Shown piece after piece: positions 1 through 64,000 of a DNA stretch of 64,000 bases. The notes under the pieces are model-generated. The model was not told the DNA's origin and did no database searches. It was given only the letters and a program-made list of their open reading frames with translations. The stretch is taken from the NCBI RefSeq assembly GCF_001647275.1, contig NZ_LRMM01000013.1, forward strand, positions 1-64,000, given 5' to 3'. The translations under genes and the position numbers were made by a program. How positions within the stretch are numbered: the stretch's first letter is position 1; each line of letters begins with the position of its first letter. The stretch is from Rufibacter ruber. Its GTDB lineage: Bacteria; Bacteroidota; Bacteroidia; Cytophagales; Hymenobacteraceae.

Positions 1-30
1 CTGTTTTTGTGAAAACAGGCCGAAAACAGG
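1..30. repeat. HP hairpin, cut by window edge
   Basis: Right half of an HP element: CTGTTTTTGTGAAAACAG followed by the 3' arm GCCGAAAACAGG. The left outer arm lies outside the window. It sits 6 bp past the stop of the TonB_C gene. Confidence 0.7.
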
Positions 31-35
31 AATGC

Positions 36-845
36 TTAATTGGTGGCGACAGACCTTACCGGCACCGTGAATTTTACTGGGACAGGCTCCCCGTCTTGCA
101 GGCCTGGCTTCCACCTGGGCATACTTTGCACCACCCTCACACCAATGTCTCCCAGAAAAGCATGGGTGGTTCTCTTAACTTTTACGCTGGTTACCTCGCC
201 TTTTTCATCTATCACAAATGTAACTACCGCCAAACCGTCTACTTTATCAGGCCCTTTCATAAATTCCTTTTTCATGTTCCTGGCCAGGAATCTCATCATT
301 TCCTGGAAGCCCCCGGGAAACTCAGGCATTATCTCGTAGTAAAAGTGGGGGATCTTTTTGCCGTTTTCATCATAGCAATGGCCTTCTATTAATTTCCCCT
401 GTTTATACACATCATGCCGCTTAAGCTGGCTGTTGCTATGAAACGACTGTAAGATGCCATGTGGCTTGCCATTGAGGTAGGTATACACCCACCGTTGCTG
501 GCCGTTTTCAAACCATGCCTCTGACTTACCTTCCCGGACGCCCTTTACGTAGATGTCCCTTTCTTTAAGCTGCCCATTTTTAAACCATTTGGCAGAAAGC
601 CCCTCCCGAAGGGAATCCATTTTGCTGAAATTTATTTCCTCCACTTTCTCTCCTGTCAGAAAGAAGTCTTTCTGGTAACCTCTGCCGGTTTGGGCATCTG
701 TTACCTGCCTTATTCTATAGTAAGTGGCCTGGGCTTGCGGCACCGGCTCAAAGTCTTCATCCAAATACTGAACACTATCTGTCTGGCAGAAACCGGAAAA
801 CGGCACCAGCAGAGAAAAAAACAAGAGAACCAGCAACCTGCACAT
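36..845 (-). CDS. Exported MORN-like/TonB C-terminal domain protein
   Basis: 269 aa with an N-terminal signal peptide (hydrophobic residues 4-18, then FCQ). The middle (about residues 80-165) has antitoxin/MORN-like repeats of the YwqK type (KWFKNGQLKER, AWFENGQQRW, FHSNSQLKRH). The end (about 172-265) matches the TonB C-terminal fold: PEFPGGFQEM, then VVTFVIDEKGEVTSVKV and VVQSMPRWKPG. In Bacteroidota such proteins are annotated as energy transducer TonB or YwqK-family antitoxin. There is no N-terminal TonB anchor plus Pro-rich linker, so an energy-transducing role is doubtful; a periplasmic or cell-surface role is inferred. It is divergent from the DUF4286 gene. Confidence 0.85.
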   Translation of the reverse strand: MCRLLVLLFFSLLVPFSGFCQTDSVQYLDEDFEPVPQAQATYYRIRQVTDAQTGRGYQKDFFLTGEKVEEINFSKMDSLREGLSAKWFKNGQLKERDIYVKGVREGKSEAWFENGQQRWVYTYLNGKPHGILQSFHSNSQLKRHDVYKQGKLIEGHCYDENGKKIPHFYYEIMPEFPGGFQEMMRFLARNMKKEFMKGPDKVDGLAVVTFVIDEKGEVTSVKVKRTTHAFLGDIGVRVVQSMPRWKPGLQDGEPVPVKFTVPVRSVATN

Positions 846-931
846 AAAGATGAGAGTCTGAAAGCCTGAAAGAGCAAGGGCACCTTTACGCGCACTTGCA
901 TGTTATAACAAGATAAGCAGTATTTTTGAGA

Positions 932-1237
932 ATGATTCTTTTCAACGAAACCGTTAGCATAGACAATGCCGTGGCCGCTGAGTGGCTGGAGTGGATGAAG
1001 GAAACCCATATTCCGGAGGTGATGGCCACCACCTATTTTGTAAACTACCAGATTGCCAAAGTCATGGAAGACGAAGACACCGGCGGCACCACGTTTGCGG
1101 TGCAGTACTTTGCCCGCCACCTAACCGACCTGCAGGAGTACCACCGTGACCATGACAAGAACATGCAGGCCAAGATGCAAGCCCGCTACCCCGGCAAGTA
1201 CGCGGCCTTCAGAACCGTGCTGGAAGTAGTAGGGTAA
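932..1237 (+). CDS. DUF4286-like small protein
   Basis: 101 aa, starting at the ATG that gives MILFNETVSID. An in-frame TTG two codons earlier is possible but less likely. The sequence matches the DUF4286 family as I recall it: N-terminal MI-YN-T-ID, then W-EWMKETHIPEVM, and a C-terminal YPGKY-AFRTVLEVV. The family is small and cytosolic, with a ferredoxin-like dimeric alpha/beta-barrel look and no established function. Intergenic space before it is 86 bp and shared with the divergent TonB_C-type gene. Confidence 0.85.
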   Translation: MILFNETVSIDNAVAAEWLEWMKETHIPEVMATTYFVNYQIAKVMEDEDTGGTTFAVQYFARHLTDLQEYHRDHDKNMQAKMQARYPGKYAAFRTVLEVVG

Positions 1238-1306
1238 CCTGTGACGGGGGTACCGTGCACCGTGGTTAGGCCGTAAGCCAAAGCTTGCTAAGCCAACTGG
1301 CGGCTC

Positions 1307-1345
1307 CCTGTTTCTGACCTGTTTTTACCAAAACAGCCCGAAAAC
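1307..1345. repeat. HP hairpin
   Basis: Arms CCTGTTTCTGACCTGTTTT and AAAACAGCCCGAAAAC. The inner arm pairs imperfectly (GACC against GCCC). Its right arm is reused by the terminator that follows. Confidence 0.75.
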
Positions 1346-1369
1346 GCCTGAGGCGCTTTCGGGCTGTTT
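1331..1369. terminator. Bidirectional terminator between convergent genes
   Basis: A 13-bp inverted repeat (AAACAGCCCGAAA / TTTCGGGCTGTTT) encloses a smaller CGCC-tga-GGCG hairpin. It lies between the ends of the convergent DUF4286 and GNAT genes and has T-rich tails on both strands. Confidence 0.75.
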
Positions 1370-1384
1370 CTATGATAGGGGCCG

Positions 1385-1861
1385 TTAGAGCTGCTGCAGC
1401 TGCTCCTGGGTAAGGTTGCAGTTGATCCACTCGCCGTCCAGATTGGCGCCAATGCTGCGGTAGAAGTTGATGGCGGGCTCGTTCCAGTTCAACACCTGCC
1501 ATTTCATGCGCTTGTAGTTTCCTGCCTGGGCTGCTTTCACTACCGCATTGAACAACAGGCGGCCAATTCCCTGGCGGCGTACCCGCTCAGTCACCACAAT
1601 GTCTTCCAGAAACAGCATCTTGCCTTTCCAGGTGGAGTAGGCGGTATAGTAGAGGGCAATGCCTACAATGCCTTCCTCGGCAGCGTCTGCCACGTAGAAC
1701 TCAAAGATAGGCTGCCCGCCAAAACCGTCGCGCTGCATGTCTTCTAAGGTGTTGGTGACTTCATTGGGCGCTTTTTCATACACGGCCAACTCCACCACCA
1801 GCGCGTGCACGGCGGCCAGATCTTGCTGGGTTCCTTTTCTAATGGTGACGGTAAGGCTCAT
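1385..1861 (-). CDS. GNAT family N-acetyltransferase
   Basis: 158 aa from the ATG giving MSLTVTIRKGT; seven upstream codons (MAFLPLF) are possible but unneeded. The GNAT fold is visible: N-terminal beta-alpha (RKGTQQDLAAVHALVVELAVYE), then FLEDIVVTERVRRQGIGRLLF, whose RRQGIG is the acetyl-CoA pyrophosphate loop, and a C-terminal WNEPAINFYRSIGA. This arrangement is that of the diamine/spermidine acetyltransferase (SSAT-like) branch. The substrate cannot be fixed from sequence. Single gene, convergent with DUF4286. Confidence 0.88.
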   Translation of the reverse strand: MSLTVTIRKGTQQDLAAVHALVVELAVYEKAPNEVTNTLEDMQRDGFGGQPIFEFYVADAAEEGIVGIALYYTAYSTWKGKMLFLEDIVVTERVRRQGIGRLLFNAVVKAAQAGNYKRMKWQVLNWNEPAINFYRSIGANLDGEWINCNLTQEQLQQL

Positions 1862-1905
1862 AAACAAGGGTAGAAAGGCCAAATATACACAGCCCTGCCA
1901 ATAGT

Positions 1906-2016
1906 TTAATCCCTTTTAGAGTCCCGCTTTTGCTGTTTCTCGGCCCGTTTCTCTTTCAGGGTCTTGGTGGCTTCCTTTTTCCCTTTTTCTTTAGCGGGTG
2001 CTTTTCCTTTGGCCAT
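1906..2016 (-). CDS. Small lysine-rich basic protein
   Basis: 36 aa (MAKGKAPAKEKGKKEATK and onward), about 40% Lys/Arg with no hydrophobic core. The stop is followed by a short gap to the GNAT gene. I do not recognise a family. Basic, probably disordered peptides like this are often nucleic-acid or ribosome associated, which is inference only. The longer reading frame that extends upstream runs through an HP repeat and is not credible. Confidence 0.5.
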   Translation of the reverse strand: MAKGKAPAKEKGKKEATKTLKEKRAEKQQKRDSKRD

Positions 2017-2133
2017 AGCGGTAGTGGTTAGGTGAATATTCCTCAATATACGAATTAAATCTCCCGCTAGACCAAAAGCCGCTCGCAATCTGAGCCTTAT
2101 AGTTCCTGCCGGAAGGAAAAGCGCAGGTTCATC

Positions 2134-2175
2134 CGTTTTAAGCCTGTTTCCAGAAAAACAGCCCAGAAACAGAAA
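2134..2175. repeat. HP hairpin, degenerate
   Basis: CGTTTTAAGCCTGTTTCC and the mirror AAAAACAGCCCAGAAAC; the outer arms are eroded. It lies downstream of the prolyl oligopeptidase gene. Confidence 0.6.
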
Positions 2176-2187
2176 CCGCTTCTGGGC
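2161..2187 (-). terminator. Possible terminator of prolyl oligopeptidase gene
   Basis: GCCCAGAA / TTCTGGGC, an 8-bp stem with an 11-nt loop, begins 23 bp past the stop on the minus strand. The following T-run is weak and is supplied by the overlapping HP element. Confidence 0.5.
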
Positions 2188-2209
2188 GGCAGAGCCTGTG
2201 CAGCACGCT

Positions 2210-4402
2210 CTATTGCTGCTCCTGTGCCCCAAATGGGTGCACGCCCATGTTAAAGTACGTGAACGACCAGATATCAGTCGCTTCGGCAATCTGGGCGGCC
2301 GTTGATTTACCGGCGCCGTGACCCGCTTTTACGTCTACCCTGATCAGGTACGGGTTGCCGGGGGCGGCTTTCTCCTGCAGCGTGGCAATGTACTTAAACG
2401 AGTGCGCCGGCACCACGCGGTCATCATGGTCTGCCGTGGTCACCAGTGTGGCCGGGTACTGCACGCCTTCTTTGATGTTGTGGACAGGAGAGAACTGACG
2501 CAGGTTCTGGAACTGCGCAGCATCATCAGAAGAACCGTATTCCGGCACCCACGCCCAACCAATGGTAAATTTGTGGAACCGCAGCATGTCCATCACGCCC
2601 ACGGCCGGCAGAGCCACTTTGAACAGGTCAGGACGCTGGTTGGCCACCGCGCCAATCAACAACCCGCCGTTAGAGCCACCGGCAATGGCCAGTTTCTGCG
2701 AAGAGGTGTATTTCTGATTGACCAGATACTCTGCGGCGGCAATGAAATCATCAAACACGTTCTGCTTGTTGTGTGTCATGCCCGCCTTGTGCCACGCCTC
2801 CCCGTACTCACCGCCGCCCCTGATGTTGGCAATGGCCAGCACCCCGCCATTCTCCAGCCACAGCATGCGGGAGATGCTGAAGCCCGGGGTCTGCGAACTG
2901 TTAAATCCGCCGTAGGCGTAGAGGTAGGTGGGGTTGTTGCCGTTCAGCTGCAGCCCCTTCTTGTGGGTGATGAACATGGGCACCCTGGTGCCGTCTTTGC
3001 TGGTGTAGAAGATTTGCCTGGTCTCATAGGCATCCATGTCTACGTCTACCTCCGCCTTGCGGAAGAGGGTAGATTTGTTGGCGGCTACCTCATACTGGTA
3101 AATGGCGCTGGGGTAGGTGTAGGAGGTGAAGGTGTAGAAAACCGTCTTGTCCTCTTTCTTCCCGCCAAAGCCGCCAGCCGTGCCAATGGTAGGCAACTGC
3201 ACGTCATGCAGCCATTTACCCGCCGTGTCATGCACCCGCACCAGCGTAGCGGCGTCTTTCATGTAGTTCAAGATGAGCCGCCCGCCCACCAAAGTGGCGT
3301 AGTTCAGCACATGGCCGGTCTCTGGCACCAGGGTCTTCCAGTGGGCCGGCTGCGGCTTCTTGAGGTCAATCTGGATCAGCTTGTATTTAGGCGCACCTTG
3401 GTTGGTGAGTACCACCAGTTGGTCCCCAATGTTCTCCACCACGCCGTACTCTTTGTCAAAGCTCTCTACCAGCGGCAGAATGGGGCTGTTGGCCTTGGTA
3501 AGATCCTTCACATAGAGGCTGTTGTTGCTGGTGCCTTCAGAGGCGGTGAGAACAAGGTAGCGCTCATCTTGGGTGGTGCTGGCGAACAGCAGACGCAGGG
3601 GGTGTTCCCTGTCTTCCCAGATCAGCTGGTCCTGGCTCTGCGGCGTGCCAATCTTGTGGTAGTACACTTTGTGGTACTCGTTTTTGTTGGCCAGTTTAGA
3701 CCCTTTGGTTGGCTCATCATAGCGGCTGTAGAAGAAGCCGTCTTTGTGCCAGCTGGTGCCGGAGAACTTGATCCAGTGCAGCTCATCAGAAAGTTTTTGA
3801 CCGGTGGCCACGTCCAGCACGTAGGCATCACGCCAGTCAGAACCACCGGTGGAGGTGGTATAGACGGCATATTTGGCATCTTTGCTGAAAGCCACGCTCC
3901 CCAGAGAGGTGGTCCCGTCTGAAGACAGTTTATTAGGGTCTAAGAACACCTCTGGGGCTCCGTTCAGGCCTTTCTGACGGTACAGCACCGCCTGGTTCTG
4001 CAGCCCGTCATTCTTGTAGAAGTAGTAATAGTCTCCCTCTTTGAACGGTGCGCCGTATTTGGGGTAGTTCCAGAGCTTGGTGAGGCGCTCCTTGATCTGC
4101 CCCCTGAACGGGATCCTGGCCAGGTAATCAAAGGTCACTTCGTTCTGGGCTTTCACCCAGTCGGCTACCTCCTGGGCGGTATCGGCTTCCAGCCAGCGGT
4201 ACGGGTCTGGCACCTGGAAGCCGTGGTAGGTATCAACATGCTCTGTCTTCTTGGTTTTCGGGTACATGGTGAAAGGTTTACTCGCCATTACGGGGGCGGC
4301 AGCTTTTGCATCTGACACAGGGGTACTGGCGGGGGAACTGGTTTTACAGCCGGCCCCCACCAGGAGCGCGCTGGCCAACCAATACAAAGACGCTTTTCTC
4401 AT
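2210..4402 (-). CDS. Prolyl oligopeptidase, S9A family, lipoprotein
   Basis: 730 aa. The N-terminus is a lipoprotein signal (LASALLVGAGC, Cys19), so the enzyme is anchored in the periplasm or outer membrane instead of being cytosolic. After a short linker come the S9A N-terminal segment (DPYRWLEAD), a seven-bladed propeller region (about 110-460) and the alpha/beta hydrolase domain. The catalytic triad is visible: Ser577 in GGSNGG, Asp in ADHDDRVVPAHS (about 658-661) and His695 in KAGHGAGK. It cleaves short peptides after proline. Length is normal for the family. Long open frames on the opposite strand are shadows caused by GC-rich codon use. Confidence 0.95.
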   Translation of the reverse strand: MRKASLYWLASALLVGAGCKTSSPASTPVSDAKAAAPVMASKPFTMYPKTKKTEHVDTYHGFQVPDPYRWLEADTAQEVADWVKAQNEVTFDYLARIPFRGQIKERLTKLWNYPKYGAPFKEGDYYYFYKNDGLQNQAVLYRQKGLNGAPEVFLDPNKLSSDGTTSLGSVAFSKDAKYAVYTTSTGGSDWRDAYVLDVATGQKLSDELHWIKFSGTSWHKDGFFYSRYDEPTKGSKLANKNEYHKVYYHKIGTPQSQDQLIWEDREHPLRLLFASTTQDERYLVLTASEGTSNNSLYVKDLTKANSPILPLVESFDKEYGVVENIGDQLVVLTNQGAPKYKLIQIDLKKPQPAHWKTLVPETGHVLNYATLVGGRLILNYMKDAATLVRVHDTAGKWLHDVQLPTIGTAGGFGGKKEDKTVFYTFTSYTYPSAIYQYEVAANKSTLFRKAEVDVDMDAYETRQIFYTSKDGTRVPMFITHKKGLQLNGNNPTYLYAYGGFNSSQTPGFSISRMLWLENGGVLAIANIRGGGEYGEAWHKAGMTHNKQNVFDDFIAAAEYLVNQKYTSSQKLAIAGGSNGGLLIGAVANQRPDLFKVALPAVGVMDMLRFHKFTIGWAWVPEYGSSDDAAQFQNLRQFSPVHNIKEGVQYPATLVTTADHDDRVVPAHSFKYIATLQEKAAPGNPYLIRVDVKAGHGAGKSTAAQIAEATDIWSFTYFNMGVHPFGAQEQQ

Positions 4403-4510
4403 AAGATTGTTTTTGGATTCCCTAATTTACCGGCTCCCATCCAGACAAACAACGGCCATGGTTTTACGCCTGCAGGAAGTGGGCCTTCTGCTTTGAAAGG
4501 AGGAGGCAGT

Positions 4511-4549
4511 CCTGTTTTCGGCCTGTTTTTGTCAAAACAGCGAAAACAG
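4511..4549. repeat. HP hairpin
   Basis: CCTGTTTTCGGCCTG with 3' arm CAAAACAGCGAAAACAG. The 3' inner arm has lost the GGCC complement. It is between the divergent-side start of the oligopeptidase gene and the end of the next gene. Confidence 0.7.
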
Positions 4550-4607
4550 AAGAAGTACCCCCACAATGGCTGAATTCAAGCTTGCCCAGTTTTTTTTAAG
4601 GCATATG

Positions 4608-5756
4608 TCAACCAGCGTTTCCCCCTCTGAATACCCGCATAAAAAAAGAGACTGCAGTGTTGATGCCCGGCAGGTAAAATATGCCTGCCGCATAGCCGTA
4701 CGTATCTACCCACAGCTGCCGGTACGCCTCAAACCCGTTAAAAGAATCTTCTTCGCCGTTGGCGTAGAGCCGTTTGTACGTAGCCGCCAAGAATTTCCCC
4801 TGGAAGGCTGCGTGCGCCGGAGACAGCTTCCTGCGGCGGTAAGCCGGCAGCAGCCAGCTGTACGGGAAGAAAAGACACAGCAGTACCAGGCACGTCACTT
4901 TAAAGAATATCAGGAAAGCGAACTGGTTCAGCAGGTGAAAACACACGAGAAAGAAGCCCACCCAGGGGCGCAGCGCGGGGCGCCAGGCGGCAAAAACCGA
5001 GGCCACTTGCAGGTACACCACCAACACAAAACCTACTTGCCACACCCACGGGTAACCCAGGAACAGCTGCGCGTACGGGAACGGCTGGTCATAATCCCTG
5101 AAACTGACCAGGGCGTTGTACAGCGCCGCCTCCGGTTTCAGCCAGTGCACATCTCCCGAGCTCATCAGCAACTTACGCCCCAAAGCCCCCACTTTCCAGA
5201 GCCCCGCCAGGGTGTATGTGAAGAGCAACCCCAGATAAAACCAGTTAATAGTCTGGAACTGCTCCCGGCTGGGCGGGTTGTTAGATGGTTTTTCCACCGC
5301 CACCCATACCAGAAACAGATGCGCCAACAGGAACACGTGGTTTATATGTGAAAGAAAACCGTAACCCCACAGAACAAGATTGGCCCACAGAAGGCAGCCC
5401 ACCAACAGCCCTTGCAGCCATACAGTCTGCCGGCAGAAAATCTTGGCCAGGTTGGCCACTGCGGCTACGCACAATACAGCCCAGAAAGCAGGTTTAGCCG
5501 GAAGCACCGGCGCTATAGATTCAGCGATTGCGTTCATGGGGGTGTATAAGACACGGGGGCGCTCCAGGAGCAACTCAAACTTGGCCATAGCCCAATAGAG
5601 CCACAGAAAAGTGAAGGCTCTGAAGGCCGTCTCTGCATAGAAAAAATCTACCGCTGTCCTCAGGTAACGGTTGTGCCTGCCGGCGGCGCTCCAGCCACCC
5701 CGCTGCGTTGACGTATCAACCACCCGGTCAGAAACGGGCAACGGTGTCTGCTTCAT
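4608..5756 (-). CDS. Multi-span membrane protein, function unknown
   Basis: 382 aa from the ATG giving MKQTPLPVSD; 17 further upstream codons are possible. About 7-8 hydrophobic segments alternate with short loops (FTFLWLYWAMAKF, FWAVLCVAAVANLA, GLLVGCLLWANLVLW, VFLLAHLFLVWV, WFYLGLLFTYTLAG, GFVLVVYLQVASVFA, FFLVCFHLLNQFAFLIF). The overall look recalls HTTM-type or DoxX-like membrane proteins, but no diagnostic motif was found. It overlaps the upstream gene by 29 bp, so the two are probably co-translated and work together. Confidence 0.75.
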   Translation of the reverse strand: MKQTPLPVSDRVVDTSTQRGGWSAAGRHNRYLRTAVDFFYAETAFRAFTFLWLYWAMAKFELLLERPRVLYTPMNAIAESIAPVLPAKPAFWAVLCVAAVANLAKIFCRQTVWLQGLLVGCLLWANLVLWGYGFLSHINHVFLLAHLFLVWVAVEKPSNNPPSREQFQTINWFYLGLLFTYTLAGLWKVGALGRKLLMSSGDVHWLKPEAALYNALVSFRDYDQPFPYAQLFLGYPWVWQVGFVLVVYLQVASVFAAWRPALRPWVGFFLVCFHLLNQFAFLIFFKVTCLVLLCLFFPYSWLLPAYRRRKLSPAHAAFQGKFLAATYKRLYANGEEDSFNGFEAYRQLWVDTYGYAAGIFYLPGINTAVSFFMRVFRGGNAG

Positions 5757-6186
5757 ACATGTGAGGTTGGTGAAGGAGTTGCTGCGGCGTAGTGCTTTCC
5801 CGCACAACCCGGTAGGCCGTGGCGCCCGGGTACAGATGCTTTACCAGCGCCTGCAGCTTGAGAGAGCTGGCACCGGTTCCCGTGGAGTCTGCCAGGGTGC
5901 TGTTTACCAGATAGTCCAGGGCGTAGACATAATCATCCTGGTTAAAGAGGCGCGTAGCCCTAACCGGCTGGCGCCGAAAGACGGAGTCTCCCGGCTGCAG
6001 GGTATAGATGCGGTAGCTGCTGTACAGCCCGTTACTGCCGCGCGGCTGGGTAAACAGCTTCCAGTTGGCAAAGGGGTAAAGTTCGCCCCAGCCGGCCCGC
6101 AGCGTGAGGCTTGTGCACAGAGACCCTGCCACACTCACCACTACCAGCACTTTGGTGTACAACAGCCTTTTAGAAGATGACAGCAT
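5728..6186 (-). CDS. Single-span exported protein, function unknown
   Basis: 152 aa from MLSSSKRLLYTK; one N-terminal hydrophobic segment (VLVVVSVAGSLCTSL) is followed by a soluble domain with no recognised motif. The longer frame to 6294 runs through an HP repeat and is rejected. It forms a two-gene unit with the overlapping multi-span membrane protein downstream and may be its extracytoplasmic partner (inference). Confidence 0.7.
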   Translation of the reverse strand: MLSSSKRLLYTKVLVVVSVAGSLCTSLTLRAGWGELYPFANWKLFTQPRGSNGLYSSYRIYTLQPGDSVFRRQPVRATRLFNQDDYVYALDYLVNSTLADSTGTGASSLKLQALVKHLYPGATAYRVVRESTTPQQLLHQPHMYEADTVARF

Positions 6187-6260
6187 AAAGGGTAACGAAG
6201 AAATCCAATCCTGCTTTTTTACAGCGTTACAACCGGGCAAGCAGGCAGGGCAAGGGTACG

Positions 6261-6300
6261 CGTTTTGGGCCTGTTTTCCAGAAATCAGGCCCAAAATAGG
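6261..6300. repeat. HP hairpin
   Basis: CGTTTTGGGCCTGTTTTCC and AATCAGGCCCAAAATAGG; inner arms GGGCCTG/CAGGCCC pair fully. It lies upstream of the 5728-6186 gene, so it is not a terminator of that gene. Confidence 0.75.
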
Positions 6301-6451
6301 TTTCTTCTCCCTGATTACAATATGACCGCCTGCTTTTCGTTCTAAAAGGGAAGTAGTTCCTGTTTAGCGAGAGAGGCGTTTACCTGTTTACGGGTGAATG
6401 CCTCTCTTTTTTTGTCAATCCCCGCTGCTTCCTTTCCCGTAGACAGGCCAG

Positions 6452-6482
6452 TTGGAAACCTGCAGCGGGTCTGGTATCTTTC
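6452..6482 (+). promoter_or_regulatory. Candidate promoter of metalloprotease gene
   Basis: TTG at 6452-6454, a 20-nt spacer, then TATCTTTC at 6475-6482, close to the Bacteroidota consensus TTTG-N19-TAnnTTTG. This would give a leader of about 50 nt before the ATG. Confidence 0.45.
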
Positions 6483-6540
6483 TCCCCCCAGAGTAGTTTG
6501 AACGCTTTCCAGCGCATTTGTCCCTGTCACACGCCACCGT

Positions 6541-8697
6541 ATGAAACACTGGTTTACCCGCCGTGCCCTTTTCCTGAAGAATACCTGCTTTTTCACTTCT
6601 CTGGTGATCCTAGGCCTTTGCCTGACAAGTACGCCCCCCGCCTGGGCGCAAGATGCCTGCTCGCTGCTGCCGCTGCCGCTGGAAGAGCGTATGCAGCAAG
6701 CTACCTTAGTGGTGGAGGGCCAGGTTCTGAGCAGCCGCTCCTTCTGGGACAGCCGCCATGAGAACATCTACACCGCCCACCAGGTAGAAGTCTACAAGGT
6801 GTTCAAGGGGCTGCCCTCTGCCGGAACCGTAGAAGTGATCACTGAGGGCGGCCAGGTGGGGTTGGACCTGCATGTCTATTCTGCCACGCTTAAACTACAG
6901 CCCCAGCAGCAAGGGGTGTTCTTCCTGCAGCCTGCCAAAGGCACTGCCGGTCAGCCCCAGTTTAGCGTGTACGGCAGTCTGCAGGGGTTTATCCAGTACC
7001 AGCTTCCGCAGGGCACCGCCCGTGATCCCTTTGCCCGGTACGCCTCAATTCCGCAGCAGCTGTACCCGGCGCTCACCCGTCTGCCCGGGGCGGCGCTTAG
7101 GGCCGTGAAGACCAATGTTCCCTTAGAAAAAGCGCTTAAGCAGAAACCTGACACCAATCCCGCCCCCACCCAACGCCGGCTGGTTCCCTCCATCTCTGAC
7201 TTCAGCCCCAAAAGCCTACGGGCCGGCACCGGTGATGTGTTAACCATCACGGGCAACAACTTCGGCGCCAGCCGCGGCAATGGCTACGTAGAGTTCAAAA
7301 ACGCAGATGATGGCGGGGCTACGTACATAAAACCGCTGCCCACTGACTACGTAAGCTGGTCCAATACAGAGATCAAGGTGCTGGTACCAACTGCCGGGCT
7401 AGACAACGGCACCGCCGGAAGCGGGGTTTTCAGGGTGGCAAGCAATGAAGACGCCACCCCGGGTACTTCTCTCACGCAACTGGTCATCCAGTATGCGCAC
7501 ACCAATGTGCTGTATAAAAATGACAGCCGCAACATGCCTGAGCGCAGCTACATGCCCCGGCTGATTAACCAGAACGGCCGCGGAGGCTATACCTTCAGGT
7601 TTGGCGCCAGCTTTGAAACCAACAAGCCTGCCCTTTATGCCTTTAAGCAGTCTATGAACGAGTGGTCCTGCAACACGTTTGTGAACTGGGATGTGGCCTC
7701 AAATGCCGCCGTGGCCCGCACCGCAGATGACAAGGTGAACTCTGTACGCTTTGTAGAGTCAGGGGAACTGCCCGCCAACGTACTGGGCCGGTGCATTAGC
7801 CGCTACACCGGTTGCCTCACCGGCTCTGATGTTACTTTCTGGGCCAGGGAGATGGACCTGGAGTTTGCCCAGCGGCCTGATTGGCAGTACGGCCCCGGCA
7901 ACCCCAGTAACCAGCAGTTTGACTTTCATTCAGTGGTGCTGCATGAGCTGGGGCACGGCCACCAGTTAAGCCATTTGATTCTGCCCCGGGCGGTGATGCA
8001 TTACGCCGTGGCCCGGGCACAGATCTCCAGAAGCCTCAACGCCACCAATGACATTGCCGGCGGCAACTATGTCATGAACCTCAGTGTGCAGGCAAACGGG
8101 TGTGACGCCGCTCCCATGGTCCGGAAACCTACAAGCGCCTGCGCCATTCCGGTAAAGCTGCTGCCGCTGCAGGGGCAGTACCAGCCTGCAGACAATACCG
8201 TGCTCCTGCAATGGGGATCAGAGACAGAAGAGAACCTGGTGGCCTATGCCATAGAACGCAGCACCAACGGGTCTTCTTTTACAGAGATAGCCCGGGTAAC
8301 GGCAGGCGGCACCTCTACCACGCCCCGCACCTACCAGTTTACAGATGACTCCCCGCTTGCCAACCTCGCCTATTACCGCCTGCGGCTGATCAAGGGGAAT
8401 GGCAATGTAGAGTATTCTGAGGCCGTAGAAATCATGGGGCCTTCCTTCACCCAAGCGCTTTCTCCCAACCCGGGCGGGGCCACCACCTTCCTGTACTTTG
8501 AATCCCCGGAGGTTGACCAGCTGGAGATGGCCATCTTTGACCCCTCTGGCCGCAGGTATTCTGGCTTCACCATTCTTGTAGTGCCCCAGGTAAAGAGGTA
8601 TGAGCTCACCTTACCGGGCATTGCCCGCGGGCTCTTCCTGATCAGGTGGCAGTCTAAGAATGGCAACGGCGTGTTCCGGTACCTGAAACTGGAGTAG
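6541..8697 (+). CDS. Secreted metzincin-like metalloprotease with IPT/TIG domain and sorting tail
   Basis: 718 aa. Signal peptide: FFTSLVILGLCLTSTPPAWAQ. An N-terminal domain (about 40-160) is followed by an IPT/TIG fold (about 218-320: PSISDFSPKSLRAGTGDVLTI). The zinc site is HELGHGHQLSH, with His468, His472 and His478 as ligands and Glu469 as base, followed by VMHY as a likely Met-turn; this is a metzincin arrangement. After it come a fibronectin-like segment (VLLQWGSETEENLVAYAIERS) and a C-terminal tail (ALSPNPGGATTFLYFESP... GLFLIRW) like type IX secretion sorting domains. Probably secreted or surface attached. The substrate is unknown. Confidence 0.85.
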   Translation: MKHWFTRRALFLKNTCFFTSLVILGLCLTSTPPAWAQDACSLLPLPLEERMQQATLVVEGQVLSSRSFWDSRHENIYTAHQVEVYKVFKGLPSAGTVEVITEGGQVGLDLHVYSATLKLQPQQQGVFFLQPAKGTAGQPQFSVYGSLQGFIQYQLPQGTARDPFARYASIPQQLYPALTRLPGAALRAVKTNVPLEKALKQKPDTNPAPTQRRLVPSISDFSPKSLRAGTGDVLTITGNNFGASRGNGYVEFKNADDGGATYIKPLPTDYVSWSNTEIKVLVPTAGLDNGTAGSGVFRVASNEDATPGTSLTQLVIQYAHTNVLYKNDSRNMPERSYMPRLINQNGRGGYTFRFGASFETNKPALYAFKQSMNEWSCNTFVNWDVASNAAVARTADDKVNSVRFVESGELPANVLGRCISRYTGCLTGSDVTFWAREMDLEFAQRPDWQYGPGNPSNQQFDFHSVVLHELGHGHQLSHLILPRAVMHYAVARAQISRSLNATNDIAGGNYVMNLSVQANGCDAAPMVRKPTSACAIPVKLLPLQGQYQPADNTVLLQWGSETEENLVAYAIERSTNGSSFTEIARVTAGGTSTTPRTYQFTDDSPLANLAYYRLRLIKGNGNVEYSEAVEIMGPSFTQALSPNPGGATTFLYFESPEVDQLEMAIFDPSGRRYSGFTILVVPQVKRYELTLPGIARGLFLIRWQSKNGNGVFRYLKLE

Positions 8698-8707
8698 AAG
8701 CGCACAT

Positions 8708-8747
8708 GCTGTTTTGGGGCTGTTTTCTCAAAAACAGCCCCAAAACG
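8708..8747. repeat. HP hairpin
   Basis: GCTGTTTTGGGGCTGTTTT / AAAACAGCCCCAAAAC around loop CTCA, 10 bp past the protease stop and upstream of dgt on the same strand. Confidence 0.85.
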
Positions 8748-8822
8748 CAATTTGCCCAGATGGGCAGCCAGGGGCTTGCATGGGAGCGCGGGTAACCGTA
8801 GCTTAGTGTTTTAGAGTTTGCC

Positions 8823-10190
8823 ATGCCACAGATGAAATGGGAGCGCCTCATCTCCAAAGAGCGCGCTGCCGCCCCAGCCTCATCCGCCGCCACAGACACC
8901 TCGGTGCGCGGAGACTTCCAGATAGACTATGACCGCATTGTGTTTTCTTCGCCGTTCCGGCGATTGCAGAACAAGACGCAGGTCATGCCCATGCCCGAAA
9001 GTGACTTTGTGCACAACCGCCTCACCCACAGCCTGGAAACCTCGTGCGTAGGCCGGTCTTTGGGCCGCATGGTGGGTAAGACTATTCTGGAAAAGTACCC
9101 CGCCCTGAAAGAGACACACCCGCACCTGGAACCCTCTGACTTTGGCGACATGGTGGCGGCGGCCTGTTTGGCGCATGACATTGGCAACCCGCCCTTCGGG
9201 CATTCCGGCGAAGACGCCATCTCTGCCTATTTCAAGAGTGACGAAGCCGCGCCTTACCTGCTTTCGCTCACCCAGGCCCAGAAAACCGACCTGCAGAATT
9301 TTGAGGGCAACGCCGCCGGGTTCAGAATTCTCACGCACACGCACCCGGGCCAGAGCAGCGGCAGCTGCGGCATGCGCCTCACCTACAGCACCCTGGCCAC
9401 CTTCACCAAATACCCGCGCCCCTCTGACCAGGTAGTGAAAGGCACCCGGCGCACCAGCGAGAAAAAATACGGCTTCTTCCAGTCTGAACAGGCACATTTC
9501 CAGATGATTGCCACTGAACTGGGCTTGATCCCCAGCGGGGAGCACACCTTTCACCGGCACCCGCTGGCGTTTCTGGTAGAAGCCGCTGATGATATCTGTT
9601 ACCGCATCATTGACTTTGAAGACGGCTGCAAACTGGGCCTGATCCCGTTTGAGCAGGCAGAAGCCCTGTTGCAGCCCCTCCTGAACCGGGACCCGGGCAG
9701 AAAGTCCAGCATAGAATTTTATGACCGGCATGAGCAGCTGGGCTTCTGGCGGGCCCTCATCATAGGCAACCTGATTCAGGAATGCGCCGCTATTTTTTTG
9801 CGGCACGAAGAAGCCATTCTGGCAGGCACGTATGACCAGCCGCTCATCAATGAGATCCAGCAGAAGGCGGCCCTAGACCAGATCAAGGCAGTGTCTATTG
9901 AGAAGATATACCGCAACCGCCCCGTGCTGGAGATTGAGGCCGCCGGCTTTGAGGTGCTGGGCGGTTTGCTGGATGCCTTCCTCAAAGCCGTGTTCAACCC
10001 CACCGCCAGCCGCCACAGAAAATACCTGGACCTGATCCCAGACCAGTACCTGGCCCGTGACCGGAAAATTGCGACAGATGCTTATGAGCGCATCCTGAAC
10101 ATCACAGACTTTATCTCTGGGCTCACAGACAGCACTGCCATTAGTTTATACCGCAAGATCAAGGGAATTGAGTTGCCCAAGATGTACTAG
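8823..10190 (+). CDS. dgt: dGTP triphosphohydrolase (dGTPase)
   Basis: 455 aa HD-domain enzyme that splits dGTP into deoxyguanosine and triphosphate. The metal ligands are visible: His69 in RLTHSLE, His118-Asp119 in AHDIGNPPFGHSG, with a further Asp expected in EAADDICYRIIDFED. The N-terminal FSSPFRRLQNKTQV is typical of the dGTPase family. Length is close to other bacterial dNTPases. The stand-alone position gives no operon hint. Paralogues of this family can act on other dNTPs, so substrate is inferred. Confidence 0.95.
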   Translation: MPQMKWERLISKERAAAPASSAATDTSVRGDFQIDYDRIVFSSPFRRLQNKTQVMPMPESDFVHNRLTHSLETSCVGRSLGRMVGKTILEKYPALKETHPHLEPSDFGDMVAAACLAHDIGNPPFGHSGEDAISAYFKSDEAAPYLLSLTQAQKTDLQNFEGNAAGFRILTHTHPGQSSGSCGMRLTYSTLATFTKYPRPSDQVVKGTRRTSEKKYGFFQSEQAHFQMIATELGLIPSGEHTFHRHPLAFLVEAADDICYRIIDFEDGCKLGLIPFEQAEALLQPLLNRDPGRKSSIEFYDRHEQLGFWRALIIGNLIQECAAIFLRHEEAILAGTYDQPLINEIQQKAALDQIKAVSIEKIYRNRPVLEIEAAGFEVLGGLLDAFLKAVFNPTASRHRKYLDLIPDQYLARDRKIATDAYERILNITDFISGLTDSTAISLYRKIKGIELPKMY

Positions 10191-10335
10191 GTGAATGGTT
10201 GAGGCGAGTTGATGGTAACTGATTGAGCAAAGGGATTTTGAGTGAGGTAGAGCAGGCTAAAAGCGCTTTACATTTGCCGGTCAAGCGTAATTGTTAACAT
10301 GCATTAAGCATGATGCCAATTAAACTATCTATTTT

Positions 10336-10422
10336 GTCATCTTGAAAAGATCTTGGTGGCGAACGGCAGTAGCGGTTCATAAGAACCAATCTAGTTCGCC
10401 ACCAAGATCCTTCCAGGATGAC
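10336..10422. repeat. 87-bp palindromic repeat, copy 1
   Basis: Begins GTCATCTTGAAAAGATCTTG and ends CAAGATCCTTCCAGGATGAC; the inner arms TGGTGGCGAAC and GTTCGCCACCA are exact complements, so the whole element folds into one long hairpin. This is the best preserved of five copies. Confidence 0.8.
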
Positions 10423-10463
10423 AGAGCGGAGAGGTTGTATAGGTATTTCTGTCCAATTACTTT

Positions 10464-10622
10464 GAGCTCATTAAATTTGTCTTTTGCGCTGCAAAACGCC
10501 CTACTAAGAACCTGCGTTCGCACTTTTTTCGCCCCGTAGTTCCCCTACGCATCTTAAAAACCGCTTTCGCAGAATCTTACCAGTCTATCTTTCGCTTGCG
10601 ACATCAAAATTTAAACATGCTC
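10464..10622. repeat. 160-bp element with terminal inverted repeats, copy 1
   Basis: 159 bp with ends GAGCTCATTAAATTT and AAATTTAAACATGCTC, imperfect inverted repeats. The inside holds CGTAG...CTACG and GCTTTCGCAGAATC but no open frame. It resembles a non-autonomous (MITE-like) element. A related copy is at 43566. Confidence 0.55.
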
Positions 10623-10688
10623 TAAATGACTGGTTGAGGGCAATTAGTCGTGTGGGCTTCTTCTTCATTTCCTCAAGAAAGCGAAACG

Positions 10689-10728
10689 CGTTTTTGGCCT
10701 CCTTTTTCAAAAACAGGCCAAAAACAGG
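10689..10728. repeat. HP hairpin
   Basis: CGTTTTTGGCCTCCTTTTT and AAAACAGGCCAAAAACAGG; one arm has CTCC where CTGT is expected. It adjoins the strong terminator that follows. Confidence 0.75.
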
Positions 10729-10760
10729 AGGGGCCACCGTTGCAGCGGTGGCCCCTCCTG
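10725..10760. terminator. Strong terminator
   Basis: A perfect 15-bp stem CAGGAGGGGCCACCG / CGGTGGCCCCTCCTG with a 6-nt loop, 24 bp past the stop of the minus-strand thioredoxin gene. On that strand it is followed by TTTTT from the HP element. Confidence 0.85.
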
Positions 10761-10783
10761 TTTAACATAACTCAAGCTATCTA

Positions 10784-12688
10784 TCACTTCGCGCTGGTCA
10801 GCAGTTCCGGCTTGAGCAGTTCTACCATCATGCTGATCTCCTGCACGGTCTTCTCGTTGTTGCCAGAGTAGCCCACGCTCTTGAACCGGATGTTGCCGTT
10901 GCCGTCTAAGACGAACTTGGTGGGGATACCCGTCACCTTGTAGGCTTCTATCATCTTGTTCTGGTCGTCTAGGAGCACCTGAAACGTGTAGTTTTTCTTG
11001 GCCATGAAGTCACCGGCGCTCTTCTTCTTGTCTTCCCCGTTTTCCCAGGAGTTCACAAACACGAAGGCCACTTTGTCATCGTCTTTGAATTTGTTCACGG
11101 CCTGCTGCATGCCCGGGAACGAGGCCACACACGGGCCGCACCAGGTGGCCCAGAAGTCTACTATCACGGTTTTGCCCTTCAGAGACGCCAGCGAAACGGG
11201 CTTGCCGTTCAAATCTAGCAACTCAAAAGAGGGGGCTTTCTCTGATATGATCTTCTTCTTGAGGTCTGCCCTAAGCTTCTCAATGGCCGGGGCCTCTACT
11301 TTTGCCCAATAGGTATCAAAGCCGGTTTCACCTTTGGCCTGGGTGTAAAGGTCTTTAAGGTAGCCTTTCACCTTGGGGGTGCTGTTGCCACTGGCCACTA
11401 TCTCTTCTAACGTTTTCTGGGCGCGCGCACGGTCTGGGCTGGCAGCCAGCACCTCGGCGTAGCGGTCATTGATGCTGGTGCTGCGGCCGCGGGTGTAGGT
11501 GTACGCCTCAGCCAGGTATTGGGCGGCCCCGGCTTTGTCCCCTTCTTTCAGGAGAATGGCCCCGTAGGTATCGGCTATCTGGCCTAAGGCATACTCCCGG
11601 CTCTTTTTCCAGTCTGAGGCAGGGGTGAACTCATCTTTCTTGGCAGTTGGCTGGGTTACTTCCTTCTGGGCCAGCTGGTAGCCTTTCTGGGCCAAAGCTT
11701 TGGCCTGGGGCAGGTTCTCGCCGCTTTCATACAGTTTCCAGGCCGCCGAGTTATACGTGCCAGACGTGCCTACCGAAGGATACTTTTGCAGCAGGCTTTC
11801 AAATTCCTGCATCTTGCCTTCTACGGCATAGTCAATGGCAATACTGCCCAACAGGCTGGGCAGCTGCTCATAGGCAGGGAAATCTGCCGCGAAGGCAAAC
11901 GCCAGCTCCTTGCGCTTGTCTGGGTCTTTCTCCATGAAATAGGCCATGCGGCGCTGGCTCTGCACGTACTCGCCTTTGGGCTCTTTGGCTTTCACCTGAT
12001 CGGCAAAGGCCGCGGCTTTCTCTTTTTCGCCCACGCGGCCGTAGTAGGTAGCCAGGGTAGAGAGGTCCTTCACGGTCAGGTTTGGTTCTTTGCTCAGGGC
12101 ATCCAGCTCAGCCTTTACTTTCTGTTTTCCTTCGTCTCCCTTATACACGGCCATGAGGGTGTAGAGCTTGATGGGCAGCACCTCGCGCTTGCGGGCCGGG
12201 AAACGGGCCTCCTCCTGCTCCAGCAGCTCTAACGCCTGCTTGGGATCGCGGTCCAGTTCAATGAAAGAGCCCCACTCGGCGCGCATAGCCCCCAGCCCAA
12301 ACGCCGCTCCCGCCACCGGTTGCTTTTTGGCATCATAGAGGTAAAAGGGATAGCCTTTGCCTTTGTTGTGGTCAATGGTTTCCTCGTGCCGGAACAGCAC
12401 CACGGCCCCGTCTACCTCGGGGGCGGGTTTGAAGTTCCCTTCCCAGCCGTTCTTGGTTTTGGCCATGGCCACCTCCTGCACGTTGGGCTTGTCATCATTG
12501 TAGGCATACACCAGCGCCGTCACCGATGAAACGTTGGCCAGGTTAGTGCCGGCGGGGTTGTAGGTGAGCTTGATTTCCTGGCCTGCTTTCGGCTGGGCCG
12601 GTTTTAGCGTGAGGGCCCCAGAGGGGATTTGGGCAGACGCCAGCGCCCCGCTAAACAGCACGGGCAGCAACAGTAGTTTGGTTTTCAT
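10784..12688 (-). CDS. Exported TPR-like protein with C-terminal TlpA-type thioredoxin domain
   Basis: 634 aa with signal peptide (LLLLPVLFSGALASA). Residues about 25-130 are beta-rich, about 150-450 are helical and TPR-like (repeated Ala/Lys-rich helices), and about 490-630 form a redoxin domain: APSFELLDLNGKPVSLASLKG, then FWATWCGPC with the classic WCGPC active site, and a cis-Pro in TGIPTKFVLDGNGNI. Such proteins are periplasmic thiol-disulfide reductases or oxidases common in Bacteroidota. The partner is unknown. It is a single-gene unit with its own terminator. Confidence 0.88.
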   Translation of the reverse strand: MKTKLLLLPVLFSGALASAQIPSGALTLKPAQPKAGQEIKLTYNPAGTNLANVSSVTALVYAYNDDKPNVQEVAMAKTKNGWEGNFKPAPEVDGAVVLFRHEETIDHNKGKGYPFYLYDAKKQPVAGAAFGLGAMRAEWGSFIELDRDPKQALELLEQEEARFPARKREVLPIKLYTLMAVYKGDEGKQKVKAELDALSKEPNLTVKDLSTLATYYGRVGEKEKAAAFADQVKAKEPKGEYVQSQRRMAYFMEKDPDKRKELAFAFAADFPAYEQLPSLLGSIAIDYAVEGKMQEFESLLQKYPSVGTSGTYNSAAWKLYESGENLPQAKALAQKGYQLAQKEVTQPTAKKDEFTPASDWKKSREYALGQIADTYGAILLKEGDKAGAAQYLAEAYTYTRGRSTSINDRYAEVLAASPDRARAQKTLEEIVASGNSTPKVKGYLKDLYTQAKGETGFDTYWAKVEAPAIEKLRADLKKKIISEKAPSFELLDLNGKPVSLASLKGKTVIVDFWATWCGPCVASFPGMQQAVNKFKDDDKVAFVFVNSWENGEDKKKSAGDFMAKKNYTFQVLLDDQNKMIEAYKVTGIPTKFVLDGNGNIRFKSVGYSGNNEKTVQEISMMVELLKPELLTSAK

Positions 12689-12736
12689 GGGCAGGCAAGG
12701 GGGAAAACGTGGAACTTCTTTCAGAACTAACTCCAG

Positions 12737-12744
12737 TAAAGTTA
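12737..12744 (-). promoter_or_regulatory. Candidate -7 box of thioredoxin gene
   Basis: On the minus strand TAACTTTA, about 49 nt before the ATG, fits TAnnTTTG with one change. I see no clear -33 TTTG. Confidence 0.35.
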
Positions 12745-12847
12745 GCAGAACCCCCGTGACTTACACCATCTATACCCCACTTTAACAGGACGTTAACATC
12801 TGCGCCAGCAGCTGGGCGGGCAACCCAGGGCGGCCCTGCCGAAAGGG

Positions 12848-12897
12848 ACTTCCTGTTTTGGGGCTGTTTTCAGAAAAACAGCCCCAAAACAGGAAGT
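12848..12897. repeat. HP hairpin, perfect copy
   Basis: The arms are exact complements over about 22 bp: ACTTCCTGTTTTGGGGCTG on one side and CAGCCCCAAAACAGGAAGT on the other, loop region TTTTCAGAAAAA. It sits 8 bp past the stop of purU. Confidence 0.9.
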
Positions 12898-12904
12898 CTA
12901 ATCC

Positions 12905-13735
12905 CTAAAAGATGATGGTCTTGTTGTTGCTCACAAACACCTTCTCTGAGAATACCAGCTTAAGCGCCTGCGCCAGCACAATCTTCTCCACATCACGCCC
13001 CGCCTGCGCCATATCTCTGGCGCTCTGGGCGTGGTTCACCTGTATCACGTTCTGGGCAATGATAGGACCTTCATCCAGCTCATTGTTCACAAAATGGGCG
13101 GTGGCGCCAATAATCTTCACGCCGCGCTCAAACGCCTGCTTATAAGGATTGGCACCAATGAAAGCGGGCAGAAACGAGTGGTGAATATTGATAATGCGGT
13201 TGGGGAACTGCTCCACAAATTGGGGGTTCAGCACGCGCATGTACTTGGCCAGCACCACGTACTCGGGCTTGTAGGCCTGTATGGCTTGCGCCATCTCGGC
13301 GTCATGCGCCTCCCGGGTTTTGCCTTCGTGCGTAATGAAATGGAACGGGATGTTGAACCGTGCCACCAGCGTTTCCAGCTCTGCGTAGTTCCCCACCACG
13401 GCCAGCAGGTTGGCGTTGAGGTCGCCGTACTCATGGCGCAGCAGCAGATCGCCAATGCAGTGGTGCTCTTTGGTAACCAGCACCACAATGTCTTTCTTAC
13501 GCTCCGGCACCAGCCTGATGTGGGCCTCTGGCGGCAGAACGGCCTGCAGTTGCGCCACCAGGTGCGGGGGCTGCACCTCGCCGGCCAGTTCAGCCCGCAA
13601 GAAGAAATGATTGCGCTGGCGGTCTACAAACTCGTCATTGCTGGTGATGTTCAGGTTTGCCCCGAAGACAATCTGTGTAATGGTAAAGATCAGCCCTTTG
13701 CGGTCTGGGCAGTCAATCAAAAGGATATGGTTCAT
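12905..13735 (-). CDS. purU: Formyltetrahydrofolate deformylase
   Basis: 276 aa. An N-terminal ACT domain (MNHILLIDCPDRKGLIF) is followed by the formyltransferase-fold domain. Catalytic residues of the family are present: Asn183 and His185 in INIHHSFLPAFIGA and Asp221 in NELDEGPII. The enzyme hydrolyses 10-formyl-THF to formate and THF, feeding formate to purine synthesis and balancing one-carbon pools. Length is normal. It stands alone between two HP elements. Confidence 0.95.
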   Translation of the reverse strand: MNHILLIDCPDRKGLIFTITQIVFGANLNITSNDEFVDRQRNHFFLRAELAGEVQPPHLVAQLQAVLPPEAHIRLVPERKKDIVVLVTKEHHCIGDLLLRHEYGDLNANLLAVVGNYAELETLVARFNIPFHFITHEGKTREAHDAEMAQAIQAYKPEYVVLAKYMRVLNPQFVEQFPNRIINIHHSFLPAFIGANPYKQAFERGVKIIGATAHFVNNELDEGPIIAQNVIQVNHAQSARDMAQAGRDVEKIVLAQALKLVFSEKVFVSNNKTIIF

Positions 13736-13752
13736 GAGTCAGGAGCCGCCGC

Positions 13753-13792
13753 CGTTTTGGGGCTGTTTTCAGAAAAGTAGGTCAAAAACAGC
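13753..13792. repeat. HP hairpin, degenerate 3' arm
   Basis: CGTTTTGGGGCTGTTTTCAG then AAAAGTAGGTCAAAAACAG: the 3' arm is of a GGTC type that does not match the GGGGC of the 5' arm, so it looks like a hybrid of two variants. Confidence 0.65.
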
Positions 13793-13852
13793 AAATGTGC
13801 CTACATGGGTTGAAAAATTCGGGTTCGGCACCGCCGAGGAAAAGTATTCTTA

Positions 13853-14527
13853 TTACATGCGCAGCTTCAGCCTGGGCAGGTTTCGGCTGTTGCGCCAGAG
13901 CTCCAGCAGCCCCAGTTCTTTGAGCACCAGCCCCGCATTGGGCAGGCCAATGACCTGCCAGTAGCCGTTACGGTCGCGCATCTGCACCTCTACCACCACC
14001 GGCTCTGCCCTGGACGGCACCCGCAGGTCCAGCCCCACCACGGCCAGCGAGTCTTTCCTGTTCACGTACGAGATTCCTTCCAATTTGCTCTGGGCCAGTT
14101 GGCTTTCTTCTAGCAGTTTCTGCATGGGCAGCAGCGCCTGCACCTGTTCCCACTCCTGCTGCGTCACCCCCGCGGGCGGACCGCCCTCTGCCGTACCCTG
14201 CTCCACATAGCGCGTCACCTGCTCCCTGATGGCCTCCAGCATCTGGTCTTTGTGTGATGCCATGGCCATACCCAGAAACATGGCCGCCATGGCCCGTTCC
14301 TGCTCCGGCAGGTCGGCCATTCCGGCCTGCACCGTCTGGTTGAGCAGGCTGGTGGTGGTCTGCTCCACGTCTACATATTTTTCCAGCGCCTGCATGTCAC
14401 GGGCGTCTACGGCCTCTTTGAGTTTGCACAGGGAGTACTCCGGCCCCTGCCCGTACCGCTTATAAAGCCAGTAGCCCGCCGCCGCCAGCAGGAGCAGCAC
14501 CACTACCCAGATCACAGATTTTTTCAT
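13853..14527 (-). CDS. DUF2939-like membrane-anchored protein
   Basis: 224 aa. One N-terminal membrane segment (SVIWVVVLLLLAAAGYWLY), then a soluble domain beginning YSLCKLKEAVDARDMQALEKYVDVEQTTTSLLNQ, the pattern of DUF2939. It ends with NGYWQVIGLPNAGLVLKELG. No enzymatic residues are evident; probably faces the periplasm. Stand-alone gene. Confidence 0.8.
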   Translation of the reverse strand: MKKSVIWVVVLLLLAAAGYWLYKRYGQGPEYSLCKLKEAVDARDMQALEKYVDVEQTTTSLLNQTVQAGMADLPEQERAMAAMFLGMAMASHKDQMLEAIREQVTRYVEQGTAEGGPPAGVTQQEWEQVQALLPMQKLLEESQLAQSKLEGISYVNRKDSLAVVGLDLRVPSRAEPVVVEVQMRDRNGYWQVIGLPNAGLVLKELGLLELWRNSRNLPRLKLRM

Positions 14528-14601
14528 ATCTCAGCCTTTAAACCAGACGTTACTCCTTCTACGCGAAAATACACACGCGGCTAAAGTTTAGGACCACTTC
14601 T

Positions 14602-14644
14602 TCGTTTTCAAGCTGTTTTTAGAAAAATAGGCCAGAAACAGAAA
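14602..14644. repeat. HP hairpin, eroded
   Basis: CGTTTTCAAGCTGTTTTTAG and AAAAATAGGCCAGAAACAG. The two arms belong to different variants (AAGC against GGCC). Confidence 0.55.
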
Positions 14645-15083
14645 TGGGCCCAGACGCCCGCAGGCCCTGCAGACGCTATGAGGCCTTTGGCATTTGTGAT
14701 GGTTGGAAGATGGGACTGGCGCGAGACTCCGGTTCCGTACCCTGAGATGGGGCGATTCTCCAGCCTGGCGGGAAACCGCGGGAAGTTCAGCCATACGTGG
14801 ATCCCAGCCCCAACCCCTCCCTGGCGGGGAATGATCTGGAATGCGTGGGGCAAGTGCCGGGTGACCGTAGATCTGCAATGCATGTCCTCGGCTGTCCGGG
14901 ATTTGCCATTCTGGACCTGCTACCTCCGGATTTGCAATCTGCGGCGCCTGCAGATCAAACGTGCCGCTGCGGGGATTGCAAATCCCCGTGTACCAGCTTC
15001 CGGATTGCAAATCCGGAAGAGCACTGTGATTGGCAGAACGCGACTATATGCGGCAAGAAAGATTATTCAGGAATGCGTGTCCT
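14645..15083. other. Gene-free stretch with short palindromes
   Basis: No credible gene. It contains degenerate members of the CGAGTCT/AGACTCG mini-hairpin family near 14719-14790 (GCGAGACTCC) and several phrases around GATCTGCAATGC. It joins repeat block A without a clear border. Confidence 0.5.
14970..15019. repeat. Two GGATT/AATCC mini-hairpins
   Basis: CGGGGATT-gca-AATCCCCG at 14970-14988 and CTTCCGGATT-gca-AATCCGGAAG at 14997-15019. The inner GGATT...AATCC core is shared while the outer arms differ but stay complementary. Confidence 0.75.
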
Positions 15084-15131
15084 CCTGTGTCAACATCCCC
15101 CTTCGCCCCCTTCAAAGGGGGAGTATCAAAG

Positions 15132-15166
15132 TGAGTTCTGAGTCTTGAGTTATGAGTTCTGAATCC
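15132..15166. repeat. Heptamer repeat, 5 units
   Basis: Five consecutive 7-mers: tgagttc, tgagtct, tgagtta, tgagttc, tgaatcc. Only positions 5-7 vary much. Confidence 0.8.
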
Positions 15167-15341
15167 TTTCTTTTCATCTCAGGTACTTCAGCACGAATGA
15201 AGCAGCAATGCCTGGTCTCGCAGCCGCGCCGCGAGGGCAGGCAGAGACGGGCACGAGTCTGAAGACTCGCGCCAGCGCGGGATGTGGGAAACCATCGCAA
15301 CAGGCAAGCAACAATGATCAATCAACCCTTCTGCTCTGACT

Positions 15342-15570
15342 GATGTGCGCAGCACGGGCTCGCCTCAGGCTAGCGGAACAGCAACGGTTACCTGCAGAGG
15401 CAGACATAACATCACAAGCTATTATAGGAGAGGAACCGAAACCAGTCCTGGGGGTGAGCGCCTCTGTTAATACGGTGCCGAAGGCAACGCCAAAGGCGTA
15501 GTTTTAACAGCAGTGCGAGCCGCCAGGACGGGGCCCCGCGGCCGTGAGCGCTTACCGGAAAAGATGAAAC
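15342..15570 (+). ncRNA. Candidate structured RNA element, copy A
   Basis: 229 nt from GATGTGCGCAGCACGGGCTC to CCGGAAAAGATGAAAC, about 70-95% alike copy B by eye except in the hairpin tips. Nested pairing is visible: GTCCTGG (15445-15451) with CCAGGAC (15523-15529), CTGTTAA (15464-15470) with TTAACAG (15504-15510), and inside these GCC-gaa-GGC and ACGCC-aaa-GGCGT. The inner helices have different sequences in copy B yet still pair. Strand is chosen only by the direction in which I read it; the other strand would fold too. No known family is assigned and no protein gene is adjacent. Confidence 0.5.
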
Positions 15571-15806
15571 AACTCAATAAGTGAAGCACCGCAGCAAACG
15601 GGAGAGCCAGGGGAACAGCAGACTACGCATTGCATTGCAACAGCAGCATGGAACATGCAGGCTATGCACTGCAGCGGCAGCAATTGGCAGTTATCAAACT
15701 CAGGTAGCACCAACCGGCTAAGCCAGCGGAGCAGCCAACTATGCATCACAACAGCAAAGGAAGGGATTCAAATTGATAAAAGAAGAGCCCAGACAGGCTT
15801 GGGAAA

Positions 15807-15847
15807 CCTGTTTTTGACCTGTTTTTCGTAAAACAGGCTAAAAACAG
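15807..15847. repeat. HP hairpin
   Basis: CCTGTTTTTGACCTGTTTTT, loop CGT, then AAAACAGGCTAAAAACAG. It is 5 bp past the stop of the ZIP gene. Confidence 0.75.
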
Positions 15848-15852
15848 TGCCC

Positions 15853-16638
15853 CTACAACATCCCCGCCCCAATCGCTAAAAACGCCCCGGCAAGGGTTGC
15901 CAACAGCTTCCCTTGGTTAAAGCGGTGCTCCGGGCTGGTTTCAAACAGAATGGTAGTGGAAATATGCAGGAAGTTGCCTACCACCAGACCCGTTAGAACC
16001 GTATAGGCCTCGCCGGAGAGCAGCTGCTCCAGCGCCACATAGTTACTAAAAAGCAACCCCGCCGGTGCCGCCAACGCAAACAGCAGCAGATACCCAAATG
16101 CCTTTTTGAAGCTGTGTAACCGGTCTACCAGCACAGACATGAGCGCAATGGCCGCCGGAATATGGTGCAGGGCAATGCCTGCCAGAATATGGTAGAAGTT
16201 ATCGCCCACGTGGGCGTGCGTGTGCAGGTGCTCATGGGCTTGTTGCGCCGCCATCCTGCTCTGAATCAACACACTGCCTTCCAGCAGCGAGTGTATGATC
16301 AGAGACACCAGCAGCAGCACCGGCACTGAGTGGCTGTGCTGCCCCCCATGGCCATGGCCACCGTGGGCGTGAATGTGGCCGTGCTCAATCCCGTGGGAGA
16401 ACACCTCCAGCACCAACTGCAGAAAGAACCCGCCCAAGATGTAAAAACCCACCCGGTGCGGTTCCTGGGTACTCAGCAGCACATCTGGCAGAATGTGCAG
16501 AATGGTAAGGGAGAACAGATAGGCCCCGCTAAAGGCCAGCAACAACTTAAGCCAGCGCTGGTTGTTCTGCGGCAGAAACCGCACCAGCCACCCCGCCATT
16601 AAAACAGTGATAAAAAGAATAGCTACGGCTATGACCAT
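15853..16638 (-). CDS. ZIP family metal transporter
   Basis: 261 aa with about seven to eight membrane segments. Typical ZIP features: a His-rich loop between the early segments (HGIEHGHIHAHGGHGHGG) and metal-site helices carrying SLIIHSLLEG and GIALHHIPAA, where H and E/P residues form the binuclear metal site. It imports a divalent metal, most likely zinc; substrate is inferred. It starts 4 bp after the stop of the methyltransferase gene and is probably in one transcript with it. Confidence 0.9.
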   Translation of the reverse strand: MVIAVAILFITVLMAGWLVRFLPQNNQRWLKLLLAFSGAYLFSLTILHILPDVLLSTQEPHRVGFYILGGFFLQLVLEVFSHGIEHGHIHAHGGHGHGGQHSHSVPVLLLVSLIIHSLLEGSVLIQSRMAAQQAHEHLHTHAHVGDNFYHILAGIALHHIPAAIALMSVLVDRLHSFKKAFGYLLLFALAAPAGLLFSNYVALEQLLSGEAYTVLTGLVVGNFLHISTTILFETSPEHRFNQGKLLATLAGAFLAIGAGML

Positions 16639-16642
16639 GGTC

Positions 16643-17377
16643 TTATTTTTTCAGCACGAAAATCATGCGTTCACTCTTTTCGGGGTCAAACGGCCCTAAC
16701 TGGTAATCTCCAAAGACAGCCCGCAGCCGCAGGTTCGCCAGCCCGAAGTACTCCAGAAACTCCCCGTAATGCAAGGCCCGCACCCGCTCTACAAACTCAA
16801 ACTCCTGCCCCCGGTCCTGAAACCTGATGGTTTTCACCAGAAACCCCTGCTCCACCTGCCGGGTAATATGAAAGGCAATGCCGGCCTCTTCTTTGGTTTC
16901 CCTGGCCACCAGCCGCGAGATGACCTTGGGGGTGTTCATGAAGTCAATCACCAGCCTGCCGCCCGGTTTGAGCGCCGCTGTGGTTGCCCGCAAGGCCACC
17001 ACGTTCTCATAGTCATTGGCAAAATACCCGAAACTGGTGAACAGGTTCAGCACCAGGTCAAACGCCTCCGGCCGAAAGACGTCCCGCATGTCATGCCGGT
17101 AAAAATGCAGGCGCTCGTTCTCAAACTGCCGGGCATAGGCAATGCTGCGGGCTGACAGGTCCAGCCCGATCACGTCATAGCCTTTCTGGTTCAGGTAAAT
17201 GGCGTGCCTTCCCTTTCCGCAGGCTAAGTCCAGCAGTTGGCAGGTAGGCTTGGGCTGCAGATAGGCCAGGAGGTTGTCCATGAACCGCTGCGCCTCATGT
17301 ACGTCACGGTTCTTGTACAGGACATGGTAATACGGAGAGTCAAACCAGGTGCTAAACCAATCTGCCGGCTGTGCCAT
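16643..17377 (-). CDS. Class I SAM-dependent methyltransferase
   Basis: 244 aa from the ATG giving MAQPADWFSTWFDSPYYH; fourteen extra upstream codons are less likely. The SAM-binding motif I is LLDLACGKGRHAIYL, followed by GLDLSARSIAYAR and, for motif post-I to III, FDLVLNLFTSFGYF and LKPGGRLVIDFMN. The N-terminal FDSPYYHVLYKNRD-EAQ-F and the C-terminal part match a widespread Bacteroidota methyltransferase with unknown substrate. It is the first gene of a pair with the ZIP transporter. Confidence 0.88.
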   Translation of the reverse strand: MAQPADWFSTWFDSPYYHVLYKNRDVHEAQRFMDNLLAYLQPKPTCQLLDLACGKGRHAIYLNQKGYDVIGLDLSARSIAYARQFENERLHFYRHDMRDVFRPEAFDLVLNLFTSFGYFANDYENVVALRATTAALKPGGRLVIDFMNTPKVISRLVARETKEEAGIAFHITRQVEQGFLVKTIRFQDRGQEFEFVERVRALHYGEFLEYFGLANLRLRAVFGDYQLGPFDPEKSERMIFVLKK

Positions 17378-17440
17378 TGGTGGAGGGGGAAAGGATAGAA
17401 TCTGAAATCCGCGCCCCAAGGGCGGGCGTGGGCGTACCCG

Positions 17441-17722
17441 TTATTGTGTAATGGTGGAGTCTGCGGGCGTGTAGTCTGGGTTTTCTACCAGGTCCATGCC
17501 GCATACCGGGCACTTGCCGGGCTGCATGCTCGCACTCCCTTCACACTCCATGGGGCACATATACGCCATTTGCCGGCCTGCGGCCGAGGTGCTGTCTGCC
17601 GCAACCGTTGCTGCGCCTTCTACGCCTGCCTCTGCCTGGGGGGCCTCTTTAGAAGAAGACTGGCAGGCGGCAAACGAGAAAACCGCCAAAGCAAGCAGTA
17701 AGGCCTTTACATTCTTTTTCAT
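17441..17722 (-). CDS. Lipoprotein with heavy-metal-binding domain
   Basis: 93 aa from MKKNVKALLLALAVFSFAAC; Cys20 is the lipid site. After an Ala/Glu/Ser linker comes YMCPMECEGSASMQPGKCPVCGMDL, the heavy-metal-binding domain usually seen next to copper or silver efflux systems as YTCPMHPE-...PGKCPxCGM-L. Here the usual His-Pro-Glu after CPM is replaced by ECEG, which adds a Cys. Four Cys and three Met could bind Cu or Zn. The longer frame to 17794 crosses an HP repeat and is rejected. It is near, but not in, the ZIP pair. Confidence 0.85.
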   Translation of the reverse strand: MKKNVKALLLALAVFSFAACQSSSKEAPQAEAGVEGAATVAADSTSAAGRQMAYMCPMECEGSASMQPGKCPVCGMDLVENPDYTPADSTITQ

Positions 17723-17736
17723 AAGGGTAAAATAAA

Positions 17737-17788
17737 GTGAACCCGTTTTTGGCCTGTTTTCTAAAAAGAAGGCCAGAAACGGGTTCAC
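17737..17788. repeat. HP hairpin, extended arms
   Basis: The stem continues beyond the usual core: GTGAACCCGTTTTTGGCC pairs with GGCCAGAAACGGGTTCAC across a central TGTTTTCTAAAAAGAA. It fills the gap between two lipoprotein genes on the same strand. Confidence 0.85.
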
Positions 17789-17799
17789 GGTCAAACGTA

Positions 17800-18087
17800 T
17801 TACTCGTGGTTGGTTACGTTCTCGGCGTTGGTGGCTTTCTGTGAGGCCGGCACCCCCTCTACCTCTTTCTTGATCTCATTGGCATGCTCATCATGGTTGA
17901 TGTACACATCATCATGCCCTTCTTGGTAAGAGCCGGCATCAATGTTAGACGTATTGTTACGGTGCCCCGGAGGCACAGAGTCAACAGATACTTTGGTTTC
18001 TGGGCGCAGGTCAGACGGTTCGCTGCTGCAAGAAGACAAAACCAGCACACTGGCCACGGCAAAAACGGAAAGAATATTTTTTATCAT
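17800..18087 (-). CDS. Small lipoprotein, function unknown
   Basis: 95 aa. Lipobox in FAVASVLVLSSCSSEP (Cys20). The rest is hydrophilic and acidic with several His (GHDDVYINHDEHANE) and no recognised domain. It lies upstream of the metal-binding lipoprotein on the same strand, 77 bp apart with an HP element between. A metal-related role is only suggested by this position and the His content. Confidence 0.75.
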   Translation of the reverse strand: MIKNILSVFAVASVLVLSSCSSEPSDLRPETKVSVDSVPPGHRNNTSNIDAGSYQEGHDDVYINHDEHANEIKKEVEGVPASQKATNAENVTNHE

Positions 18088-18133
18088 TTCTCAGGAGTTT
18101 AAGGCAAAAACGGGTTTTAGTAGGGTTAGACGC

Positions 18134-18733
18134 TTACGCGGCCAGAAAGTTCTTACGGCGCAGCAGCGAATCCATGAGCTTTAAGTCATTAGGGCTGTTG
18201 AAGATGCGGTGCGGCAGGTACAGGAAGATAGGCACGTTGAACGTTTTGGCCAGCCAACCTCTGAAACCTGCCGGCAGCTGATCTGGGGTTGGGCCCTTCA
18301 GATACATCTTATAGGCATCTTTAGTTTGGGTTACGCTGTCAATCATGTCCCACTGCAGGGCCATGCCCTCCCGGTCATTGCGCTTCATCAGGATCTGGCG
18401 CTGGTCAATCTCAAACATGACCCGCTCAAACAGCACGCTGCTCTGCTCCATCTGGGTCACGCCCATCACCTGCGCTGAGCGCACCAGCACATACAGAATG
18501 GTCACAACCACGGCAATGCTGATCCACCACCAGGAGAAGTCAAAGACCGCAGGCAGGGAAATCAGCACCAGCGGAATCAATGCCCGCCACCACTCTTTCT
18601 TCCAGACCTGCACCAGCGCCATTTTGGCGTAGTCATTCTTGTCTACCTGGTTCTTCTTCGTCTTAATGGCCAGCGGATTGGATGGCTGCTGTTGCGCCAC
18701 GCGGTGTCCGCCTCTTTGGTTTGGTTGCTGCAT
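18134..18733 (-). CDS. YcxB-like membrane protein
   Basis: 199 aa. After a Gln-rich cytosolic N-terminus and a basic stretch come two close membrane segments (ALIPLVLISLPAVFDF, WWWISIAVVVTILYVLV). The C-terminal domain (MFEIDQRQILMKRNDREGMALQWDMIDSVTQTKDAYKMYL to YLPHRIFNS) has the YcxB C-terminal pattern: a PH-like fold in which W and Y positions are conserved. Function unknown. It may form a transcript with the small lipoprotein that follows 46 bp downstream. Confidence 0.75.
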   Translation of the reverse strand: MQQPNQRGGHRVAQQQPSNPLAIKTKKNQVDKNDYAKMALVQVWKKEWWRALIPLVLISLPAVFDFSWWWISIAVVVTILYVLVRSAQVMGVTQMEQSSVLFERVMFEIDQRQILMKRNDREGMALQWDMIDSVTQTKDAYKMYLKGPTPDQLPAGFRGWLAKTFNVPIFLYLPHRIFNSPNDLKLMDSLLRRKNFLAA

Positions 18734-18744
18734 AACTCAATGGT

Positions 18745-18779
18745 ATCGCGTAGCAAGTATCACGTATCATGACTACTGT
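18745..18779. repeat. Heptamer repeat
   Basis: Seven-base units atcgcgt, agcaagt, atcacgt, atcatga, ctactgt in the leader of the YcxB-like gene; strongly degenerate but in register. Confidence 0.55.
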
Positions 18780-18844
18780 CTTGCCAACTTGCTGCTTCCT
18801 ACGTTACTACCTTAAATGGTTTTTTATTCTTTCCTCTTCTGTCT

Positions 18845-18865
18845 TGATACGTACTACCTGATACC
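18845..18865. repeat. Heptamer repeat, 3 units
   Basis: tgatacg, tactacc, tgatacc; it ends one base before the stop codon of nadC. Confidence 0.55.
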
Positions 18866-19723
18866 CTAAAACGCTTTCAGGCTCAAATCTAAGCTGCGGT
18901 TGGAGTGCGTCAAGGCTCCTACTGAAATATAGTTCACCCCGGTTTCGGCCACGGCCCTGATGGTTTCTTCTGTGATCCCGCCAGAGGCCTCAGTCTCATA
19001 CTTACCGCCAATCAGTTCTACGGCTTCACGCAGCAGTTCCACCTTGAAGTTGTCCAGCATGATGCGGTCTACGCCGCCTACCTCCAGCACCTGCCGCACC
19101 TCGTCCAGGTTACGGGTCTCCACCTCAATCTTCAACTGCCTGCCCAGCTTCTGCAGGTACTCATGCGTGGCTTTGATAGCCTGTTTTATGCCGCCTGCGT
19201 AATCTACATGGTTGTCTTTGAGCATGACCATGTCAAACAGCCCAAACCGGTGGTTGGTGCCGCCGCCTATCAGAACCGCCCATTTCTCCATCATTCTGAA
19301 GTTGGGGGTAGTCTTGCGGGTGTCCAGCAGTTTGGCACCGGTGCCTTCAATCAGTTTGGCAATGCTCTGCGTGTAAGTGGCAATGCCGCTCATGCGCTGC
19401 ATGCAGTTCAACACCAGCCGCTCAGCGGTTAGGATAGACTGCGCCTTGCCGTGCACGGTAAAGGCCACATCACCGTACCGCACCTGCGCCCCGTCTTGCA
19501 GCAGCACCTCCAGCCTTAGCGCAGGGTCTACCTCATGAAAGATTTTCCAGGCCAGCTCCACGCCCGCCAACACGCCTTCATCCTTCACCAAAAGCTTGGC
19601 TTGGTTGGTGGCACTTTCCGGAATGGCGGCCAACGAAGAGTGATCGCCGTCTCTGACGTCTTCCTGCAGGGCCTGCCGGATAAATGCCCTGATGCCTTCT
19701 GGGGTAAGGTACGGTGCTTTCAC
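18866..19723 (-). CDS. nadC: Nicotinate-nucleotide pyrophosphorylase (carboxylating)
   Basis: 285 aa from a GTG start (VKAPYLTPEGIRAFI). The frame stays open to an ATG at 19780, but that extension reads through a perfect terminator hairpin, so GTG is preferred and gives the normal QPRTase length. The enzyme converts quinolinate plus PRPP to NaMN in NAD synthesis. Motifs: EDVRDGDHSS near the N-terminus, RMSGIATYT, LLDTRKTTPNFRMMEKWAVLIGG, MLKDNH, EVETRNLDEV, MLDNF and EASGGI, covering the PRPP and quinolinate sites. No other nad genes are nearby. Confidence 0.94.
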   Translation of the reverse strand: MKAPYLTPEGIRAFIRQALQEDVRDGDHSSLAAIPESATNQAKLLVKDEGVLAGVELAWKIFHEVDPALRLEVLLQDGAQVRYGDVAFTVHGKAQSILTAERLVLNCMQRMSGIATYTQSIAKLIEGTGAKLLDTRKTTPNFRMMEKWAVLIGGGTNHRFGLFDMVMLKDNHVDYAGGIKQAIKATHEYLQKLGRQLKIEVETRNLDEVRQVLEVGGVDRIMLDNFKVELLREAVELIGGKYETEASGGITEETIRAVAETGVNYISVGALTHSNRSLDLSLKAF

Positions 19724-19737
19724 GGTGCAAAAATAAA

Positions 19738-19765
19738 AAAAGGCACCGAACATTCGGTGCCTTTT
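19738..19765 (-). terminator. Terminator directly upstream of nadC
   Basis: Perfect 13-bp stem AAAAGGCACCGAA / TTCGGTGCCTTTT with a 2-nt loop, followed on the minus strand by TTTTATTTTT, ending only about 10 nt before the GTG of nadC. It may end transcripts of the DUF4783 gene or act as a leader attenuator of nadC. Confidence 0.8.
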
Positions 19766-19807
19766 CTGTGATAAGACCAAAACCAGTCTATTATAAATTT
19801 TACGGTG

Positions 19808-19835
19808 TTAGATGTTAGACATAAGACGCCAGATA
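19808..19835. repeat. Heptamer repeat, 4 units
   Basis: ttagatg, ttagaca, taagacg, ccagata in the gap between DUF4783 and nadC. The remainder of that 280-bp gap holds nothing else I can identify. Confidence 0.6.
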
Positions 19836-20001
19836 GAAGTTTTAACATTAGGTGGCACAAAGCATGCGGCTTCAATGATCAAATAACTAAATATCAAGCT
19901 TTTAACCGCTACCTTATAACTTCACCTCAACACGCCTCTTTATCTACAAGAACATCATTCCTGGAGAAAGATCAGAAAAAGTCTAAAATCTAACGTTTCA
20001 C

Positions 20002-20403
20002 TCATTTAAACTCAATGGTGTCAATTTTATAGGCATCACCGTAACGTTTTACCCGCACCACCACGTTGTAGCGGCCGCCTTTGTGGGTATATTTCCCAAT
20101 GGCATACTTCTGGCCGTCTTCAGAGCCACCCTGGTGTTCAAAGCTGAAACTGACCGGCGCATTCTTCCCGAAGAAGTTGCGCAGCACCATTTCTGCCTGG
20201 CTCTGGCTGTAGCTGGCGTTGTCACCGTTAATGCTCACTTCTACCTTAGAGTTGAAATAGCGGGCCAGGTCACGGGAGGAACCGGCTTTGATGGCAGACT
20301 GCACGCCCCCCATAATGTCAGATTGGGCCGCCACTTGTCCGGCACCCACCAAGATTCCCATCAGCACCACGGCCATTGCCAGCCATCTCTTCAAATTTTT
20401 CAT
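20002..20403 (-). CDS. DUF4783 exported protein
   Basis: 133 aa with a signal peptide (WLAMAVVLMGILVGAGQVAAQ). The mature part is a compact alpha+beta domain: SAIKAGSSRDLARYFNSKVEVSING, SQAEMVLRNFF, KYAIGKYTHKGGRYNVVVRVKR, IDTIEFK. This is the DUF4783 pattern, an NTF2-like fold found in Bacteroidota, probably periplasmic, with no known function. It is divergent from gpmI, with 142 bp between the starts. Confidence 0.88.
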   Translation of the reverse strand: MKNLKRWLAMAVVLMGILVGAGQVAAQSDIMGGVQSAIKAGSSRDLARYFNSKVEVSINGDNASYSQSQAEMVLRNFFGKNAPVSFSFEHQGGSEDGQKYAIGKYTHKGGRYNVVVRVKRYGDAYKIDTIEFK

Positions 20404-20437
20404 GTCTATGTTTATGCAGATTTACCTGTTGTTAAGC

Positions 20438-20445
20438 CAAAACTA
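20438..20445 (-). promoter_or_regulatory. Candidate -7 box of DUF4783 gene
   Basis: TAGTTTTG on the minus strand, an exact fit to TAnnTTTG, 35 nt before the ATG. Confidence 0.45.
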
Positions 20446-20532
20446 TGCCAAAGGAAAGGCGGTTTCACTGCTTAAATATACAGCAATTTGAGAGAACCAA
20501 CCCGTTTTAGCTGCATTTTAACCAGAGGCTTG

Positions 20533-20540
20533 TATCTTTA
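20533..20540 (+). promoter_or_regulatory. Candidate -7 box of gpmI
   Basis: TATCTTTA five bases before the gpmI ATG. If used, transcription would start at or next to the ATG, giving an almost leaderless mRNA. Confidence 0.4.
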
Positions 20541-20545
20541 CGCGC

Positions 20546-22081
20546 ATGAGCAAGAAGGTACTTTTGATGATTCTAGACGGCTGGGGACTTGGAACAGACC
20601 CTTCCGTATCGGCGATTGAGCACGCCAATACCCCATTCATTGATTCATTGTTCCAGCGTTTCCCGCACGCCCGGCTGGAGGCATCCGGCGAAGCCGTGGG
20701 CCTGCCCGAAGGCCAGATGGGCAACTCTGAGGTGGGCCACATGAACCTGGGCGCAGGCCGCGTGGTGTACCAGGACCTGGTGCGCATCAACGTAGCCATC
20801 AGAGAGAATACCTTAGGCCAGAACCCGGTGCTGCAAGATGCGTGGCAGTACGCCAAAGAGAACCAGAAACCGGTTCATTTGATTGGCCTGGTCTCAGACG
20901 GCGGCGTGCACTCGCATATTGACCACCTCAAAGCCCTCTGCTCGCTGGCGCAGCAGCAGGGGCTGGAGCAGGTGTACGTGCACGCCTTCACAGACGGCCG
21001 TGACACTGACCCCAAAGGCGGACTAGGCTATCTGACAGACCTGCAGAACCACCTGGACACCACCACCGGCAAGATTGCCTCTATTATTGGCCGCTATTAC
21101 GCCATGGACCGTGACAACCGCTGGGAGCGCGTGAAGCTGGCCTATGACCTGCTGGTGAAAGGGCAGGGCAGAGCCTCTGTCAACTGGCGCGAAGCCCTGC
21201 AGGAGTCTTATGACGAAGGCGTGACCGACGAGTTCATCCAGCCCATCATCTGCCTGAACGAGAACGGCGAGCCCATGACCAGGATCCAGGAAGGCGACGT
21301 GGTGATCTGTTTCAACTTCAGGACAGACCGCGGCCGCGAAATCACGCAGGCCCTGACCCAGCGCGCCTTCCCGGAGCAGGACATGCAGCCTTTGCACCTG
21401 CGCTACTACACGCTCACCAACTATGATGACACCTTTGTGGGCGTGCAACCCATCTTTGACAAAGACAACCTGGCCAACACACTGGGCCAGGTGCTGGAGC
21501 AGGTTGGCAAATCCCAGATTCGCATAGCGGAAACCGAGAAATACCCGCACGTGACCTTCTTCTTCTCCGGCGGCCGTGAAAAACCGTTTGACGGCGAGAA
21601 GCGCCTGCTGTGCCCGTCGCCCAAAGTGGCCACCTATGACCTGCAGCCCGAGATGAGCGCCTTTGATATTAGAGACGCCATTGTGCCGGAGATTGAGCAG
21701 GAGACCGCAGATTTCATTTGCCTGAACTTCGCCAACCCAGACATGGTGGGCCACACCGGCGTGTTTGAAGCCGCCGTGAAAGCCGTAGAAACCGTTGACC
21801 AGTGCGCCCAGGCGGTGGTGACCGCCGCCCTAGCCCACAACTACGCCAGCATCATCATTGCTGACCACGGCAACGCAGATGTGATGCGCAACCCAGACGG
21901 CACGCCTAACACCGCCCACACCACCAACCTGGTGCCCTTCATTCTGGCAGACGAGTCTTATAAAGGAGAATTGAAAGACGGCAAACTGGGAGACATAGCC
22001 CCCACCGTTTTGGCATTGCTGGGCGTACAGCCCCCCGCAGACATGACCGGTACCTCACTGTTGATTCCTTCTGCCGGTTAA
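20546..22081 (+). CDS. gpmI: 2,3-bisphosphoglycerate-independent phosphoglycerate mutase
   Basis: 511 aa, normal for the family. It interconverts 3- and 2-phosphoglycerate in glycolysis, using two Mn ions. The nucleophile is Ser61 in GQMGNSEVGHMNLGAGR; the first metal site starts with LMILDGWG (Asp11); further ligands are in SDGGVHSH, FTDGRDTDP, NFRTDRGRE and the C-terminal IIADHGNADVM and NTAHTTN. Substrate arginine in GRDTDP is intact. A strong hairpin terminator follows the stop by 24 bp. Confidence 0.97.
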   Translation: MSKKVLLMILDGWGLGTDPSVSAIEHANTPFIDSLFQRFPHARLEASGEAVGLPEGQMGNSEVGHMNLGAGRVVYQDLVRINVAIRENTLGQNPVLQDAWQYAKENQKPVHLIGLVSDGGVHSHIDHLKALCSLAQQQGLEQVYVHAFTDGRDTDPKGGLGYLTDLQNHLDTTTGKIASIIGRYYAMDRDNRWERVKLAYDLLVKGQGRASVNWREALQESYDEGVTDEFIQPIICLNENGEPMTRIQEGDVVICFNFRTDRGREITQALTQRAFPEQDMQPLHLRYYTLTNYDDTFVGVQPIFDKDNLANTLGQVLEQVGKSQIRIAETEKYPHVTFFFSGGREKPFDGEKRLLCPSPKVATYDLQPEMSAFDIRDAIVPEIEQETADFICLNFANPDMVGHTGVFEAAVKAVETVDQCAQAVVTAALAHNYASIIIADHGNADVMRNPDGTPNTAHTTNLVPFILADESYKGELKDGKLGDIAPTVLALLGVQPPADMTGTSLLIPSAG

Positions 22082-22104
22082 CCTCACCGGAATACAAAAC
22101 CACC

Positions 22105-22147
22105 AGGAAATGCGTTAGTTCTTATGACAGAGGCTAACGCATTTCCT
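22105..22147 (+). terminator. gpmI terminator
   Basis: Perfect 14-bp stem AGGAAATGCGTTAG / CTAACGCATTTCCT with a 15-nt loop, running straight into GTTTT of the next HP element, which supplies the T-run. Confidence 0.8.
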
Positions 22148-22186
22148 GTTTTAGGGCTGTTTTTCTGAAAACAGCTCCAAAACGCA
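22145..22186. repeat. HP hairpin
   Basis: CCTGTTTTAGGGCTG / CAGCTCCAAAACG, loop TTTTTCTGAAAA. It shares its first three bases with the gpmI terminator stem. Confidence 0.8.
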
Positions 22187-22273
22187 CCTGGGGAATAGCG
22201 GTCTTTCATCTCTAATGCTTATGAACAGAAGTTTAGCCATGATCTGAAAAACATGCCAAACCAACTCCACAGT

Positions 22274-22347
22274 GTCATACAGAAAGTATCTTGTGGGCGA
22301 ACAGGAAAAGCCGCTACCGCTTGCCCCGCAGCCCCTTCCAGGATGGC
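22274..22347. repeat. 87-bp palindromic repeat, shortened degenerate copy
   Basis: GTCATACAGAAAG, ATCTTGTGGGCGAAC at the left and CCTTCCAGGATGGC at the right are recognisable; the middle has diverged and is about 13 bp shorter than in the other copies. Confidence 0.5.
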
Positions 22348-22380
22348 AGATACTGTTCATGAAGAAGCCTCCTGCAGAAT

Positions 22381-22422
22381 CCTGTTTTTGGGCTAATTTT
22401 CTGAAAACAGCCCAAAAACAGG
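22381..22422. repeat. HP hairpin
   Basis: CCTGTTTTTGGGCTAATTTT and AAAACAGCCCAAAAACAGG around loop CTG; a single GT-to-AA change breaks the inner helix. It lies about 100 bp before the next gene. Confidence 0.85.
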
Positions 22423-22518
22423 AAAGATCTGTTCTTATGCTTTCACCGGGGAAACCTGCTGTTGCGAAATAACAAAAGCAGGTGAGAAGTTAGAATGCTA
22501 CCTTCGTACTACTTTATG

Positions 22519-23109
22519 ATGAAAAAAAACTTTACCCTTTCCTGCTGCGCCCTTGCCGTCTGGGTCAGCAGTTGCCAGGAGCAGCCAGCGCCTACCGCGG
22601 CTCAAAGCAAGCAGCAGGCTTTTGGCTTAGAAGCCTATCTGAACCAGGAGGCACAGAACCTGCACCAGGCAACGGCAGCCGTAACCAAAACGGTTTCTGA
22701 GAACGGCAAGGCGCAGGAGACTAAAACGTTCAGCCAGTTGAACTGGGCAGAGGAGCTGGGTCCGTTTGCCGAGGCAGACATTAACAAACCTGCCTTGCTG
22801 GGCGCCTTCACGGAAGAAAAAACCACCAACGCCGCCGGCCAGACGGTGCACCGGTACCGCGCCAAAGAAGAGGCAGACGCCACCGTGCGTGACGTGGCTT
22901 ACACCTTTGACGCCCAGGGTCAGCTGGTACAGGTAGACGCAACCCTGGTACAGGAGAATATGCTGTTCAACACGCAGAAAAAGCTCCACCTGGAACTGCA
23001 GCCAGCTGCTTCCCCCAGACTACAGAGCTACTCGCTAGACGAAACCCAGAAACTGATGTTCATGGGCCCCCAGCGGTACAGTGTGGCAGGGAAAGTACAG
23101 CAGAAGTAA
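22519..23109 (+). CDS. Lipoprotein, function unknown
   Basis: 196 aa from the second of two adjacent ATGs (MKKNFTLSCCALAVWVSSC). Lipobox Cys19. The mature part is hydrophilic, alpha-beta, with no motif I recognise (FSQLNWAEELGPFAEADINKPALLGAF; YTFDAQGQLVQVDATL). It probably faces the periplasm. Transcribed toward the PanE-like gene, 71 bp upstream of it. Confidence 0.8.
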   Translation: MKKNFTLSCCALAVWVSSCQEQPAPTAAQSKQQAFGLEAYLNQEAQNLHQATAAVTKTVSENGKAQETKTFSQLNWAEELGPFAEADINKPALLGAFTEEKTTNAAGQTVHRYRAKEEADATVRDVAYTFDAQGQLVQVDATLVQENMLFNTQKKLHLELQPAASPRLQSYSLDETQKLMFMGPQRYSVAGKVQQK

Positions 23110-23180
23110 CACGGCGTCCAATCCTTTTACGCCGCGCCCATCGTACATGACAAGGCACACACCACCACAAGCACACAACT

Positions 23181-24101
23181 ATGAAAAGAATTGCCATTGC
23201 AGGAATAGGAGGGGTAGGAGGGTACTTTGGCGGCCTACTGGCACGGCACTATGCCCCCTCAGGCGAAGTTGAGATCATCTACATTGCCCGGGGCGAAAAC
23301 GAGCGGGAGATCAGAGAACACGGCCTGCGCATTGAAACCCCTCAGGAAGACTTTACCGTCCGCCCCAGCCTCATCTCCTCAGACGCCTCCCAGCTAGGCG
23401 GGGTAGACCTGCTCATCTGCTGCACCAAAAGCTATGACCTGGAGCAGAGCCTGCAGCAGCTGGCCCCGTGCATTGGCCCGCATACCGTTCTGCTGCCACT
23501 GCTCAACGGCGTAGACTCCAGTGACCGTATTAAGGCCGTTTACCCGCAGAACGAGGTCTGGGACGGTTGCGTGTACATTCTCTCCCGCTTGCGCGCCCCC
23601 GGGCGGGTGACGGTGAACGGCAACTTCGGGTCTCTGTTCTTTGGCGCCACCCAGGGCACCCCAGCCCAGCTGAAGGCAACCGAGCAACTGTTTAAAGCCG
23701 CTGGCATGCAGGCCACGCTGGCCCCAGACATTGAGGCGACTATCTGGCAGAAGTTTGTTTTCATTTCTTCTACCGCCACCCTCACCTCTTACGCAGACGC
23801 TGACTTCAAAAGCATAGTCTCTGAGGCACAGAACAAGGAGCTGTTGCGGCAGCTCTTGGCTGAAATCACGGCGGTAGCCGCCGCCAAACACATTTCATTG
23901 CCAGACACTGTCTCACAGGAGATTTTTACCCGCCTGGAGAATATTCCCGCCGGCGCCACCTCCTCTATGCACAGTGATTTCAAAGCGGGCAAACCCACTG
24001 AGGTGCATTCCCTGACGGGCTACGTGGTGCAGCTGGGCCAGCAGTTGGGTGTACCCACCCCCACCTATGCCCAAATCTATGAGGCGCTCAAGAAGCGGTA
24101 A
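23181..24101 (+). CDS. 2-dehydropantoate 2-reductase family protein
   Basis: 306 aa. N-terminal Rossmann fold with IAGIGGVGGYFGGLLA as the dinucleotide loop (GxGxxG), then IARGENEREIREHGL for NADP phosphate recognition. The C-terminal helical domain has WQKFVFISSTATLTSYADADF, in which the Lys is the ketopantoate reductase catalytic position, and SSMHSDFKAGKPTEV with the conserved Ser/Asp. It would reduce 2-dehydropantoate to pantoate in CoA synthesis, or act on a related 2-oxo acid; paralogues without that function are common, so panE is not assigned. Confidence 0.88.
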   Translation: MKRIAIAGIGGVGGYFGGLLARHYAPSGEVEIIYIARGENEREIREHGLRIETPQEDFTVRPSLISSDASQLGGVDLLICCTKSYDLEQSLQQLAPCIGPHTVLLPLLNGVDSSDRIKAVYPQNEVWDGCVYILSRLRAPGRVTVNGNFGSLFFGATQGTPAQLKATEQLFKAAGMQATLAPDIEATIWQKFVFISSTATLTSYADADFKSIVSEAQNKELLRQLLAEITAVAAAKHISLPDTVSQEIFTRLENIPAGATSSMHSDFKAGKPTEVHSLTGYVVQLGQQLGVPTPTYAQIYEALKKR

Positions 24102-24210
24102 CTGCACGTTTCTGTTTGCCCTTATTAACACGTTTCTGGCAACAATGGCTTGCTGCCCACAGCTACCCGCAGTACCCTGCGCTTTACATCTGCCTGAATC
24201 CGAAGAACCT

Positions 24211-24268
24211 TTTTGGGGCTATTTTGGGGCTGTTTTTCTGAAAACAGCCCCAAAACAGGGGTAGCCAA
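24211..24268. repeat. HP hairpin with duplicated arm
   Basis: The left side reads GGGGCTATTTTGGGGCTG, a partial doubling of the GGGGCT arm, and the right side CAGCCCCAAAACAGGGG ends with TAGCC, so the stem extends past the usual ends. Confidence 0.75.
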
Positions 24269-24390
24269 AATCTGTTTTCGGCGTCATACCTGTCTGTGCC
24301 TGGCGGGCAAGTCTTTTTCTGCTAGGCAGGGAGTTCCCTGGGTTAGAAATGGTACCTCTGGGCGCTGAGGGAAGGGATATTTGCCTGCCT

Positions 24391-24432
24391 CCTGTTTTAG
24401 GGCTGTTTTTCTGAAAACAGGCCCAAAACAGG
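24391..24432. repeat. HP hairpin
   Basis: CCTGTTTTAGGGCTGTTTTT / AAAACAGGCCCAAAACAGG. Second of three copies in a 530-bp gene-free gap that otherwise holds nothing I can identify. Confidence 0.8.
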
Positions 24433-24555
24433 AATTAGCAACCCACAGGTGGCGACAAAGTAACGGGCTGCGCCAGACGGCTCAAGCATACCCAAACCGT
24501 TTCACCGCCCGCTGCCGCCGCAGGGAGAGCACCTTTTTATCAGGAAAAATATCTT

Positions 24556-24597
24556 CCTGTTTCTGGCGTGTTTTTCTGAAAAGAGTGCCAAAACAGG
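24556..24597. repeat. HP hairpin, variant inner arm
   Basis: CCTGTTTCTGGCGTGTTTTT / AAGAGTGCCAAAACAGG: the inner arms are GGCGTG and AGTGCC instead of GGCCTG and CAGGCC, and they still pair with one G-T. Confidence 0.7.
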
Positions 24598-24635
24598 TTG
24601 CCGCTTTCTTTCCACCCCAGCTGGAGGTGATCATC

Positions 24636-25058
24636 TTACTTCCCCTGCAACGTTACCACCACCGTGCGCTTGCCGCCGTGGTCCCGGTGCTCGCAGAGAT
24701 AGACCCCTTGCCACGTGCCTAAGTTGAAGCTTCCGTTGGTGATGGGTACGGTGACTGATGCCCCCAGCATAGAGGCTTTGAGGTGGGCGGGCATGTCATC
24801 TGGCCCTTCTAAGGTATGCCGGTAGTATGGGGCGTTCTCTGGCACCATGCGGTTAAAATGCTGCTCAAAGTCATGCCGCACCGTGGGGTCTGCGTTTTCA
24901 TTGATAGAAAGGCTGGCCGAGGTGTGCTGTATAAAAATATGCGCCAGCCCTATCTGTATCTCCTCCAGCTCAGGCAGCTGTGCCTCCAGCAGATCAGTGA
25001 TAAGATGAAAGCCCCGCTTCACGGCGGGCAGACGAAGCGTTTTCTGAAACCATTTCAT
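24636..25058 (-). CDS. YjbQ/UPF0047 family protein
   Basis: 140 aa, the typical length. Conserved features: HLITDLLE, GLAHIFIQHTSASLSINENADPTVRHDFE, ASMLGASVTVPITNGSFNLGTWQGVYLCEHRDHG. The family forms a compact homotrimer; members have been reported to have secondary thiamine-phosphate synthase activity, though the physiological role is unsettled. The His and Asp/Asn in HTSASLSINEN are the conserved site. It starts 20 bp after the beta-helix lipoprotein gene's stop, so the two are probably co-transcribed. Confidence 0.92.
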   Translation of the reverse strand: MKWFQKTLRLPAVKRGFHLITDLLEAQLPELEEIQIGLAHIFIQHTSASLSINENADPTVRHDFEQHFNRMVPENAPYYRHTLEGPDDMPAHLKASMLGASVTVPITNGSFNLGTWQGVYLCEHRDHGGKRTVVVTLQGK

Positions 25059-25077
25059 GTCAGGCGGGAAGAATGCA

Positions 25078-26499
25078 TTAAAAGTCTACTTCAAAGGCCC
25101 CTACGTCTGGGGTAGCGGGGTCACGCGGCTTGTTCTCATAGTCCAGCAGGAGGCCGGGCAGGGGAGTGCCCGCTTTGTTGGCGGGAGAAAGTTTAATGAG
25201 CTGGAAGTTGAATTTTTCGCCGTCTACAAACCTGGGGTCTACATTCACCTGATTGCGCAGGGCGCCGGCCTCCAGCTCCCCTTTATGCAGCAGGGTTTTC
25301 ACGAACGAGTACCTGATGCTTCGGCCTGATCCCGCCCCCATGCCGCCCAGTTGCAGCTCTTCATCCAGACGGCCCCACAGAATGCTGTTCACCACCTCTG
25401 CCTGGTACGGCGCCTCCCGCTGCACCTTACCCTCCACCACATATCTTTCCTGAAAAACAACAGAGGCCGAATTCCTGATAAAGTCACTGCTGTAGTTGGC
25501 AATGGTGCTGTACAGGATTTTGTAGGTCCCGCCCCCCAGGCCTGCCAAGGCATACTCCCCGCAGTTGGTGACCACACTGTTGACCAGCTGCACCTTTCCC
25601 CCCACACTCAGCACCCCGGCCTGCAGCATGTTTTTCAGGAAACCGTGCTCTACCGTGACCTCAGGGGAAGAAGCCCCCTGCGCCACCAGCTTTAAGCCCG
25701 TCACTGCGTTTTTGATCTCTACATAGCGCAGCACACTCCCCGGGCTACTCGCCCGAAACTCAATGCCCTGCCATTGCCCTGGGGCATTTCTATACGGCTC
25801 TTCCTGCCTGATCTGCTGGAACCGCACCCGCTCCTCATGGGTCCCCATTACGTTGAGCGTGCCCAGCACCTTCAGCTTGGCCTTGTTCTGGAGGTACACC
25901 TGCACCCCTTTTTCTATGGTAAGGGTACAGCCGGCCGGCACCGTCACAGAATCATAGATCACAAATGCCTTCTTCCCGGCCCAGGTCTCGGCACAGGCCG
26001 TCTGGTAGTTGCGCCGGAAATAGGCGGCATTCTGGCCGTAGGCCACCAGCTTCACCTTCTGCTCATTGCCGTTGGTCAAAAACAGGATGGAGTCATTTAC
26101 CAGAAAGGGCGTGTCATCTGCGTGGGGATTGATGGCCGCTTTCACCAGGACCAGCAGGCTGTCACCGCCCAGTAACTCCACCCCGTGCAGCTGTGGCCCC
26201 TGCCTCCCGTTCACCAGCACCTGAAACGGGGAGTTTCCCAATCCCCCTACTTTGATCTCAGAGATTCTGACGGCCTTCTTGTGGGGGTTGTACACTTTCA
26301 GGCGTTTGGTAATAGAGCCAACCTCTGTGAACACCGTATCAAACACCACTGAATCTGCCTCAAACCTTAACAGAGCGCCGGCGTCTGGGGTGAATTCTTC
26401 TTCCTGCGGGGTGCAGGCGCTCCACCAGACCAACACGCACAACAGCGCCAGGCTTGGCAGCAGGGCGTTGCGGGAACGGCGTATCAGGTGATTGAACAT
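25078..26499 (-). CDS. Lipoprotein with right-handed beta-helix-like repeats
   Basis: 473 aa. Lipoprotein signal with Cys29 (LCVLVWWSACTP). Residues about 45-160 look like an immunoglobulin-like/choice-of-anchor domain (DTVFTEVGSITKRLKVYNPHKKAVRISEI). From about 185 the sequence shows short beta-strand rungs (GVQVYLQNKAKLKVLGTLNVMGT, GIEFRASSPGSVLRYVEIKNA, GKVQLVNSVVTNCGEYAL) typical of a parallel beta-helix. The end, PDVGAFEVDF, is common in such proteins. A surface binding or polysaccharide-related role is possible; no catalytic site seen. Confidence 0.85.
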   Translation of the reverse strand: MFNHLIRRSRNALLPSLALLCVLVWWSACTPQEEEFTPDAGALLRFEADSVVFDTVFTEVGSITKRLKVYNPHKKAVRISEIKVGGLGNSPFQVLVNGRQGPQLHGVELLGGDSLLVLVKAAINPHADDTPFLVNDSILFLTNGNEQKVKLVAYGQNAAYFRRNYQTACAETWAGKKAFVIYDSVTVPAGCTLTIEKGVQVYLQNKAKLKVLGTLNVMGTHEERVRFQQIRQEEPYRNAPGQWQGIEFRASSPGSVLRYVEIKNAVTGLKLVAQGASSPEVTVEHGFLKNMLQAGVLSVGGKVQLVNSVVTNCGEYALAGLGGGTYKILYSTIANYSSDFIRNSASVVFQERYVVEGKVQREAPYQAEVVNSILWGRLDEELQLGGMGAGSGRSIRYSFVKTLLHKGELEAGALRNQVNVDPRFVDGEKFNFQLIKLSPANKAGTPLPGLLLDYENKPRDPATPDVGAFEVDF

Positions 26500-26514
26500 C
26501 TATGCAGGAACGGG

Positions 26515-26522
26515 TAAAGGTA
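26515..26522 (-). promoter_or_regulatory. Candidate -7 box of beta-helix lipoprotein gene
   Basis: TACCTTTA on the minus strand, 16 nt before the ATG. Confidence 0.35.
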
Positions 26523-26549
26523 CGGCAGCAGCTAGTCTGGCTACGGAAT

Positions 26550-26590
26550 CCGGTTTAGGTCTGTTTTCAGAAAAATAGGCCAAAAACGGC
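26550..26590. repeat. HP hairpin
   Basis: CCGGTTTAGGTCTGTTTTCAG and AAAAATAGGCCAAAAACGG. The right arm is a GGCC variant and the left a GGTC variant. Confidence 0.65.
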
Positions 26591-26599
26591 AGAAACAAA

Positions 26600-26625
26600 A
26601 AAAGCGCAGCCAAGGCTGCGCTTTT
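26600..26625 (-). terminator. prfA terminator
   Basis: Perfect 12-bp stem AAAAGCGCAGCC / GGCTGCGCTTTT, loop of 2, with TTTTTTT following on the minus strand, 14 bp past the prfA stop. Confidence 0.92.
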
Positions 26626-26638
26626 CACAGGGTATTTC

Positions 26639-27712
26639 TTACGCTTGGGCGCCTTCTTTCAGGCGCTCGGCGTTCTCCGCAATTCTAAGCTGCTCCACAA
26701 ACTCGTCAATGTTCCCGTCAACCACGTTGGGCAGGTTGTACACGGTCAAACCAATACGGTGGTCTGTGACACGGCCTTGGGGGTAGTTATAGGTCCTGAT
26801 CTTGTCTGACCGGTCGCCGCCGCCTACCATGCTCTTGCGCTGGGCACCTTCCTCTTCGTTTTTCTTGGCCAGTTCCTGCTCATAGATACGGGAGCGCAGC
26901 ACCGCCAGTGCCTTGTCAAAGTTCTTGAGCTGTGACTTCTGGTCCTGGCACTGCGCCACCAACCCGGTGGGAATGTGGGTGAGGCGTACCGCCGAATAGG
27001 TGGTGTTCACAGACTGACCGCCCGGCCCTGAGGAACAGAACAGGTCCTTCCGGATGTCGTTCATGTTGAGCTCAATGTCCAGCTCCTCCACTTCAGGCAG
27101 TACCACCACAGAGGCCACCGAGGTATGGATACGGCCCTGGGTTTCTGTGGCCGGCACGCGCTGTACGCGGTGCACCCCAGACTCAAACTTGAGTTTGCCG
27201 TACACGTCTTCGCCCTTGATGCCCACAATCACTTCTTTGTAGCCCCCCGCGGTGCCTTCCATCACGTCAATGACTTCCATTTTCCAGCCTTGCTTTTCTG
27301 CGTAGCGGCTGTACATGCGGTACAGGTCACCGGCGAAAAGCGAAGCCTCGTCACCGCCCGCGCCCGCGCGGATCTCCATGATGATGTCTTTGCTGTCATT
27401 GGGGTCTTTGGGGATGAGCATCTCCTTGATGGTATCTTCCATCTCCTCGCGCTGCGGAAGGAGTTCATCCAGCTCCTCTTTGGCCATCTCCCTGAAATCT
27501 TCGTCTTTTTCAGTGGCAATGACCACTTTGGTATGTTCAATATTGCTGAGCAACAGTTTATAGCGCTCGTATTCGGCCACGATCTTCTCCAGGTCCTTAA
27601 ACTCTTTGTTCAACGACTTGTATTTCTTCATGTCGCTGATCACGTCTGGCTGGATAAGCTGTTCACTTACCTCTTCAAACCGCTGCTTGATCGCTTCCAG
27701 TTTATCTAACAT
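26639..27712 (-). CDS. prfA: Peptide chain release factor 1
   Basis: 357 aa. Recognises UAA and UAG and triggers peptide release. The catalytic GGQ is in [26 protein letters not shown] (GGQ at about 232-234). The stop-codon reading region holds [17 protein letters not shown], with the Pro-Ala-Thr tripeptide of class RF1. The N-terminal PCRF domain (about 10-200) includes [20 protein letters not shown]. Length normal. In many bacteria prmC follows; it does not here. Confidence 0.97.
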
Positions 27713-27773
27713 CTTCTGCGTTACTTAATTCAGGCCGCAAAGATAGGGAATTTCCCTTGCATTTGCCCGTGGC

Positions 27774-27812
27774 CGTTTTTGGTCTATTTTTCTGAAAACA
27801 GCCCGGAAACGC
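27774..27812. repeat. HP hairpin, hybrid arms
   Basis: CGTTTTTGGTCTATTTTTCTG and AAAACAGCCCGGAAACG: left arm of GGTC type, right arm of CCCGG type. Confidence 0.65.
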
Positions 27813-27824
27813 AAAAAGTTGCCA

Positions 27825-30524
27825 TTACCGCACCTGTACCTCTGCCACGGCATGGCCCAGCTGGCCCTGCGCCGTAAGTCCTTCTGCCACTGCCCGGTAT
27901 GTGGTTTTGGGGTCTGCGGCATAGAAGGCAATTTCAGCTTGCCCCTGGGCGTTGGTGGTGACTGATGGGTTCCAGTACAGCGTAGAGCGTATGTCTGGCA
28001 TATCCACTTCCTGGGGTTGATCATAGCGGGGAGCGTAAAATTCCCGTACTTTCTGGTACCGGAAGCCGTTATAGGCTGCCAACCCCTCGTTGCGGCTGCT
28101 GCCCACTACACTTTGGCCTCGCTTTAAAGTGACTGCAATCACACCGCCGCCGCCTTGCAGCCCATAAATGGCGGCCATGGGCCCCGGCTTCAGCACATCA
28201 ATGGTTTCTACCTCTTCTGAGTTGAGCATTCTGATCTGCTCCGCGTCTACGGGCATGCCGTCTAGCAAGTACAGCGGCGACTGGCTACCGCGCATGGAGA
28301 TTTCGCCGTTGATGACCTGTAGCCCAGCCACCCGGCCTTGCAGGCTGCTGATGATGTCCAGGCCCGGGGGCAGGTCTGCGCCTTTGATGGTTCGGTCAGC
28401 AGTGCTATGAATACCCCGCCTCAGGTCAACCTCATCGTTTTCTTCTTTTCTGCCGTGCACTTCTACTGTATTTAAGAGAATACTTTTGCCGGCCAGCTGG
28501 TCTAGCCGCAGCTGTTCCTGATTGCCCCGCAGGTACGCCCACATCTGATCAGACAGCAAGGATAGCGGCAGGCCGTAAGGGGGCCTCCCAACTACAGGTA
28601 CCAAAGGCACTCCTTTGTCCAAGAGCACGTTAAGGCTGCTTCGGCCTTTAGGCCCGCGCGCCTGCACCACGTATTTGGCACTGTCTGTGAGGTCTTTCAC
28701 CCCGAAGATGAATTTACCCTGGGCATCTGCCGTGGCGATGACAAACAGCGGCGACTCTTTCAGCCCCAGCAGGGTAACCACGGCCCCCGGTTCGGGCTTG
28801 CCCGAAAGCCGTTGTACTGTTCCGCTAATGGCCAATCCCCGCTCCAGCGGATAAGCCAACATCACGTCTTTTTCCTGTAGCACGTCTTTCCAGACAAACC
28901 GCCGCCAGCCTTGGGTAAGCAGGAGGTTGTCAAGGGCTATCTGGGTTTCTGTGTCCTGTGACCGGAAATAGTACCCCGGCTGCTCTACAAACCCCTGCAG
29001 GTCTGAAGTAAGCAGCAGGTGGGTGAACAGGTTCCCTGCCTGCGGATCTGCCTCTACTTTTTTGGCATCTGTCACGGCTACTGAGAAACGGCCCTGCACC
29101 GGTTTGCCCGTCACATCTTTGGCCTGCAGCTGCATCGTTATCTTCTCCCGGGGCTTGTAGGCCTCTTTTGGAGAGGTTAAAGCCAACTGTAACCCCTGTG
29201 ATTCATGCATGAAAAACAGCCGTTCCGCCAACGGTTCACCCGTCTCAGAAAACAAGGCCAGCTCAATGACACCCGCCGGTAACGTTTTGCGGGGGATATC
29301 CAGCAACAGCATGTCTTTGCCCGTACCGCTGTAACCAGAATAGCATGCCCTGCCGCGGGAATGGCCCACTACATTGATAAGTTTAGGCCTATCAGTGGGC
29401 GAGAAGCCATTCAAAACCACCCGGGCCACAATTTTGTCTGGCTTAGTGTTGTCTACCATCATGACCACACCTTTTTCCTTCGCTAACGGCAACGGATAAA
29501 CGGTCACAGTACCTTTGCTGTCTTGCAGCCTGGCTTCATAGCGTTTGCCCGCCTGGGGCATCATCCCAAACCGCCCCATGCCAAACTTCTGGCTCTTAAA
29601 ATCTGCCACCTTGGCCCCTGTCTCATCCAGTATCTCCCCTTGCACGTCTTTTCCCAGACCGTTGGCCCCAACTGCTTTGAAACCAATCCGGCTCCAGATG
29701 CCATTCACCAACTCTCCGCTTTCCGGGAAGAACTGCAAGTCAATTTTCTCTGTGGCGGTGGGAATTTTTAGCACCTTCTGAATTTGCCTGCCTTCTTGCT
29801 GCACATTCAGGAGTAACTGGGCCTGCTGCCGGTTTTCATTGTCTGGTAAGTAAAAGCGCAGTTGGGCGGCTCCGCCCAGGTTGGTGGTGCCTTTTTGCTT
29901 ACCAGCTGTTTTCTTACCCATTTGAATGGCAGAGGTAAACGGAAGCAGGCCCAACGCCTCTTTTTTATAATTAGATAACCCCAGGTTCACCAGCACAGAG
30001 TCTCCGTTGCCCTTCCGCTTGAACGTAAATTCCGCCGCAGGCAAAATACCGTCTACCCGGGGGTTCCAAATCTGCACGTTCTGGTGGAAGAAATAACTTT
30101 CCCCCTTGTTCTGCATCCAGCTGGTAAAAGCCCGCACCCGGTACAACCCCGCCGGTATAGTGTCTTCTAAGGCAAAGTCACCCTGCCCAAACCCATTCTG
30201 TATGTCTACCACCGCCCGCCGGTACACAGAGTCCTGGGGGTTGATGAGTTCCACGTACAGCACCTTGCTCAACGGACTGGGCACATGGTACGCCGCGTCT
30301 ACCAGATAGGCACTGAACCAGATGTCTTCCCCGGCGGCATAATACGGCTTGTCCAGGTGCAGGTAGACTTTCTCCTGCGGGTAATTCTTCCCAAAGGCAG
30401 CGAGCTTTGCCAGAATCTTCTCCAGCATGCTTGCATCCTGCCACTGTTTAGGCGCAAAGGCTGAAACCCAGAACAGCCCCAGCAGAAGGCAGGAGAAAAC
30501 CAGTACCCGTATCCTTGACTTCAT
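27825..30524 (-). CDS. MG2-domain exported protein with TonB-plug-like domain, paralogue 1
   Basis: 899 aa with a signal segment (VLVFSCLLLGLFWVSAFA). Order of domains: an MG2/macroglobulin-like domain (about 50-150; KVYLHLDKPYYAAGEDIWFSAYLVD), further beta domains to about 560, a carboxypeptidase-regulatory-like domain (about 575-640; SGTVQRLSGKPEPGAVVTLLG), a TonB-receptor plug-like domain (about 705-795; DIISSLQGRVAGLQVI, SPLYLLDGMPVD, VETIDVLKPGPMAAIYG) and a C-terminal beta domain (TLYWNPSVTTNAQGQAEIAFYAAD). No outer-membrane barrel follows the plug. Probably periplasmic or surface. The function is unknown. The next gene upstream is a paralogue. Confidence 0.88.
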   Translation of the reverse strand: MKSRIRVLVFSCLLLGLFWVSAFAPKQWQDASMLEKILAKLAAFGKNYPQEKVYLHLDKPYYAAGEDIWFSAYLVDAAYHVPSPLSKVLYVELINPQDSVYRRAVVDIQNGFGQGDFALEDTIPAGLYRVRAFTSWMQNKGESYFFHQNVQIWNPRVDGILPAAEFTFKRKGNGDSVLVNLGLSNYKKEALGLLPFTSAIQMGKKTAGKQKGTTNLGGAAQLRFYLPDNENRQQAQLLLNVQQEGRQIQKVLKIPTATEKIDLQFFPESGELVNGIWSRIGFKAVGANGLGKDVQGEILDETGAKVADFKSQKFGMGRFGMMPQAGKRYEARLQDSKGTVTVYPLPLAKEKGVVMMVDNTKPDKIVARVVLNGFSPTDRPKLINVVGHSRGRACYSGYSGTGKDMLLLDIPRKTLPAGVIELALFSETGEPLAERLFFMHESQGLQLALTSPKEAYKPREKITMQLQAKDVTGKPVQGRFSVAVTDAKKVEADPQAGNLFTHLLLTSDLQGFVEQPGYYFRSQDTETQIALDNLLLTQGWRRFVWKDVLQEKDVMLAYPLERGLAISGTVQRLSGKPEPGAVVTLLGLKESPLFVIATADAQGKFIFGVKDLTDSAKYVVQARGPKGRSSLNVLLDKGVPLVPVVGRPPYGLPLSLLSDQMWAYLRGNQEQLRLDQLAGKSILLNTVEVHGRKEENDEVDLRRGIHSTADRTIKGADLPPGLDIISSLQGRVAGLQVINGEISMRGSQSPLYLLDGMPVDAEQIRMLNSEEVETIDVLKPGPMAAIYGLQGGGGVIAVTLKRGQSVVGSSRNEGLAAYNGFRYQKVREFYAPRYDQPQEVDMPDIRSTLYWNPSVTTNAQGQAEIAFYAADPKTTYRAVAEGLTAQGQLGHAVAEVQVR

Positions 30525-30587
30525 CTTTAATATAAATTGATATTCTTACAGACCCTAAATGCAGCAGCGTGAAAGTTTCTATAGCCG

Positions 30588-33356
30588 TTACCGCACCTGC
30601 ATTTCGCCAATACCCCTACCTAGGCTTCCCTTTGAAGTGACTCCTTCTACCACGGCCATATAACTTGTCTTAGAGTCTGCACAATAGAAGGCCACCTGCG
30701 CTTTTCCCTCTGCATTGGTCTTGATGGCGGGGTGCCAGTACAAGGTGGTTCTCCAATCTGGCACATGCACCTCAGACGGCTTATCATATTTGGGCATGTA
30801 GAACTCCCGCTCCGTCAGAAATTTTGGCCCCCTATAAATTGCTACACCTTGCCAACGGGCATTGGTCTTTGCGGCATACGTACCTGGTCTCTTTAAAATA
30901 ATGGAAATCACTCCATATACCCCTTCAGAACCATAAATAGCAGAGGGGGCACCTGGCATAAGCACATCTACCCGCTCCACCTCTGTCACATCAACCGCTT
31001 GCGCCATACCCATGTCTGCCCGAACGCCGTCAATCAAGTACAGTGGTTCTGTAGAACCGGCTTCACTTGCCCCTCCTTCTCCGCCGAAATCAAACGATTG
31101 CCTTGCCGCCCCCCTGAGCACCAACTTACCCTCAACCATGGCAACTCCCGGTGTTCTTCCAGGCAGACTGGAGATAATGTCTATACCTGGTGAGAATCTG
31201 CTGCCAGAAACGGAGTAACTAACATCTCTGGGGGCATGAAGGGTACTGCGGTCAGCCATACTTCTGTTTGCATCAGGATCTTTACGGCCTCTGATAACCA
31301 CTTCACCCAGCATCACTCCCTTGCCCATAGACTGATCTACTTTCAACTGTTCCCTATTGCTGCGCAGGTATGCCCACTGTGGGCCAGACAACGGAGTGGC
31401 AAGCGGTGCATAAGGCACCTTGGGCTGCACAACAGCAGGAGCCAACGTCTCAAGGTTGACCAGTAAATTACTCTTCCCTTTTTGGTTACTGGCCTGCAGC
31501 ACCACCCTGGAACTATCTGTTAAGGGTGGCAACGCAATAGAGAACCTTCCCTGCGCATCTGACTGCCCTACCAGCATATTCTTCATTTTAGCCACATCAA
31601 ACATAGTCACCACCGCATCTTTCACAGGCTTCTTCTCATTATATTGGGTTACCACGCCACTCACTGACAGCCCCTGCTCTAACGGAGAAGACATAACTGG
31701 AAACTTATCTTTCATGATCTCTTGCCAGACAAACCGGCGCCAGCCTTGCGTGAGCATAAGATTGTCTAGCGCCAGCTGCACCTCTGGCTGATCAGAAGAG
31801 AAATAATAATCTGGCTGCTCAATGTACCCCTTCAGATCTGAAGACAATTGCAGATACGAAACTATGTTGGCAGCATGGGGGGCGGGTACTACCGTCTTGC
31901 TGTCTGTCACACTCAGGGAGAAATTGCCAACAACCGGCGCACCCGCTGCATCTTTCACTTCAATTTGCAGCGTAGCCTTTTCTCTTGGCTTGTAAGCAGG
32001 CTTGTCTGGGATAACAGCTATCTTCAGGTTCTTGCTTTGATTTACAAAAACCAACCGTTCTGCCAGAGGTTCGCCAGCCTGATTAAAGAGCGTAATCTGC
32101 GACACCCCTGAAGGAAATTTCTCTTTAGGGATATCTACCTGGAAGACATCACGCCCAGTGGCACTGCTGGCCCCAAAGAAAGTGACACCTCTTGCTTGCG
32201 CTACCACATGCAGCCCCGTAGGCTTGCCAGTGCCTTCTGCAAACCCAACTGCATAGCACTTTACCCGCACCTTGTGTGACTTGGTATTGTCTACCGCCAT
32301 AACCATGCCTTGGTCCAAAGGCAGCGGCAGGTGATAAGTGGTCTCAGATCCGGTTGCGTCTTTGACCTTGGCTTCATACCGCTTTCCTTTCTCTGGCATA
32401 AACCCCAGACGGCCCATGCCAAACTTGAGGCTGGCAAAATCTGCGACTTTGTTTCCACTCTGATCAAATATACCGCCCTTCACCTCTGCCCCCAGGCCTT
32501 GGGCATCTACCGCTTTAAAACCTATGGTGTTCCAGAACCCGCTCACTAAATTTCCTCCCTCCGGAAAAAACTGCAGGTCTATCTTGTTCGGTTTAGGTAT
32601 AAGCAGGTTCTTAGTGATTGTCTGCTGCCCCTGCACAAAAGCCAACCGCAGCTGGGCGTTCTGCAGACCATCTGTATCTGGCAGGAAGAACCTGAGTTTG
32701 GTTTTACCCGAAGGGTTGGTGGTCACTTTACGGGTACCCATCTTTTTTGCCCCTTGCAGCACGGTATAAGTAAGCGCTGTTTGCGGCCCGGGCGCGGCAG
32801 AGGGAGTCAGTAACTGCAGGTCAACCAGAACAGAGTCCCCTTTGGCCTGAGGCTTGAAGGCAAAATCAGCAGCAGGGGTTAAGTCACTTTCCCGCGGGTT
32901 CCAGATCTGCACATTTTGGTGATAAAAATACGCCTCATCAAAGTTCTGCATCCAGCTGGTATAGGCCCGCAGGCGGTACAGCCCTGCCGGAATAGTATCT
33001 GACAAGGTAAAATCACCAGCCCCCTTCCCTTCTTTTATCTGAAGCACCACCCGCTGGGCAATGGAATCCTGCGGGTTCACCAATTCTACATACAATACTT
33101 TACTGATGGGGCTAGGGGCGTGATCTGAGCTGTTCACCAGATAGGCACTAAACCACATATCTTCCCCGGCGGCATAGTAGGGCTTATCAAGATGGAGGTA
33201 GACTTTCTCCTGCGGATAGTTATTTTCAAAGAAAGTGAGCTTGCCAATTATTTTTTCCAGCATTCCCTCTTGCCAAGCCTTGGGGACAAAAGCAACAAAC
33301 AAGCAAAAGCAGGCCACAGACAGTAACCTGAAGGCAATCTTTGATTTTGGGGACAT
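30588..33356 (-). CDS. MG2-domain exported protein with TonB-plug-like domain, paralogue 2
   Basis: 922 aa, same architecture and order as the downstream paralogue, with which it shares runs such as NYPQEKVYLHLDKPYYAAGED near residue 50 and GLYR-RA-TSWMQN near 130. Its plug-like region (about 715-820) has an insertion rich in Gly/Ser/Glu before PLYLIDGVRADMG, and ends YGSEGVYGVISIILKRPG. The C-terminal segment TLYWHPAIKTNAEGKAQVAFYCADSKTSY is kept. The 63-bp gap suggests one transcript. The pair arose by tandem duplication, then diverged (inference from shared and different stretches). Confidence 0.88.
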   Translation of the reverse strand: MSPKSKIAFRLLSVACFCLFVAFVPKAWQEGMLEKIIGKLTFFENNYPQEKVYLHLDKPYYAAGEDMWFSAYLVNSSDHAPSPISKVLYVELVNPQDSIAQRVVLQIKEGKGAGDFTLSDTIPAGLYRLRAYTSWMQNFDEAYFYHQNVQIWNPRESDLTPAADFAFKPQAKGDSVLVDLQLLTPSAAPGPQTALTYTVLQGAKKMGTRKVTTNPSGKTKLRFFLPDTDGLQNAQLRLAFVQGQQTITKNLLIPKPNKIDLQFFPEGGNLVSGFWNTIGFKAVDAQGLGAEVKGGIFDQSGNKVADFASLKFGMGRLGFMPEKGKRYEAKVKDATGSETTYHLPLPLDQGMVMAVDNTKSHKVRVKCYAVGFAEGTGKPTGLHVVAQARGVTFFGASSATGRDVFQVDIPKEKFPSGVSQITLFNQAGEPLAERLVFVNQSKNLKIAVIPDKPAYKPREKATLQIEVKDAAGAPVVGNFSLSVTDSKTVVPAPHAANIVSYLQLSSDLKGYIEQPDYYFSSDQPEVQLALDNLMLTQGWRRFVWQEIMKDKFPVMSSPLEQGLSVSGVVTQYNEKKPVKDAVVTMFDVAKMKNMLVGQSDAQGRFSIALPPLTDSSRVVLQASNQKGKSNLLVNLETLAPAVVQPKVPYAPLATPLSGPQWAYLRSNREQLKVDQSMGKGVMLGEVVIRGRKDPDANRSMADRSTLHAPRDVSYSVSGSRFSPGIDIISSLPGRTPGVAMVEGKLVLRGAARQSFDFGGEGGASEAGSTEPLYLIDGVRADMGMAQAVDVTEVERVDVLMPGAPSAIYGSEGVYGVISIILKRPGTYAAKTNARWQGVAIYRGPKFLTEREFYMPKYDKPSEVHVPDWRTTLYWHPAIKTNAEGKAQVAFYCADSKTSYMAVVEGVTSKGSLGRGIGEMQVR

Positions 33357-33584
33357 GAATAAAGGGGATAGGCTAGTGTATACAAACTATATGAATCAAT
33401 AAATCTACTGAAAGAATTGATTTAAACTATAGGTGATCAAATATAATTTTTAACATAGAAGAAGCCGCTCATGAAGCTGCAATCATTAGACTGGTTAGGT
33501 TTTATGATTGCCCTGCCAAAGTCTGAGCTTGACTAGTTTGCAGAGCATTTACAGATGGCTGGCAGCTATTCCCTGAAAGACACC

Positions 33585-34577
33585 TTATGCCCACAACCGT
33601 TGCAGGAACCTCAGCGCATTCTGGTGACTCACGGCTGCCAGCGCTGTCTCAGGGTACTGCTCCCTCAGCTCCTGTAAGATAACCTGGTACTGCCGGGCGT
33701 TGCGGTGCCCCTCATGAAAATTAGATTCCCCGCCAGCCATGATGCCCGTCTCCTGAAAAAAATCTGCGCCAAAGCAGAGGGCTTGCGGCGCGTGCTCCAG
33801 CCCGTAGTGCACATGCTCCAGCAAGACCTCGGGCCGCTCTGGGTGCACAAACTTCTTAAGGAAGTTAAGCCCAATCAGCCCCTCCCGCCGCACCACCTCC
33901 TGCACCAACTCCAGCGGCAGGTTGCGGGCGTTGCCGTACACCTCCCTGAAATTGGAGTGGCTGGCAATCACCGGAACCTCCAGCCCATGCCGGTCAATAA
34001 AATTCAGCAGGGCATAGGCGGCGGCGTCTGAGGTGTGGGCCAGGTCCAGGGCAATGCGGCGGCCGTGCAGGTAGCGCAGCAGCTCCTCGCCGTCTGGTTT
34101 CAGACCTATGCCCGGGGTAAAGTTGCCGCCGCAGAACCGGTTCTCCTCAGCGTGGGTGAAACTGATGTACAGCAGCGGGCCGGCCAGGCGTATGATTTCC
34201 TCCAGCCGCTCAAAGGCCTTTTCCAGCGGCTCGCCCTCTTCCACCAGGCCAGACGCGTTCTCAATAGCCCCCATGATGGCCACCCGCTCGCCCTGCGTCA
34301 CCTGCGCCAGCACCTGCTGCTGGTTTACCCCGGCAAAGCAGCTCTCCGCCTGCAGCAGGTCCTCCCTGTAAAGCCGGGCCTGTTTCAAAGTAAACGCCGC
34401 ACTTCCGGGCTCGGTGGGGGTGAAGAACGCCATGACCTGCAGCCTCACCCGCCCTTCCTGCAAATGCGGAATGGCGCAGCCTATCATGTCTACATCCATG
34501 GCTGTGGCCTGCGGTACCCACGCCAGGTACCCGGTAAGGTCGCAGTGCAGGTCAATGATGGGAAGGGGATGGTTCAA
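33585..34577 (-). CDS. Membrane dipeptidase, M19 family
   Basis: 330 aa. The metal-site pattern at the N-terminus is IIDLHCDL (His11, Asp13); further family positions are in GAIENASGL (bridging Glu), ISFTHAEENRFCGG, ALDLAHTSDAAAY and PVIASHSNFREVYGNARNL, where the His residues are metal ligands; GADFFQETG is the C-terminal Asp region. It hydrolyses dipeptides, including ones with D-amino acids. No signal peptide is visible, so it is probably cytosolic. The 228-bp gap after it toward the MG2 gene is A+T-rich and holds nothing I can identify. Confidence 0.93.
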   Translation of the reverse strand: MNHPLPIIDLHCDLTGYLAWVPQATAMDVDMIGCAIPHLQEGRVRLQVMAFFTPTEPGSAAFTLKQARLYREDLLQAESCFAGVNQQQVLAQVTQGERVAIMGAIENASGLVEEGEPLEKAFERLEEIIRLAGPLLYISFTHAEENRFCGGNFTPGIGLKPDGEELLRYLHGRRIALDLAHTSDAAAYALLNFIDRHGLEVPVIASHSNFREVYGNARNLPLELVQEVVRREGLIGLNFLKKFVHPERPEVLLEHVHYGLEHAPQALCFGADFFQETGIMAGGESNFHEGHRNARQYQVILQELREQYPETALAAVSHQNALRFLQRLWA

Positions 34578-34804
34578 TGTATTATTCCTTGTGTTATTTC
34601 TTAAGGTATATCTCTTTCCGCCCGGGGCATACCCCTAAGCCTGAGTGAACGTATTCAAAAGCAATACAGAAGCTTGCCCACAAAGTGAAAAGGCGGTCTA
34701 CGGAAGCCTTTCCCATTCGGCCCAAATATTTTTCAGAAGGCACGGTAAAAAGCACAGGCCCGGTTTGTCTTTGCACCCCTGTCATTTACGGCCTTCCCCT
34801 GGGC

Positions 34805-34850
34805 TTCTGTTTTAGGGCTGTTTTCAGAAAAACAGCTCCAAAACAGAAAT
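34805..34850. repeat. HP hairpin
   Basis: TTCTGTTTTAGGGCTG / CAGCTCCAAAACAGAA around TTTTCAGAAAAA; outer arms start with TTCTG instead of CCTG on both sides, a paired change. Confidence 0.8.
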
Positions 34851-34892
34851 TCAGCTAAAAACCAACTCAAGCCCCAGAGCGGACAAAAAATT

Positions 34893-34934
34893 TCTGTTTT
34901 TGGCCTGTTTTCTGGAAAACAGGTCAAAAACACC
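34893..34934. repeat. HP hairpin
   Basis: TCTGTTTTTGGCCTGTTTTC / GAAAACAGGTCAAAAACA, 43 bp after the previous copy, so the divergent gap before the RlmI-type gene has two. I see nothing else in that 530-bp gap. Confidence 0.8.
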
Positions 34935-35106
34935 TGCTTCTGTCCTGGTGGCCCAGCGGCTATCCTGAAGGCAGATTCCCCCTTCTTTGGGCTTCCTGTT
35001 CTGCCAACATACAAAGAAGCGGCGGCTCCCGCACCACAAAGCCATATTTTTTCCCGATTTTTGCAGAAACAAACTTCGGCGCAGCCGAAAGCACAGCCCA
35101 CAGATT

Positions 35107-36294
35107 ATGACCGCACTACCTTCTATCATCCTGCACAACGGCAAAGAGCACTCGCTCAAACGTTTTCACCCGTGGGTCTTCTCAGGGGCCATCAAAAAGA
35201 TGGACGAGGGCGTGCAGGAGGGCGACGTGGTGGCCGTCTATACCAACCGCCGCGAGTTCCTGGGCATTGGTCACTACCAGCCGGGCTCCATTGCGGTGCG
35301 CATCTTCTCGTTTGACGAAGTAGAGATTGACTACGCCTTCTGGAAGAGCCGCGTGCAGCGCGCCGTGGACTACCGCCGGGAGCAGGGCTTCCTGGACAAC
35401 CCCCAGACAGATGTGTACCGGGTCATCTTCGCCGAAGGTGACAGCCTGCCCGGCCTCATAGTAGATGTGTACGGCAACACCGCCGTGCTGCAGGCGCACA
35501 ACGTGGGCATGTTCCACGTGCGTCATGAGATTGCCCGGGCGCTGGTAGAAGTCTATGACGGCACCCTCACCGCCGTGTATGACAAAAGCGCCGAGACCTT
35601 GCCCAGCAAAGGAACCGAGCAGGGCCAGAACGGCTACCTCATTGGCGAAACGCCCGTGCCGCACGTGGTCACTGAGAACGGCAACAAGTTTCTGGTGGAC
35701 TGGGTGACGGGGCAGAAGACCGGCTTCTTCATTGACCAGCGCGAAAACCGGGCCCTGCTGGCGCATTACTCCAAAGGCAAAACCGTCTTGAACACCTTCT
35801 GCTACACCGGCGGCTTCTCTATTTACTCTTTGAACGCCGGGGCCACCGCCGTGCACTCAGTAGATGTCTCCAAGAAAGCCATTGCCCTCACAGAGCAGAA
35901 CGCCGAATTAAACCAAGGCCAGGACCGCCACCAAGCCACCGCCATTGATACGTTTGAGTTCTTGCGTGGGAAAGAAGGTCTGTATGATGTGATTGTCCTG
36001 GACCCGCCTGCCTTTGCCAAGAGCCAGAAAGTACGCCACAACGCGCTCATGGGCTACAAGCGCCTCAACGCCGAGGCCATTGAAAAGATCAAGCCCGGCG
36101 GGATCATCTTCACCTTCTCCTGCTCGGGCGTGGTGGACAAAGACCTGTTCCAGAGCACCGTCATGGCCGCCGCCATTGAAGCCGGCCGTAACGTGAAAGT
36201 CATGCACCACCTCTCCCAACCCGCTGACCACCCCGTGAGCATCTTCCACCCGGAGGGTGAGTATTTGAAGGGCCTGGTGCTGTATGTAGAATAG
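35107..36294 (+). CDS. Class I rRNA (cytosine-C5) methyltransferase, RlmI family
   Basis: 395 aa from the ATG giving MTALPSIILHNGKEHSLKR; a longer frame of 40 codons upstream has no family likeness. A PUA-like N-terminus (HPWVFSGAIKKMD) is followed by a middle region and a Rossmann methyltransferase domain: TGQKTGFFIDQRENR, VLNTFCYTGGFSIYSLNAGA (SAM loop), SVDVSKKAI, and DVIVLDPPAFAKS (motif IV), then FSCSGVVD with a catalytic Cys. The E. coli RlmI methylates 23S rRNA C1962; the same target is inferred. Single-gene unit with a terminator. Confidence 0.93.
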   Translation: MTALPSIILHNGKEHSLKRFHPWVFSGAIKKMDEGVQEGDVVAVYTNRREFLGIGHYQPGSIAVRIFSFDEVEIDYAFWKSRVQRAVDYRREQGFLDNPQTDVYRVIFAEGDSLPGLIVDVYGNTAVLQAHNVGMFHVRHEIARALVEVYDGTLTAVYDKSAETLPSKGTEQGQNGYLIGETPVPHVVTENGNKFLVDWVTGQKTGFFIDQRENRALLAHYSKGKTVLNTFCYTGGFSIYSLNAGATAVHSVDVSKKAIALTEQNAELNQGQDRHQATAIDTFEFLRGKEGLYDVIVLDPPAFAKSQKVRHNALMGYKRLNAEAIEKIKPGGIIFTFSCSGVVDKDLFQSTVMAAAIEAGRNVKVMHHLSQPADHPVSIFHPEGEYLKGLVLYVE

Positions 36295-36295
36295 T

Positions 36296-36323
36296 TAGTA
36301 GCAGGTAGCACGTAGCAAGACTT
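36296..36323. repeat. Heptamer repeat, 4 units
   Basis: tagtagc, aggtagc, acgtagc, aagactt, just after the stop codon of the methyltransferase gene and before an HP element. Confidence 0.65.
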
Positions 36324-36327
36324 GTGA

Positions 36328-36374
36328 TTCCTGTTTTCGGGCTGTTTTCTGAAAAACGGCCCGAAAACAGGAAG
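36328..36374. repeat. HP hairpin
   Basis: TTCCTGTTTTCGGGCTG pairs with CGGCCCGAAAACAGGAA around TTTTCTGAAAAA; inner arms CGGGC/GCCCG. Confidence 0.9.
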
Positions 36375-36404
36375 GCCTCTGCCGTTTGATGTCGGCAGAG
36401 GCCT
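36373..36404 (+). terminator. Terminator of RlmI-type gene
   Basis: 12-bp stem AGGCCTCTGCCG / CGGCAGAGGCCT with an 8-nt loop, followed by TTCTGTTTTTTT. It directly abuts the preceding HP element. Confidence 0.88.
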
Positions 36405-36447
36405 TTCTGTTTTTTTCTAACCGCCAGTTGCCGGAGAAGCACTGGCG

Positions 36448-36666
36448 CGAGACTCCAGTCTCGTGACTGGGGATGAAGCGAGTCTCCAGACCCGCCGGGA
36501 ACCACCTGTTATTTCTTGAACGTGTATCAATTATTTATATGACTCAGAGGACATGGAAATAAATTTGAGCCAATAGAGGATCGGGAATGGACCTTTCGCT
36601 GCTGGGCAGCGAGAGTAGTCTGGAGACTACCAGTTATCCGTAGGCGCGAGTCTGGAGACTCGCGCC
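36448..36666. repeat. CGAGTCT/AGACTCG mini-hairpins
   Basis: Three members: CGAGACT-cc-AGTCTCG (36448-36463), GTAGTCT-gg-AGACTAC (36615-36630), GGCGCGAGTCT-gg-AGACTCGCGCC (36643-36666). All keep a 2-nt spacer while the stems change in pairs. The rest of this gap shows no gene. Confidence 0.7.
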
Positions 36667-36738
36667 AGAAGGTTGTTAACTTGATAAGCCACAGGAATCA
36701 CTTCCGCGTCAGAACAGGCACGCAAAGACTTGAATATT

Positions 36739-36779
36739 CCGTTTTTGGCCTGTTTTCGCCAAACCAGCCCAAAAACGGG
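36739..36779. repeat. HP hairpin
   Basis: CCGTTTTTGGCCTGTTTTC, loop GCC, then AAACCAGCCCAAAAACGG; outer arms start CCG/CGG, a paired variant of CCTG/CAGG. Confidence 0.8.
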
Positions 36780-36790
36780 AAAATAAAGTC

Positions 36791-36818
36791 TTGCTACCTG
36801 ATACGCGATACTTGATAC
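36791..36818. repeat. Heptamer repeat, 4 units
   Basis: ttgctac, ctgatac, gcgatac, ttgatac; the last base belongs to the stop codon of the rsmF-like gene. Confidence 0.6.
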
Positions 36819-38234
36819 TAAGCGAAGCGCCCCAGCACAAACTGCTTCTCCAAATTCTCCGGCTGCAGGGCTTCATCCAGACTCATTCTGATGCGCCATT
36901 CTTTGGGGTAGTGGTTGTTCACGCGGTTCTGGAGCTTCTTGCCCCAGCCCAACCCTACGCCGTTGAACTGCACCAGCACCCAGCCGTTGGCGGCTTCTTC
37001 CAAAGACACGTCTTCGCGGTGCAGGAACTTGAGGGCGGTGGCCAGGTCTACCTCCGCCCGCGGAAAAGCGTCTGGGGCCAAGTGCTGCGAGAGCGCCAAA
37101 GCGGGGAGCGGTTTTACGTTGTTTTTGACGGCTTCGGCCAGTTCAATACCACCATAGACCACGCGCAGATTCTCATACACCTGCTCCAGTTCCAGCATCC
37201 AGGCGGCGGGTAAAGCTCTGAGGGTGTCCTGATGTTTGACTATTTCCCAGTCTTTCGGCTCCTTGAGCCAGTTTTGCACCAGCGCTTTCTCCTGCTTTGA
37301 CGCTGATACCAGATAAGGCCGTTTGCTTTTGCGGTATTTGCCCGCTTCGTCGCCGCCGGTTTTGCGCACCGCGGCTAAAAAGAAACCTTCGCCCTGGGTT
37401 TTGTGGGGGTAGAAACGGTAGCCGTGCATGCCTTGTTCCACCGTTTGCGTGACCTGCCAGTCGGATTGCAGTTCCAGGGCAACGGTTTCTACATCTTGCT
37501 GTTGCGCCAGCCAGGCCAGGTTTTCTTCGTTTTCCTCAGCATTATAGGTACAAGTGCTGTAAATGAGCATGCCGCCGGGTTTGAGGCAGTCCCAGACATC
37601 CATGAGTATGCGGCGCTGGCGCTCAGAGCAGAGTTTCACGTTGGCCTCTGACCATTCCTGAATGGCATCCGGGTCTTTCCGGAACATGCCTTCGCCCGAG
37701 CAGGGCGCGTCTACCACCAGCACGTCAAAGAACCCGGTGAGCGACTGGAAATGGCTGGGGTCATTGTTCGTCACCACCACGTTGCCGCTGCCCCATTTCT
37801 GAATATTTTCGGCCAGAATGCCGGCGCGGGCCCTAATGACCTCATTGCTCACCAGCAGGCTCTCAGGCGAAAGCAGCGAAGCCAAATGGGTCGATTTTCC
37901 GCCAGGAGCGCCGCACAAATCCAGCACCGCCAGCGGCTCCTCCAGGTCTACGCTTTGGGTGAGCGCCTGCTCCAGAAACATAGAACTGGCCTCCTGCACA
38001 TAGTAGGCGCGCCGTGAAACAGCGGGTCAGCGTGAAGCTGGGGCGGGTGGGGAGGTAGAAGCCGGTTTGGGTCCAGGGCACTTCGGGCAAGCCCGATGGC
38101 AAATCTGCTTTGCCTGTATTCACCCGTATGCTGGTGGGCGAGGCTTGGCCCAAAGCCGCCGTGAAAGCGTCAAAATCTGCTCCCAACTGGGTTTGCATAC
38201 GGTTCTGGAACGAAGACGGAAGTTGTACAGGCAT
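36818..38234 (-). pseudogene. RsmF/NOP2-type rRNA cytosine-C5 methyltransferase, two frameshifts
   Basis: The full gene would be about 472 aa. The N-terminus (MPVQLPSSFQNRMQTQLG, SPTSIRVNTGKAD) is in one frame up to RPSFTL; DPLFHG follows in a second; YYVQEASSMFLEQAL and the whole catalytic part are in a third, open from 37999. Restoring one G at each of about 38027 and 38012 rebuilds the expected FTLDPLFHGGAYYVQEASS. The catalytic part is intact: LDLCGAPGGKST (SAM), VVDAPCSGEGMFRKD and YSTCTYNAEENE with both Cys. The product would methylate 16S rRNA C1407 (E. coli RsmF); the target here is inferred. Either an assembly error or a recent pseudogene. Confidence 0.85.
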
Positions 38235-38280
38235 AAATGAAAGTCAAAACGTAAAGCCTAAGCCACCGCAAAGATACCAT

Positions 38281-38326
38281 TTCTGTTTTTGGCTTGTTTT
38301 CTGAAAAACAGGCACAGAAAGACAGG
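38281..38326. repeat. HP hairpin, degenerate
   Basis: TTCTGTTTTTGGCTTGTTTTC then GAAAAACAGGCACAGAAAGAC: 3' arm carries an insertion and no longer mirrors the left one fully. Confidence 0.65.
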
Positions 38327-38350
38327 ATTTCAGACTCAATCAAGAATGTG

Positions 38351-38437
38351 GTCATCCTGGAAAGATCTTGGCAGCGAACGGCATTAATAAGTAATCAGGG
38401 CTTTTCTAGCTTGCCCACAAGATCCTTTCAGGATGAC
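38351..38437. repeat. 87-bp palindromic repeat, copy 2
   Basis: GTCATCCTGGAAAGATCTTG and CAAGATCCTTTCAGGATGAC ends are kept, exactly 87 bp as in copy 1; the inner arms have diverged. Confidence 0.75.
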
Positions 38438-38479
38438 AAGATATGGGGGGGCACGGCTATCATGATGTAAACATCGCCC

Positions 38480-38608
38480 TTTCGGATTTATTAATCCGAA
38501 AGTTGTTTGTCGGGGATTTACCAATCCCCGTGCCTGCGTTATTGCAGCCAGCCAGCTACGGGGATTAGGAAATCCCCGACAGAGTGGTTCGGGATTATAA
38601 ATCCCGAA
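38480..38608. repeat. Four GGATT/AATCC mini-hairpins
   Basis: CTTTCGGATT (38480-38502), CGGGGATT-tacc-AATCCCCG (38511-38530), CGGGGATT-agga-AATCCCCG (38559-38578) and TTCGGGATT-ata-AATCCCGAA (38588-38608). Stems are perfect in each, while outer arms and loops differ. Confidence 0.8.
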
Positions 38609-38687
38609 TAGCAAAGCAGCAACGTGCGATGAATGGAAGTGATGAACAGCACACTCCCTCTCCACGGGAGAGGGGCTGGTGTGAGGT

Positions 38688-38727
38688 CCTGTTTTTGCTG
38701 TTTTCAGAAAAACAGGCCAAAAATAGA
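38688..38727. repeat. HP hairpin with shortened left arm
   Basis: CCTGTTTTTG, then CTGTTTTCAG and AAAAACAGGCCAAAAATAG: the left arm lacks the GGC present on the right. It touches the stop of the next minus-strand gene. Confidence 0.65.
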
Positions 38728-38728
38728 A

Positions 38729-39802
38729 TTACTCTGCCGGAACAATGGGTTCTTTGCGGGTGGTAATCTTGCCGGGCTTGCGTATGGTTTTGTTCTGGTA
38801 CGTGGGTTGCTCCACAAAGGCCACCACCTTCAAGGTCAGGTCTAGGCCGGTGATGGTGCTGGGGTTGTCAAAGCCGAGGTACAGGTAGCCGTCTTCGGTT
38901 TTGGGCGTCTGCGTGGCCAGCACTTTGCCGTAGTCGCTGAGCACGTCCTGCCCCTTGGCCACAGCGTAGGGTTTCCAGCCTTCCTCTTCATTCTTGAACA
39001 GCGCGGCATTCTTCTGGTTGAGCAGGTAGTAGCTGATGTAGCCGCTGCTCTTCACCTGGGGCAACTGCGGCAAAAGCCCCAGCCCGAACGCCACCAGCGG
39101 GTTACTCCCAGTCAGCAACGCAGAGGCGCCTTTGGCCAGGGTTTTGCCCGTCTCCTGCAGCGCCTCTACAGACTCCTGGCCCACCCCCACCCAGTACACC
39201 CAATGCTTGGTACCAGCCGGTAATTTAAAGCGCTCATACGTGCGGTTGTTGCTGCCCAGGCTGGCCCGGGAAGACACCCTGAACGTCTTGTCCAGCAGCG
39301 GCTCCGGCACCAGCTCGGTTTTCACCAGCACCTTTTGGGTGGCGGTGGTCCAGGTGGTGTCCTGTACCGTGCGCCAGGCCACGTGGGTGTTGAAATGCTG
39401 CGTGGCTGCGCTGCCCGGGATTCTGGTGAGGGTGAAGTGGCTCCTGGTGCTGGTTTCAGACAGACTCTGCAGCGTAATGGTGTACACAGACTTCTGCGGA
39501 ATGTTGAGTTTCAGATTGTTCACCTTCTTGGCTTCCTCTGTGGCATACAGCGGGGAGTTGGAGAAATACTCGGTCACGGTGAGCTTGTAGTTGACCTTGG
39601 CCTTGTTCTCCAGGTTCAGCACCACCACATCACCCGCCTGAAACGCATAATGGAACTGGGTGACCGGTTGGGCCGTGCCCGCCACCTGCACCTCCAGATC
39701 AGCTATTTTGAGGGCCTTGCCGCCTTGGGCAAGCGCTTGAAAAGAACACAGCAGGAGCAGGCCGTACAGAACCTGAATGCGCCGTGGGGAGAGAAAAGCC
39801 AT
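38729..39802 (-). CDS. Exported protein, function unknown
   Basis: 357 aa with a signal peptide (VLYGLLLLCSFQALAQG). The mature protein begins with a beta-rich stretch (VVLNLENKAKVNYKLTVTEYF). A Gly/Leu-rich hydrophobic stretch occurs near 240-260 (LTGSNPLVAFGLGLLPQLP). The C-terminus is basic (KTIRKPGKITTRKEP). I do not recognise a family. It probably shares a transcript with the lipoprotein gene 56 bp upstream. Confidence 0.75.
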   Translation of the reverse strand: MAFLSPRRIQVLYGLLLLCSFQALAQGGKALKIADLEVQVAGTAQPVTQFHYAFQAGDVVVLNLENKAKVNYKLTVTEYFSNSPLYATEEAKKVNNLKLNIPQKSVYTITLQSLSETSTRSHFTLTRIPGSAATQHFNTHVAWRTVQDTTWTTATQKVLVKTELVPEPLLDKTFRVSSRASLGSNNRTYERFKLPAGTKHWVYWVGVGQESVEALQETGKTLAKGASALLTGSNPLVAFGLGLLPQLPQVKSSGYISYYLLNQKNAALFKNEEEGWKPYAVAKGQDVLSDYGKVLATQTPKTEDGYLYLGFDNPSTITGLDLTLKVVAFVEQPTYQNKTIRKPGKITTRKEPIVPAE

Positions 39803-39858
39803 AGGGCAGAGAATCGTAAAGGTCAGTTTTGCTGCAATTTACGAAAAACAGGTCAGAT

Positions 39859-40281
39859 TCAGAGCCGCTGTTCCAGCCAGACTTTCCGGGCCACACCCAC
39901 GCCTACAAAATTGCCCCGGCCGCCGCCGCGCAGCACAATGGCCACGTCCTGCCCCTGCCGCAGCTCGCTCAGGCTTATGGTTTTCCCTTCCGGGTCCACA
40001 ATCTGGGTAGTGGGCAGCACCAGCACATACGCCCGGTTGTAGCGCGAATCTGGGGTAGAACCAAAGCCCTCTACCTCCAGCATCACCTGCCCCTGGTCAT
40101 AGCGGCTCTGAAAAATAGAACCTCTAATGTCTACCCGCTGCGGGGCCATGCTTTTATACTGCACCGTAGCCGCCTCAGCGTTGGCATCTGCCGGCGCGTT
40201 GGCCGTTTTACAGCCTGACAGCCAACCAAGGGCCACCACCCAAAAAGCAAAGAAAACCGTTCTTATATTCTTGTATTCCAT
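39859..40281 (-). CDS. Small lipoprotein, function unknown
   Basis: 140 aa from MEYKNIRTVFFAFWVVAL; lipobox Cys24 in WLSGCKTA. The rest is beta-rich (VMLEVEGFGSTPDSRYNRAYVLVLPTTQIV). An upstream ATG 14 codons earlier lies in an A+T-rich stretch before any signal and is not preferred. Upstream of the 357-aa exported protein, likely co-transcribed. Function not recognised. Confidence 0.75.
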   Translation of the reverse strand: MEYKNIRTVFFAFWVVALGWLSGCKTANAPADANAEAATVQYKSMAPQRVDIRGSIFQSRYDQGQVMLEVEGFGSTPDSRYNRAYVLVLPTTQIVDPEGKTISLSELRQGQDVAIVLRGGGRGNFVGVGVARKVWLEQRL

Positions 40282-40339
40282 CCTTTTACCTCCTTGATCT
40301 ATTTTCTCTTTTAACGGCGGCAAGCCAATGGTAGATATA

Positions 40340-40380
40340 CCTGTTTTTGGCTTGTTTTCAGGAAAACAGCCCGAAAACGG
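40340..40380. repeat. HP hairpin in a divergent gap
   Basis: CCTGTTTTTGGCTTGTTTTC / GAAAACAGCCCGAAAACGG. It lies between two divergent gene starts, so no transcript of a flanking gene ends here. Confidence 0.8.
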
Positions 40381-40478
40381 AGTTTTTCTCTGTTAGAAAT
40401 TGTTCTTCTGCTGTCCGTATTTATCAGCCGCAAATCCCTAACTTGAACCGTTTTCCGCGGCGCGGAATTCTCTTATTT

Positions 40479-41858
40479 ATGGCGAAGATTAAAACAGCAT
40501 ATTTCTGTCAGAACTGCGGGGCGCAGTCGGCGAAGTGGGTGGGGCGCTGCCCGGCCTGCGGCGAATGGAACACGTACGTAGAGGAAGTGGTGGCCCGCGA
40601 GGACGTGACGCCCACCACCGCCTGGAAAGTGGGTTCCAGCAGCCAGACCGTAGCCGCCAAACCCAAGCCCATTGCCGAGATTACCTATTCTGAGCAGCAC
40701 CGCATTGTGACCCAAGACGGCGAACTGAACCGCGTGCTGGGCGGCGGCATTGTACCGGGTTCCATGGTCTTAATTGGCGGGGAGCCGGGCATTGGTAAGT
40801 CTACGCTCATGCTCCAGATTGCGCTGAGTTTGAAGAACGAGCGCGTCTTGTACATTTCGGGCGAGGAAAGCGAGCAGCAGATTAAAATGCGCGCCGAGCG
40901 GCTGGGCGCCCAACACCCCAACTGCTTTATTCTCACCGAGACCGGCACCCAGAACATTTTCAAGCAGATTGAACAGCTAAGGCCCGAGGTGTTGATTGTA
41001 GACTCCATCCAGACCTTGCATTCATCGTTTATTGAGAGCGGGGCGGGCAGCGTGGCGCAGGTGCGCGAGTGTACGGCAGAGCTGCTAAAGTTCGCAAAGG
41101 AGAGCGGCACGCCAGTGTTCCTGATTGGGCACATCACCAAAGAAGGCAACCTGGCGGGGCCTAAGATTCTGGAGCACATGGTAGACACGGTGCTGCAGTT
41201 TGAGGGCGACCGCCACATGACGTACCGCATTCTGCGCACCACCAAAAACCGTTTCGGGAGCACGTCTGAACTGGGCATTTACGAGATGCTGGGCACCGGC
41301 CTAAGAGAGGTGAGCAACCCCTCTGAGATTTTGATTTCGCAGCGCGAGGAGACGTTCAGCGGCATTACCATTGGCGGCACCATGGAAGGCAACCGGCCTT
41401 TGCTCATTGAGGTACAGAGCCTGGTCACGCCTGCCACGTACGGCACACCGCAGCGTACTGCCACGGGTTTTGATGTGAAACGCCTGAACATGCTGCTGGC
41501 CGTGCTGGAGAAACGCGGCGGCTTTAAGCTGGGCACCCAAGACGTGTTTTTGAACATTGCCGGCGGTCTGAAAGTAGAAGACCCGGCGCTGGATTTGGCT
41601 ATCTGCGCGGCGCTGCTGTCGTCGTTTGAAGACATTGCCATTCCGCATACCTCCTGTTTTGCCGCAGAAGTGGGCCTGGGCGGCGAGGTACGGGCGGTGC
41701 ACCGCATTGAGCAGCGCATCTCTGAGGCAGAAAAATTAGGCTTCCAGGATATTTATATTTCCAAATACAACAAGAAAGGCGTTGATTTAAGTAGATTTAC
41801 CATTAAGATTCACGCGGTGAGCCGGTTAGAGGAAGTGTTCAGCGGACTTTTCGGGTAA
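40479..41858 (+). CDS. radA: DNA repair protein RadA
   Basis: 459 aa from the ATG giving MAKIKTAYFCQNCGAQ; a 44-codon extension reads through an HP repeat and is rejected. Zinc finger with Cys10, Cys13, Cys24, Cys27. The RecA-like ATPase has Walker A GGEPGIGKST, Walker B VLIVDSIQ, and the RadA-specific KNRFG motif (TTKNRFGSTSELG). The C-terminal Lon-protease-like domain (LNIAGGLKVEDPALDLAICAALLSS) lacks need for proteolysis. It is a hexameric branch-migration helicase for recombination. Length normal. Confidence 0.96.
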   Translation: MAKIKTAYFCQNCGAQSAKWVGRCPACGEWNTYVEEVVAREDVTPTTAWKVGSSSQTVAAKPKPIAEITYSEQHRIVTQDGELNRVLGGGIVPGSMVLIGGEPGIGKSTLMLQIALSLKNERVLYISGEESEQQIKMRAERLGAQHPNCFILTETGTQNIFKQIEQLRPEVLIVDSIQTLHSSFIESGAGSVAQVRECTAELLKFAKESGTPVFLIGHITKEGNLAGPKILEHMVDTVLQFEGDRHMTYRILRTTKNRFGSTSELGIYEMLGTGLREVSNPSEILISQREETFSGITIGGTMEGNRPLLIEVQSLVTPATYGTPQRTATGFDVKRLNMLLAVLEKRGGFKLGTQDVFLNIAGGLKVEDPALDLAICAALLSSFEDIAIPHTSCFAAEVGLGGEVRAVHRIEQRISEAEKLGFQDIYISKYNKKGVDLSRFTIKIHAVSRLEEVFSGLFG

Positions 41859-41863
41859 GGCTT

Positions 41864-41889
41864 TCCTGTTTTTGAACTGTTTTTTGGAG
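41864..41889. repeat. HP half element
   Basis: Only the left half (CCTGTTTTTGAACTGTTTTT) remains, 5 bp after the radA stop; the right arm has been lost or replaced. Confidence 0.6.
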
Positions 41890-42015
41890 AATATGTTGTA
41901 AGGACATGTTTATAGTTTGGCATAGGGGCGGCCAGTGGCCGGAACAAACCAACCTGTAACCTGTTCTGATTTTCAACAACGCGTACCGGCATCCCCAACC
42001 TATATTTTATCAGCT

Positions 42016-43458
42016 ATGCTTGAGTTCTCTAAAAAGCTGTTGACCGCTCTGGTTCTTACGCTCCTGCTGAGCTATTCAGCGTGGGCGCAGAAAACGGTGA
42101 CCATTTCTGGCAAAATCAATAAGCCTATTAGTGACAGCGTGCTGCTGGAGATTTACACCGTACCGGCCTCCTACACCGGTGAGTCGCACACCACGGCCTT
42201 GTCTAAGAGCGGCGACTTCACTATCACCGCCCCCCTGGCAGAGCCCATGCTGGCTGAGCTGGTGCACGGTTCAGAGTCTATCATGCTGTTCCTGCAGCCG
42301 GGAGACAACCTGGATGTCAAGGTGAACGCTGATGATTTTATCTACAGCATCAAATTCAAAGGCAAAGGTACCAATGAGAACGCTTACCTGCTGCAATACG
42401 AGCGCAAGTTTGAGGAGGAGGAAGATTACCAGGTGCTGCCAGACAACGTGCACAAACGGGAGAAGGAGTTCCTGCAGTTTCTGGAGGAGCGCCGCCAGGA
42501 CCAGCGCGATTTCCTGGAGAAATTCACCAAAAGCTCCCCCGTCTCAGAGGCGTTCATGCAATATGCCCAGGCCCAGATTGAGTTCAGCTACGCCAATGAC
42601 CGCCTGACCTACCCGGAAGTACGCAAGCGGGTGGGTGGCCTCCCGCCCCAGCTCTCCAGCAGCTATTATGGCTACCTGAAAGAAATTGACCTGAACAAGG
42701 CGGGGGCGGTGCGCAACCAGGCCTACCTTGACTTTCTGGTGAACTACTTCCAGCACAAGGCCCTGAGTGACCGCCGCGGCAACCCGGAGCGGGACTATTA
42801 CCCCATTATGTACAACATGGTGAAGCAGGAACTCAAAGGCCCCGCCCGGGAGATGATGATGTCCCGCATCCTGTCTCAGTCTATCAAGTTTGGGTACGTG
42901 CCAGACACAGATGCCATGTACCGTGATTTTCAGCAGGAAGCAAGAATACCCCAGTTTATCAGCTACGTGAAAGGCCAGTACCAGCAGTTCAGAAAAGTAG
43001 GCATGGGCAGCGCGGCCCCTAACTTCACGTTGCTGTCTTCTACCGGTGACAGCGTCTCCCTGAGCAGCTTAAAAGGCAAGATCGTCTACCTGGGTTTCTG
43101 GCGCGCCGCCTGCGGTATCTGCACCGTTGACCAGCAGGCGTACAAGTTCTTTGCCGAACAGCTGGCCCCCAAAGACGTGGTGCTGGTACAAGTGTCTGTG
43201 GGGGAGGAGCTGGAGGCCTGGAAACAGAAAGTAGCCCAAAAACCCATTCCTGCGCTCCAGCTGCACCTGGCCAGCCCATCTGCCAAGCTGGTGAAAGACT
43301 ATGACCTAAAAACGTTCCCCAGTTATTATCTGATTGACCCCAACGGCAACATCATCAGCTCTAACGCCCGCCGCCCCGGCCACGCCGAAGGTGCCCGCGA
43401 GATAGCCGCCCTCATTGACCAGTACCGCCTGACCCAAACCCAGGCAAAGGGGAAATAA
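42016..43458 (+). CDS. Exported TlpA/ResA-like thioredoxin-fold protein
   Basis: 480 aa from MLEFSKKLLTALVLTLLLSY (signal peptide, cut near AWAQ). An N-terminal DUF4369-like beta domain (about 25-110: VTISGKINKPISDSVLLEIY), a helical middle, then a C-terminal redoxin domain (about 335-475): APNFTLLSSTGDSVSLSSLKGKIVYLGFWRAACGICTVDQQ. The active motif is CGIC in place of CGPC. The cis-Pro is within TFPSYYLIDPNGNI. It is probably a periplasmic thiol reductase or lipid-anchored assembly factor. The start was moved from 41935 as the earlier codons show no signal. Confidence 0.87.
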   Translation: MLEFSKKLLTALVLTLLLSYSAWAQKTVTISGKINKPISDSVLLEIYTVPASYTGESHTTALSKSGDFTITAPLAEPMLAELVHGSESIMLFLQPGDNLDVKVNADDFIYSIKFKGKGTNENAYLLQYERKFEEEEDYQVLPDNVHKREKEFLQFLEERRQDQRDFLEKFTKSSPVSEAFMQYAQAQIEFSYANDRLTYPEVRKRVGGLPPQLSSSYYGYLKEIDLNKAGAVRNQAYLDFLVNYFQHKALSDRRGNPERDYYPIMYNMVKQELKGPAREMMMSRILSQSIKFGYVPDTDAMYRDFQQEARIPQFISYVKGQYQQFRKVGMGSAAPNFTLLSSTGDSVSLSSLKGKIVYLGFWRAACGICTVDQQAYKFFAEQLAPKDVVLVQVSVGEELEAWKQKVAQKPIPALQLHLASPSAKLVKDYDLKTFPSYYLIDPNGNIISSNARRPGHAEGAREIAALIDQYRLTQTQAKGK

Positions 43459-43459
43459 G

Positions 43460-43499
43460 CTGTTTCTGGCCTCCTTTTCAGAAAACAGCCCCAAAACAG
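43460..43499. repeat. HP hairpin
   Basis: CTGTTTCTGGCCTCCTTTTC / GAAAACAGCCCCAAAACAG, starting 2 bp past the stop of the TlpA-like gene; arms are of different variants. Confidence 0.7.
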
Positions 43500-43565
43500 A
43501 ACGGCTTAAACGGCAGCATGGGTTAACTTCTTCTCTTTTAAACTTCTGAAGAAAGTGTGGGTTAA

Positions 43566-43728
43566 GAGCCTGTTTAAAAAATGGCCTTCATGCTTTCATA
43601 CAGGCCACAGCAAGAAGCTGGCTAGCACTTTTAGCGCCTTCGTGGCGCTGCTACGAGGCTCAAAAAACGCTTTGGCAGAACCTCGCTCTTGCTTTTTTCG
43701 CTGATGAACCTAAAATGTAAACAGGCGC
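43566..43728. repeat. 160-bp element with terminal inverted repeats, copy 2
   Basis: 163 bp; ends GAGCCTGTTTAAAAAATG and AAAATGTAAACAGGCGC are inverted repeats. Internal CTTTGGCAGAACCTCGCTCTTGC and GGCGCTGCTACGAGG recall, but do not closely match, copy 1. Confidence 0.5.
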
Positions 43729-43828
43729 TAAATAGCCCACTAGCGTATTTTACAGTCAGCTCCCGCTGCGGCCGGGCGGTGAGACGGTTGGTTTCAGCGC
43801 TGAGGGCAACCCCGGGAGTAGGCTACTT

Positions 43829-43868
43829 CCTGTTTTAGGGCTACTTTTGCAAAAACAGCGCTAAAACG
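43829..43868. repeat. HP hairpin
   Basis: CCTGTTTTAGGGCTACTTTTG / AAAAACAGCGCTAAAACG; variant inner arm AGGGCTA against AGCGCT. In the gap before the radical SAM gene I see no other feature than this and the 163-bp element. Confidence 0.7.
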
Positions 43869-43953
43869 CATTTGTGCACAACCAACCGGTGCGGTTTCAC
43901 GTGCTACTCTTGCATCGGCGTAGCCGAACTTCACTGCTTAGCCCTTTGACCCC

Positions 43954-44979
43954 TTGACCAGAGGCACTTTACAGGACGGACTCAACTTAGCATCTAAACT
44001 CACGCCGCGCCGCGCCTGGAACGCGCTGCAGGTGGTGAGCAGCTATGCGTTGGCCCGCCTCACCAAGAAGCCCCGCCACTGGGGGAGCCCGGTGAGCATC
44101 TCGCTGGAACCCACCACCTCCTGCAACCTACGCTGCCCTGAGTGCCCCAGCGGCCTGCGGTCGTTCACCCGGCCCACGGGTATGCTGTCACCAGAGCTGT
44201 TCCGGCAGACCATTGACCAGCTGCATGACCGGCTGCTGTACCTGCTGTTCTATTTTCAGGGGGAGCCGTACCTGAACCCGTCGTTCCTGGAGCTGGTGAA
44301 ATACGCCGCCGGCAAGAACATTTACACCGCCACCTCTACCAACGCCCATTATTTAACCGAAGAAAACGCCCGCAAAACCGTAGAATCTGGGCTGGATCGC
44401 CTGATCATCTCCTTAGACGGCACCACCCAAGACGTGTACCAGCAGTACCGCGTGGGCGGAAAACTGGACAAGGTGCTGGAAGGCACCAAACGGCTGGTGA
44501 AATACAAGCGCGAACTGAAGAGCAAAACCCCGTACCTCATCTTCCAGTTTCTGGTGGTCAAGCCCAATGAGCACCAGATTGAAGACGCCAGGCAGCTGGC
44601 CAAAGCGCTGGGCGTAGATGACGTGTGGTTTAAGACCGCGCAGATCTATGACTATGAGCACGGCTCGCCGCTCATCCCCACCATTGATTATTACAGCCGT
44701 TACCAGGCGCAGCCCAACGGCAGGTATTCGCTTAAAAATAAACTGATTGACGGCTGCTGGAAGATGTGGCACTCCTGCGTCATCACCTGGGACGGCCTGG
44801 TGGTGCCCTGCTGCTTTGACAAAGACGCCCACTACCGCCTGGGCAACCTGCAGCAGCAAACCTTCAACGACCTCTGGAAGAGTGATGCCTACCGCCAGTT
44901 CAGGGGGTCGCTGCTGCAAAGCCGGAGCCAGCTAGACATGTGCCGCAACTGCTCAGAAGGCACCAAAGTCTGGGGGTAA
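43954..44979 (+). CDS. Radical SAM/SPASM domain protein
   Basis: 341 aa from a TTG start (no usable ATG before the radical SAM domain). The 4Fe-4S site is CNLRCPEC (CxxxCxxC) near residue 57, followed by FQGEPYLNPSF and SLDGTTQDVYQQYR. The C-terminal SPASM region has Cys in DGCWKMWHSCVITWDGLVVPCCFDK and MCRNCSEG for auxiliary clusters. Such proteins modify peptides or cofactors or take part in surface-glycan or lipid pathways; the substrate cannot be told. Single-gene unit. Confidence 0.92.
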   Translation: MTRGTLQDGLNLASKLTPRRAWNALQVVSSYALARLTKKPRHWGSPVSISLEPTTSCNLRCPECPSGLRSFTRPTGMLSPELFRQTIDQLHDRLLYLLFYFQGEPYLNPSFLELVKYAAGKNIYTATSTNAHYLTEENARKTVESGLDRLIISLDGTTQDVYQQYRVGGKLDKVLEGTKRLVKYKRELKSKTPYLIFQFLVVKPNEHQIEDARQLAKALGVDDVWFKTAQIYDYEHGSPLIPTIDYYSRYQAQPNGRYSLKNKLIDGCWKMWHSCVITWDGLVVPCCFDKDAHYRLGNLQQQTFNDLWKSDAYRQFRGSLLQSRSQLDMCRNCSEGTKVWG

Positions 44980-44990
44980 TCTCTGGTGAA

Positions 44991-45033
44991 AGCTGTTTTA
45001 GGGCTGTTTTTGGGAAAACAGGTCAAAAACAGC
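44991..45033. repeat. HP hairpin
   Basis: AGCTGTTTTAGGGCTGTTTTT / AAAACAGGTCAAAAACAGC. Outer arms GCTG/CAGC are a paired variant of CCTG/CAGG. Confidence 0.75.
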
Positions 45034-45093
45034 CGGTGGCTTTCTTGCACCGTCATGCAGGCGCAGCGGCAGGTATTTGCGTGGCCCCATTAG

Positions 45094-45121
45094 TTTGTGT
45101 ACCCCGCACGCGTTATCTTTC
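45094..45121 (+). promoter_or_regulatory. Candidate promoter of mscS
   Basis: TTTG (45094-45097), 16-nt spacer, TATCTTTC (45114-45121), leaving about 55 nt before the ATG. The spacer is shorter than the usual 19. Confidence 0.35.
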
Positions 45122-45184
45122 GTATGGGAGTTGTTGCCACGCTTTCAGCGGCTCCCAATTCTGTGACCTCTTACTTGCTCGCCT

Positions 45185-46260
45185 GTGACTGAACTTAATG
45201 AAGCTTTTCAACTTTTGTGGGGTAAACTGGAGCGCTGGCTCAAGCAGATTGTGCTCATGCTGCCTGAGCTTTTCCTGGCCACGGTTGTTTTAATTCTCTC
45301 TTTTTTAGTGGCCGCCTGGCCCGCCGGGCGTCAGATAAACTTCTCATCCGGTTCACGCACAGCAGCTCCCTCAATAACCTGGTGGGAACCACGGTGTACG
45401 TGGCCACCCTGGCCCTGGGTATTTTTTTCACCCTGAGCATTCTTAAGCTGGACAAGACCGTCACCACCTTGCTGGCGGGTGCCGGTATCATAGGTTTGGC
45501 CCTGGGTTTTGCATTTCAAGACATTGCAGCCAACTTTATCTCAGGGGTGATTATTGCCATCAGGAAACCGTTTGTGGTGGGTGATGTGATTGACACCAAT
45601 GAGCACTTTGGCACCATTGAGCGCATTAACCTGCGCACGGTAGACATAAGGCGGCAAACCGGTGAACTGGTGAAAATGCCTAACCGCAAGGTGTTTGAGT
45701 CTGCCCTGATCAACTACTCGCACTACGGCATCAGGCGCATTGACTTAAAGGTGGGCGTCTCTTATGCAGAGGACCTGGAGCGCGTGCAGCAGGTGGTGAA
45801 GGCGGCCATGGTAGACATCCCCAACATGATCTCAGGCAAAGAGGTAGAGGTGGTGTATGAGGAGTTTGGAGACAGCAGTATTAACTTTCTGGTGCGCTAC
45901 TGGATCCAGTACAAGCGCCAGACTGATTTTGTCTACGCCAAGAGCGAGGCCATTATGCGCATCAAGAAGGCGTTTGATCAGCACAACATTGAGATTCCGT
46001 TCCCAATACGTACGCTCAACTTTGGGGTGAAGGGCGGCAAAGACCTGTCTATCCAGCTCAAGGAGGCACTTCCGCAGTTGTCACAGCCGGCAGAGGCAGA
46101 GGAAGGTGCGGGGTCTCCTTTGTCCCCCTCTGCCACGGGCGGAGACCGGGACAAAGCAAAAGCGCCGAAGAATAGTCTTCGGCCGCTTTTGCTTTTGGTG
46201 ATTGGGGGCTTACACGCCGCTCTCATCTATGTTCTTACCCAAGTCTTCTACTTCTTTTAA
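45185..46260 (+). pseudogene. MscS-type mechanosensitive channel, frameshifted
   Basis: The first 45 codons (MTELNEAFQLLWGKLERW to LILSFLVA) are in one frame; the rest, RLARRASDKLLIRFTHSSS onward, is one base off. Adding one C at about 45313 (GGCCGCC to GGCCCGCC) restores one frame of about 358 aa. The second part is a complete MscS core: pore helix LAGAGIIGLALGFAFQDIAANFISG, then the beta domain (GDVIDTNEHFGTIERINLRTVDIRRQTGELVKMPN) and the C-terminal cytosolic domain. The product would be a turgor-release channel. The C-terminus also reads through a terminator hairpin and 50 bp of the opposite gene, so the natural stop may have been lost as well. Confidence 0.82.
46153..46196. terminator. 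Bidirectional terminator inside the mscS 3' end
   Basis: AAAGCAAAAGCG-CCGAAGA and TCTTCGGCCGCTTTTGCTTT form a long stem with one bulged C, flanked by T- and A-runs. It lies between the convergent mscS and the 112-aa gene, but within the open frame of mscS. Confidence 0.75.
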
Positions 46261-46548
46261 GAAGGCGTCTATGTTCTGGTCAGCGTACGGGCCGTAGGAG
46301 TTGGAGATTTTGCCTTTGGTACCGTCATTGCATTCAATGGCGTACAGAATGGCCATGTCATCTGGGTTGGTCTCGCCCTCAAAGCGGTAAAAGTCTACAA
46401 TTCTTACTTCATCAACGCTGTAGCTCTTGTCACCGCTGTAAGAGCAAAGGCGGTTATCTTCTGTGACCCTGAAATCTTCTGTATAGCCTTCATTTTTCAG
46501 CTTTGCCTCTACTTTCAGCTGGCTGGTAAGTTCTTCCTTGTCTTGCAT
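46210..46548 (-). CDS. Small cytosolic protein of unknown function
   Basis: 112 aa from MQDKEELTSQLKVEAKL; upstream codons to 46635 have no family likeness. Pattern LKNEGYTEDFRV, VDFYRFEGETNPDDMAILYAIECNDGTKGKISNSYGPYAD is that of a family common in Bacteroidota, often annotated phosphoribosylpyrophosphate synthetase without any PRPP-binding loop; that label is not supported by the sequence. Acidic C-terminus. Convergent with mscS, overlapping its apparent end by about 51 bp. Confidence 0.82.
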   Translation of the reverse strand: MQDKEELTSQLKVEAKLKNEGYTEDFRVTEDNRLCSYSGDKSYSVDEVRIVDFYRFEGETNPDDMAILYAIECNDGTKGKISNSYGPYADQNIDAFLKEVEDLGKNIDESGV

Positions 46549-46680
46549 AGCTAGTATGGTTAGGTATGGTGAATAGCTTTTGTTCGTATTTGGGCTATAC
46601 GTAAAACAAACCGTTTGTTGCCGGGTTATATTCAAAATATAATATTCTTCGCCGTAAAGGCGCGTAAGGTGTAAAGCAAT

Positions 46681-46688
46681 TATATTTG
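46681..46688 (+). promoter_or_regulatory. Candidate -7 box of the histidine kinase gene
   Basis: TATATTTG, an exact fit to TAnnTTTG, then CACCCGC. It implies a leader of about 125 nt in which a 52-codon open frame starts at 46702. Confidence 0.5.
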
Positions 46689-46822
46689 CACCCGCAACGT
46701 TATGTTTACCAGAAAAGCTGCCATTATCTTAACTCCCCTGATAGATAAGACCCTGCTTATTAAGAGACTTTTTGTTTCAGGCAGATACCCAGTGATACGC
46801 TGCCTTCATTTTCACTATCAGG

Positions 46823-48697
46823 ATGTTACCAGAAGTAGATTTCTTCAAAGCCGTCATTGACTCTATTGAGGAGGGCGTGCTGCTCCAGAACCGCGCCGCG
46901 GAGATTGTGGGGTTCAATGAAAAAGCCCTCCAACTGCTGCACCTCAGCAAGCCACAGCTGCTAAACCCCGGTTCTCACCCAGAGGGCTGGGAACTGGTAG
47001 ATGCCTCTGGGGCAGTTATTCCGGAAGACCAGTACCCCTGCCAGCTTACGTTACAGACGGGTGCCCCTCAGCAGGATGTGTTAACCGGGGTCAAGGTGAA
47101 AGGCAAGATCTCGCCTTGGCTAAAGATCAGCACCAAGTTGCTCACCCTGAACCAGGGGGCGTTTGTCATGGTCACCCTGCTGGATGTGACAGAGCATTAC
47201 TGGCTGGAGGATGAACTGCGGCAGAGTGAGGAACGCTGGCACCTGGCGGTAGACGGCAGCAGCCTGGGGGTCTGGGACTGGCGCGTTGAGCGCCAGGAGA
47301 CCTATTTCTCCAACACCTGGAAAAAAATGATAGGCTACAGCGAGACTGAGCTGAGCAATGACATAAGAGAGTGGGAAGACCGCATTCACCCAGATGACAA
47401 ACCCCGGGTGATGGGCATTATCAAAAGACTTACCCGCGGCGAATACTCCACCTCCCAGATAGAGCACCGGCTGCGCTGCAAAGACGGCTCTTACAAATGG
47501 ATTCTCACCTCTGGCAAGGTCATGACCCGCTCCGCCTCAGGCAAGCCGCTCCGGTTAGTGGGCACGCTCAAAGACATTCATGACCGCAAGATGGCTGAGC
47601 AGCAGCTGCGGCTCAGTGAAAGCAAGTTCTCCAAGACCTTTTACTTCTCGTCTATAGGGCTGGCCCTGGTTTCCCCGGAAGGTGCCTGGATGGAGGTAAA
47701 CCCCGCCCTCTGCCAGATGCTGGGGTACACACAGGATGAGCTGCAGGCCAAAACCTTTCAGGACATCACCCACCCAGATGACCTGGGCGCAGACCTGGAC
47801 AACGTGCAGCGCATGCTGAGCCGGGAGATCACGTCTTACCAGATGGAGAAGCGGTACTTTCACAAAGACGGGCACCTCATCTGGGTACTGCTCTCGGTAT
47901 CACTGGTGTGGGACACGGCGGGCCAGCCGTCTTTCTTCATTTCTCAGATCATAGACATCAGCCATTCCAAGAATCTGATTGCCCAGCTGGAAGACAACAA
48001 CCAGAAGCTGCGCATCACCACCCATGACCTGGAAAACAAGATTCACCAGCTGGAAGAGTTCAACCGCATTGTCTCCCACAACCTGCGGGGGCCCGCCGGC
48101 AATGTGCGGCTCATGCTGGATCTGTTGCCCACTGACCTGCCGCAGGCCATAGAGGTGCCGGCTTTCCAGATGCTGCTCAAATCAAGCGACGCCCTGAACG
48201 AGACGTTGGCTGACCTCATGAACATTGTAGAGGCGCGCATGAACAAGAACATTGCGTATGACACCTGCTCCTTTAAAGAGGTGCTGGAGAAAACCTACAG
48301 TGCCCTGGAGGGGCAGATCCTCAACAGCCACGCCCGCATTGAAGAAGACCTGGCGCTTGAAACCGTGGCCTACCCTAAAATTTATTTAGAGAGCATTCTT
48401 TACAACCTGCTGAGCAATGCCCTCAAGTACAGCCAGAAGGGGGTTTACCCGCATATCAAGATCAAAACCTACACTGCCAAAGGCAGAACGGTGCTGTCTG
48501 TCAGGGACAATGGCCTGGGCATTGACCTCAAGCGGTACGGCAATGACATCTTTAAACTGAAGAAAATCTTCCACAAGGGGTTTGACAGCAGGGGAGTGGG
48601 GCTCTTTCTGGTGAAAAACCAAATTGAAACCCTGGGGGGCACTATTCAAGTAAAGAGCAAGCCCTTGGTAGGCAGCAAATTCATAGTAACCTTTTAA
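46823..48697 (+). CDS. PAS-domain sensor histidine kinase
   Basis: 624 aa, no membrane segment, so it senses in the cytosol. Three PAS domains: about 5-130 (FKAVIDSIEEGVLLQNRAAEI), about 135-265 (WHLAVDGSSLGVWDWRVERQETYFSNTWKKMIGY) and about 265-395 (FYFSSIGLALVSPEGAWMEVNPALCQMLGY). A coiled linker leads to the dimerisation domain with phospho-acceptor His419 in RIVSHNLRGPAGN. The ATPase has the N box (YNLLSNALKYS), G1 (VRDNGLGIDL) and G2 (RGVGLFLVKNQ). It likely passes phosphate to the response regulator encoded 9 bp downstream. The signal is unknown. Confidence 0.93.
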   Translation: MLPEVDFFKAVIDSIEEGVLLQNRAAEIVGFNEKALQLLHLSKPQLLNPGSHPEGWELVDASGAVIPEDQYPCQLTLQTGAPQQDVLTGVKVKGKISPWLKISTKLLTLNQGAFVMVTLLDVTEHYWLEDELRQSEERWHLAVDGSSLGVWDWRVERQETYFSNTWKKMIGYSETELSNDIREWEDRIHPDDKPRVMGIIKRLTRGEYSTSQIEHRLRCKDGSYKWILTSGKVMTRSASGKPLRLVGTLKDIHDRKMAEQQLRLSESKFSKTFYFSSIGLALVSPEGAWMEVNPALCQMLGYTQDELQAKTFQDITHPDDLGADLDNVQRMLSREITSYQMEKRYFHKDGHLIWVLLSVSLVWDTAGQPSFFISQIIDISHSKNLIAQLEDNNQKLRITTHDLENKIHQLEEFNRIVSHNLRGPAGNVRLMLDLLPTDLPQAIEVPAFQMLLKSSDALNETLADLMNIVEARMNKNIAYDTCSFKEVLEKTYSALEGQILNSHARIEEDLALETVAYPKIYLESILYNLLSNALKYSQKGVYPHIKIKTYTAKGRTVLSVRDNGLGIDLKRYGNDIFKLKKIFHKGFDSRGVGLFLVKNQIETLGGTIQVKSKPLVGSKFIVTF

Positions 48698-48706
48698 CTT
48701 CTCCTA

Positions 48707-49117
48707 ATGACTGTTTTGTCAAGCATTTGCCTGATAGATGATGACAACATCTACCAATACTACTCCAAAAGCCTCATTCTCACCTCTGGCAAGGCCGAAA
48801 AGGTACTTCAGTTCTTTGACGGCCAGGAAGCCCTGGAGTTTCTCACCCAACACCAGCACGAGGCCGGGCTGCTGCCAGAACTGATTCTGCTGGACCTGGA
48901 GATGCCCTACATGGACGGCTGGCAGTTCCTGGACCAGTTCTCCCAACTGCAGTTAGCCAAAGAAGTCACCCTGTACATTGCCAGCTCTTCGGCCAGTATG
49001 ATAGACCAGGACCGGGCAAAGAAGTACTCCCAGGTGAAAGGATACATGATCAAACCCATGCGCGCCGAGCAGTTTGTAGAAATCATCAATTCTGTCACCA
49101 ACACCCCTGAAGCATAA
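48707..49117 (+). CDS. Single-domain response regulator
   Basis: 136 aa receiver domain without output domain. Acidic pocket Asp11-Asp13 (CLIDDDNIYQ), phospho-acceptor Asp63 (LILLDLEMPYMDGW), switch Ser in IASSSAS and Lys116 (GYMIKPMR). It starts 9 bp after the kinase gene, so the two form a two-component pair. Such CheY-like proteins act by protein contacts, for example in a phosphorelay. Confidence 0.93.
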   Translation: MTVLSSICLIDDDNIYQYYSKSLILTSGKAEKVLQFFDGQEALEFLTQHQHEAGLLPELILLDLEMPYMDGWQFLDQFSQLQLAKEVTLYIASSSASMIDQDRAKKYSQVKGYMIKPMRAEQFVEIINSVTNTPEA

Positions 49118-49121
49118 AAAA

Positions 49122-49162
49122 AACCGGTTTCAGCCTGCTCCTTCTGTCAGGCTAAACCGGTT
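49122..49162 (+). terminator. Terminator of the two-component operon
   Basis: AACCGGTTT-CAGCCTG and CAGGCT-AAACCGGTT pair over 15 bp with one bulge. It lies 4 bp past the response-regulator stop and may serve the convergent gene too. Confidence 0.8.
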
Positions 49163-49182
49163 CTACAGGCTCCCTCTCTCCT

Positions 49183-49371
49183 TTACGGCCTTGCCGAAGC
49201 ACGTTTCGCCTGTATCTCGCGCTCAATCTTTTTCAGGTCAATAGCAGAGCACGCCCCGCCGCAGCCTTTGGCGCACCCCGCCTCTTTGGCGAAGAAGCTC
49301 TTGTAGCCCATGCGCAGCAGGTACCCCGCCGCTACCGCAAAAATCAAGAAGATGATGATTTCCTGTACCAT
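49183..49371 (-). CDS. FeoB-associated Cys-rich membrane protein
   Basis: 62 aa from MVQEIIIFLIFAVAAGYLLRM: one N-terminal membrane helix, then GCAKGCGGACSAIDLKKIE, the Cys cluster (CxxxCGGxC) of the family usually located next to the ferrous-iron transporter FeoB. No feoA or feoB is near, which is unusual if the name holds. The longer frame to 49470 has no support. Convergent with the response regulator. Confidence 0.85.
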   Translation of the reverse strand: MVQEIIIFLIFAVAAGYLLRMGYKSFFAKEAGCAKGCGGACSAIDLKKIEREIQAKRASARP

Positions 49372-49446
49372 AACGCAAAGATAACGCCCGCCACGGGATA
49401 AATAGTTTAGTCTTGGGCAGAAAAGGGAGGTATACCTGAGGCAATT

Positions 49447-49488
49447 CCTGTTTCCGGGCTGTTTTCCCAAAAACAGCCCGGAAACAGG
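49447..49488. repeat. HP hairpin, perfect
   Basis: CCTGTTTCCGGGCTG / CAGCCCGGAAACAGG, loop region TTTTCCCAAAAA. Here TTTT of the outer arm is TTTCC and the right arm GGAAA, a paired double change. Confidence 0.9.
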
Positions 49489-49508
49489 AGCTACTGCTCA
49501 AGAAATGA

Positions 49509-50645
49509 TTAGCTGTTCTGCACTTCCTCAATGATCCAATCAATCACTTCAATAAATTTTTGAAGCTGCTTTTCATCTGTTAGAAGATGAAGCCGAAAAC
49601 TGGGACGCATTGTAACCTTATCTCTGGCTATAGAAACACCTTCAATCTGATTTAGCCGCTCTAATAATTCAAGACGCTTTTGCTCGTGTTGAAATGCTGG
49701 TTGGTCTTTGTAATACTGGAAGTACATTTCCACATATCCATTCGTCCATACTCCAAACAGCCGATAGTCGTGTCCATTTCTGTGGAAAACAGGCTGGTAA
49801 GACCCTAATTGATGCCCTCTTCCATACCTAACCCGTGTAACTTTAGGTGTAAAATAATCAAGTAGCTCTTTTGCAATGCCAGCTTCTCTACTGCCGCATT
49901 GGTTAAAAAGTTCATCAAAAAAAGCATCTTGGGTCCAGCGATCTGCCCTTCCTCTGGAAATATTCTTCAGGTCCTCAGCCACAGTAGTCTGGCCAATCAC
50001 GCGGGGCACCAGCGTTTTCAGGTTGTTCTGCCCAATGAACTGCTTGATCTCTAGCCCCAGAATCTCGGCGGTTTGCATCTGCTCGTTCAAAAATTCAATG
50101 ATGCGCTGTAGCTCTTTGGGGATTTTGTCAGCAATGATGAGCATTCTTATTTTGCCGGCCTTCAGATTGGTCTTGGTAAGCTCCCAGAAGGTTTCCGACT
50201 CCATTTCGGCTGCCAGAAACTCCTCCAGCACCCGCTCACATTGACTGCCCCGGGCTTTGCACTGCTCCTCAAACCTGCGCTGTATCTCCCCAATGGACCA
50301 ATAGGAGACGGCATTGGCCGCATAATCTAATATTTGCCCAATTACTTCGCGCCTAATTCTGGAATCAGTGCTGCGTTTTACTTCTACCAGCGTAGGCACC
50401 CCATCCTGGTCAATAAACAGATGATCTAAAGACCAGCGGTTACCAGCGTTCTCTTCATCTGGCACGCCAAACTCACGGGAGATCAACAGCCAGCGCCTAG
50501 GGTTGTCTTTGTTAATCTGGCTTCCTGAAATAAGATTGGGATAATCTGCCAGCAATTGCTGGAGCAAATCTTCTGAGTCATAGGTAGCCTCATTTAACTC
50601 TACCAGCTTTCTATTCTCATCCAGAAGGAAAATTGTTTCGCCCAT
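49509..50645 (-). CDS. PD-(D/E)XK nuclease-like protein, function unknown
   Basis: 378 aa. Residues 72-110 show a nuclease core: WSLDHLFIDQDGVPTLVEVKRS with Asp74/Asp79, Glu88 and Lys90, then a QxxxY-like GQILDYAANA (Gln104, Tyr108). This fits the PD-(D/E)XK superfamily of the RecB/NucS/DUF91 type. The C-terminal part (about 240-378) is of another character (SYQPVFHRNGHDYRLFGVWTNGYVEMYF), and its codons are more A+T-rich than the neighbours, which suggests a different origin of this half. No other defence or repair gene is next to it. It could be a stand-alone nuclease or a restriction-type effector. Confidence 0.75.
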   Translation of the reverse strand: MGETIFLLDENRKLVELNEATYDSEDLLQQLLADYPNLISGSQINKDNPRRWLLISREFGVPDEENAGNRWSLDHLFIDQDGVPTLVEVKRSTDSRIRREVIGQILDYAANAVSYWSIGEIQRRFEEQCKARGSQCERVLEEFLAAEMESETFWELTKTNLKAGKIRMLIIADKIPKELQRIIEFLNEQMQTAEILGLEIKQFIGQNNLKTLVPRVIGQTTVAEDLKNISRGRADRWTQDAFFDELFNQCGSREAGIAKELLDYFTPKVTRVRYGRGHQLGSYQPVFHRNGHDYRLFGVWTNGYVEMYFQYYKDQPAFQHEQKRLELLERLNQIEGVSIARDKVTMRPSFRLHLLTDEKQLQKFIEVIDWIIEEVQNS

Positions 50646-50702
50646 GCCTGTTTAGTTGATCCATCCAAAATAGCGAATTGAACAGTACCATAGGCGATTG
50701 GC

Positions 50703-50747
50703 TTCCTGTTTCCGGGCTGTTTTTCTTAAAACAGCCCGGAAACAGAA
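50703..50747. repeat. HP hairpin
   Basis: TTCCTGTTTCCGGGCTG / CAGCCCGGAAACAGAA, loop TTTTTCTTAAAA; same TTTCC variant as the copy 1.2 kb away. It touches the stop of the inositol phosphatase gene. Confidence 0.88.
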
Positions 50748-50748
50748 A

Positions 50749-51549
50749 CTACTCCTTCCAGAATGGCTCAATCAACTTCAGCATTTCCTCCTGTACCGCG
50801 GGGCTGTTGCTCACGCAGATCTCCCGCCCGAAGACGTAGTTCTGGCCACCCCTGAAATCAGTGACCTGGCCACCGGCTTCCTGCACCAGAATAGCGCCGC
50901 CCGCCACGTCATAGGAGTTGATGTTGAATTCAAAGTAACCTTCAAAGCGGCCGCAGGCCACGTAGGCCAGGTCCAGCGCGGCAGAACCCAATCTGCGCAC
51001 GCCGTGGCAGCTTTGCATGAAGGAGCCCATGACCTGCAGGTATTTCTGCATGAGGTCAAAGCTGTAGTACGGGAAGCCGGTGGCAATGAGGCCATCTCCC
51101 AGCGTGGCGGCTTTGGAGACGTAAATGCGCTGGTCGTTGCAGTAGGCGCCGCCGCCTTTAATGGCGTGGTAGCACTCGTCACGGGTAATGTCATAGACCA
51201 CGCCCAGCACCAGCTCCTCCTGCTGCATGAGCGCAATGCTCACCGAGTACACCGGCAGTCCGTGAATGAAGTTGGTGGTGCCGTCCAGCGGGTCAATGAT
51301 CCAGTTGTATTCCTCGCCGCGTTCGTTTTTGGTCTCTTCCTCGGTGATGAAACCTGCCGTGGGGAGTAGTTGCTCCAGCCCTTCCACCAGCTGCTTTTCG
51401 GCCTCTTTGTCTACGTAGGAAACCAGGTTGTTCAGGCCTTTCTCCTCCATTTTGGAGCGGTCAAAGTTCTGGGCTTCGGTGCTGATGAAGCGGCCTACTG
51501 CTTTGGTGAGGGTAACTACCTGGTCGCGGAGCGCGGATAAGTCTGTCAT
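50749..51549 (-). CDS. Inositol monophosphatase family protein
   Basis: 266 aa from MTDLSALRDQV; upstream codons to 51678 read through an HP repeat. The Mg-binding motifs are present: GFITEEET (Glu), WIIDPLDGTTNFIHGLP (Asp, Asp, Gly-Thr) and the second SYDVAGGAILVQEAGG (Asp). It dephosphorylates inositol-1-phosphate or related sugar phosphates; bacterial members often act also on other phosphates. Stand-alone between two HP elements. Confidence 0.94.
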   Translation of the reverse strand: MTDLSALRDQVVTLTKAVGRFISTEAQNFDRSKMEEKGLNNLVSYVDKEAEKQLVEGLEQLLPTAGFITEEETKNERGEEYNWIIDPLDGTTNFIHGLPVYSVSIALMQQEELVLGVVYDITRDECYHAIKGGGAYCNDQRIYVSKAATLGDGLIATGFPYYSFDLMQKYLQVMGSFMQSCHGVRRLGSAALDLAYVACGRFEGYFEFNINSYDVAGGAILVQEAGGQVTDFRGGQNYVFGREICVSNSPAVQEEMLKLIEPFWKE

Positions 51550-51583
51550 GGTGTCTAAAAATGAGGTACGTCTGTTACTATTA

Positions 51584-51621
51584 CGTTTTCGGCCGAGTTT
51601 TTGGGAAAACAGCGAAAACAG
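51584..51621. repeat. HP hairpin, degenerate
   Basis: CGTTTTCGGCCGAGTTTTT then GGGAAAACAGCGAAAACAG: the inner right arm has lost CC. It lies between lnt and the inositol phosphatase gene. Confidence 0.6.
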
Positions 51622-51640
51622 AAAAATATTTAAGTAAATG

Positions 51641-53230
51641 CTACACCGTTCTTCTGCGGCGGGTGAAACCCAGCACAACGGCCAAAACCACTAAACCCAT
51701 GGCCAGCCACTGGGTGCCGTGGCCAATGAACTCGCCGTGGCGGGTGTAGAAGGTCAGTTCGTTGTTGAACCGGACCTGCCCGCGCAGGGCGGCCTGTTCC
51801 CACCAGCCGGAGCGCTGCTCAATTTCGCCCTTCTGGTTAATGAAGCCAGAGATACCCGTATTGGCCGACCGCGCCACGTCTCTTCTAGTTTCAATGGCTC
51901 TGAGCGAAGCGTAGCTCAGGTGCTGTTTGTAACCGGGGCTGTCGCTCCACCACGCATCATTGGTGATGATGAAGATGGCGTTGGCCCCGTTTCTGATGTA
52001 TTCGCTCACGTATTCCCCGTAAATGGACTCATAGCACACCACCGGCGCGCCAGACCATACCGTGTCCTGGGAATGGGTGAACACAGACCGCTCCTCCTGT
52101 ACGCCAAAGTTTCCGGCTATGCCGCCCAGATCAATGGCAAATGCTTTCAGGAACTTGAAGAAGCCAGGGTACGGAGTTCTCTCTACGCCCGGCACCAGCT
52201 TTGACTTGTGGTAAAACTCATGCTGCCCGCCCGGTTTGAAATGCATGGCCGTGTTATAGACATCAAAATACCCCACCTGCGGATGGAAACGGGCCGTGCC
52301 GCTGCGCTGGGTGGAGTCTGGGTAAAGGTCACCGGTGGTGATGCCGCCCACCAGCTCCAGCCCCGGGTGACGATTCAGAAACTCGCGCAGCGCGTAGCTG
52401 ACAGAGGTGTTTTCAAAGCCTTTTTCCCAGTTCAGGCCGTTGCTGATAGAGGTCTCGGGCCAGAGCACGAATTTGGTGTTGGGCGTGATCTGCTGCTCAG
52501 ACAACTGGAGCAGACGCGCAAACTGCTGCTCAAACGGGATATAGCCTTCGCCGCCTTCAAACTTCTCTTTGTACGGGTCTATGTTGGGCTGCACCACCAC
52601 CACTTCGGCGGCAGCGCCTTTCTCTTGGTAGCGGCTGTAAATGAAGAACGAAAGCGCCAGCGGCAGCAAAAACGCCAGCGCCGGAGCCAACCATCTGGTC
52701 ACCGCAGCTTTTGCCTTCGCCTGCAGCGCAAAGAAGACCAGCAGGTTCACCGCCCAGACCCAAAGCGAGCCGCCCAGGAAACCGGTGTACTCGTACCACT
52801 GCACCCAACTGGGCAGGGCGGCAAAGCCGTTGCCCAGCGTGAGCCACGGCCAGCTCAGGTCCCAGTTGAGGTGAAACTGCTCAAAGGCAATCCAGTACAC
52901 GGGCAGGCTCAGGTAACCAAGGGTGTTGCCCGCCGCCCGCTTGGTCCAGAAAAAAGCCATCATGGGCACAGACATGAACAGCGCGTTGAACACCACCGCC
53001 GCAATGCCGCCGCCCAGCGTAGAATAACTCACCCAGTACGTGGTGAAGATGTTCCAGAGCAGCAGCAGCAGGTACGTGTACTTGAAAAACGTGCGCCCAC
53101 GCTTTGGTTCGGCTTTAGCCGAAATAGCCTGTTCCAGGTACAGGAACGGCACCCAACCAATGAATAAAACTATAGCCAGCGGTTTCACCGGCCAGCCCAA
53201 CCACAGCAAAAAGGCGCTCAGCAGCGCCAT
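51641..53230 (-). CDS. lnt: Apolipoprotein N-acyltransferase
   Basis: 529 aa from the ATG giving MALLSAFLLWLGWPVKPLA; 40 upstream codons overlap the rsmI gene and are not needed. N-terminal part: six or so membrane helices (about 1-180). The nitrilase-like domain has the catalytic triad: Glu in LWPETSISNG, Lys in FYHKSKLVPGVE and Cys in VVCYESIYGEYV. It transfers the third acyl chain to the N-terminal Cys of lipoproteins, of which this window encodes several. One final helix precedes a basic tail. It follows rsmI, 19 bp apart. Confidence 0.95.
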   Translation of the reverse strand: MALLSAFLLWLGWPVKPLAIVLFIGWVPFLYLEQAISAKAEPKRGRTFFKYTYLLLLLWNIFTTYWVSYSTLGGGIAAVVFNALFMSVPMMAFFWTKRAAGNTLGYLSLPVYWIAFEQFHLNWDLSWPWLTLGNGFAALPSWVQWYEYTGFLGGSLWVWAVNLLVFFALQAKAKAAVTRWLAPALAFLLPLALSFFIYSRYQEKGAAAEVVVVQPNIDPYKEKFEGGEGYIPFEQQFARLLQLSEQQITPNTKFVLWPETSISNGLNWEKGFENTSVSYALREFLNRHPGLELVGGITTGDLYPDSTQRSGTARFHPQVGYFDVYNTAMHFKPGGQHEFYHKSKLVPGVERTPYPGFFKFLKAFAIDLGGIAGNFGVQEERSVFTHSQDTVWSGAPVVCYESIYGEYVSEYIRNGANAIFIITNDAWWSDSPGYKQHLSYASLRAIETRRDVARSANTGISGFINQKGEIEQRSGWWEQAALRGQVRFNNELTFYTRHGEFIGHGTQWLAMGLVVLAVVLGFTRRRRTV

Positions 53231-53249
53231 AAGGGGGAGGTAAAAACGA

Positions 53250-53939
53250 TTATTTGCTTCCTTGAACAACAATGACAAATTCTCCTTTGATAGGTTTAGT
53301 GGTAAACGTCTGCACCAGCTCTTCCAGGGTGCCGTTGAGCGTCTCTTCAAACAGCTTGCTGATCTCGCGGCTCACTGAGGCCATGCGCTCCGCCCCAAAA
53401 TACTCCTTAAACTGCTCCAGCGTCTTGAGCACCCGGTGCGGCGACTCATAGAAAATCATGGTGCGCTCTTCCTGCGCCAGGCTCTGCAGCCGCGTCTGGC
53501 GGCCTTTCTTCACGGGCAGAAAGCCTTCAAAGGTGAACCGGTCGGTGCTAAAGCCAGATTTGACCAACGCAGGCACAAACGCGGTGGGGCCAGGCAAGCA
53601 TTCAATCTTGATGCCTTCTTTCACGCATTCGCGCACCAGCAAGAAACCGGGGTCAGAGATGCCGGGCGTGCCCGCGTCTGAGACCATAGCCATTTTCTCG
53701 CCTTTCTTGAGGCGTTCCACCAGATGCGCCACGGCTTTGTGCTCATTGTGCAGGTGGTGGCTGTGCATGCGCTTCTCAATACCCAAATGATGGAGCAGTT
53801 TGCCACTGGTACGGGTATCTTCGGCCAGCACCACGTCTACCTCCTTCAGAATTCTGATGGCGCGCAGCGTGATGTCTTCCAGGTTGCCAATGGGCGTGGG
53901 CACTAAATACAGTACGGTCTCTTCTACAGGTTCGGCCAT
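53250..53939 (-). CDS. rsmI: 16S rRNA (cytidine-1402-2'-O)-methyltransferase
   Basis: 229 aa. TP-methylase (tetrapyrrole-methylase-like) fold: VPTPIGNLEDITLRAIRILKEVDVVLAEDTRTSGKLL at the N-terminus, MAMVSDAGTPGISDPGFLLV (SAM site), LPGPTAFVPALVKSGF, and MIFYESPHRVLKTLEQF. It methylates the ribose of C1402 in the 16S decoding centre. Start and length normal. Probably co-transcribed with lnt. Confidence 0.95.
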   Translation of the reverse strand: MAEPVEETVLYLVPTPIGNLEDITLRAIRILKEVDVVLAEDTRTSGKLLHHLGIEKRMHSHHLHNEHKAVAHLVERLKKGEKMAMVSDAGTPGISDPGFLLVRECVKEGIKIECLPGPTAFVPALVKSGFSTDRFTFEGFLPVKKGRQTRLQSLAQEERTMIFYESPHRVLKTLEQFKEYFGAERMASVSREISKLFEETLNGTLEELVQTFTTKPIKGEFVIVVQGSK

Positions 53940-53960
53940 AGGTCAAAGATACTACATTTT

Positions 53961-53995
53961 TTAGTCCTGAGTTCTGAGTCTGGAGTTCTGAGTGG
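53961..53995. repeat. Heptamer repeat, 5 units
   Basis: ttagtcc, tgagttc, tgagtct, ggagttc, tgagtgg. It directly abuts, and shares two bases with, the following HP element. Confidence 0.75.
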
Positions 53996-54045
53996 CAATG
54001 CGTTTTGGGGCTGTTTTCAGAAAAACAGCCCCAAAACGCATTGCC
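53994..54045. repeat. HP hairpin, longest perfect copy
   Basis: GGCAATGCGTTTTGGGGCTG pairs with CAGCCCCAAAACGCATTGCC; the stem runs for about 24 bp and includes 7 bp of flank outside the normal element, so the complementarity extends beyond the family core. Confidence 0.9.
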
Positions 54046-54054
54046 TATTCTTTT

Positions 54055-54141
54055 GTCCTCCTGAAAGGATCTTGGTTGCGAACGGTAGTTGCGTCTCTTT
54101 CCTGCTTTTCTAGTACGCACACAAGATCTTTCCAAGATGGC
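54055..54141. repeat. 87-bp palindromic repeat, copy 3
   Basis: GTCCTCCTGAAAGGATCTTG and CAAGATCTTTCCAAGATGGC ends; again exactly 87 bp. Between the pterin dehydratase stop and an HP element. Confidence 0.7.
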
Positions 54142-54156
54142 AAAGGAGACGGTTAC

Positions 54157-54408
54157 TCAATCATTGTTAATGTATTTCTCCGCCACTTCATCAATGCGTT
54201 TTGCCAGTTCCCAGTCTTTTTGGGTGACCACGTTGCCGGCGTCATGGGTAGTGAGTTTGATTTCTACGCGGTTGTAGACGTTGCTCCACCAGGGGTGATG
54301 GTTCAGTTCTACGGCTGCGGCGGCTACCGCTGTCATGAATGCGAAGGCCTGCTGGAAGTCTTTGAAGATGAAGCTCCGGGTGAGGGCGTTTTCTTGTTCA
54401 ATCCACAT
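54157..54408 (-). CDS. 4a-hydroxytetrahydrobiopterin dehydratase (PCD/DCoH)
   Basis: 83 aa from MWIEQENALTRSFIFKDF; the frame stays open to 54696 but those codons read an HP repeat. The family signature ELNHHPWWSNVYNRVEIKLTTHDAGNV holds the catalytic His pair and the following His. It dehydrates the 4a-carbinolamine pterin formed by aromatic amino acid hydroxylases; in bacteria without these it may act in other pterin recycling. No hydroxylase gene is nearby. Length slightly short (usual 90-110). Confidence 0.9.
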   Translation of the reverse strand: MWIEQENALTRSFIFKDFQQAFAFMTAVAAAAVELNHHPWWSNVYNRVEIKLTTHDAGNVVTQKDWELAKRIDEVAEKYINND

Positions 54409-54434
54409 GGTTCTGTAAAGGGTTACGGCAACTA

Positions 54435-54473
54435 CTGTTTTTGGCCTGTTTTCAGAAAAGTAGGCCAAAAACG
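54435..54473. repeat. HP hairpin
   Basis: CTGTTTTTGGCCTGTTTTCAG and AAAAGTAGGCCAAAAACG; upstream of the pterin dehydratase start, not at a gene end. Confidence 0.78.
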
Positions 54474-54607
54474 CAGCACTTCCTGAATGGGGCTCGTATT
54501 CTTTTATTCCATCGACCAGGGGCGGAAGGCAAAAGTCAGTATCTGTTTGTGCTTCCCCTTTTAGGAATACATGAACTACTAAGAACAACCAACTAACAAC
54601 TACAGAG

Positions 54608-55468
54608 ATGGCAGAAGAACAGAAACCCAAGGAAGTGCCAGACCAGCACCAGAAGCACCAGCCCGGCGACGAGCACAAGATGACCCCAGAGCCCATTGTG
54701 ATCAGAGACGGCTACAAGGGCAGCGACAAACTCAAAGGCAAGAAAGCCCTCATCACCGGCGGCGACAGCGGCATTGGCCGGGCGGTGGCGGTGCATTTCG
54801 CCCGGGAGGGCGCAGACGTGGCCATTGTCTACCTTAATGAAGACAAAGACGCCCAGGAAACCAAGGAGATGGTAGAGAAGGAGGGCCGCCAATGCGTGCT
54901 CATCTCCGGTGACCTGCGCGAGGAGAAATTCTGCGTGGAGGCGGTGAAGAAAGCCGTGGCTGAACTGGGCGGGCTCAACATTCTGGTGAACAACGCCGCC
55001 GAGCAGCACGAGAAAAATGATCTGCGCGAAATCACCTCTGAGCAGCTGGAGAAGACGTTCAAGACCAACATCTTCGCGTATTTTTACGTGGCGCAGGCGG
55101 CACTGGACCATCTGCAGAAAGGCGACTGCATTGTCAACACCACCTCCATTACCTCGTACCGCGGTTCCAGCCATTTAATGGACTACTCGGCCACCAAAGG
55201 CGCCATTACTGCGTTTACCCGCTCATTATCGGCGAATCTGGCGGAGAAGGGAATCAGGGTGAATGCCGTGGCGCCAGGCCCCATCTGGACGCCCTTGATT
55301 CCCGCCACGCTGGAAGAAGTAGGTGACTTTGGCAAAGACCAGCCCATGGGCCGGTTGGGTCAGCCGTCTGAGGTGGCGCCGGCTTATGTGTTCCTAGCCT
55401 GTGAAGACGCCTCTTACATTACGGGGCAGACCATTCACGTGAACGGCGGCGAGCAGATTGGCGGCTAG
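54608..55468 (+). CDS. SDR family oxidoreductase, YghA/YdaD-like
   Basis: 286 aa. A hydrophilic N-terminal extension (about 1-40, with QKHQPGDEHKMTPEP) typical of the general-stress SDR group precedes the Rossmann domain: ALITGGDSGIGRAVAVHFA (cofactor loop), NILVNNAAEQ, catalytic Ser near 180-183 (NTTSITSY), Tyr193 and Lys197 (MDYSATKGA). NAD(P)-dependent, substrate unknown. In Bacillus the related YdaD is in the sigma-B stress regulon. Here two hydrophilic small proteins follow on the same strand, which suggests a stress operon. Confidence 0.93.
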   Translation: MAEEQKPKEVPDQHQKHQPGDEHKMTPEPIVIRDGYKGSDKLKGKKALITGGDSGIGRAVAVHFAREGADVAIVYLNEDKDAQETKEMVEKEGRQCVLISGDLREEKFCVEAVKKAVAELGGLNILVNNAAEQHEKNDLREITSEQLEKTFKTNIFAYFYVAQAALDHLQKGDCIVNTTSITSYRGSSHLMDYSATKGAITAFTRSLSANLAEKGIRVNAVAPGPIWTPLIPATLEEVGDFGKDQPMGRLGQPSEVAPAYVFLACEDASYITGQTIHVNGGEQIGG

Positions 55469-55533
55469 GGCCTCAACCTTTCCACGTGGAAACCAGTAAA
55501 CGGTAAGACCAATTCACCTAAACACAAGCGCCT

Positions 55534-55821
55534 ATGGCAACTGAAGATAAAAACCACCCCAACGGGCATGACCGCCCCGTGCGCGTGATTGACGATACGG
55601 CGAGCAACATGGAAGACATGATGGCCGGCCACATCATTCCGGGCGCAGACGCCCCTAAGAATGAGGCCCAGCGCGGCGGCTTCGGGAACCGCGACGGCAA
55701 GTCTGGCTACGGCACTGACTCCTCAGACGGCCCAACCGGCGTATCAGTGAACGAAGATGCTGACGCGACTGAGCATCCGAAAGACAACATGCGTACCGAG
55801 GACGAAGGCCGCGGTACGTGA
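55534..55821 (+). CDS. Small hydrophilic protein, likely stress-related
   Basis: 95 aa with almost no hydrophobic residues; rich in Asp, Gly, Asn and Pro (PNGHDRPVRVIDD, GGFGNRDGKSGYGTDSSDG, ATEHPKDNMRTEDEG). Likely disordered, similar in character to hydrophilins; no family is recognised. Third-base and order suggest co-expression with the SDR gene 65 bp upstream. Confidence 0.7.
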   Translation: MATEDKNHPNGHDRPVRVIDDTASNMEDMMAGHIIPGADAPKNEAQRGGFGNRDGKSGYGTDSSDGPTGVSVNEDADATEHPKDNMRTEDEGRGT

Positions 55822-55877
55822 TCCAGGCCCTAAGGCCGATTGTTTAATGTTGAACCAAACCAGAAAAGGAGGACACC

Positions 55878-56120
55878 ATGCCCTATAAGAGCGATAACAG
55901 CAGCCACCAAGGCTCAGAAAACAAAGGCGCCCCATCTAACCGCGGCATCAGCAAAGCCGGCGTGAAAAGCCCCGGCGATCCAGATGAAATCCAACGGGCC
56001 GAGGATCTTGTGGCCAAGCACTTAGATGACCAGGAGCGTCCAGTGCCAGAAGCCCGTACGCACCCAAACCGCAACACAGACAAGCAAGACATTGACAAGC
56101 CCAGCTACGGCGGGTCTTGA
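55878..56120 (+). CDS. Small hydrophilic protein, likely stress-related
   Basis: 80 aa: MPYKSDNSSHQGSENKGAPS and onward, with a short helical stretch (DEIQRAEDLVAKHLDDQE) and a repeated Asn/Asp/Lys-rich end (NRNTDKQDIDKPSYGGS). AGGAGG lies a few bases before the ATG (position 55867 on), a rare strong Shine-Dalgarno here. It closes the SDR cluster and is followed by a terminator. Confidence 0.7.
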   Translation: MPYKSDNSSHQGSENKGAPSNRGISKAGVKSPGDPDEIQRAEDLVAKHLDDQERPVPEARTHPNRNTDKQDIDKPSYGGS

Positions 56121-56136
56121 TAAACAAAGTCTTCAC

Positions 56137-56174
56137 AAAAAAGCACCTTCTTCCCTACAAGAAGGTGCTTTTTT
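56137..56174 (+). terminator. Terminator of the SDR cluster
   Basis: Perfect stem AAAAAAGCACCTTC / GAAGGTGCTTTTTT with loop TTCCCTACAA. It lies 17 bp past the stop of the third gene. Confidence 0.9.
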
Positions 56175-56178
56175 GTGT

Positions 56179-56219
56179 CTGTTTCTGACCTGTTTTCAGA
56201 AAAACAGGCCAAAAACAGG
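56179..56219. repeat. HP hairpin
   Basis: CTGTTTCTGACCTGTTTTCAG and AAAAACAGGCCAAAAACAG, 5 bp after the preceding terminator, so it adds no termination function there. Confidence 0.85.
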
Positions 56220-56297
56220 AACGGGTAACGCATGAGGTTTTTTCCTTTCTTTTAAGGAAAGAGTTTGCTATAAAGGAATAGCCCCTTATCTGCTCCT

Positions 56298-56384
56298 GTC
56301 ATCTTGAAAAGATCTTGGCGGCAACGGCAGTAGCGGTGAAGGAAAGGCTATTACCGTTCGCCACCAAGGTTCTTCCAGAATGAC
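56298..56384. repeat. 87-bp palindromic repeat, copy 4
   Basis: GTCATCTTGAAAAGATCTTG and CAAGGTTCTTCCAGAATGAC ends, exactly 87 bp; the arm GGCGGCAACGGCAG has lost one base relative to copy 1 (GGTGGCGAACGGCAG). Confidence 0.75.
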
Positions 56385-56438
56385 AACACTGTTATTCCCG
56401 CCCATGTACCTGGAAAGAAGCAGAAGGCCTAAGCCTCA

Positions 56439-56479
56439 CTTTTCCGGGCTGTTTTGACAAAAACAGCCCGGAAACAGAA
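56439..56479. repeat. HP hairpin
   Basis: CTTTTCCGGGCTGTTTTG, loop ACA, AAAACAGCCCGGAAACAG. Same TTTCC-type variant as at 49447 and 50703; upstream of the phosphoesterase gene. Confidence 0.8.
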
Positions 56480-56530
56480 AGTATCTCTACAGCTTCCAAT
56501 CTCTTAATTTCAAAAACCAGAAATCACCCC

Positions 56531-57226
56531 ATGGCCCGCTACGCCCTCACAGACATCCACGGCTGCCTCAAGACCTTTCAGATGATGGTAGAAGAAATCC
56601 TTCGGCTGCAGCCGAACGACCACCTGTACCTGCTGGGCGATTACATCAACAAAGGTCCGGACAGCAAAGGGGTACTGGACTACATCTTCTCGCTGCAGCG
56701 GCAGGGCTACCAGCTCACCTGCCTGCGCGGCAACCATGACCAGCTGCTGCTAGACGCGGTAGACCAAGGCGAGCAGGCCGTCTGGCTCACACCCGAAGAC
56801 AAGCAGAAAACGCTGGAGAACTTTGGGGTAGGGCAGTTCAGCCAGATACCGGCTCAGTACCTCAGCTTTGTGCGGAACCTACCGGTGTTGGTGGTGCTGG
56901 AAGACTATGTACTGGTGCACGCGGGGCTGGATTTCTCATTGCCCAACCTCTTGGCCACAGAGAACTACACGCTCATGAACATCAAGCGCATGCAGCCTTC
57001 GGCGCAGAAACTGAGCGGCAGAACGCTGGTGCACGGGCACCTGCCGGTGCCTAAAGCCACCATTGAGAAAGCAGTGAAGAAAAAAAAGGCAGCCATCAAT
57101 TTAGACGCGGGGTGTGTGTACTACAAAAATGAGGAGTTTGGGCAGCTCTGCGGCTTTAACTTAGACACTTGGCAACTCTACTGGCTGCCCAACCAAGACA
57201 CGCCATACTTTATTAAAGTTAAATAG
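56531..57226 (+). CDS. Metallophosphoesterase (PrpA/ApaH-like)
   Basis: 231 aa. All five phosphoesterase motifs are visible: LTDIHG (Asp8, His10), LGDYINKGPDS (Asp37), RGNHD (Asn68-His69), VLVHAGLD and LVHGHLPV. The size and the GDYINKGPDS motif fit the serine/threonine protein phosphatase or bis(5'-nucleosyl)-tetraphosphatase group. No partner kinase is close. Substrate is not decidable. Confidence 0.92.
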   Translation: MARYALTDIHGCLKTFQMMVEEILRLQPNDHLYLLGDYINKGPDSKGVLDYIFSLQRQGYQLTCLRGNHDQLLLDAVDQGEQAVWLTPEDKQKTLENFGVGQFSQIPAQYLSFVRNLPVLVVLEDYVLVHAGLDFSLPNLLATENYTLMNIKRMQPSAQKLSGRTLVHGHLPVPKATIEKAVKKKKAAINLDAGCVYYKNEEFGQLCGFNLDTWQLYWLPNQDTPYFIKVK

Positions 57227-57703
57227 ATCTCCGTCACCTCCAATGGATTACCTAAAATATAGTTTTACCTATATTCAATGTATAGACTTTAATTGAAGCA
57301 ATTTCTATTTTTTTAAATCAATAATTTTCTTTCTCCTCCAGTTATCTCTTCAAAAACATTCAATAAATTGAATATAAATATCTCCTTGCAAAATCAATCT
57401 TTTCTTCATTCCTTTCGGATCAACTACTTTTTCATGTAGGAAAACACTACTAAATTCAACTTTTATTTACTTGTCTTTCAACTGCTTAATGATTTAGAAT
57501 GAATTAGCTCTATTTTTTATTCGAAAATCATAAAACTAAATTAATTACCCTTACGTAATGCCTCCCAGTTATATTAATTATAGCTAATATGTCATATTAC
57601 AACTAAGGTAATTACTACAGGTATTTACCTATAAATTAGTATTGCCCCTTACCACCTAAATTTAAATTTTTGCAGGCTTTTTATATTTTTCAATAAAATC
57701 TTC
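57227..57703. other. A+T-rich gene-free region upstream of the IPT/TIG protein
   Basis: 477 bp that are markedly A+T-rich (by eye about a quarter G+C) against about half in neighbouring genes. None of the dispersed repeats occur here. TTACCTA recurs (57250, 57267, 57626) with flanking ATAG and ATAAATT. It may be a regulatory region for the following gene or an imported segment. I see no credible gene. Confidence 0.7.
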
Positions 57704-59896
57704 ATGAAACAGTTTTTACGCTACGCAAAGTTGAGGGCCGATAGGGGAGATCGTAAGATTCTATTTCTTTTAGCAGTGAGTTTTTTTCTGGCTTTTGACC
57801 TTTATGCCCAGGTTGCCAGCCTCCCTACTGCGCATGGCGGCCCCTGGCAGAGCGGTTTGCCTACAGGCTGGGTACAAAAAGGACTGGGCAGAGACAACCT
57901 CTCTAACTATGGTGACAATGCGGGCAATTCAGCGTCTTTTGACACCACCGGAGACAGTTTAGTCATACATTTTGACAGGGCTGCAGGCCAACTGAACTAT
58001 AATTTAAGGGCTAGCGCGGGCTTGTCTACAGGGATATTCAACGTGCTCCAATCAGCAGACGGCAAAAACTACACTTCTGTTGAGGAATTCACCGGGAACG
58101 AGCTGACTACATCTGCCAAGGCTTTCAGCAGCTCCCTTGCCCCCACCACAAGGCATGTTAAGTTTCTGTATGAAATAAAAGCAGGTTCCACCATTGTCAA
58201 TCTTGATGCCGTCAGTATCACTACGCCCAACCCTGAAATCAGCGTAGAACAAAACGGCACCGTTTACGGGGGAATAATCACCACAACGCCATACAGCTTT
58301 GGCAGTCCCAATATTTTCACAACTGTAGAGGCGGTGTTCAAAATCAAGAATACCGGCTCTGGGCCGCTTGCCATCACTTCTATTACCCTGAGTGGAGGCG
58401 CTGCAGATCAGTACAGAATTATTTCTCAACCCGCCGCTTCTGTTCCCGGCAACGGGGAGACAACTTTTACGGTTGCCTTTACCCCCACTTCGGCAACCGT
58501 TCCCACCAAAGAGGCAGTGATCACCATTGCCAATAATGATGCAGATGAACCCTCTTATGTACTTAACCTGACAGGGACTGCCATCTCACCTATTACAGAA
58601 CTTTACTATCCAGACGGCTTTGCAGGAGAATCTATCTCCATTTTTGGAACTGATCTTGGCCAGGTAACCACTGTTGCATTCAACGGGGTAGAGGCAGAGA
58701 TTGTCTCTGTGTCTGAAACAGAGGTGGTGGCCATAGTGCCAGAGGGCGCTACCACAGGCAGAGTAACCGTTTTCCCTAGCAGAGGGGCCGTGGCCACCAG
58801 CCCGGAAGAATTCATCATTTGGAACAATGCCCCACCCGTGGTTACATCCTTTGATTACCAGGCTGGCGGTATAGGAACCACCCTCACTCTAACTGGGGAG
58901 AATTTCACGTCCTACTTCGGCATGTATTTTCTAGACGCAAACGGGAATCAGATCTTCTCAAACAGTATAGAATTTATTAGTCCTACAGAAGTAAGAGGCG
59001 TAGTACCCCCTGGGGCAGTCACAGGCAAAGTGTACATCAATGATATTCTGGGCCTGGCAGAATCCCCCTCTGATTTTACAGTGTCCAGCATCACTGCTGC
59101 CAATCCTAACGGAGGCCCCATTGGCACCCCGGTAACGGTAGAAGGGGTGGGCATTGCGGGGAACATAGCTTCAGTCACCATTAACGGGAAAAATGCTTTT
59201 ATCACCCCCACCAGTAACGGTTTCACCACAGAAGTCCCCTTAGGGGCCACAGAGGGCGAGGGGGAGATTGTGGCATTCACGGCAGGAGGGGGCAGCACCT
59301 CTTTCCCCTTCTTTGTTGAGAACACCCTGCCCGTAGAACTAGTCAAATTTGAGGCCACCTCTTCTGCCAACGGCACAGCCCTCATCTGGCAGACGGCCAC
59401 TGAGTTGAACAATGACTATTTTGAGGTGCAGTCAACCACTGATTTACGGCAAGGCAATTTCAGCACGTTGGCTCGTATCAGCAGCAAAGTCACCACCAGC
59501 GCCGTGCTTACAGACTATTCTTATCTAGATATCGCTCCCGCAAAGGGGGCAGTCACCTATTACAGACTAAAGCAGGTTGATATAGACGGCGGAAGTGAAT
59601 ACAGCAAGGTCATTGCAGTAGAGGCGAAAGGCCTGGTGAAAGCCAACGCTGCCAAGGTGTACCCCAACCCCTTCACAAAAACCCTTACAGTAGAACTTGA
59701 CGCAGAAGAAAATGATCTTATCTCATTCTCCCTTTCAAATTTTACGGGTCAAAAACTGATAAAGAAGAATATCCAGGTCAGAAGCCGCACGAACAAAATA
59801 GAGCTACCCATTGATGCGAACATAGCCCCCGGTCTATATTTTGTCACGGTAGAGCTAAACGGGCATAAAACAAACCACCGGTTAATCAAAGAATAA
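57704..59896 (+). CDS. Secreted protein with choice-of-anchor, IPT/TIG domains and type IX sorting tail
   Basis: 730 aa with a basic N-terminus and signal (ILFLLAVSFFLAFDLYAQ). Domains: N-terminal beta-sandwich (about 35-170), choice-of-anchor D-like repeat (about 180-285; FKIKNTGSGPLAITSITLSG, FTVAFTPTSATV, ANNDADEPSYVLNLTG), three IPT/TIG-like folds (about 295-385, 388-465, 468-545; GESISIFGTDLGQVTTVAFNG), then a fibronectin-like part (LIWQTATELNNDYFEVQST) and a tail KVYPNPFTKTLTVEL... GLYFVTVELNGHKTNHRLIK. Likely a secreted adhesin or matrix protein. It is in an A+T-rich setting and is itself less G+C-rich than its neighbours. Confidence 0.85.
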   Translation: MKQFLRYAKLRADRGDRKILFLLAVSFFLAFDLYAQVASLPTAHGGPWQSGLPTGWVQKGLGRDNLSNYGDNAGNSASFDTTGDSLVIHFDRAAGQLNYNLRASAGLSTGIFNVLQSADGKNYTSVEEFTGNELTTSAKAFSSSLAPTTRHVKFLYEIKAGSTIVNLDAVSITTPNPEISVEQNGTVYGGIITTTPYSFGSPNIFTTVEAVFKIKNTGSGPLAITSITLSGGAADQYRIISQPAASVPGNGETTFTVAFTPTSATVPTKEAVITIANNDADEPSYVLNLTGTAISPITELYYPDGFAGESISIFGTDLGQVTTVAFNGVEAEIVSVSETEVVAIVPEGATTGRVTVFPSRGAVATSPEEFIIWNNAPPVVTSFDYQAGGIGTTLTLTGENFTSYFGMYFLDANGNQIFSNSIEFISPTEVRGVVPPGAVTGKVYINDILGLAESPSDFTVSSITAANPNGGPIGTPVTVEGVGIAGNIASVTINGKNAFITPTSNGFTTEVPLGATEGEGEIVAFTAGGGSTSFPFFVENTLPVELVKFEATSSANGTALIWQTATELNNDYFEVQSTTDLRQGNFSTLARISSKVTTSAVLTDYSYLDIAPAKGAVTYYRLKQVDIDGGSEYSKVIAVEAKGLVKANAAKVYPNPFTKTLTVELDAEENDLISFSLSNFTGQKLIKKNIQVRSRTNKIELPIDANIAPGLYFVTVELNGHKTNHRLIKE

Positions 59897-59919
59897 GATT
59901 TGCCCATCCCCCGTAAAGG

Positions 59920-59945
59920 AGCCCTGGAACACCAGGGCTTTTTTT
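59920..59945 (+). terminator. Terminator of the IPT/TIG gene
   Basis: 8-bp stem AGCCCTGG / CCAGGGCT, loop AACA, then TTTTTTT. 23 bp after the stop. Confidence 0.9.
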
Positions 59946-59996
59946 ATGCCCGCAGGTATTTCTGTACCCACAGAGGCAAGCTGCCTTTACAAATCA

Positions 59997-60027
59997 TTGG
60001 TAATTTGCTGCATTGGCTGTACTTTTG
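59997..60027 (+). promoter_or_regulatory. Candidate promoter of glyA
   Basis: TTG (59997-59999), a 20-nt spacer, TACTTTTG (60020-60027), an exact fit to TAnnTTTG, with the ATG at 60050. Confidence 0.55.
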
Positions 60028-60049
60028 GGCACCCACTAAAATCAAACGC

Positions 60050-61324
60050 ATGCAACGCGATTCCCAAATCTTTGACCTTATCCAGAAAGAGCACCAGCGC
60101 CAGCTGCATGGCTTAGAACTCATAGCCTCTGAGAACTTTGTTTCTGAGCAGGTAATGCAGGCCATGGGCAGCGTGTTAACCAATAAATATGCTGAGGGTC
60201 TACCCGGCAAGCGCTACTACGGCGGCTGCGAGGTGGTTGACCAGGCAGAGCAACTGGCTATTGACCGCGCCAAAGAACTGTTCAAGGTAGAATGGGTGAA
60301 CGTGCAGCCGCACTCCGGGGCACAGGCCAACGCAGCGGTAATGCTGGCGGTGCTGAACCCAGGTGATAAAATTTTAGGCTTTGACCTGTCGCACGGCGGT
60401 CACCTGACCCACGGCTCCCCCGTGAACTTCTCCGGCAAACTGTACCAGCCGGTGTTTTACGGAGTGGAACCAGAGACGGGTGAGATTGATTTCAACAAGA
60501 TCAGAGAGGTAGCCGGGCGTGAAAAACCCAAATTGATCATCTGCGGCGCCTCTGCCTACTCCCGTGATTGGGACTACAAAGCCCTGCGCGAAGCCGCTGA
60601 TGCCGTTGGCGCACTGCTGTTGGCCGACATCTCCCACCCAGCCGGCTTGATTGCCACCGGTCTGTTGAATGATCCGTTTGAGCACTGCCACATTGTGACC
60701 ACTACCACTCACAAAACCCTGCGGGGCCCGCGCGGCGGAATGATCATGATGCGCAAAGACTTTGAAAACCCGTTCGGGCTGAAAACGCCAAAAGGCGAAG
60801 TGAGAATGATGTCTTCTCTGCTGGACGGCGGTGTGTTCCCGGGTACGCAGGGCGGGCCGCTGGAGCACGTGATTGCCGCCAAGGCCGTGGCGTTCTTTGA
60901 AGCCTTGTCCCCTTCTTACAAAGAATACACGCAACAGGTGCAGAAAAACGCCCAGATGCTGGCCAAAGGCTTTGTAAACAGAGGCTATAAACTGATTTCG
61001 GGCGGAACGGCCAACCACCTGATGCTGATTGACCTGCGGTCAAAAGACCTCACGGGCAAACTGGCAGAGAACACCTTGATCAAAGCAGACATCACCATCA
61101 ACAAAAACATGGTGCCGTTTGATGACAAGTCGCCATTTGTAACCTCCGGAATCCGGATTGGCTCTGCCGCCGTAACTACCCGGGGGCTGAAGGAGCAGGA
61201 CATGGACCGCATTGTAGACTACATTGACCGCGTGCTCATGAACCATGACAATGACACCGTCATCACCCAGACCAGAAACGAAATCAACAACTGGATGGAA
61301 CAGTTCCCGTTGTTCAGCTACTAA
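60050..61324 (+). CDS. glyA: Serine hydroxymethyltransferase
   Basis: 424 aa from the ATG giving [18 protein letters not shown]. The frame is open further upstream to 59900, but that would read through a terminator. PLP enzyme that interconverts serine and glycine with tetrahydrofolate. The PLP lysine is Lys222 in [14 protein letters not shown]; other family motifs are [51 protein letters not shown] and [13 protein letters not shown]. It heads an operon with tatC and rpiB (15-bp gaps). Confidence 0.97.
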
Positions 61325-61339
61325 GCATTACTCAACTAA

Positions 61340-62194
61340 ATGGCACAACGTTCTCAAGAGGTGGCAGCACACAGCGGGGAAGAGCATGAGATGACCTTTT
61401 TAGACCACCTGGAGGTTCTCAGGTGGCACTTGATTCGTTCAGCCATTGCCATTGTGGTGGTGACGGGCCTGGCATTCAGCTACCCGGAGATTGTCTTCCA
61501 TGAAATTATTCTGGGCCCGTCACGCACAGACTTTTTTACATACCGCAAACTCTGTGAGATAGGCGCCGCGCTGAACTCACCGGGCCTCTGTATCAATGAG
61601 CTGGACTTCACGCTGCAAAGCCGGGAGTTGGCCTCGCAGTTCACCATGCACCTGACCAGCTCCTTTGTGATTGGGTTACTGGTGGGTTTCCCTTACCTTT
61701 TCTGGGAAATCTGGCGGTTTATCAAACCGGGGCTGTACCCAAACGAGCAGAAAAACTCCAGAGGTGCCGTATTTTTTGTGTCATTCCTGTTCTTGATAGG
61801 CTCACTGTTCGGGTACTTCATTGTCTCGCCGCTCTCTATCAACTTTCTGGCGTCTTACCAGGTAGACCCCAGCATTGCCAACGAGTTTGACCTGTCTTCT
61901 TATGTGACCACGCTGGTGACACTGGTGCTGTCATGCGGCATCATGTTTGAGCTGCCCATGATTGTGTTCTTCCTGTCACGGGTGGGGCTGGTGAGCCCAG
62001 AGCTCATGAAGCTGTACCGCAAACATGCCATTGTAGTAATTGCCCTGGTAGCCGCCATTCTCTCGCCGCCAGACGTGCTGAGCATGACGTTGATGGGCAT
62101 CCCGCTGCTGCTGCTCTATGAGGTGAGCATTCACATCTCCTGGATGGTTCGGCGCCGTGACGTGGCCCGTTTAAATGAACAAGCTACTTCTTAA
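61340..62194 (+). CDS. tatC: Sec-independent protein translocase subunit TatC
   Basis: 284 aa with six membrane helices. N-terminal MTFLDHLEVLRWHLIRS carries the conserved DHL-ELR motif that binds the twin-arginine signal; FPYLFWEIWRFIKPGLYPNEQK is the conserved first loop with Pro and Glu. Other Tat genes are not in the window. It is in the glyA operon, between glyA and rpiB. Confidence 0.95.
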   Translation: MAQRSQEVAAHSGEEHEMTFLDHLEVLRWHLIRSAIAIVVVTGLAFSYPEIVFHEIILGPSRTDFFTYRKLCEIGAALNSPGLCINELDFTLQSRELASQFTMHLTSSFVIGLLVGFPYLFWEIWRFIKPGLYPNEQKNSRGAVFFVSFLFLIGSLFGYFIVSPLSINFLASYQVDPSIANEFDLSSYVTTLVTLVLSCGIMFELPMIVFFLSRVGLVSPELMKLYRKHAIVVIALVAAILSPPDVLSMTLMGIPLLLLYEVSIHISWMVRRRDVARLNEQATS

Positions 62195-62209
62195 CCTATT
62201 ACCACCGCT

Positions 62210-62641
62210 ATGAAAATTGCCTTAGGCGGCGACCACGCCGGATACCAGTACAAAGAAGTTCTCAAGCAGGCACTGGAGGCCCAGGGGCACGAACTGAAAG
62301 ATTTCGGGCCGTTCTCTGAGGCTTCAGTAGACTACCCAGACTTTGTACACCCCCTTTCCACAGCCGTGGAAAACCAGGAGTACGAACTGGGCATCCTGAT
62401 CTGCGGAAGCGGCAACGGCGTAGCCATGACCGCCAACAAACACGCCGGCGTGAGAGCCGCTCTCTGCTGGAACAAAGAACTGGCCCAGCTGGCCCGTTCC
62501 CACAATAACGCCAACGTTCTCTGCATTCCCGCCCGCTTTGTCACCGACGAGGCAGCCAAAGAAATGGCGCTTGCCTTTCTGAGCACCCCGTTTGAAGGAG
62601 GCCGCCACCAGAACCGCGTCAACAAGATTGCCTGCGCATAG
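62210..62641 (+). CDS. rpiB: Ribose-5-phosphate isomerase B
   Basis: 143 aa. Motifs: ALGGDHAGYQYKE at the N-terminus, DYPDFVHPLS, the active-site loop ILICGSGNGVAMTANK with the base Cys, and RSHNNANVLCIPAR with the sugar-opening His. It interconverts ribulose- and ribose-5-phosphate. It ends the glyA-tatC-rpiB operon, 15 bp after tatC. Confidence 0.96.
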   Translation: MKIALGGDHAGYQYKEVLKQALEAQGHELKDFGPFSEASVDYPDFVHPLSTAVENQEYELGILICGSGNGVAMTANKHAGVRAALCWNKELAQLARSHNNANVLCIPARFVTDEAAKEMALAFLSTPFEGGRHQNRVNKIACA

Positions 62642-62650
62642 TCCACTTTT

Positions 62651-62690
62651 CTGTTTCTGACCTGTTTTTCTGAAAACAGGCCCAAAACAG
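62651..62690. repeat. HP hairpin
   Basis: TCTGTTTCTGACCTGTTTTTC / GAAAACAGGCCCAAAACAG, 9 bp after the rpiB stop and immediately before the operon terminator. Confidence 0.82.
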
Positions 62691-62694
62691 CCCC

Positions 62695-62731
62695 AAGCCC
62701 TCTCAGGTTTAAGAACCAGAGAGGGCTTTTT
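62695..62731 (+). terminator. Terminator of the glyA operon
   Basis: AAGCCCTCTC / GAGAGGGCTT with inner GGTT-taag-AACC, then TTTTTTTT. The stem is 10 bp plus 4 bp. Confidence 0.92.
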
Positions 62732-63013
62732 TTTGTAAAGCAGGATTCACAATGCAGCCCTAAATGGACCGCATGGGGTAAGCACCAGCAAGTAGCAGTG
62801 ACACGAACAGCAACAGGAGTCAGAAAACCAGTTGGTGCAGGCAGTACTGCGGTTAATGGTATTGAGCCCGTCAGCTCAGGGGAGGGAGGGGGCGGTTGAA
62901 TGCTCGGCTTCCCGGGAGTTACCATCTGCGGCTCTTACAGATCACAGGTGAAGCAACGAGGGGGGCAACTCTGGAAGAGCCGTAGTGTTAGCAACTTACA
63001 CGAACAATGATCT
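62732..63013. other. Gene-free stretch before block B
   Basis: No gene of either strand is credible. It contains GGCTCTTACAGATC with a distant AAGAGCC (62910-62980), and GATCTGCAATGC, a phrase shared with 14868. It grades into block B. Confidence 0.5.
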
Positions 63014-63075
63014 GCAATGCGTGCTCTCCTGTGTCAACATCCCCCTTCGCCCCCTTCAAAGGGGGAGCCTCAGAG

Positions 63076-63110
63076 TGAGTTCTGAGTTATGAGTCTTGAG
63101 TTCTGAGTCC
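63076..63110. repeat. Heptamer repeat, 5 units
   Basis: tgagttc, tgagtta, tgagtct, tgagttc, tgagtcc; the same unit types as block A in a different order. Confidence 0.8.
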
Positions 63111-63472
63111 TTTCTTTTCATCTTAGGCAATTCACAATTCAGCACGAATGAAGCAGCTATGCCTGCTCTCGCTGCCGCGCCGCGGGGAAGGCCGCCTGTC
63201 AGCTGTAGGCACGCGTCTGGAGACTCGCGCCAGCGCGGGAGTATCAGCTGGCGTTAGAAGGCATGGAAGAAACTTCCGCGCCATAGAGGGGCAGAAGAGG
63301 GAGCAAGAGGGCAGAGGTCATGTGAGGCGGCCGCCCCGTGGAAGCTGAAAGCTTCCGCCACCACAGGTCCAGGTTGGAAACCTGAACCAGAGAAAGCGGC
63401 AAACAAGCAGCAATAAGTAAACAACACTTCTGCCAGTGGCACCTGGGTTTATTAGCACTTCTGCCCCTGGCT

Positions 63473-63706
63473 GATGTGCGCAGCACGGGCTCGCCCCAGG
63501 CTAGCGGATCAGCAACGGTTACCTGCAGAGGCAGAATGAGCAAGTAAGGCTGATCAGGAGAGGAACCCAAACCAGTCCTGGGGGTGAGCGCCTCTGTTAA
63601 TACGGTGCCGCTCCCGCGGCAAGGCCGGAGGGCCTAGTTTTAACAGCAGTGCTCACCGCCAGGACGGGGCCCCGCGGCCGTGAGCGCTTACCGGAAAAGA
63701 TGAAAC
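63473..63706 (+). ncRNA. Candidate structured RNA element, copy B
   Basis: 234 nt, same ends as copy A. Helices: GTCCTGG with CCAGGAC, GGTGAGCGC with GTGCTCACC (one G-T), CTGTTAA with TTAACAG, then GCCGC-tccc-GCGGC and AGGCC-ggag-GGCCT where copy A has other sequences that also pair. The flanking single-stranded parts (TACGGT, TAGTTT, CCGCGGCCGTGAGCGCTTACC) are unchanged. The GGTGAGC/GCTCACC helix is intact here but broken in copy A. Function unknown; no neighbouring protein partner. Confidence 0.5.
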
Positions 63707-63728
63707 AGTACAGCTATTAAACCAACTC

Positions 63729-63880
63729 ATCAAGCGCCAAAGCCAGGGGAAACAGCGGACTACGCATTCCTGCCGCAGCAATTGGCTGTCACCAAATACA
63801 GCATCAAGCGCCACCGCCAAGGGAGCAGCAGACTACGCATACCTGCCGCAGCCAGGGGAACAGCAGACTACGCCACTGCA
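63729..63880. repeat. 74-bp direct repeat
   Basis: Two units start with ATCAAGCGCCA at about 63728 and 63802, each continuing to GACTACGCAT and CCTGCCGCAGC; a third partial AGCAGACTACGCC follows at 63863. Similar shorter phrases occur at 15615-15740. No open frame of note. Confidence 0.6.
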
Positions 63881-64000
63881 ACAATGAAAAGAGGGAGGCC
63901 CTGCGTCAACCCGCACCACCAGGAAAACGGCAAGCTACCCAATGCAGAAACAGGCCGCTCCGCCAAAGGGACAACTGCAGACTTCCATAGCAACAACCTT

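What the first reader, a model, noticed from the sequence alone, without database searches (positions are those of the whole stretch)
15342..15570. Candidate structured RNA with compensating changes between two copies (A here, B at 63473-63706)
Seen: two 230-nt elements keep almost identical linker sequences and outer helices (GTCCTGG/CCAGGAC, CTGTTAA/TTAACAG), but the innermost hairpins differ: GCC-gaa-GGC and ACGCC-aaa-GGCGT in A, GCCGC-tccc-GCGGC and AGGCC-ggag-GGCCT in B. Both pair perfectly. Change in sequence with pairing retained is the usual sign of selection on RNA (or hairpin DNA) structure. Known: transposon-linked RNAs (HEARO/omega-RNA, group II introns, retrons) are of this size, but no such gene is next to either copy and I do not recognise the family. 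Inference: a free-standing ncRNA or the RNA-coding relic of a mobile element.
Basis: partly seen in the sequence, partly recalled or inferred. Interest (0 to 1): 0.85.

Follow-up and report, generated by a model that had tools for sequence, protein, structure and literature searches.

The report
High-copy structured RNA repeat in Rufibacter
The two look-alike hairpin segments belong to a folded, RNA-like element that sits at more than seventy places in this bacterium, is not in the RNA library searched, and keeps its shape across related species while its copies resemble each other more within a genome than between genomes, which makes it an unusual and testable genome-wide repeat.

Summary
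A (15342-15570) and B (63473-63706) are 87% alike and carry the stems named. They are two of at least 72 places in this genome (107 matches, some of them probably weak reverse-strand matches of the same places). A few genomes of other families have divergent relatives.

Selection acts on a folded + strand. On 85 distinct copies 93.7% of pair cells are standard (shuffled 75.9%) and 20 of 29 pairs have two-sided changes. G-U cells outnumber A-C cells 232 to 16. No Rfam family matches the element.

Copies lie in intergenic islands and are absent at orthologous sites of many relatives. Yet sampled shared sites mostly keep orientation while occupants differ between species about as much as unrelated copies do.

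Best reading: a new structured-RNA family that became a non-autonomous dispersed repeat, handled as a folded strand by an unidentified machinery. Mobility in trans, transcription and any host function are inferred, not shown.

The parts
15439..15576 (+). core element A (~138 nt; the part modelled as R1)
   Evidence: cmsearch R1 160.8 bits (A is in the model's training set); model R2, built only from genomes outside the family, E 1.7e-5 in the 64 kb window
63569..63712 (+). core element B
   Evidence: cmsearch R1 156.8 bits (also in training); model R2 E 6.6e-6
15345..15355 (+). 5' hairpin GUGC-GCA-GCAC of copy A, upstream of the core; kept with other sequence in some relatives and absent in others
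   Evidence: relatives (CGTGC-TTTA-GCACG, GCGC-GCA-GCGC), by eye
15445..15455 (+). lower stem P1, 5' strand (GTCCTGGGGGT)
   Evidence: helix 1 (P1 plus the GCGC/GUGC pairs): 94.6% of cells paired, 8 of 14 pairs with two-sided changes
15519..15529 (+). lower stem P1, 3' strand (GCCGCCAGGAC)
15456..15464 (+). conserved internal-loop motif, 5' side GAGCGCCUC
   Evidence: mean major-allele fraction 0.998 among 45 own copies
15510..15518 (+). conserved internal-loop motif, 3' side GCAGUGCGA (version with opposed GA/GA)
   Evidence: B and many other copies have GCAGUGCUC with full pairing instead
15465..15509 (+). apical domain with two small hairpins (15477-15485, 15487-15499); allele-like variants in this genome
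15532..15551 (+). 20-nt tail GGCCCCGCGGCCGUGAGCGC: hairpin plus GUGAGCGC, among the most conserved segments
   Evidence: 0.993 among 45 own copies; in 3 related genomes the tail pattern (up to 1 mismatch) has 119 matches and its reversed control 0
14604..14650 (.). terminator-like hairpin bounding island A on the left
   Evidence: repeat hits; by eye most element-free orthologous sites hold a single such hairpin
15807..15847 (.). terminator-like hairpin bounding island A on the right
14997..15019 (.). small palindrome CTTCCGGATTGCAAATCCGGAAG in island A, of the kind that flanks some RAYT-like genes of this genus
   Evidence: flanks

Best explanation
It is a structured-RNA family absent from Rfam 15: a long covarying stem with a conserved GAGCGCC/GUGCGA internal loop, a fast-changing apical part, and a nearly invariant 3' tail hairpin GGCC-NNGC-GGCC followed by GAGCG. 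In the genus of the window it is a non-autonomous dispersed repeat (14 to 150 matches per genome, 150 being the scoring cap), and many Pontibacter-group genomes have it too. It works by being recognised as a folded + strand (RNA most likely, single-stranded DNA possible) by a machinery encoded elsewhere, which inserts copies into intergenic islands, more often between convergent than divergent genes; directly or through recombination between copies, occupied sites get new occupants. Shown: folded + strand under selection, copy number, element-free orthologous sites, shared sites with mostly the same orientation whose occupants are about as unlike as unrelated copies. Inferred: mobility in trans, RNA rather than ssDNA as the substrate, and how replacement happens.
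For: Structure: 20 of 29 pairs with two-sided changes (shuffled mean 16.8, reached by 1 of 500), 405 two-sided cells against 141, 93.7% of cells paired against 38-49% when slid. Strand: G-U 232, A-C 16 over 103 distinct copies. Insertion: locus A occupied in 2 of 16 genomes, locus B in 1 of 16, a third site in 8 of 15. Context: convergent gene pairs 48 of 120, divergent 15 of 120 (no genome-wide baseline was computed), a bias also reported for pneumococcal BOX, RUP, SPRITE and IS elements (PMC3049150, passages seen). Sequence: mean core identity within a genome 77-89%, between genomes 59-82%; syntenic copies average only 0-4 points above the between-genome background. At the third site 5 of 8 occupants are closest to other copies of their own genome. 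Depth: model R2, from 15 sequences of five genomes outside the family, recovers A and B.
Against: No enzyme partner was found: 7 Y1_Tnp loci carry no core in stretches of 4.7-4.9 kb, and plasmid, phage and viral collections gave none. No target-site duplication was defined. Many positions are shared across species in the same orientation (59 SAME, 7 FLIP, 21 MIX comparisons), more than expected of a freely hopping element. 3 of 8 occupants of the third site (G011, G015, G008) are closer to copies of other genomes than to the few copies sampled from their own (8, 10 and 2), and several types coexist in one genome, so homogenisation is partial. Some syntenic pairs are clearly closer than background (87.5, 75.9 and 74.6% for G000/G004; 90.7 and 87.5% for G006/G013). 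Conservation of the core within a genome would also fit host function. No transcription data; a Bacteroidota-type promoter motif (recalled) was found upstream on the + strand in 0 of 186 copies.
Confidence: 0.55

Rival explanations
1. A host-functional RNA family: each island encodes or ends in a structured RNA (independent sRNA or 3' UTR module) that is kept at its site because it stabilises, ends or regulates transcripts; recombination between copies keeps them alike.
For: Internal loops and tail 92-100%, P1 90-99% conserved within each of five genomes while flanks are 62-85%; shared sites and orientation; element sense-oriented to its upstream gene in 76 of 120 cases, binomial p 0.004 against an even split; terminator-like hairpins on both sides of island A.
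Against: 14 of 16 genomes lack it at locus A, 15 of 16 at locus B (where the next gene differs in several) and 7 of 15 at the third site; no promoter motif; match numbers differ about tenfold between species.
Confidence: 0.25
2. A guide-like RNA family: a constant scaffold presents a variable apical loop of nearly fixed length that pairs with DNA or RNA targets, as in bridge RNAs or antisense RNAs.
For: Subfamily beta in G013/G006: 14 copies, 5' and 3' scaffold 92 and 97% identical, 56-59-nt loop 57.6% (shuffled 48.7). Type-2 copies: 37-38-nt loop at 71.7% against 98% scaffold in 17 copies of G009; similar contrast in G004, G005 and R. glacialis.
Against: A neutral loop would look similar; scaffold motifs were part of the selection pattern, which inflates scaffold identity; the alpha copies of this window have no such loop; targets and effectors were not searched for.
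Confidence: 0.08
3. A DNA-level repeat (BIME-like protein binding site or supercoiling relief between convergent genes) whose palindromes matter as duplex DNA.
For: Palindromes, intergenic, more often between convergent genes.
Against: G-U far exceeds A-C in the helices (232 to 16); a duplex site should not prefer the wobble pairs of one strand.
Confidence: 0.06
4. A composite REP element mobilised by RAYT transposases.
For: Y1_Tnp matches occur in 15 of the 16 genomes of the genus, six of the seven loci read look RAYT-like, and islands contain palindromes like those that flank such genes.
Against: 0 of 7 Y1_Tnp loci carry the core; G006 shows no Y1_Tnp match but has 27 core matches.
Confidence: 0.06

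Closest known systems
BOX elements of Streptococcus pneumoniae (and RUP, SPRITE)
   Same: Interspersed repeats with predicted RNA folding, over-represented between convergent genes; BOX is modular (PMC3049150, passages seen).
   Different: Other phylum; no sequence comparison was run. Here two-sided covariation and strand preference are shown across species, and shared sites carry different sequence types in different species.
REP/BIME palindromes with RAYT (TnpA_REP) transposases
   Same: Dispersed, intergenic, palindromic, gene-free; REP-like palindromes are present in the same islands.
   Different: The core is ~140 nt with an internal-loop motif and apical domain and is absent from the seven Y1_Tnp loci inspected.
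HEARO / omega-RNA of IS200/IS605-type elements (RF02033)
   Same: Size class; free-standing multi-copy cases are known (recalled).
   Different: No Rfam match even with E up to 5 around copy A; no TnpB/IscB-like gene seen among the recurrent flanking genes tested.
ERIC and Correia elements
   Same: Structured interspersed bacterial repeats (mentioned in PMC3049150; sizes recalled).
   Different: Other phyla (recalled); sequences not compared here.

Membership tests
HEARO / omega-RNA (RF02033) | matches the covariance model | tested here: not met
   cmscan of window at gathering score: 0 matches; 15200-15700 up to E 5: only SPRY4-IT1_1 at E 2.1; relatives: no match at the element
HEARO / omega-RNA (RF02033) | tnpB/iscB gene beside at least some copies | tested here: inconclusive
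   159 loci clustered by flanking ORFs; 10 representatives scanned with Pfam, no such gene; most single flanking ORFs were not annotated
Group II intron | match to Rfam intron models | tested here: not met
   no match
Group II intron | intron-encoded reverse transcriptase near some copies | tested here: inconclusive
   none among the 10 recurrent flanking proteins scanned; RVT_1 was not searched for in the genomes
REP/RAYT | copies flank the RAYT gene | tested here: not met
   0 cores in 7 stretches of 4.7-4.9 kb around Y1_Tnp genes; small palindromes do flank several of them
Interspersed structured repeat (BOX/ERIC-like kind) | tens to hundreds of dispersed copies without a conserved gene and with a conserved fold | tested here: met
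Interspersed structured repeat (BOX/ERIC-like kind) | sequence membership in BOX, ERIC or Correia | not tested
   no direct sequence comparison was made
IS110 bridge RNA | lies in an IS110 element and pairs with target and donor | not tested
   no IS110 search was run
Integron attC | R'/R'' core sites and integrase | not tested
   not searched; recalled core-site motifs not seen by eye

The most novel reading that the evidence does not exclude
A bacterial SINE-like homing RNA: a gene-free structured RNA that is copied (by an unidentified enzyme) into preferred chromosomal addresses and rewrites the occupants there, so that dozens of loci share scaffolds of the genome's own types, in some lineages with a variable loop of nearly fixed length that could serve as an address or guide.
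Probability: 0.12. Interest if true: 0.92.

Novelty: new variant of a known kind. Interest (0 to 1): 0.7.

Why it matters
If right, Hymenobacteraceae carry an RNA family absent from Rfam 15, with likely relatives in other families of the order and in one genome of another family of the class, at copy numbers that I believe are unusual for a structured RNA (recalled). Syntenic sites that stay occupied while their occupants change give a natural test bed for how dispersed repeats are replaced or made alike, and for whether a bacterial repeat can spread as RNA. The 20-nt tail and a covariance model make it easy to annotate.

Tried and rejected
Rfam: nothing at the element in the window or in relatives. 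Protein coding: an open frame runs through the tail in A (read by eye), but apical variants differ by 1, 5 or 6 bases between own copies and stems covary, so coding was rejected. RAYT as carrier: weakened. Independent transcription unit: no promoter motif of the recalled Bacteroidota type, + strand 0 of 186, - strand 3, shuffled 1. Plasmid, phage, virus carriage: no match. Consensus fold of beta: only 1 of 41 predicted pairs has a two-sided change because the scaffold hardly varies, so beta alone does not prove its fold. Literature: searches on Pontibacter/structured RNA, Bacteroidetes repeats/ncRNA, Rufibacter repeats, RAYT/Bacteroidetes, BOX/RUP/SPRITE, Hymenobacteraceae noncoding RNA, Cytophagales structured RNA, concerted evolution/REP: no title or abstract start in the listings describes this element; the listings were capped and only PMC2864571 and PMC3049150 were opened, passages only. 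Not done: R-scape, RNA-seq, a search for loop targets, replichore bias, RT or IS110 searches.

Limits of counts. Own genome: one search counts 107 matches but lists 72 places; R1 also gives weak reverse-strand matches at some of the same places (2 in the window; 11 of 114 matches), so 72 is the safe lower bound. The genus counts were scored on at most 150 candidates per genome; for G006, G013 and G005 the tail pattern gives 24, 45 and 50 places against 27, 47 and 52 matches. Synteny used high-scoring copies, not a random sample (51 own element records; 27 G004 records, some sites entered twice). Scaffold identities are for copies that match a scaffold pattern (17 of 27 G009 records, 15 of 27 G004, 6 of 9 G005, 5 of 5 R. 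glacialis). One search left out 11 reverse-strand rows. In one search one pair (columns 17/198) is unpaired in 28 of 85 copies and another (13/202) in 16. The output was cut; one search repeated the alignment on oriented copies. One syntenic beta pair (L265/L276) has flanks 79-90% alike but its loops are not among the 12 most similar pairs: one case only. I kept the odds: the point bears on how complete replacement is, not on whether the element is a dispersed repeat.

Full report
CHECK OF THE OBSERVATION. Both segments and every stem named are present at the stated coordinates. They are 86.7% identical and fold better than 198 and 200 of 200 shuffles. No Rfam 15 family reaches its gathering score anywhere in the window, and 15200-15700 searched up to E 5 gives one chance-level match.

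COPY NUMBER AND RANGE. A BLAST search of the own genome lists 40 copies of more than 270 bases, with 40 of 88 candidates scored. A covariance model R1 built from 16 copies of ten genomes gives 107 matches in the own genome, of which 72 distinct places are listed, and 14 to 150 matches in each of 16 genomes of the genus; 150 is the scoring cap. Weak reverse-strand matches at the same places can be among them. The 20-nt tail pattern gives 24, 45 and 50 places in G006, G013 and G005, and its reversed control none. The family search hits 66 of 150 genomes in 4 of 6 genera. In the order 15 of 241 genomes match R1, five of them outside the family (G046, G312, G054, G258, G358). A tail pattern finds 1 to 7 distinct places in these five genomes, no reversed-pattern match, and nothing in three other genomes. 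Model R2, built only from 15 sequences of those five genomes, recovers window copies B (E 6.6e-6) and A (E 1.7e-5). In the phylum R2 hits 4 of 395 genomes: the own genome (1 match of 9 scored candidates), two of its training genomes, and G731, in another family of the class. R2 is weak under those filters, so absence elsewhere is not proven.

STRUCTURE. On 85 distinct copies 93.7% of cells form standard pairs against 75.9% in shuffles and 38-49% in slid versions; 20 of 29 pairs have two-sided changes (shuffled mean 16.8) and 405 cells change on both sides against 141. The alignment was fitted to the model, which favours the structure; RNAalifold on the plain MAFFT alignment A1 also gave 14 of 29 pairs with two-sided changes. 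Over 103 distinct copies the helices hold 2520 Watson-Crick, 232 G-U, 16 A-C and 165 other cells. Since an A-C cell is a G-U cell of the other strand, the + strand is the one that folds; RNA and single-stranded DNA cannot be told apart by this. Opposite GGUGAGC, copies carry either GCUCACC (full pairing) or GCGARCC (opposed GA/GA), consistent with a tandem G.A (interpretation).

CONSERVATION WITHIN GENOMES. In 45 own copies the 5' internal loop GAGCGCCUC has a mean major-allele fraction of 0.998 and the tail GGCCCCGCGGCCGUGAGCGC 0.993, against 0.85 upstream and 0.80 downstream; G013, G006, G009 and G004 show the same contrast. In the beta subfamily of G013 and G006, 14 copies keep 92% and 97% scaffold identity around a 56-59-nt loop that is only 57.6% identical (48.7% when shuffled). 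Type-2 copies of G009, G004, G005 and R. glacialis show 70-78% loop against 94-99% scaffold identity, with the selection bias noted under limits. This says that copies are not all fresh duplicates and that the scaffold is constrained; it does not by itself show a guide.

SITES. At locus A the flanking genes are kept in 16 of 16 genomes, but the element is present only in G000 and G012, in the same orientation and with different sequence types; in the other 14 only 135-283 bases separate the two gene matches, and by eye most hold one terminator-like hairpin. At locus B only 1 of 16 has it (in several genomes the next gene differs, so those are not clean empty sites). At a third, convergent site 8 of the 15 genomes with the gene carry it, all in the same orientation, and 7 lack it. 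The 8 occupants are 57-79% alike; 5 of them (G000, G009, G004, G005, G001) are closest to other sampled copies of their own genome, while those of G011, G015 and G008 are closer to copies of other genomes, with only 8, 10 and 2 own copies sampled. So several types coexist and replacement is not complete. Across sampled syntenic pairs 59 comparisons agree in side and direction (42 on both sides), 7 are flipped and 21 mixed. Mean core identity is 77-89% within and 59-82% between genomes. Syntenic copies average 68.1% for G000/G004 (background 64.0), 83.2% for G006/G013 (background 79.8) and 71.8% for G000/G013 (background 71.6), with single closer pairs up to 90.7%. Genome therefore explains more than position: concerted evolution or repeated replacement. 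Independent insertion into preferred sites is an alternative that the shared orientation makes less likely but does not exclude.

SURROUNDINGS. By an ORF-length rule, neighbours are convergent in 48 of 120 and divergent in 15 of 120 cases, and the element is sense-oriented to its upstream gene in 76 of 120 (p 0.004 against an even split). Islands also hold small palindromes like those flanking RAYT-like genes elsewhere and lie among terminator-like hairpins that are frequent in the window. In 159 loci the recurrent ORFs that touch the element are read through the repeat; ten representatives of other ORF clusters are ordinary genes or have no Pfam match, none a transposase or reverse transcriptase. 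Most single flanking genes were not annotated, so a rare autonomous copy could have been missed.

MECHANISM AND NOVELTY. The best-supported reading is a dispersed, folding repeat without a recognised gene of its own that uses a machinery in trans and spreads or is rewritten within genomes. Host function at individual sites is the main rival and is not excluded. In kind it resembles BOX elements; in host range, demonstrated covariation and site-stable replacement it differs, as far as tested. I therefore call it a new variant of a known kind, with an RNA family absent from Rfam 15 at its centre.

Noticed in passing
window 8711-8746, 12847-12898, 24390-24433, 36328-36373, 49446-49489, 53994-54045 and others: Long near-perfect hairpins of the form GTTTT-n-GGGCTGTTTT..AAAACAGCCC-n-AAAAC make up about 14 of the 17 long palindromes listed in the window, a repeated terminator-like family with a species-typical sequence.
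   Followed up: partly
L277, L278, L280-L283: RAYT-like genes, several flanked by palindromes (GGCACGGAAGT..ACTTCCGCGCC, CTTCCGGATT..AATCCGGAAG) that also litter the islands around copies A and B.
   Followed up: partly
L213, L264-L276 (G013, G006): A second subfamily (tail ending CGCGAGCGC) coexists with the first in the same genomes and carries a 56-59-nt variable apical loop.
   Followed up: partly
L046, L048, L049, L051, L079 (Pontibacter burrus): Element flanks are filled with the short motif AACTATAG / CTATAGTT in many repeats.
   Followed up: no
window 15605-15642, 63728-63883: Downstream of the core a T-poor module like GCCAAGGGAACAGCAGACTACGCATTCC recurs in tandem-like fashion in this genome; function unknown.
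   Followed up: no
L300, L301 (G312, G046): The single copy in these two genomes lies at the same place, upstream of an ORF beginning or containing MENNRRNFLKTASATGLGL.
   Followed up: no
orthologous region of locus B (L285-L299): The intergenic site next to copy B holds different inserted repeat modules in different species, some inverted, and the next gene also differs in several (by eye).
   Followed up: no
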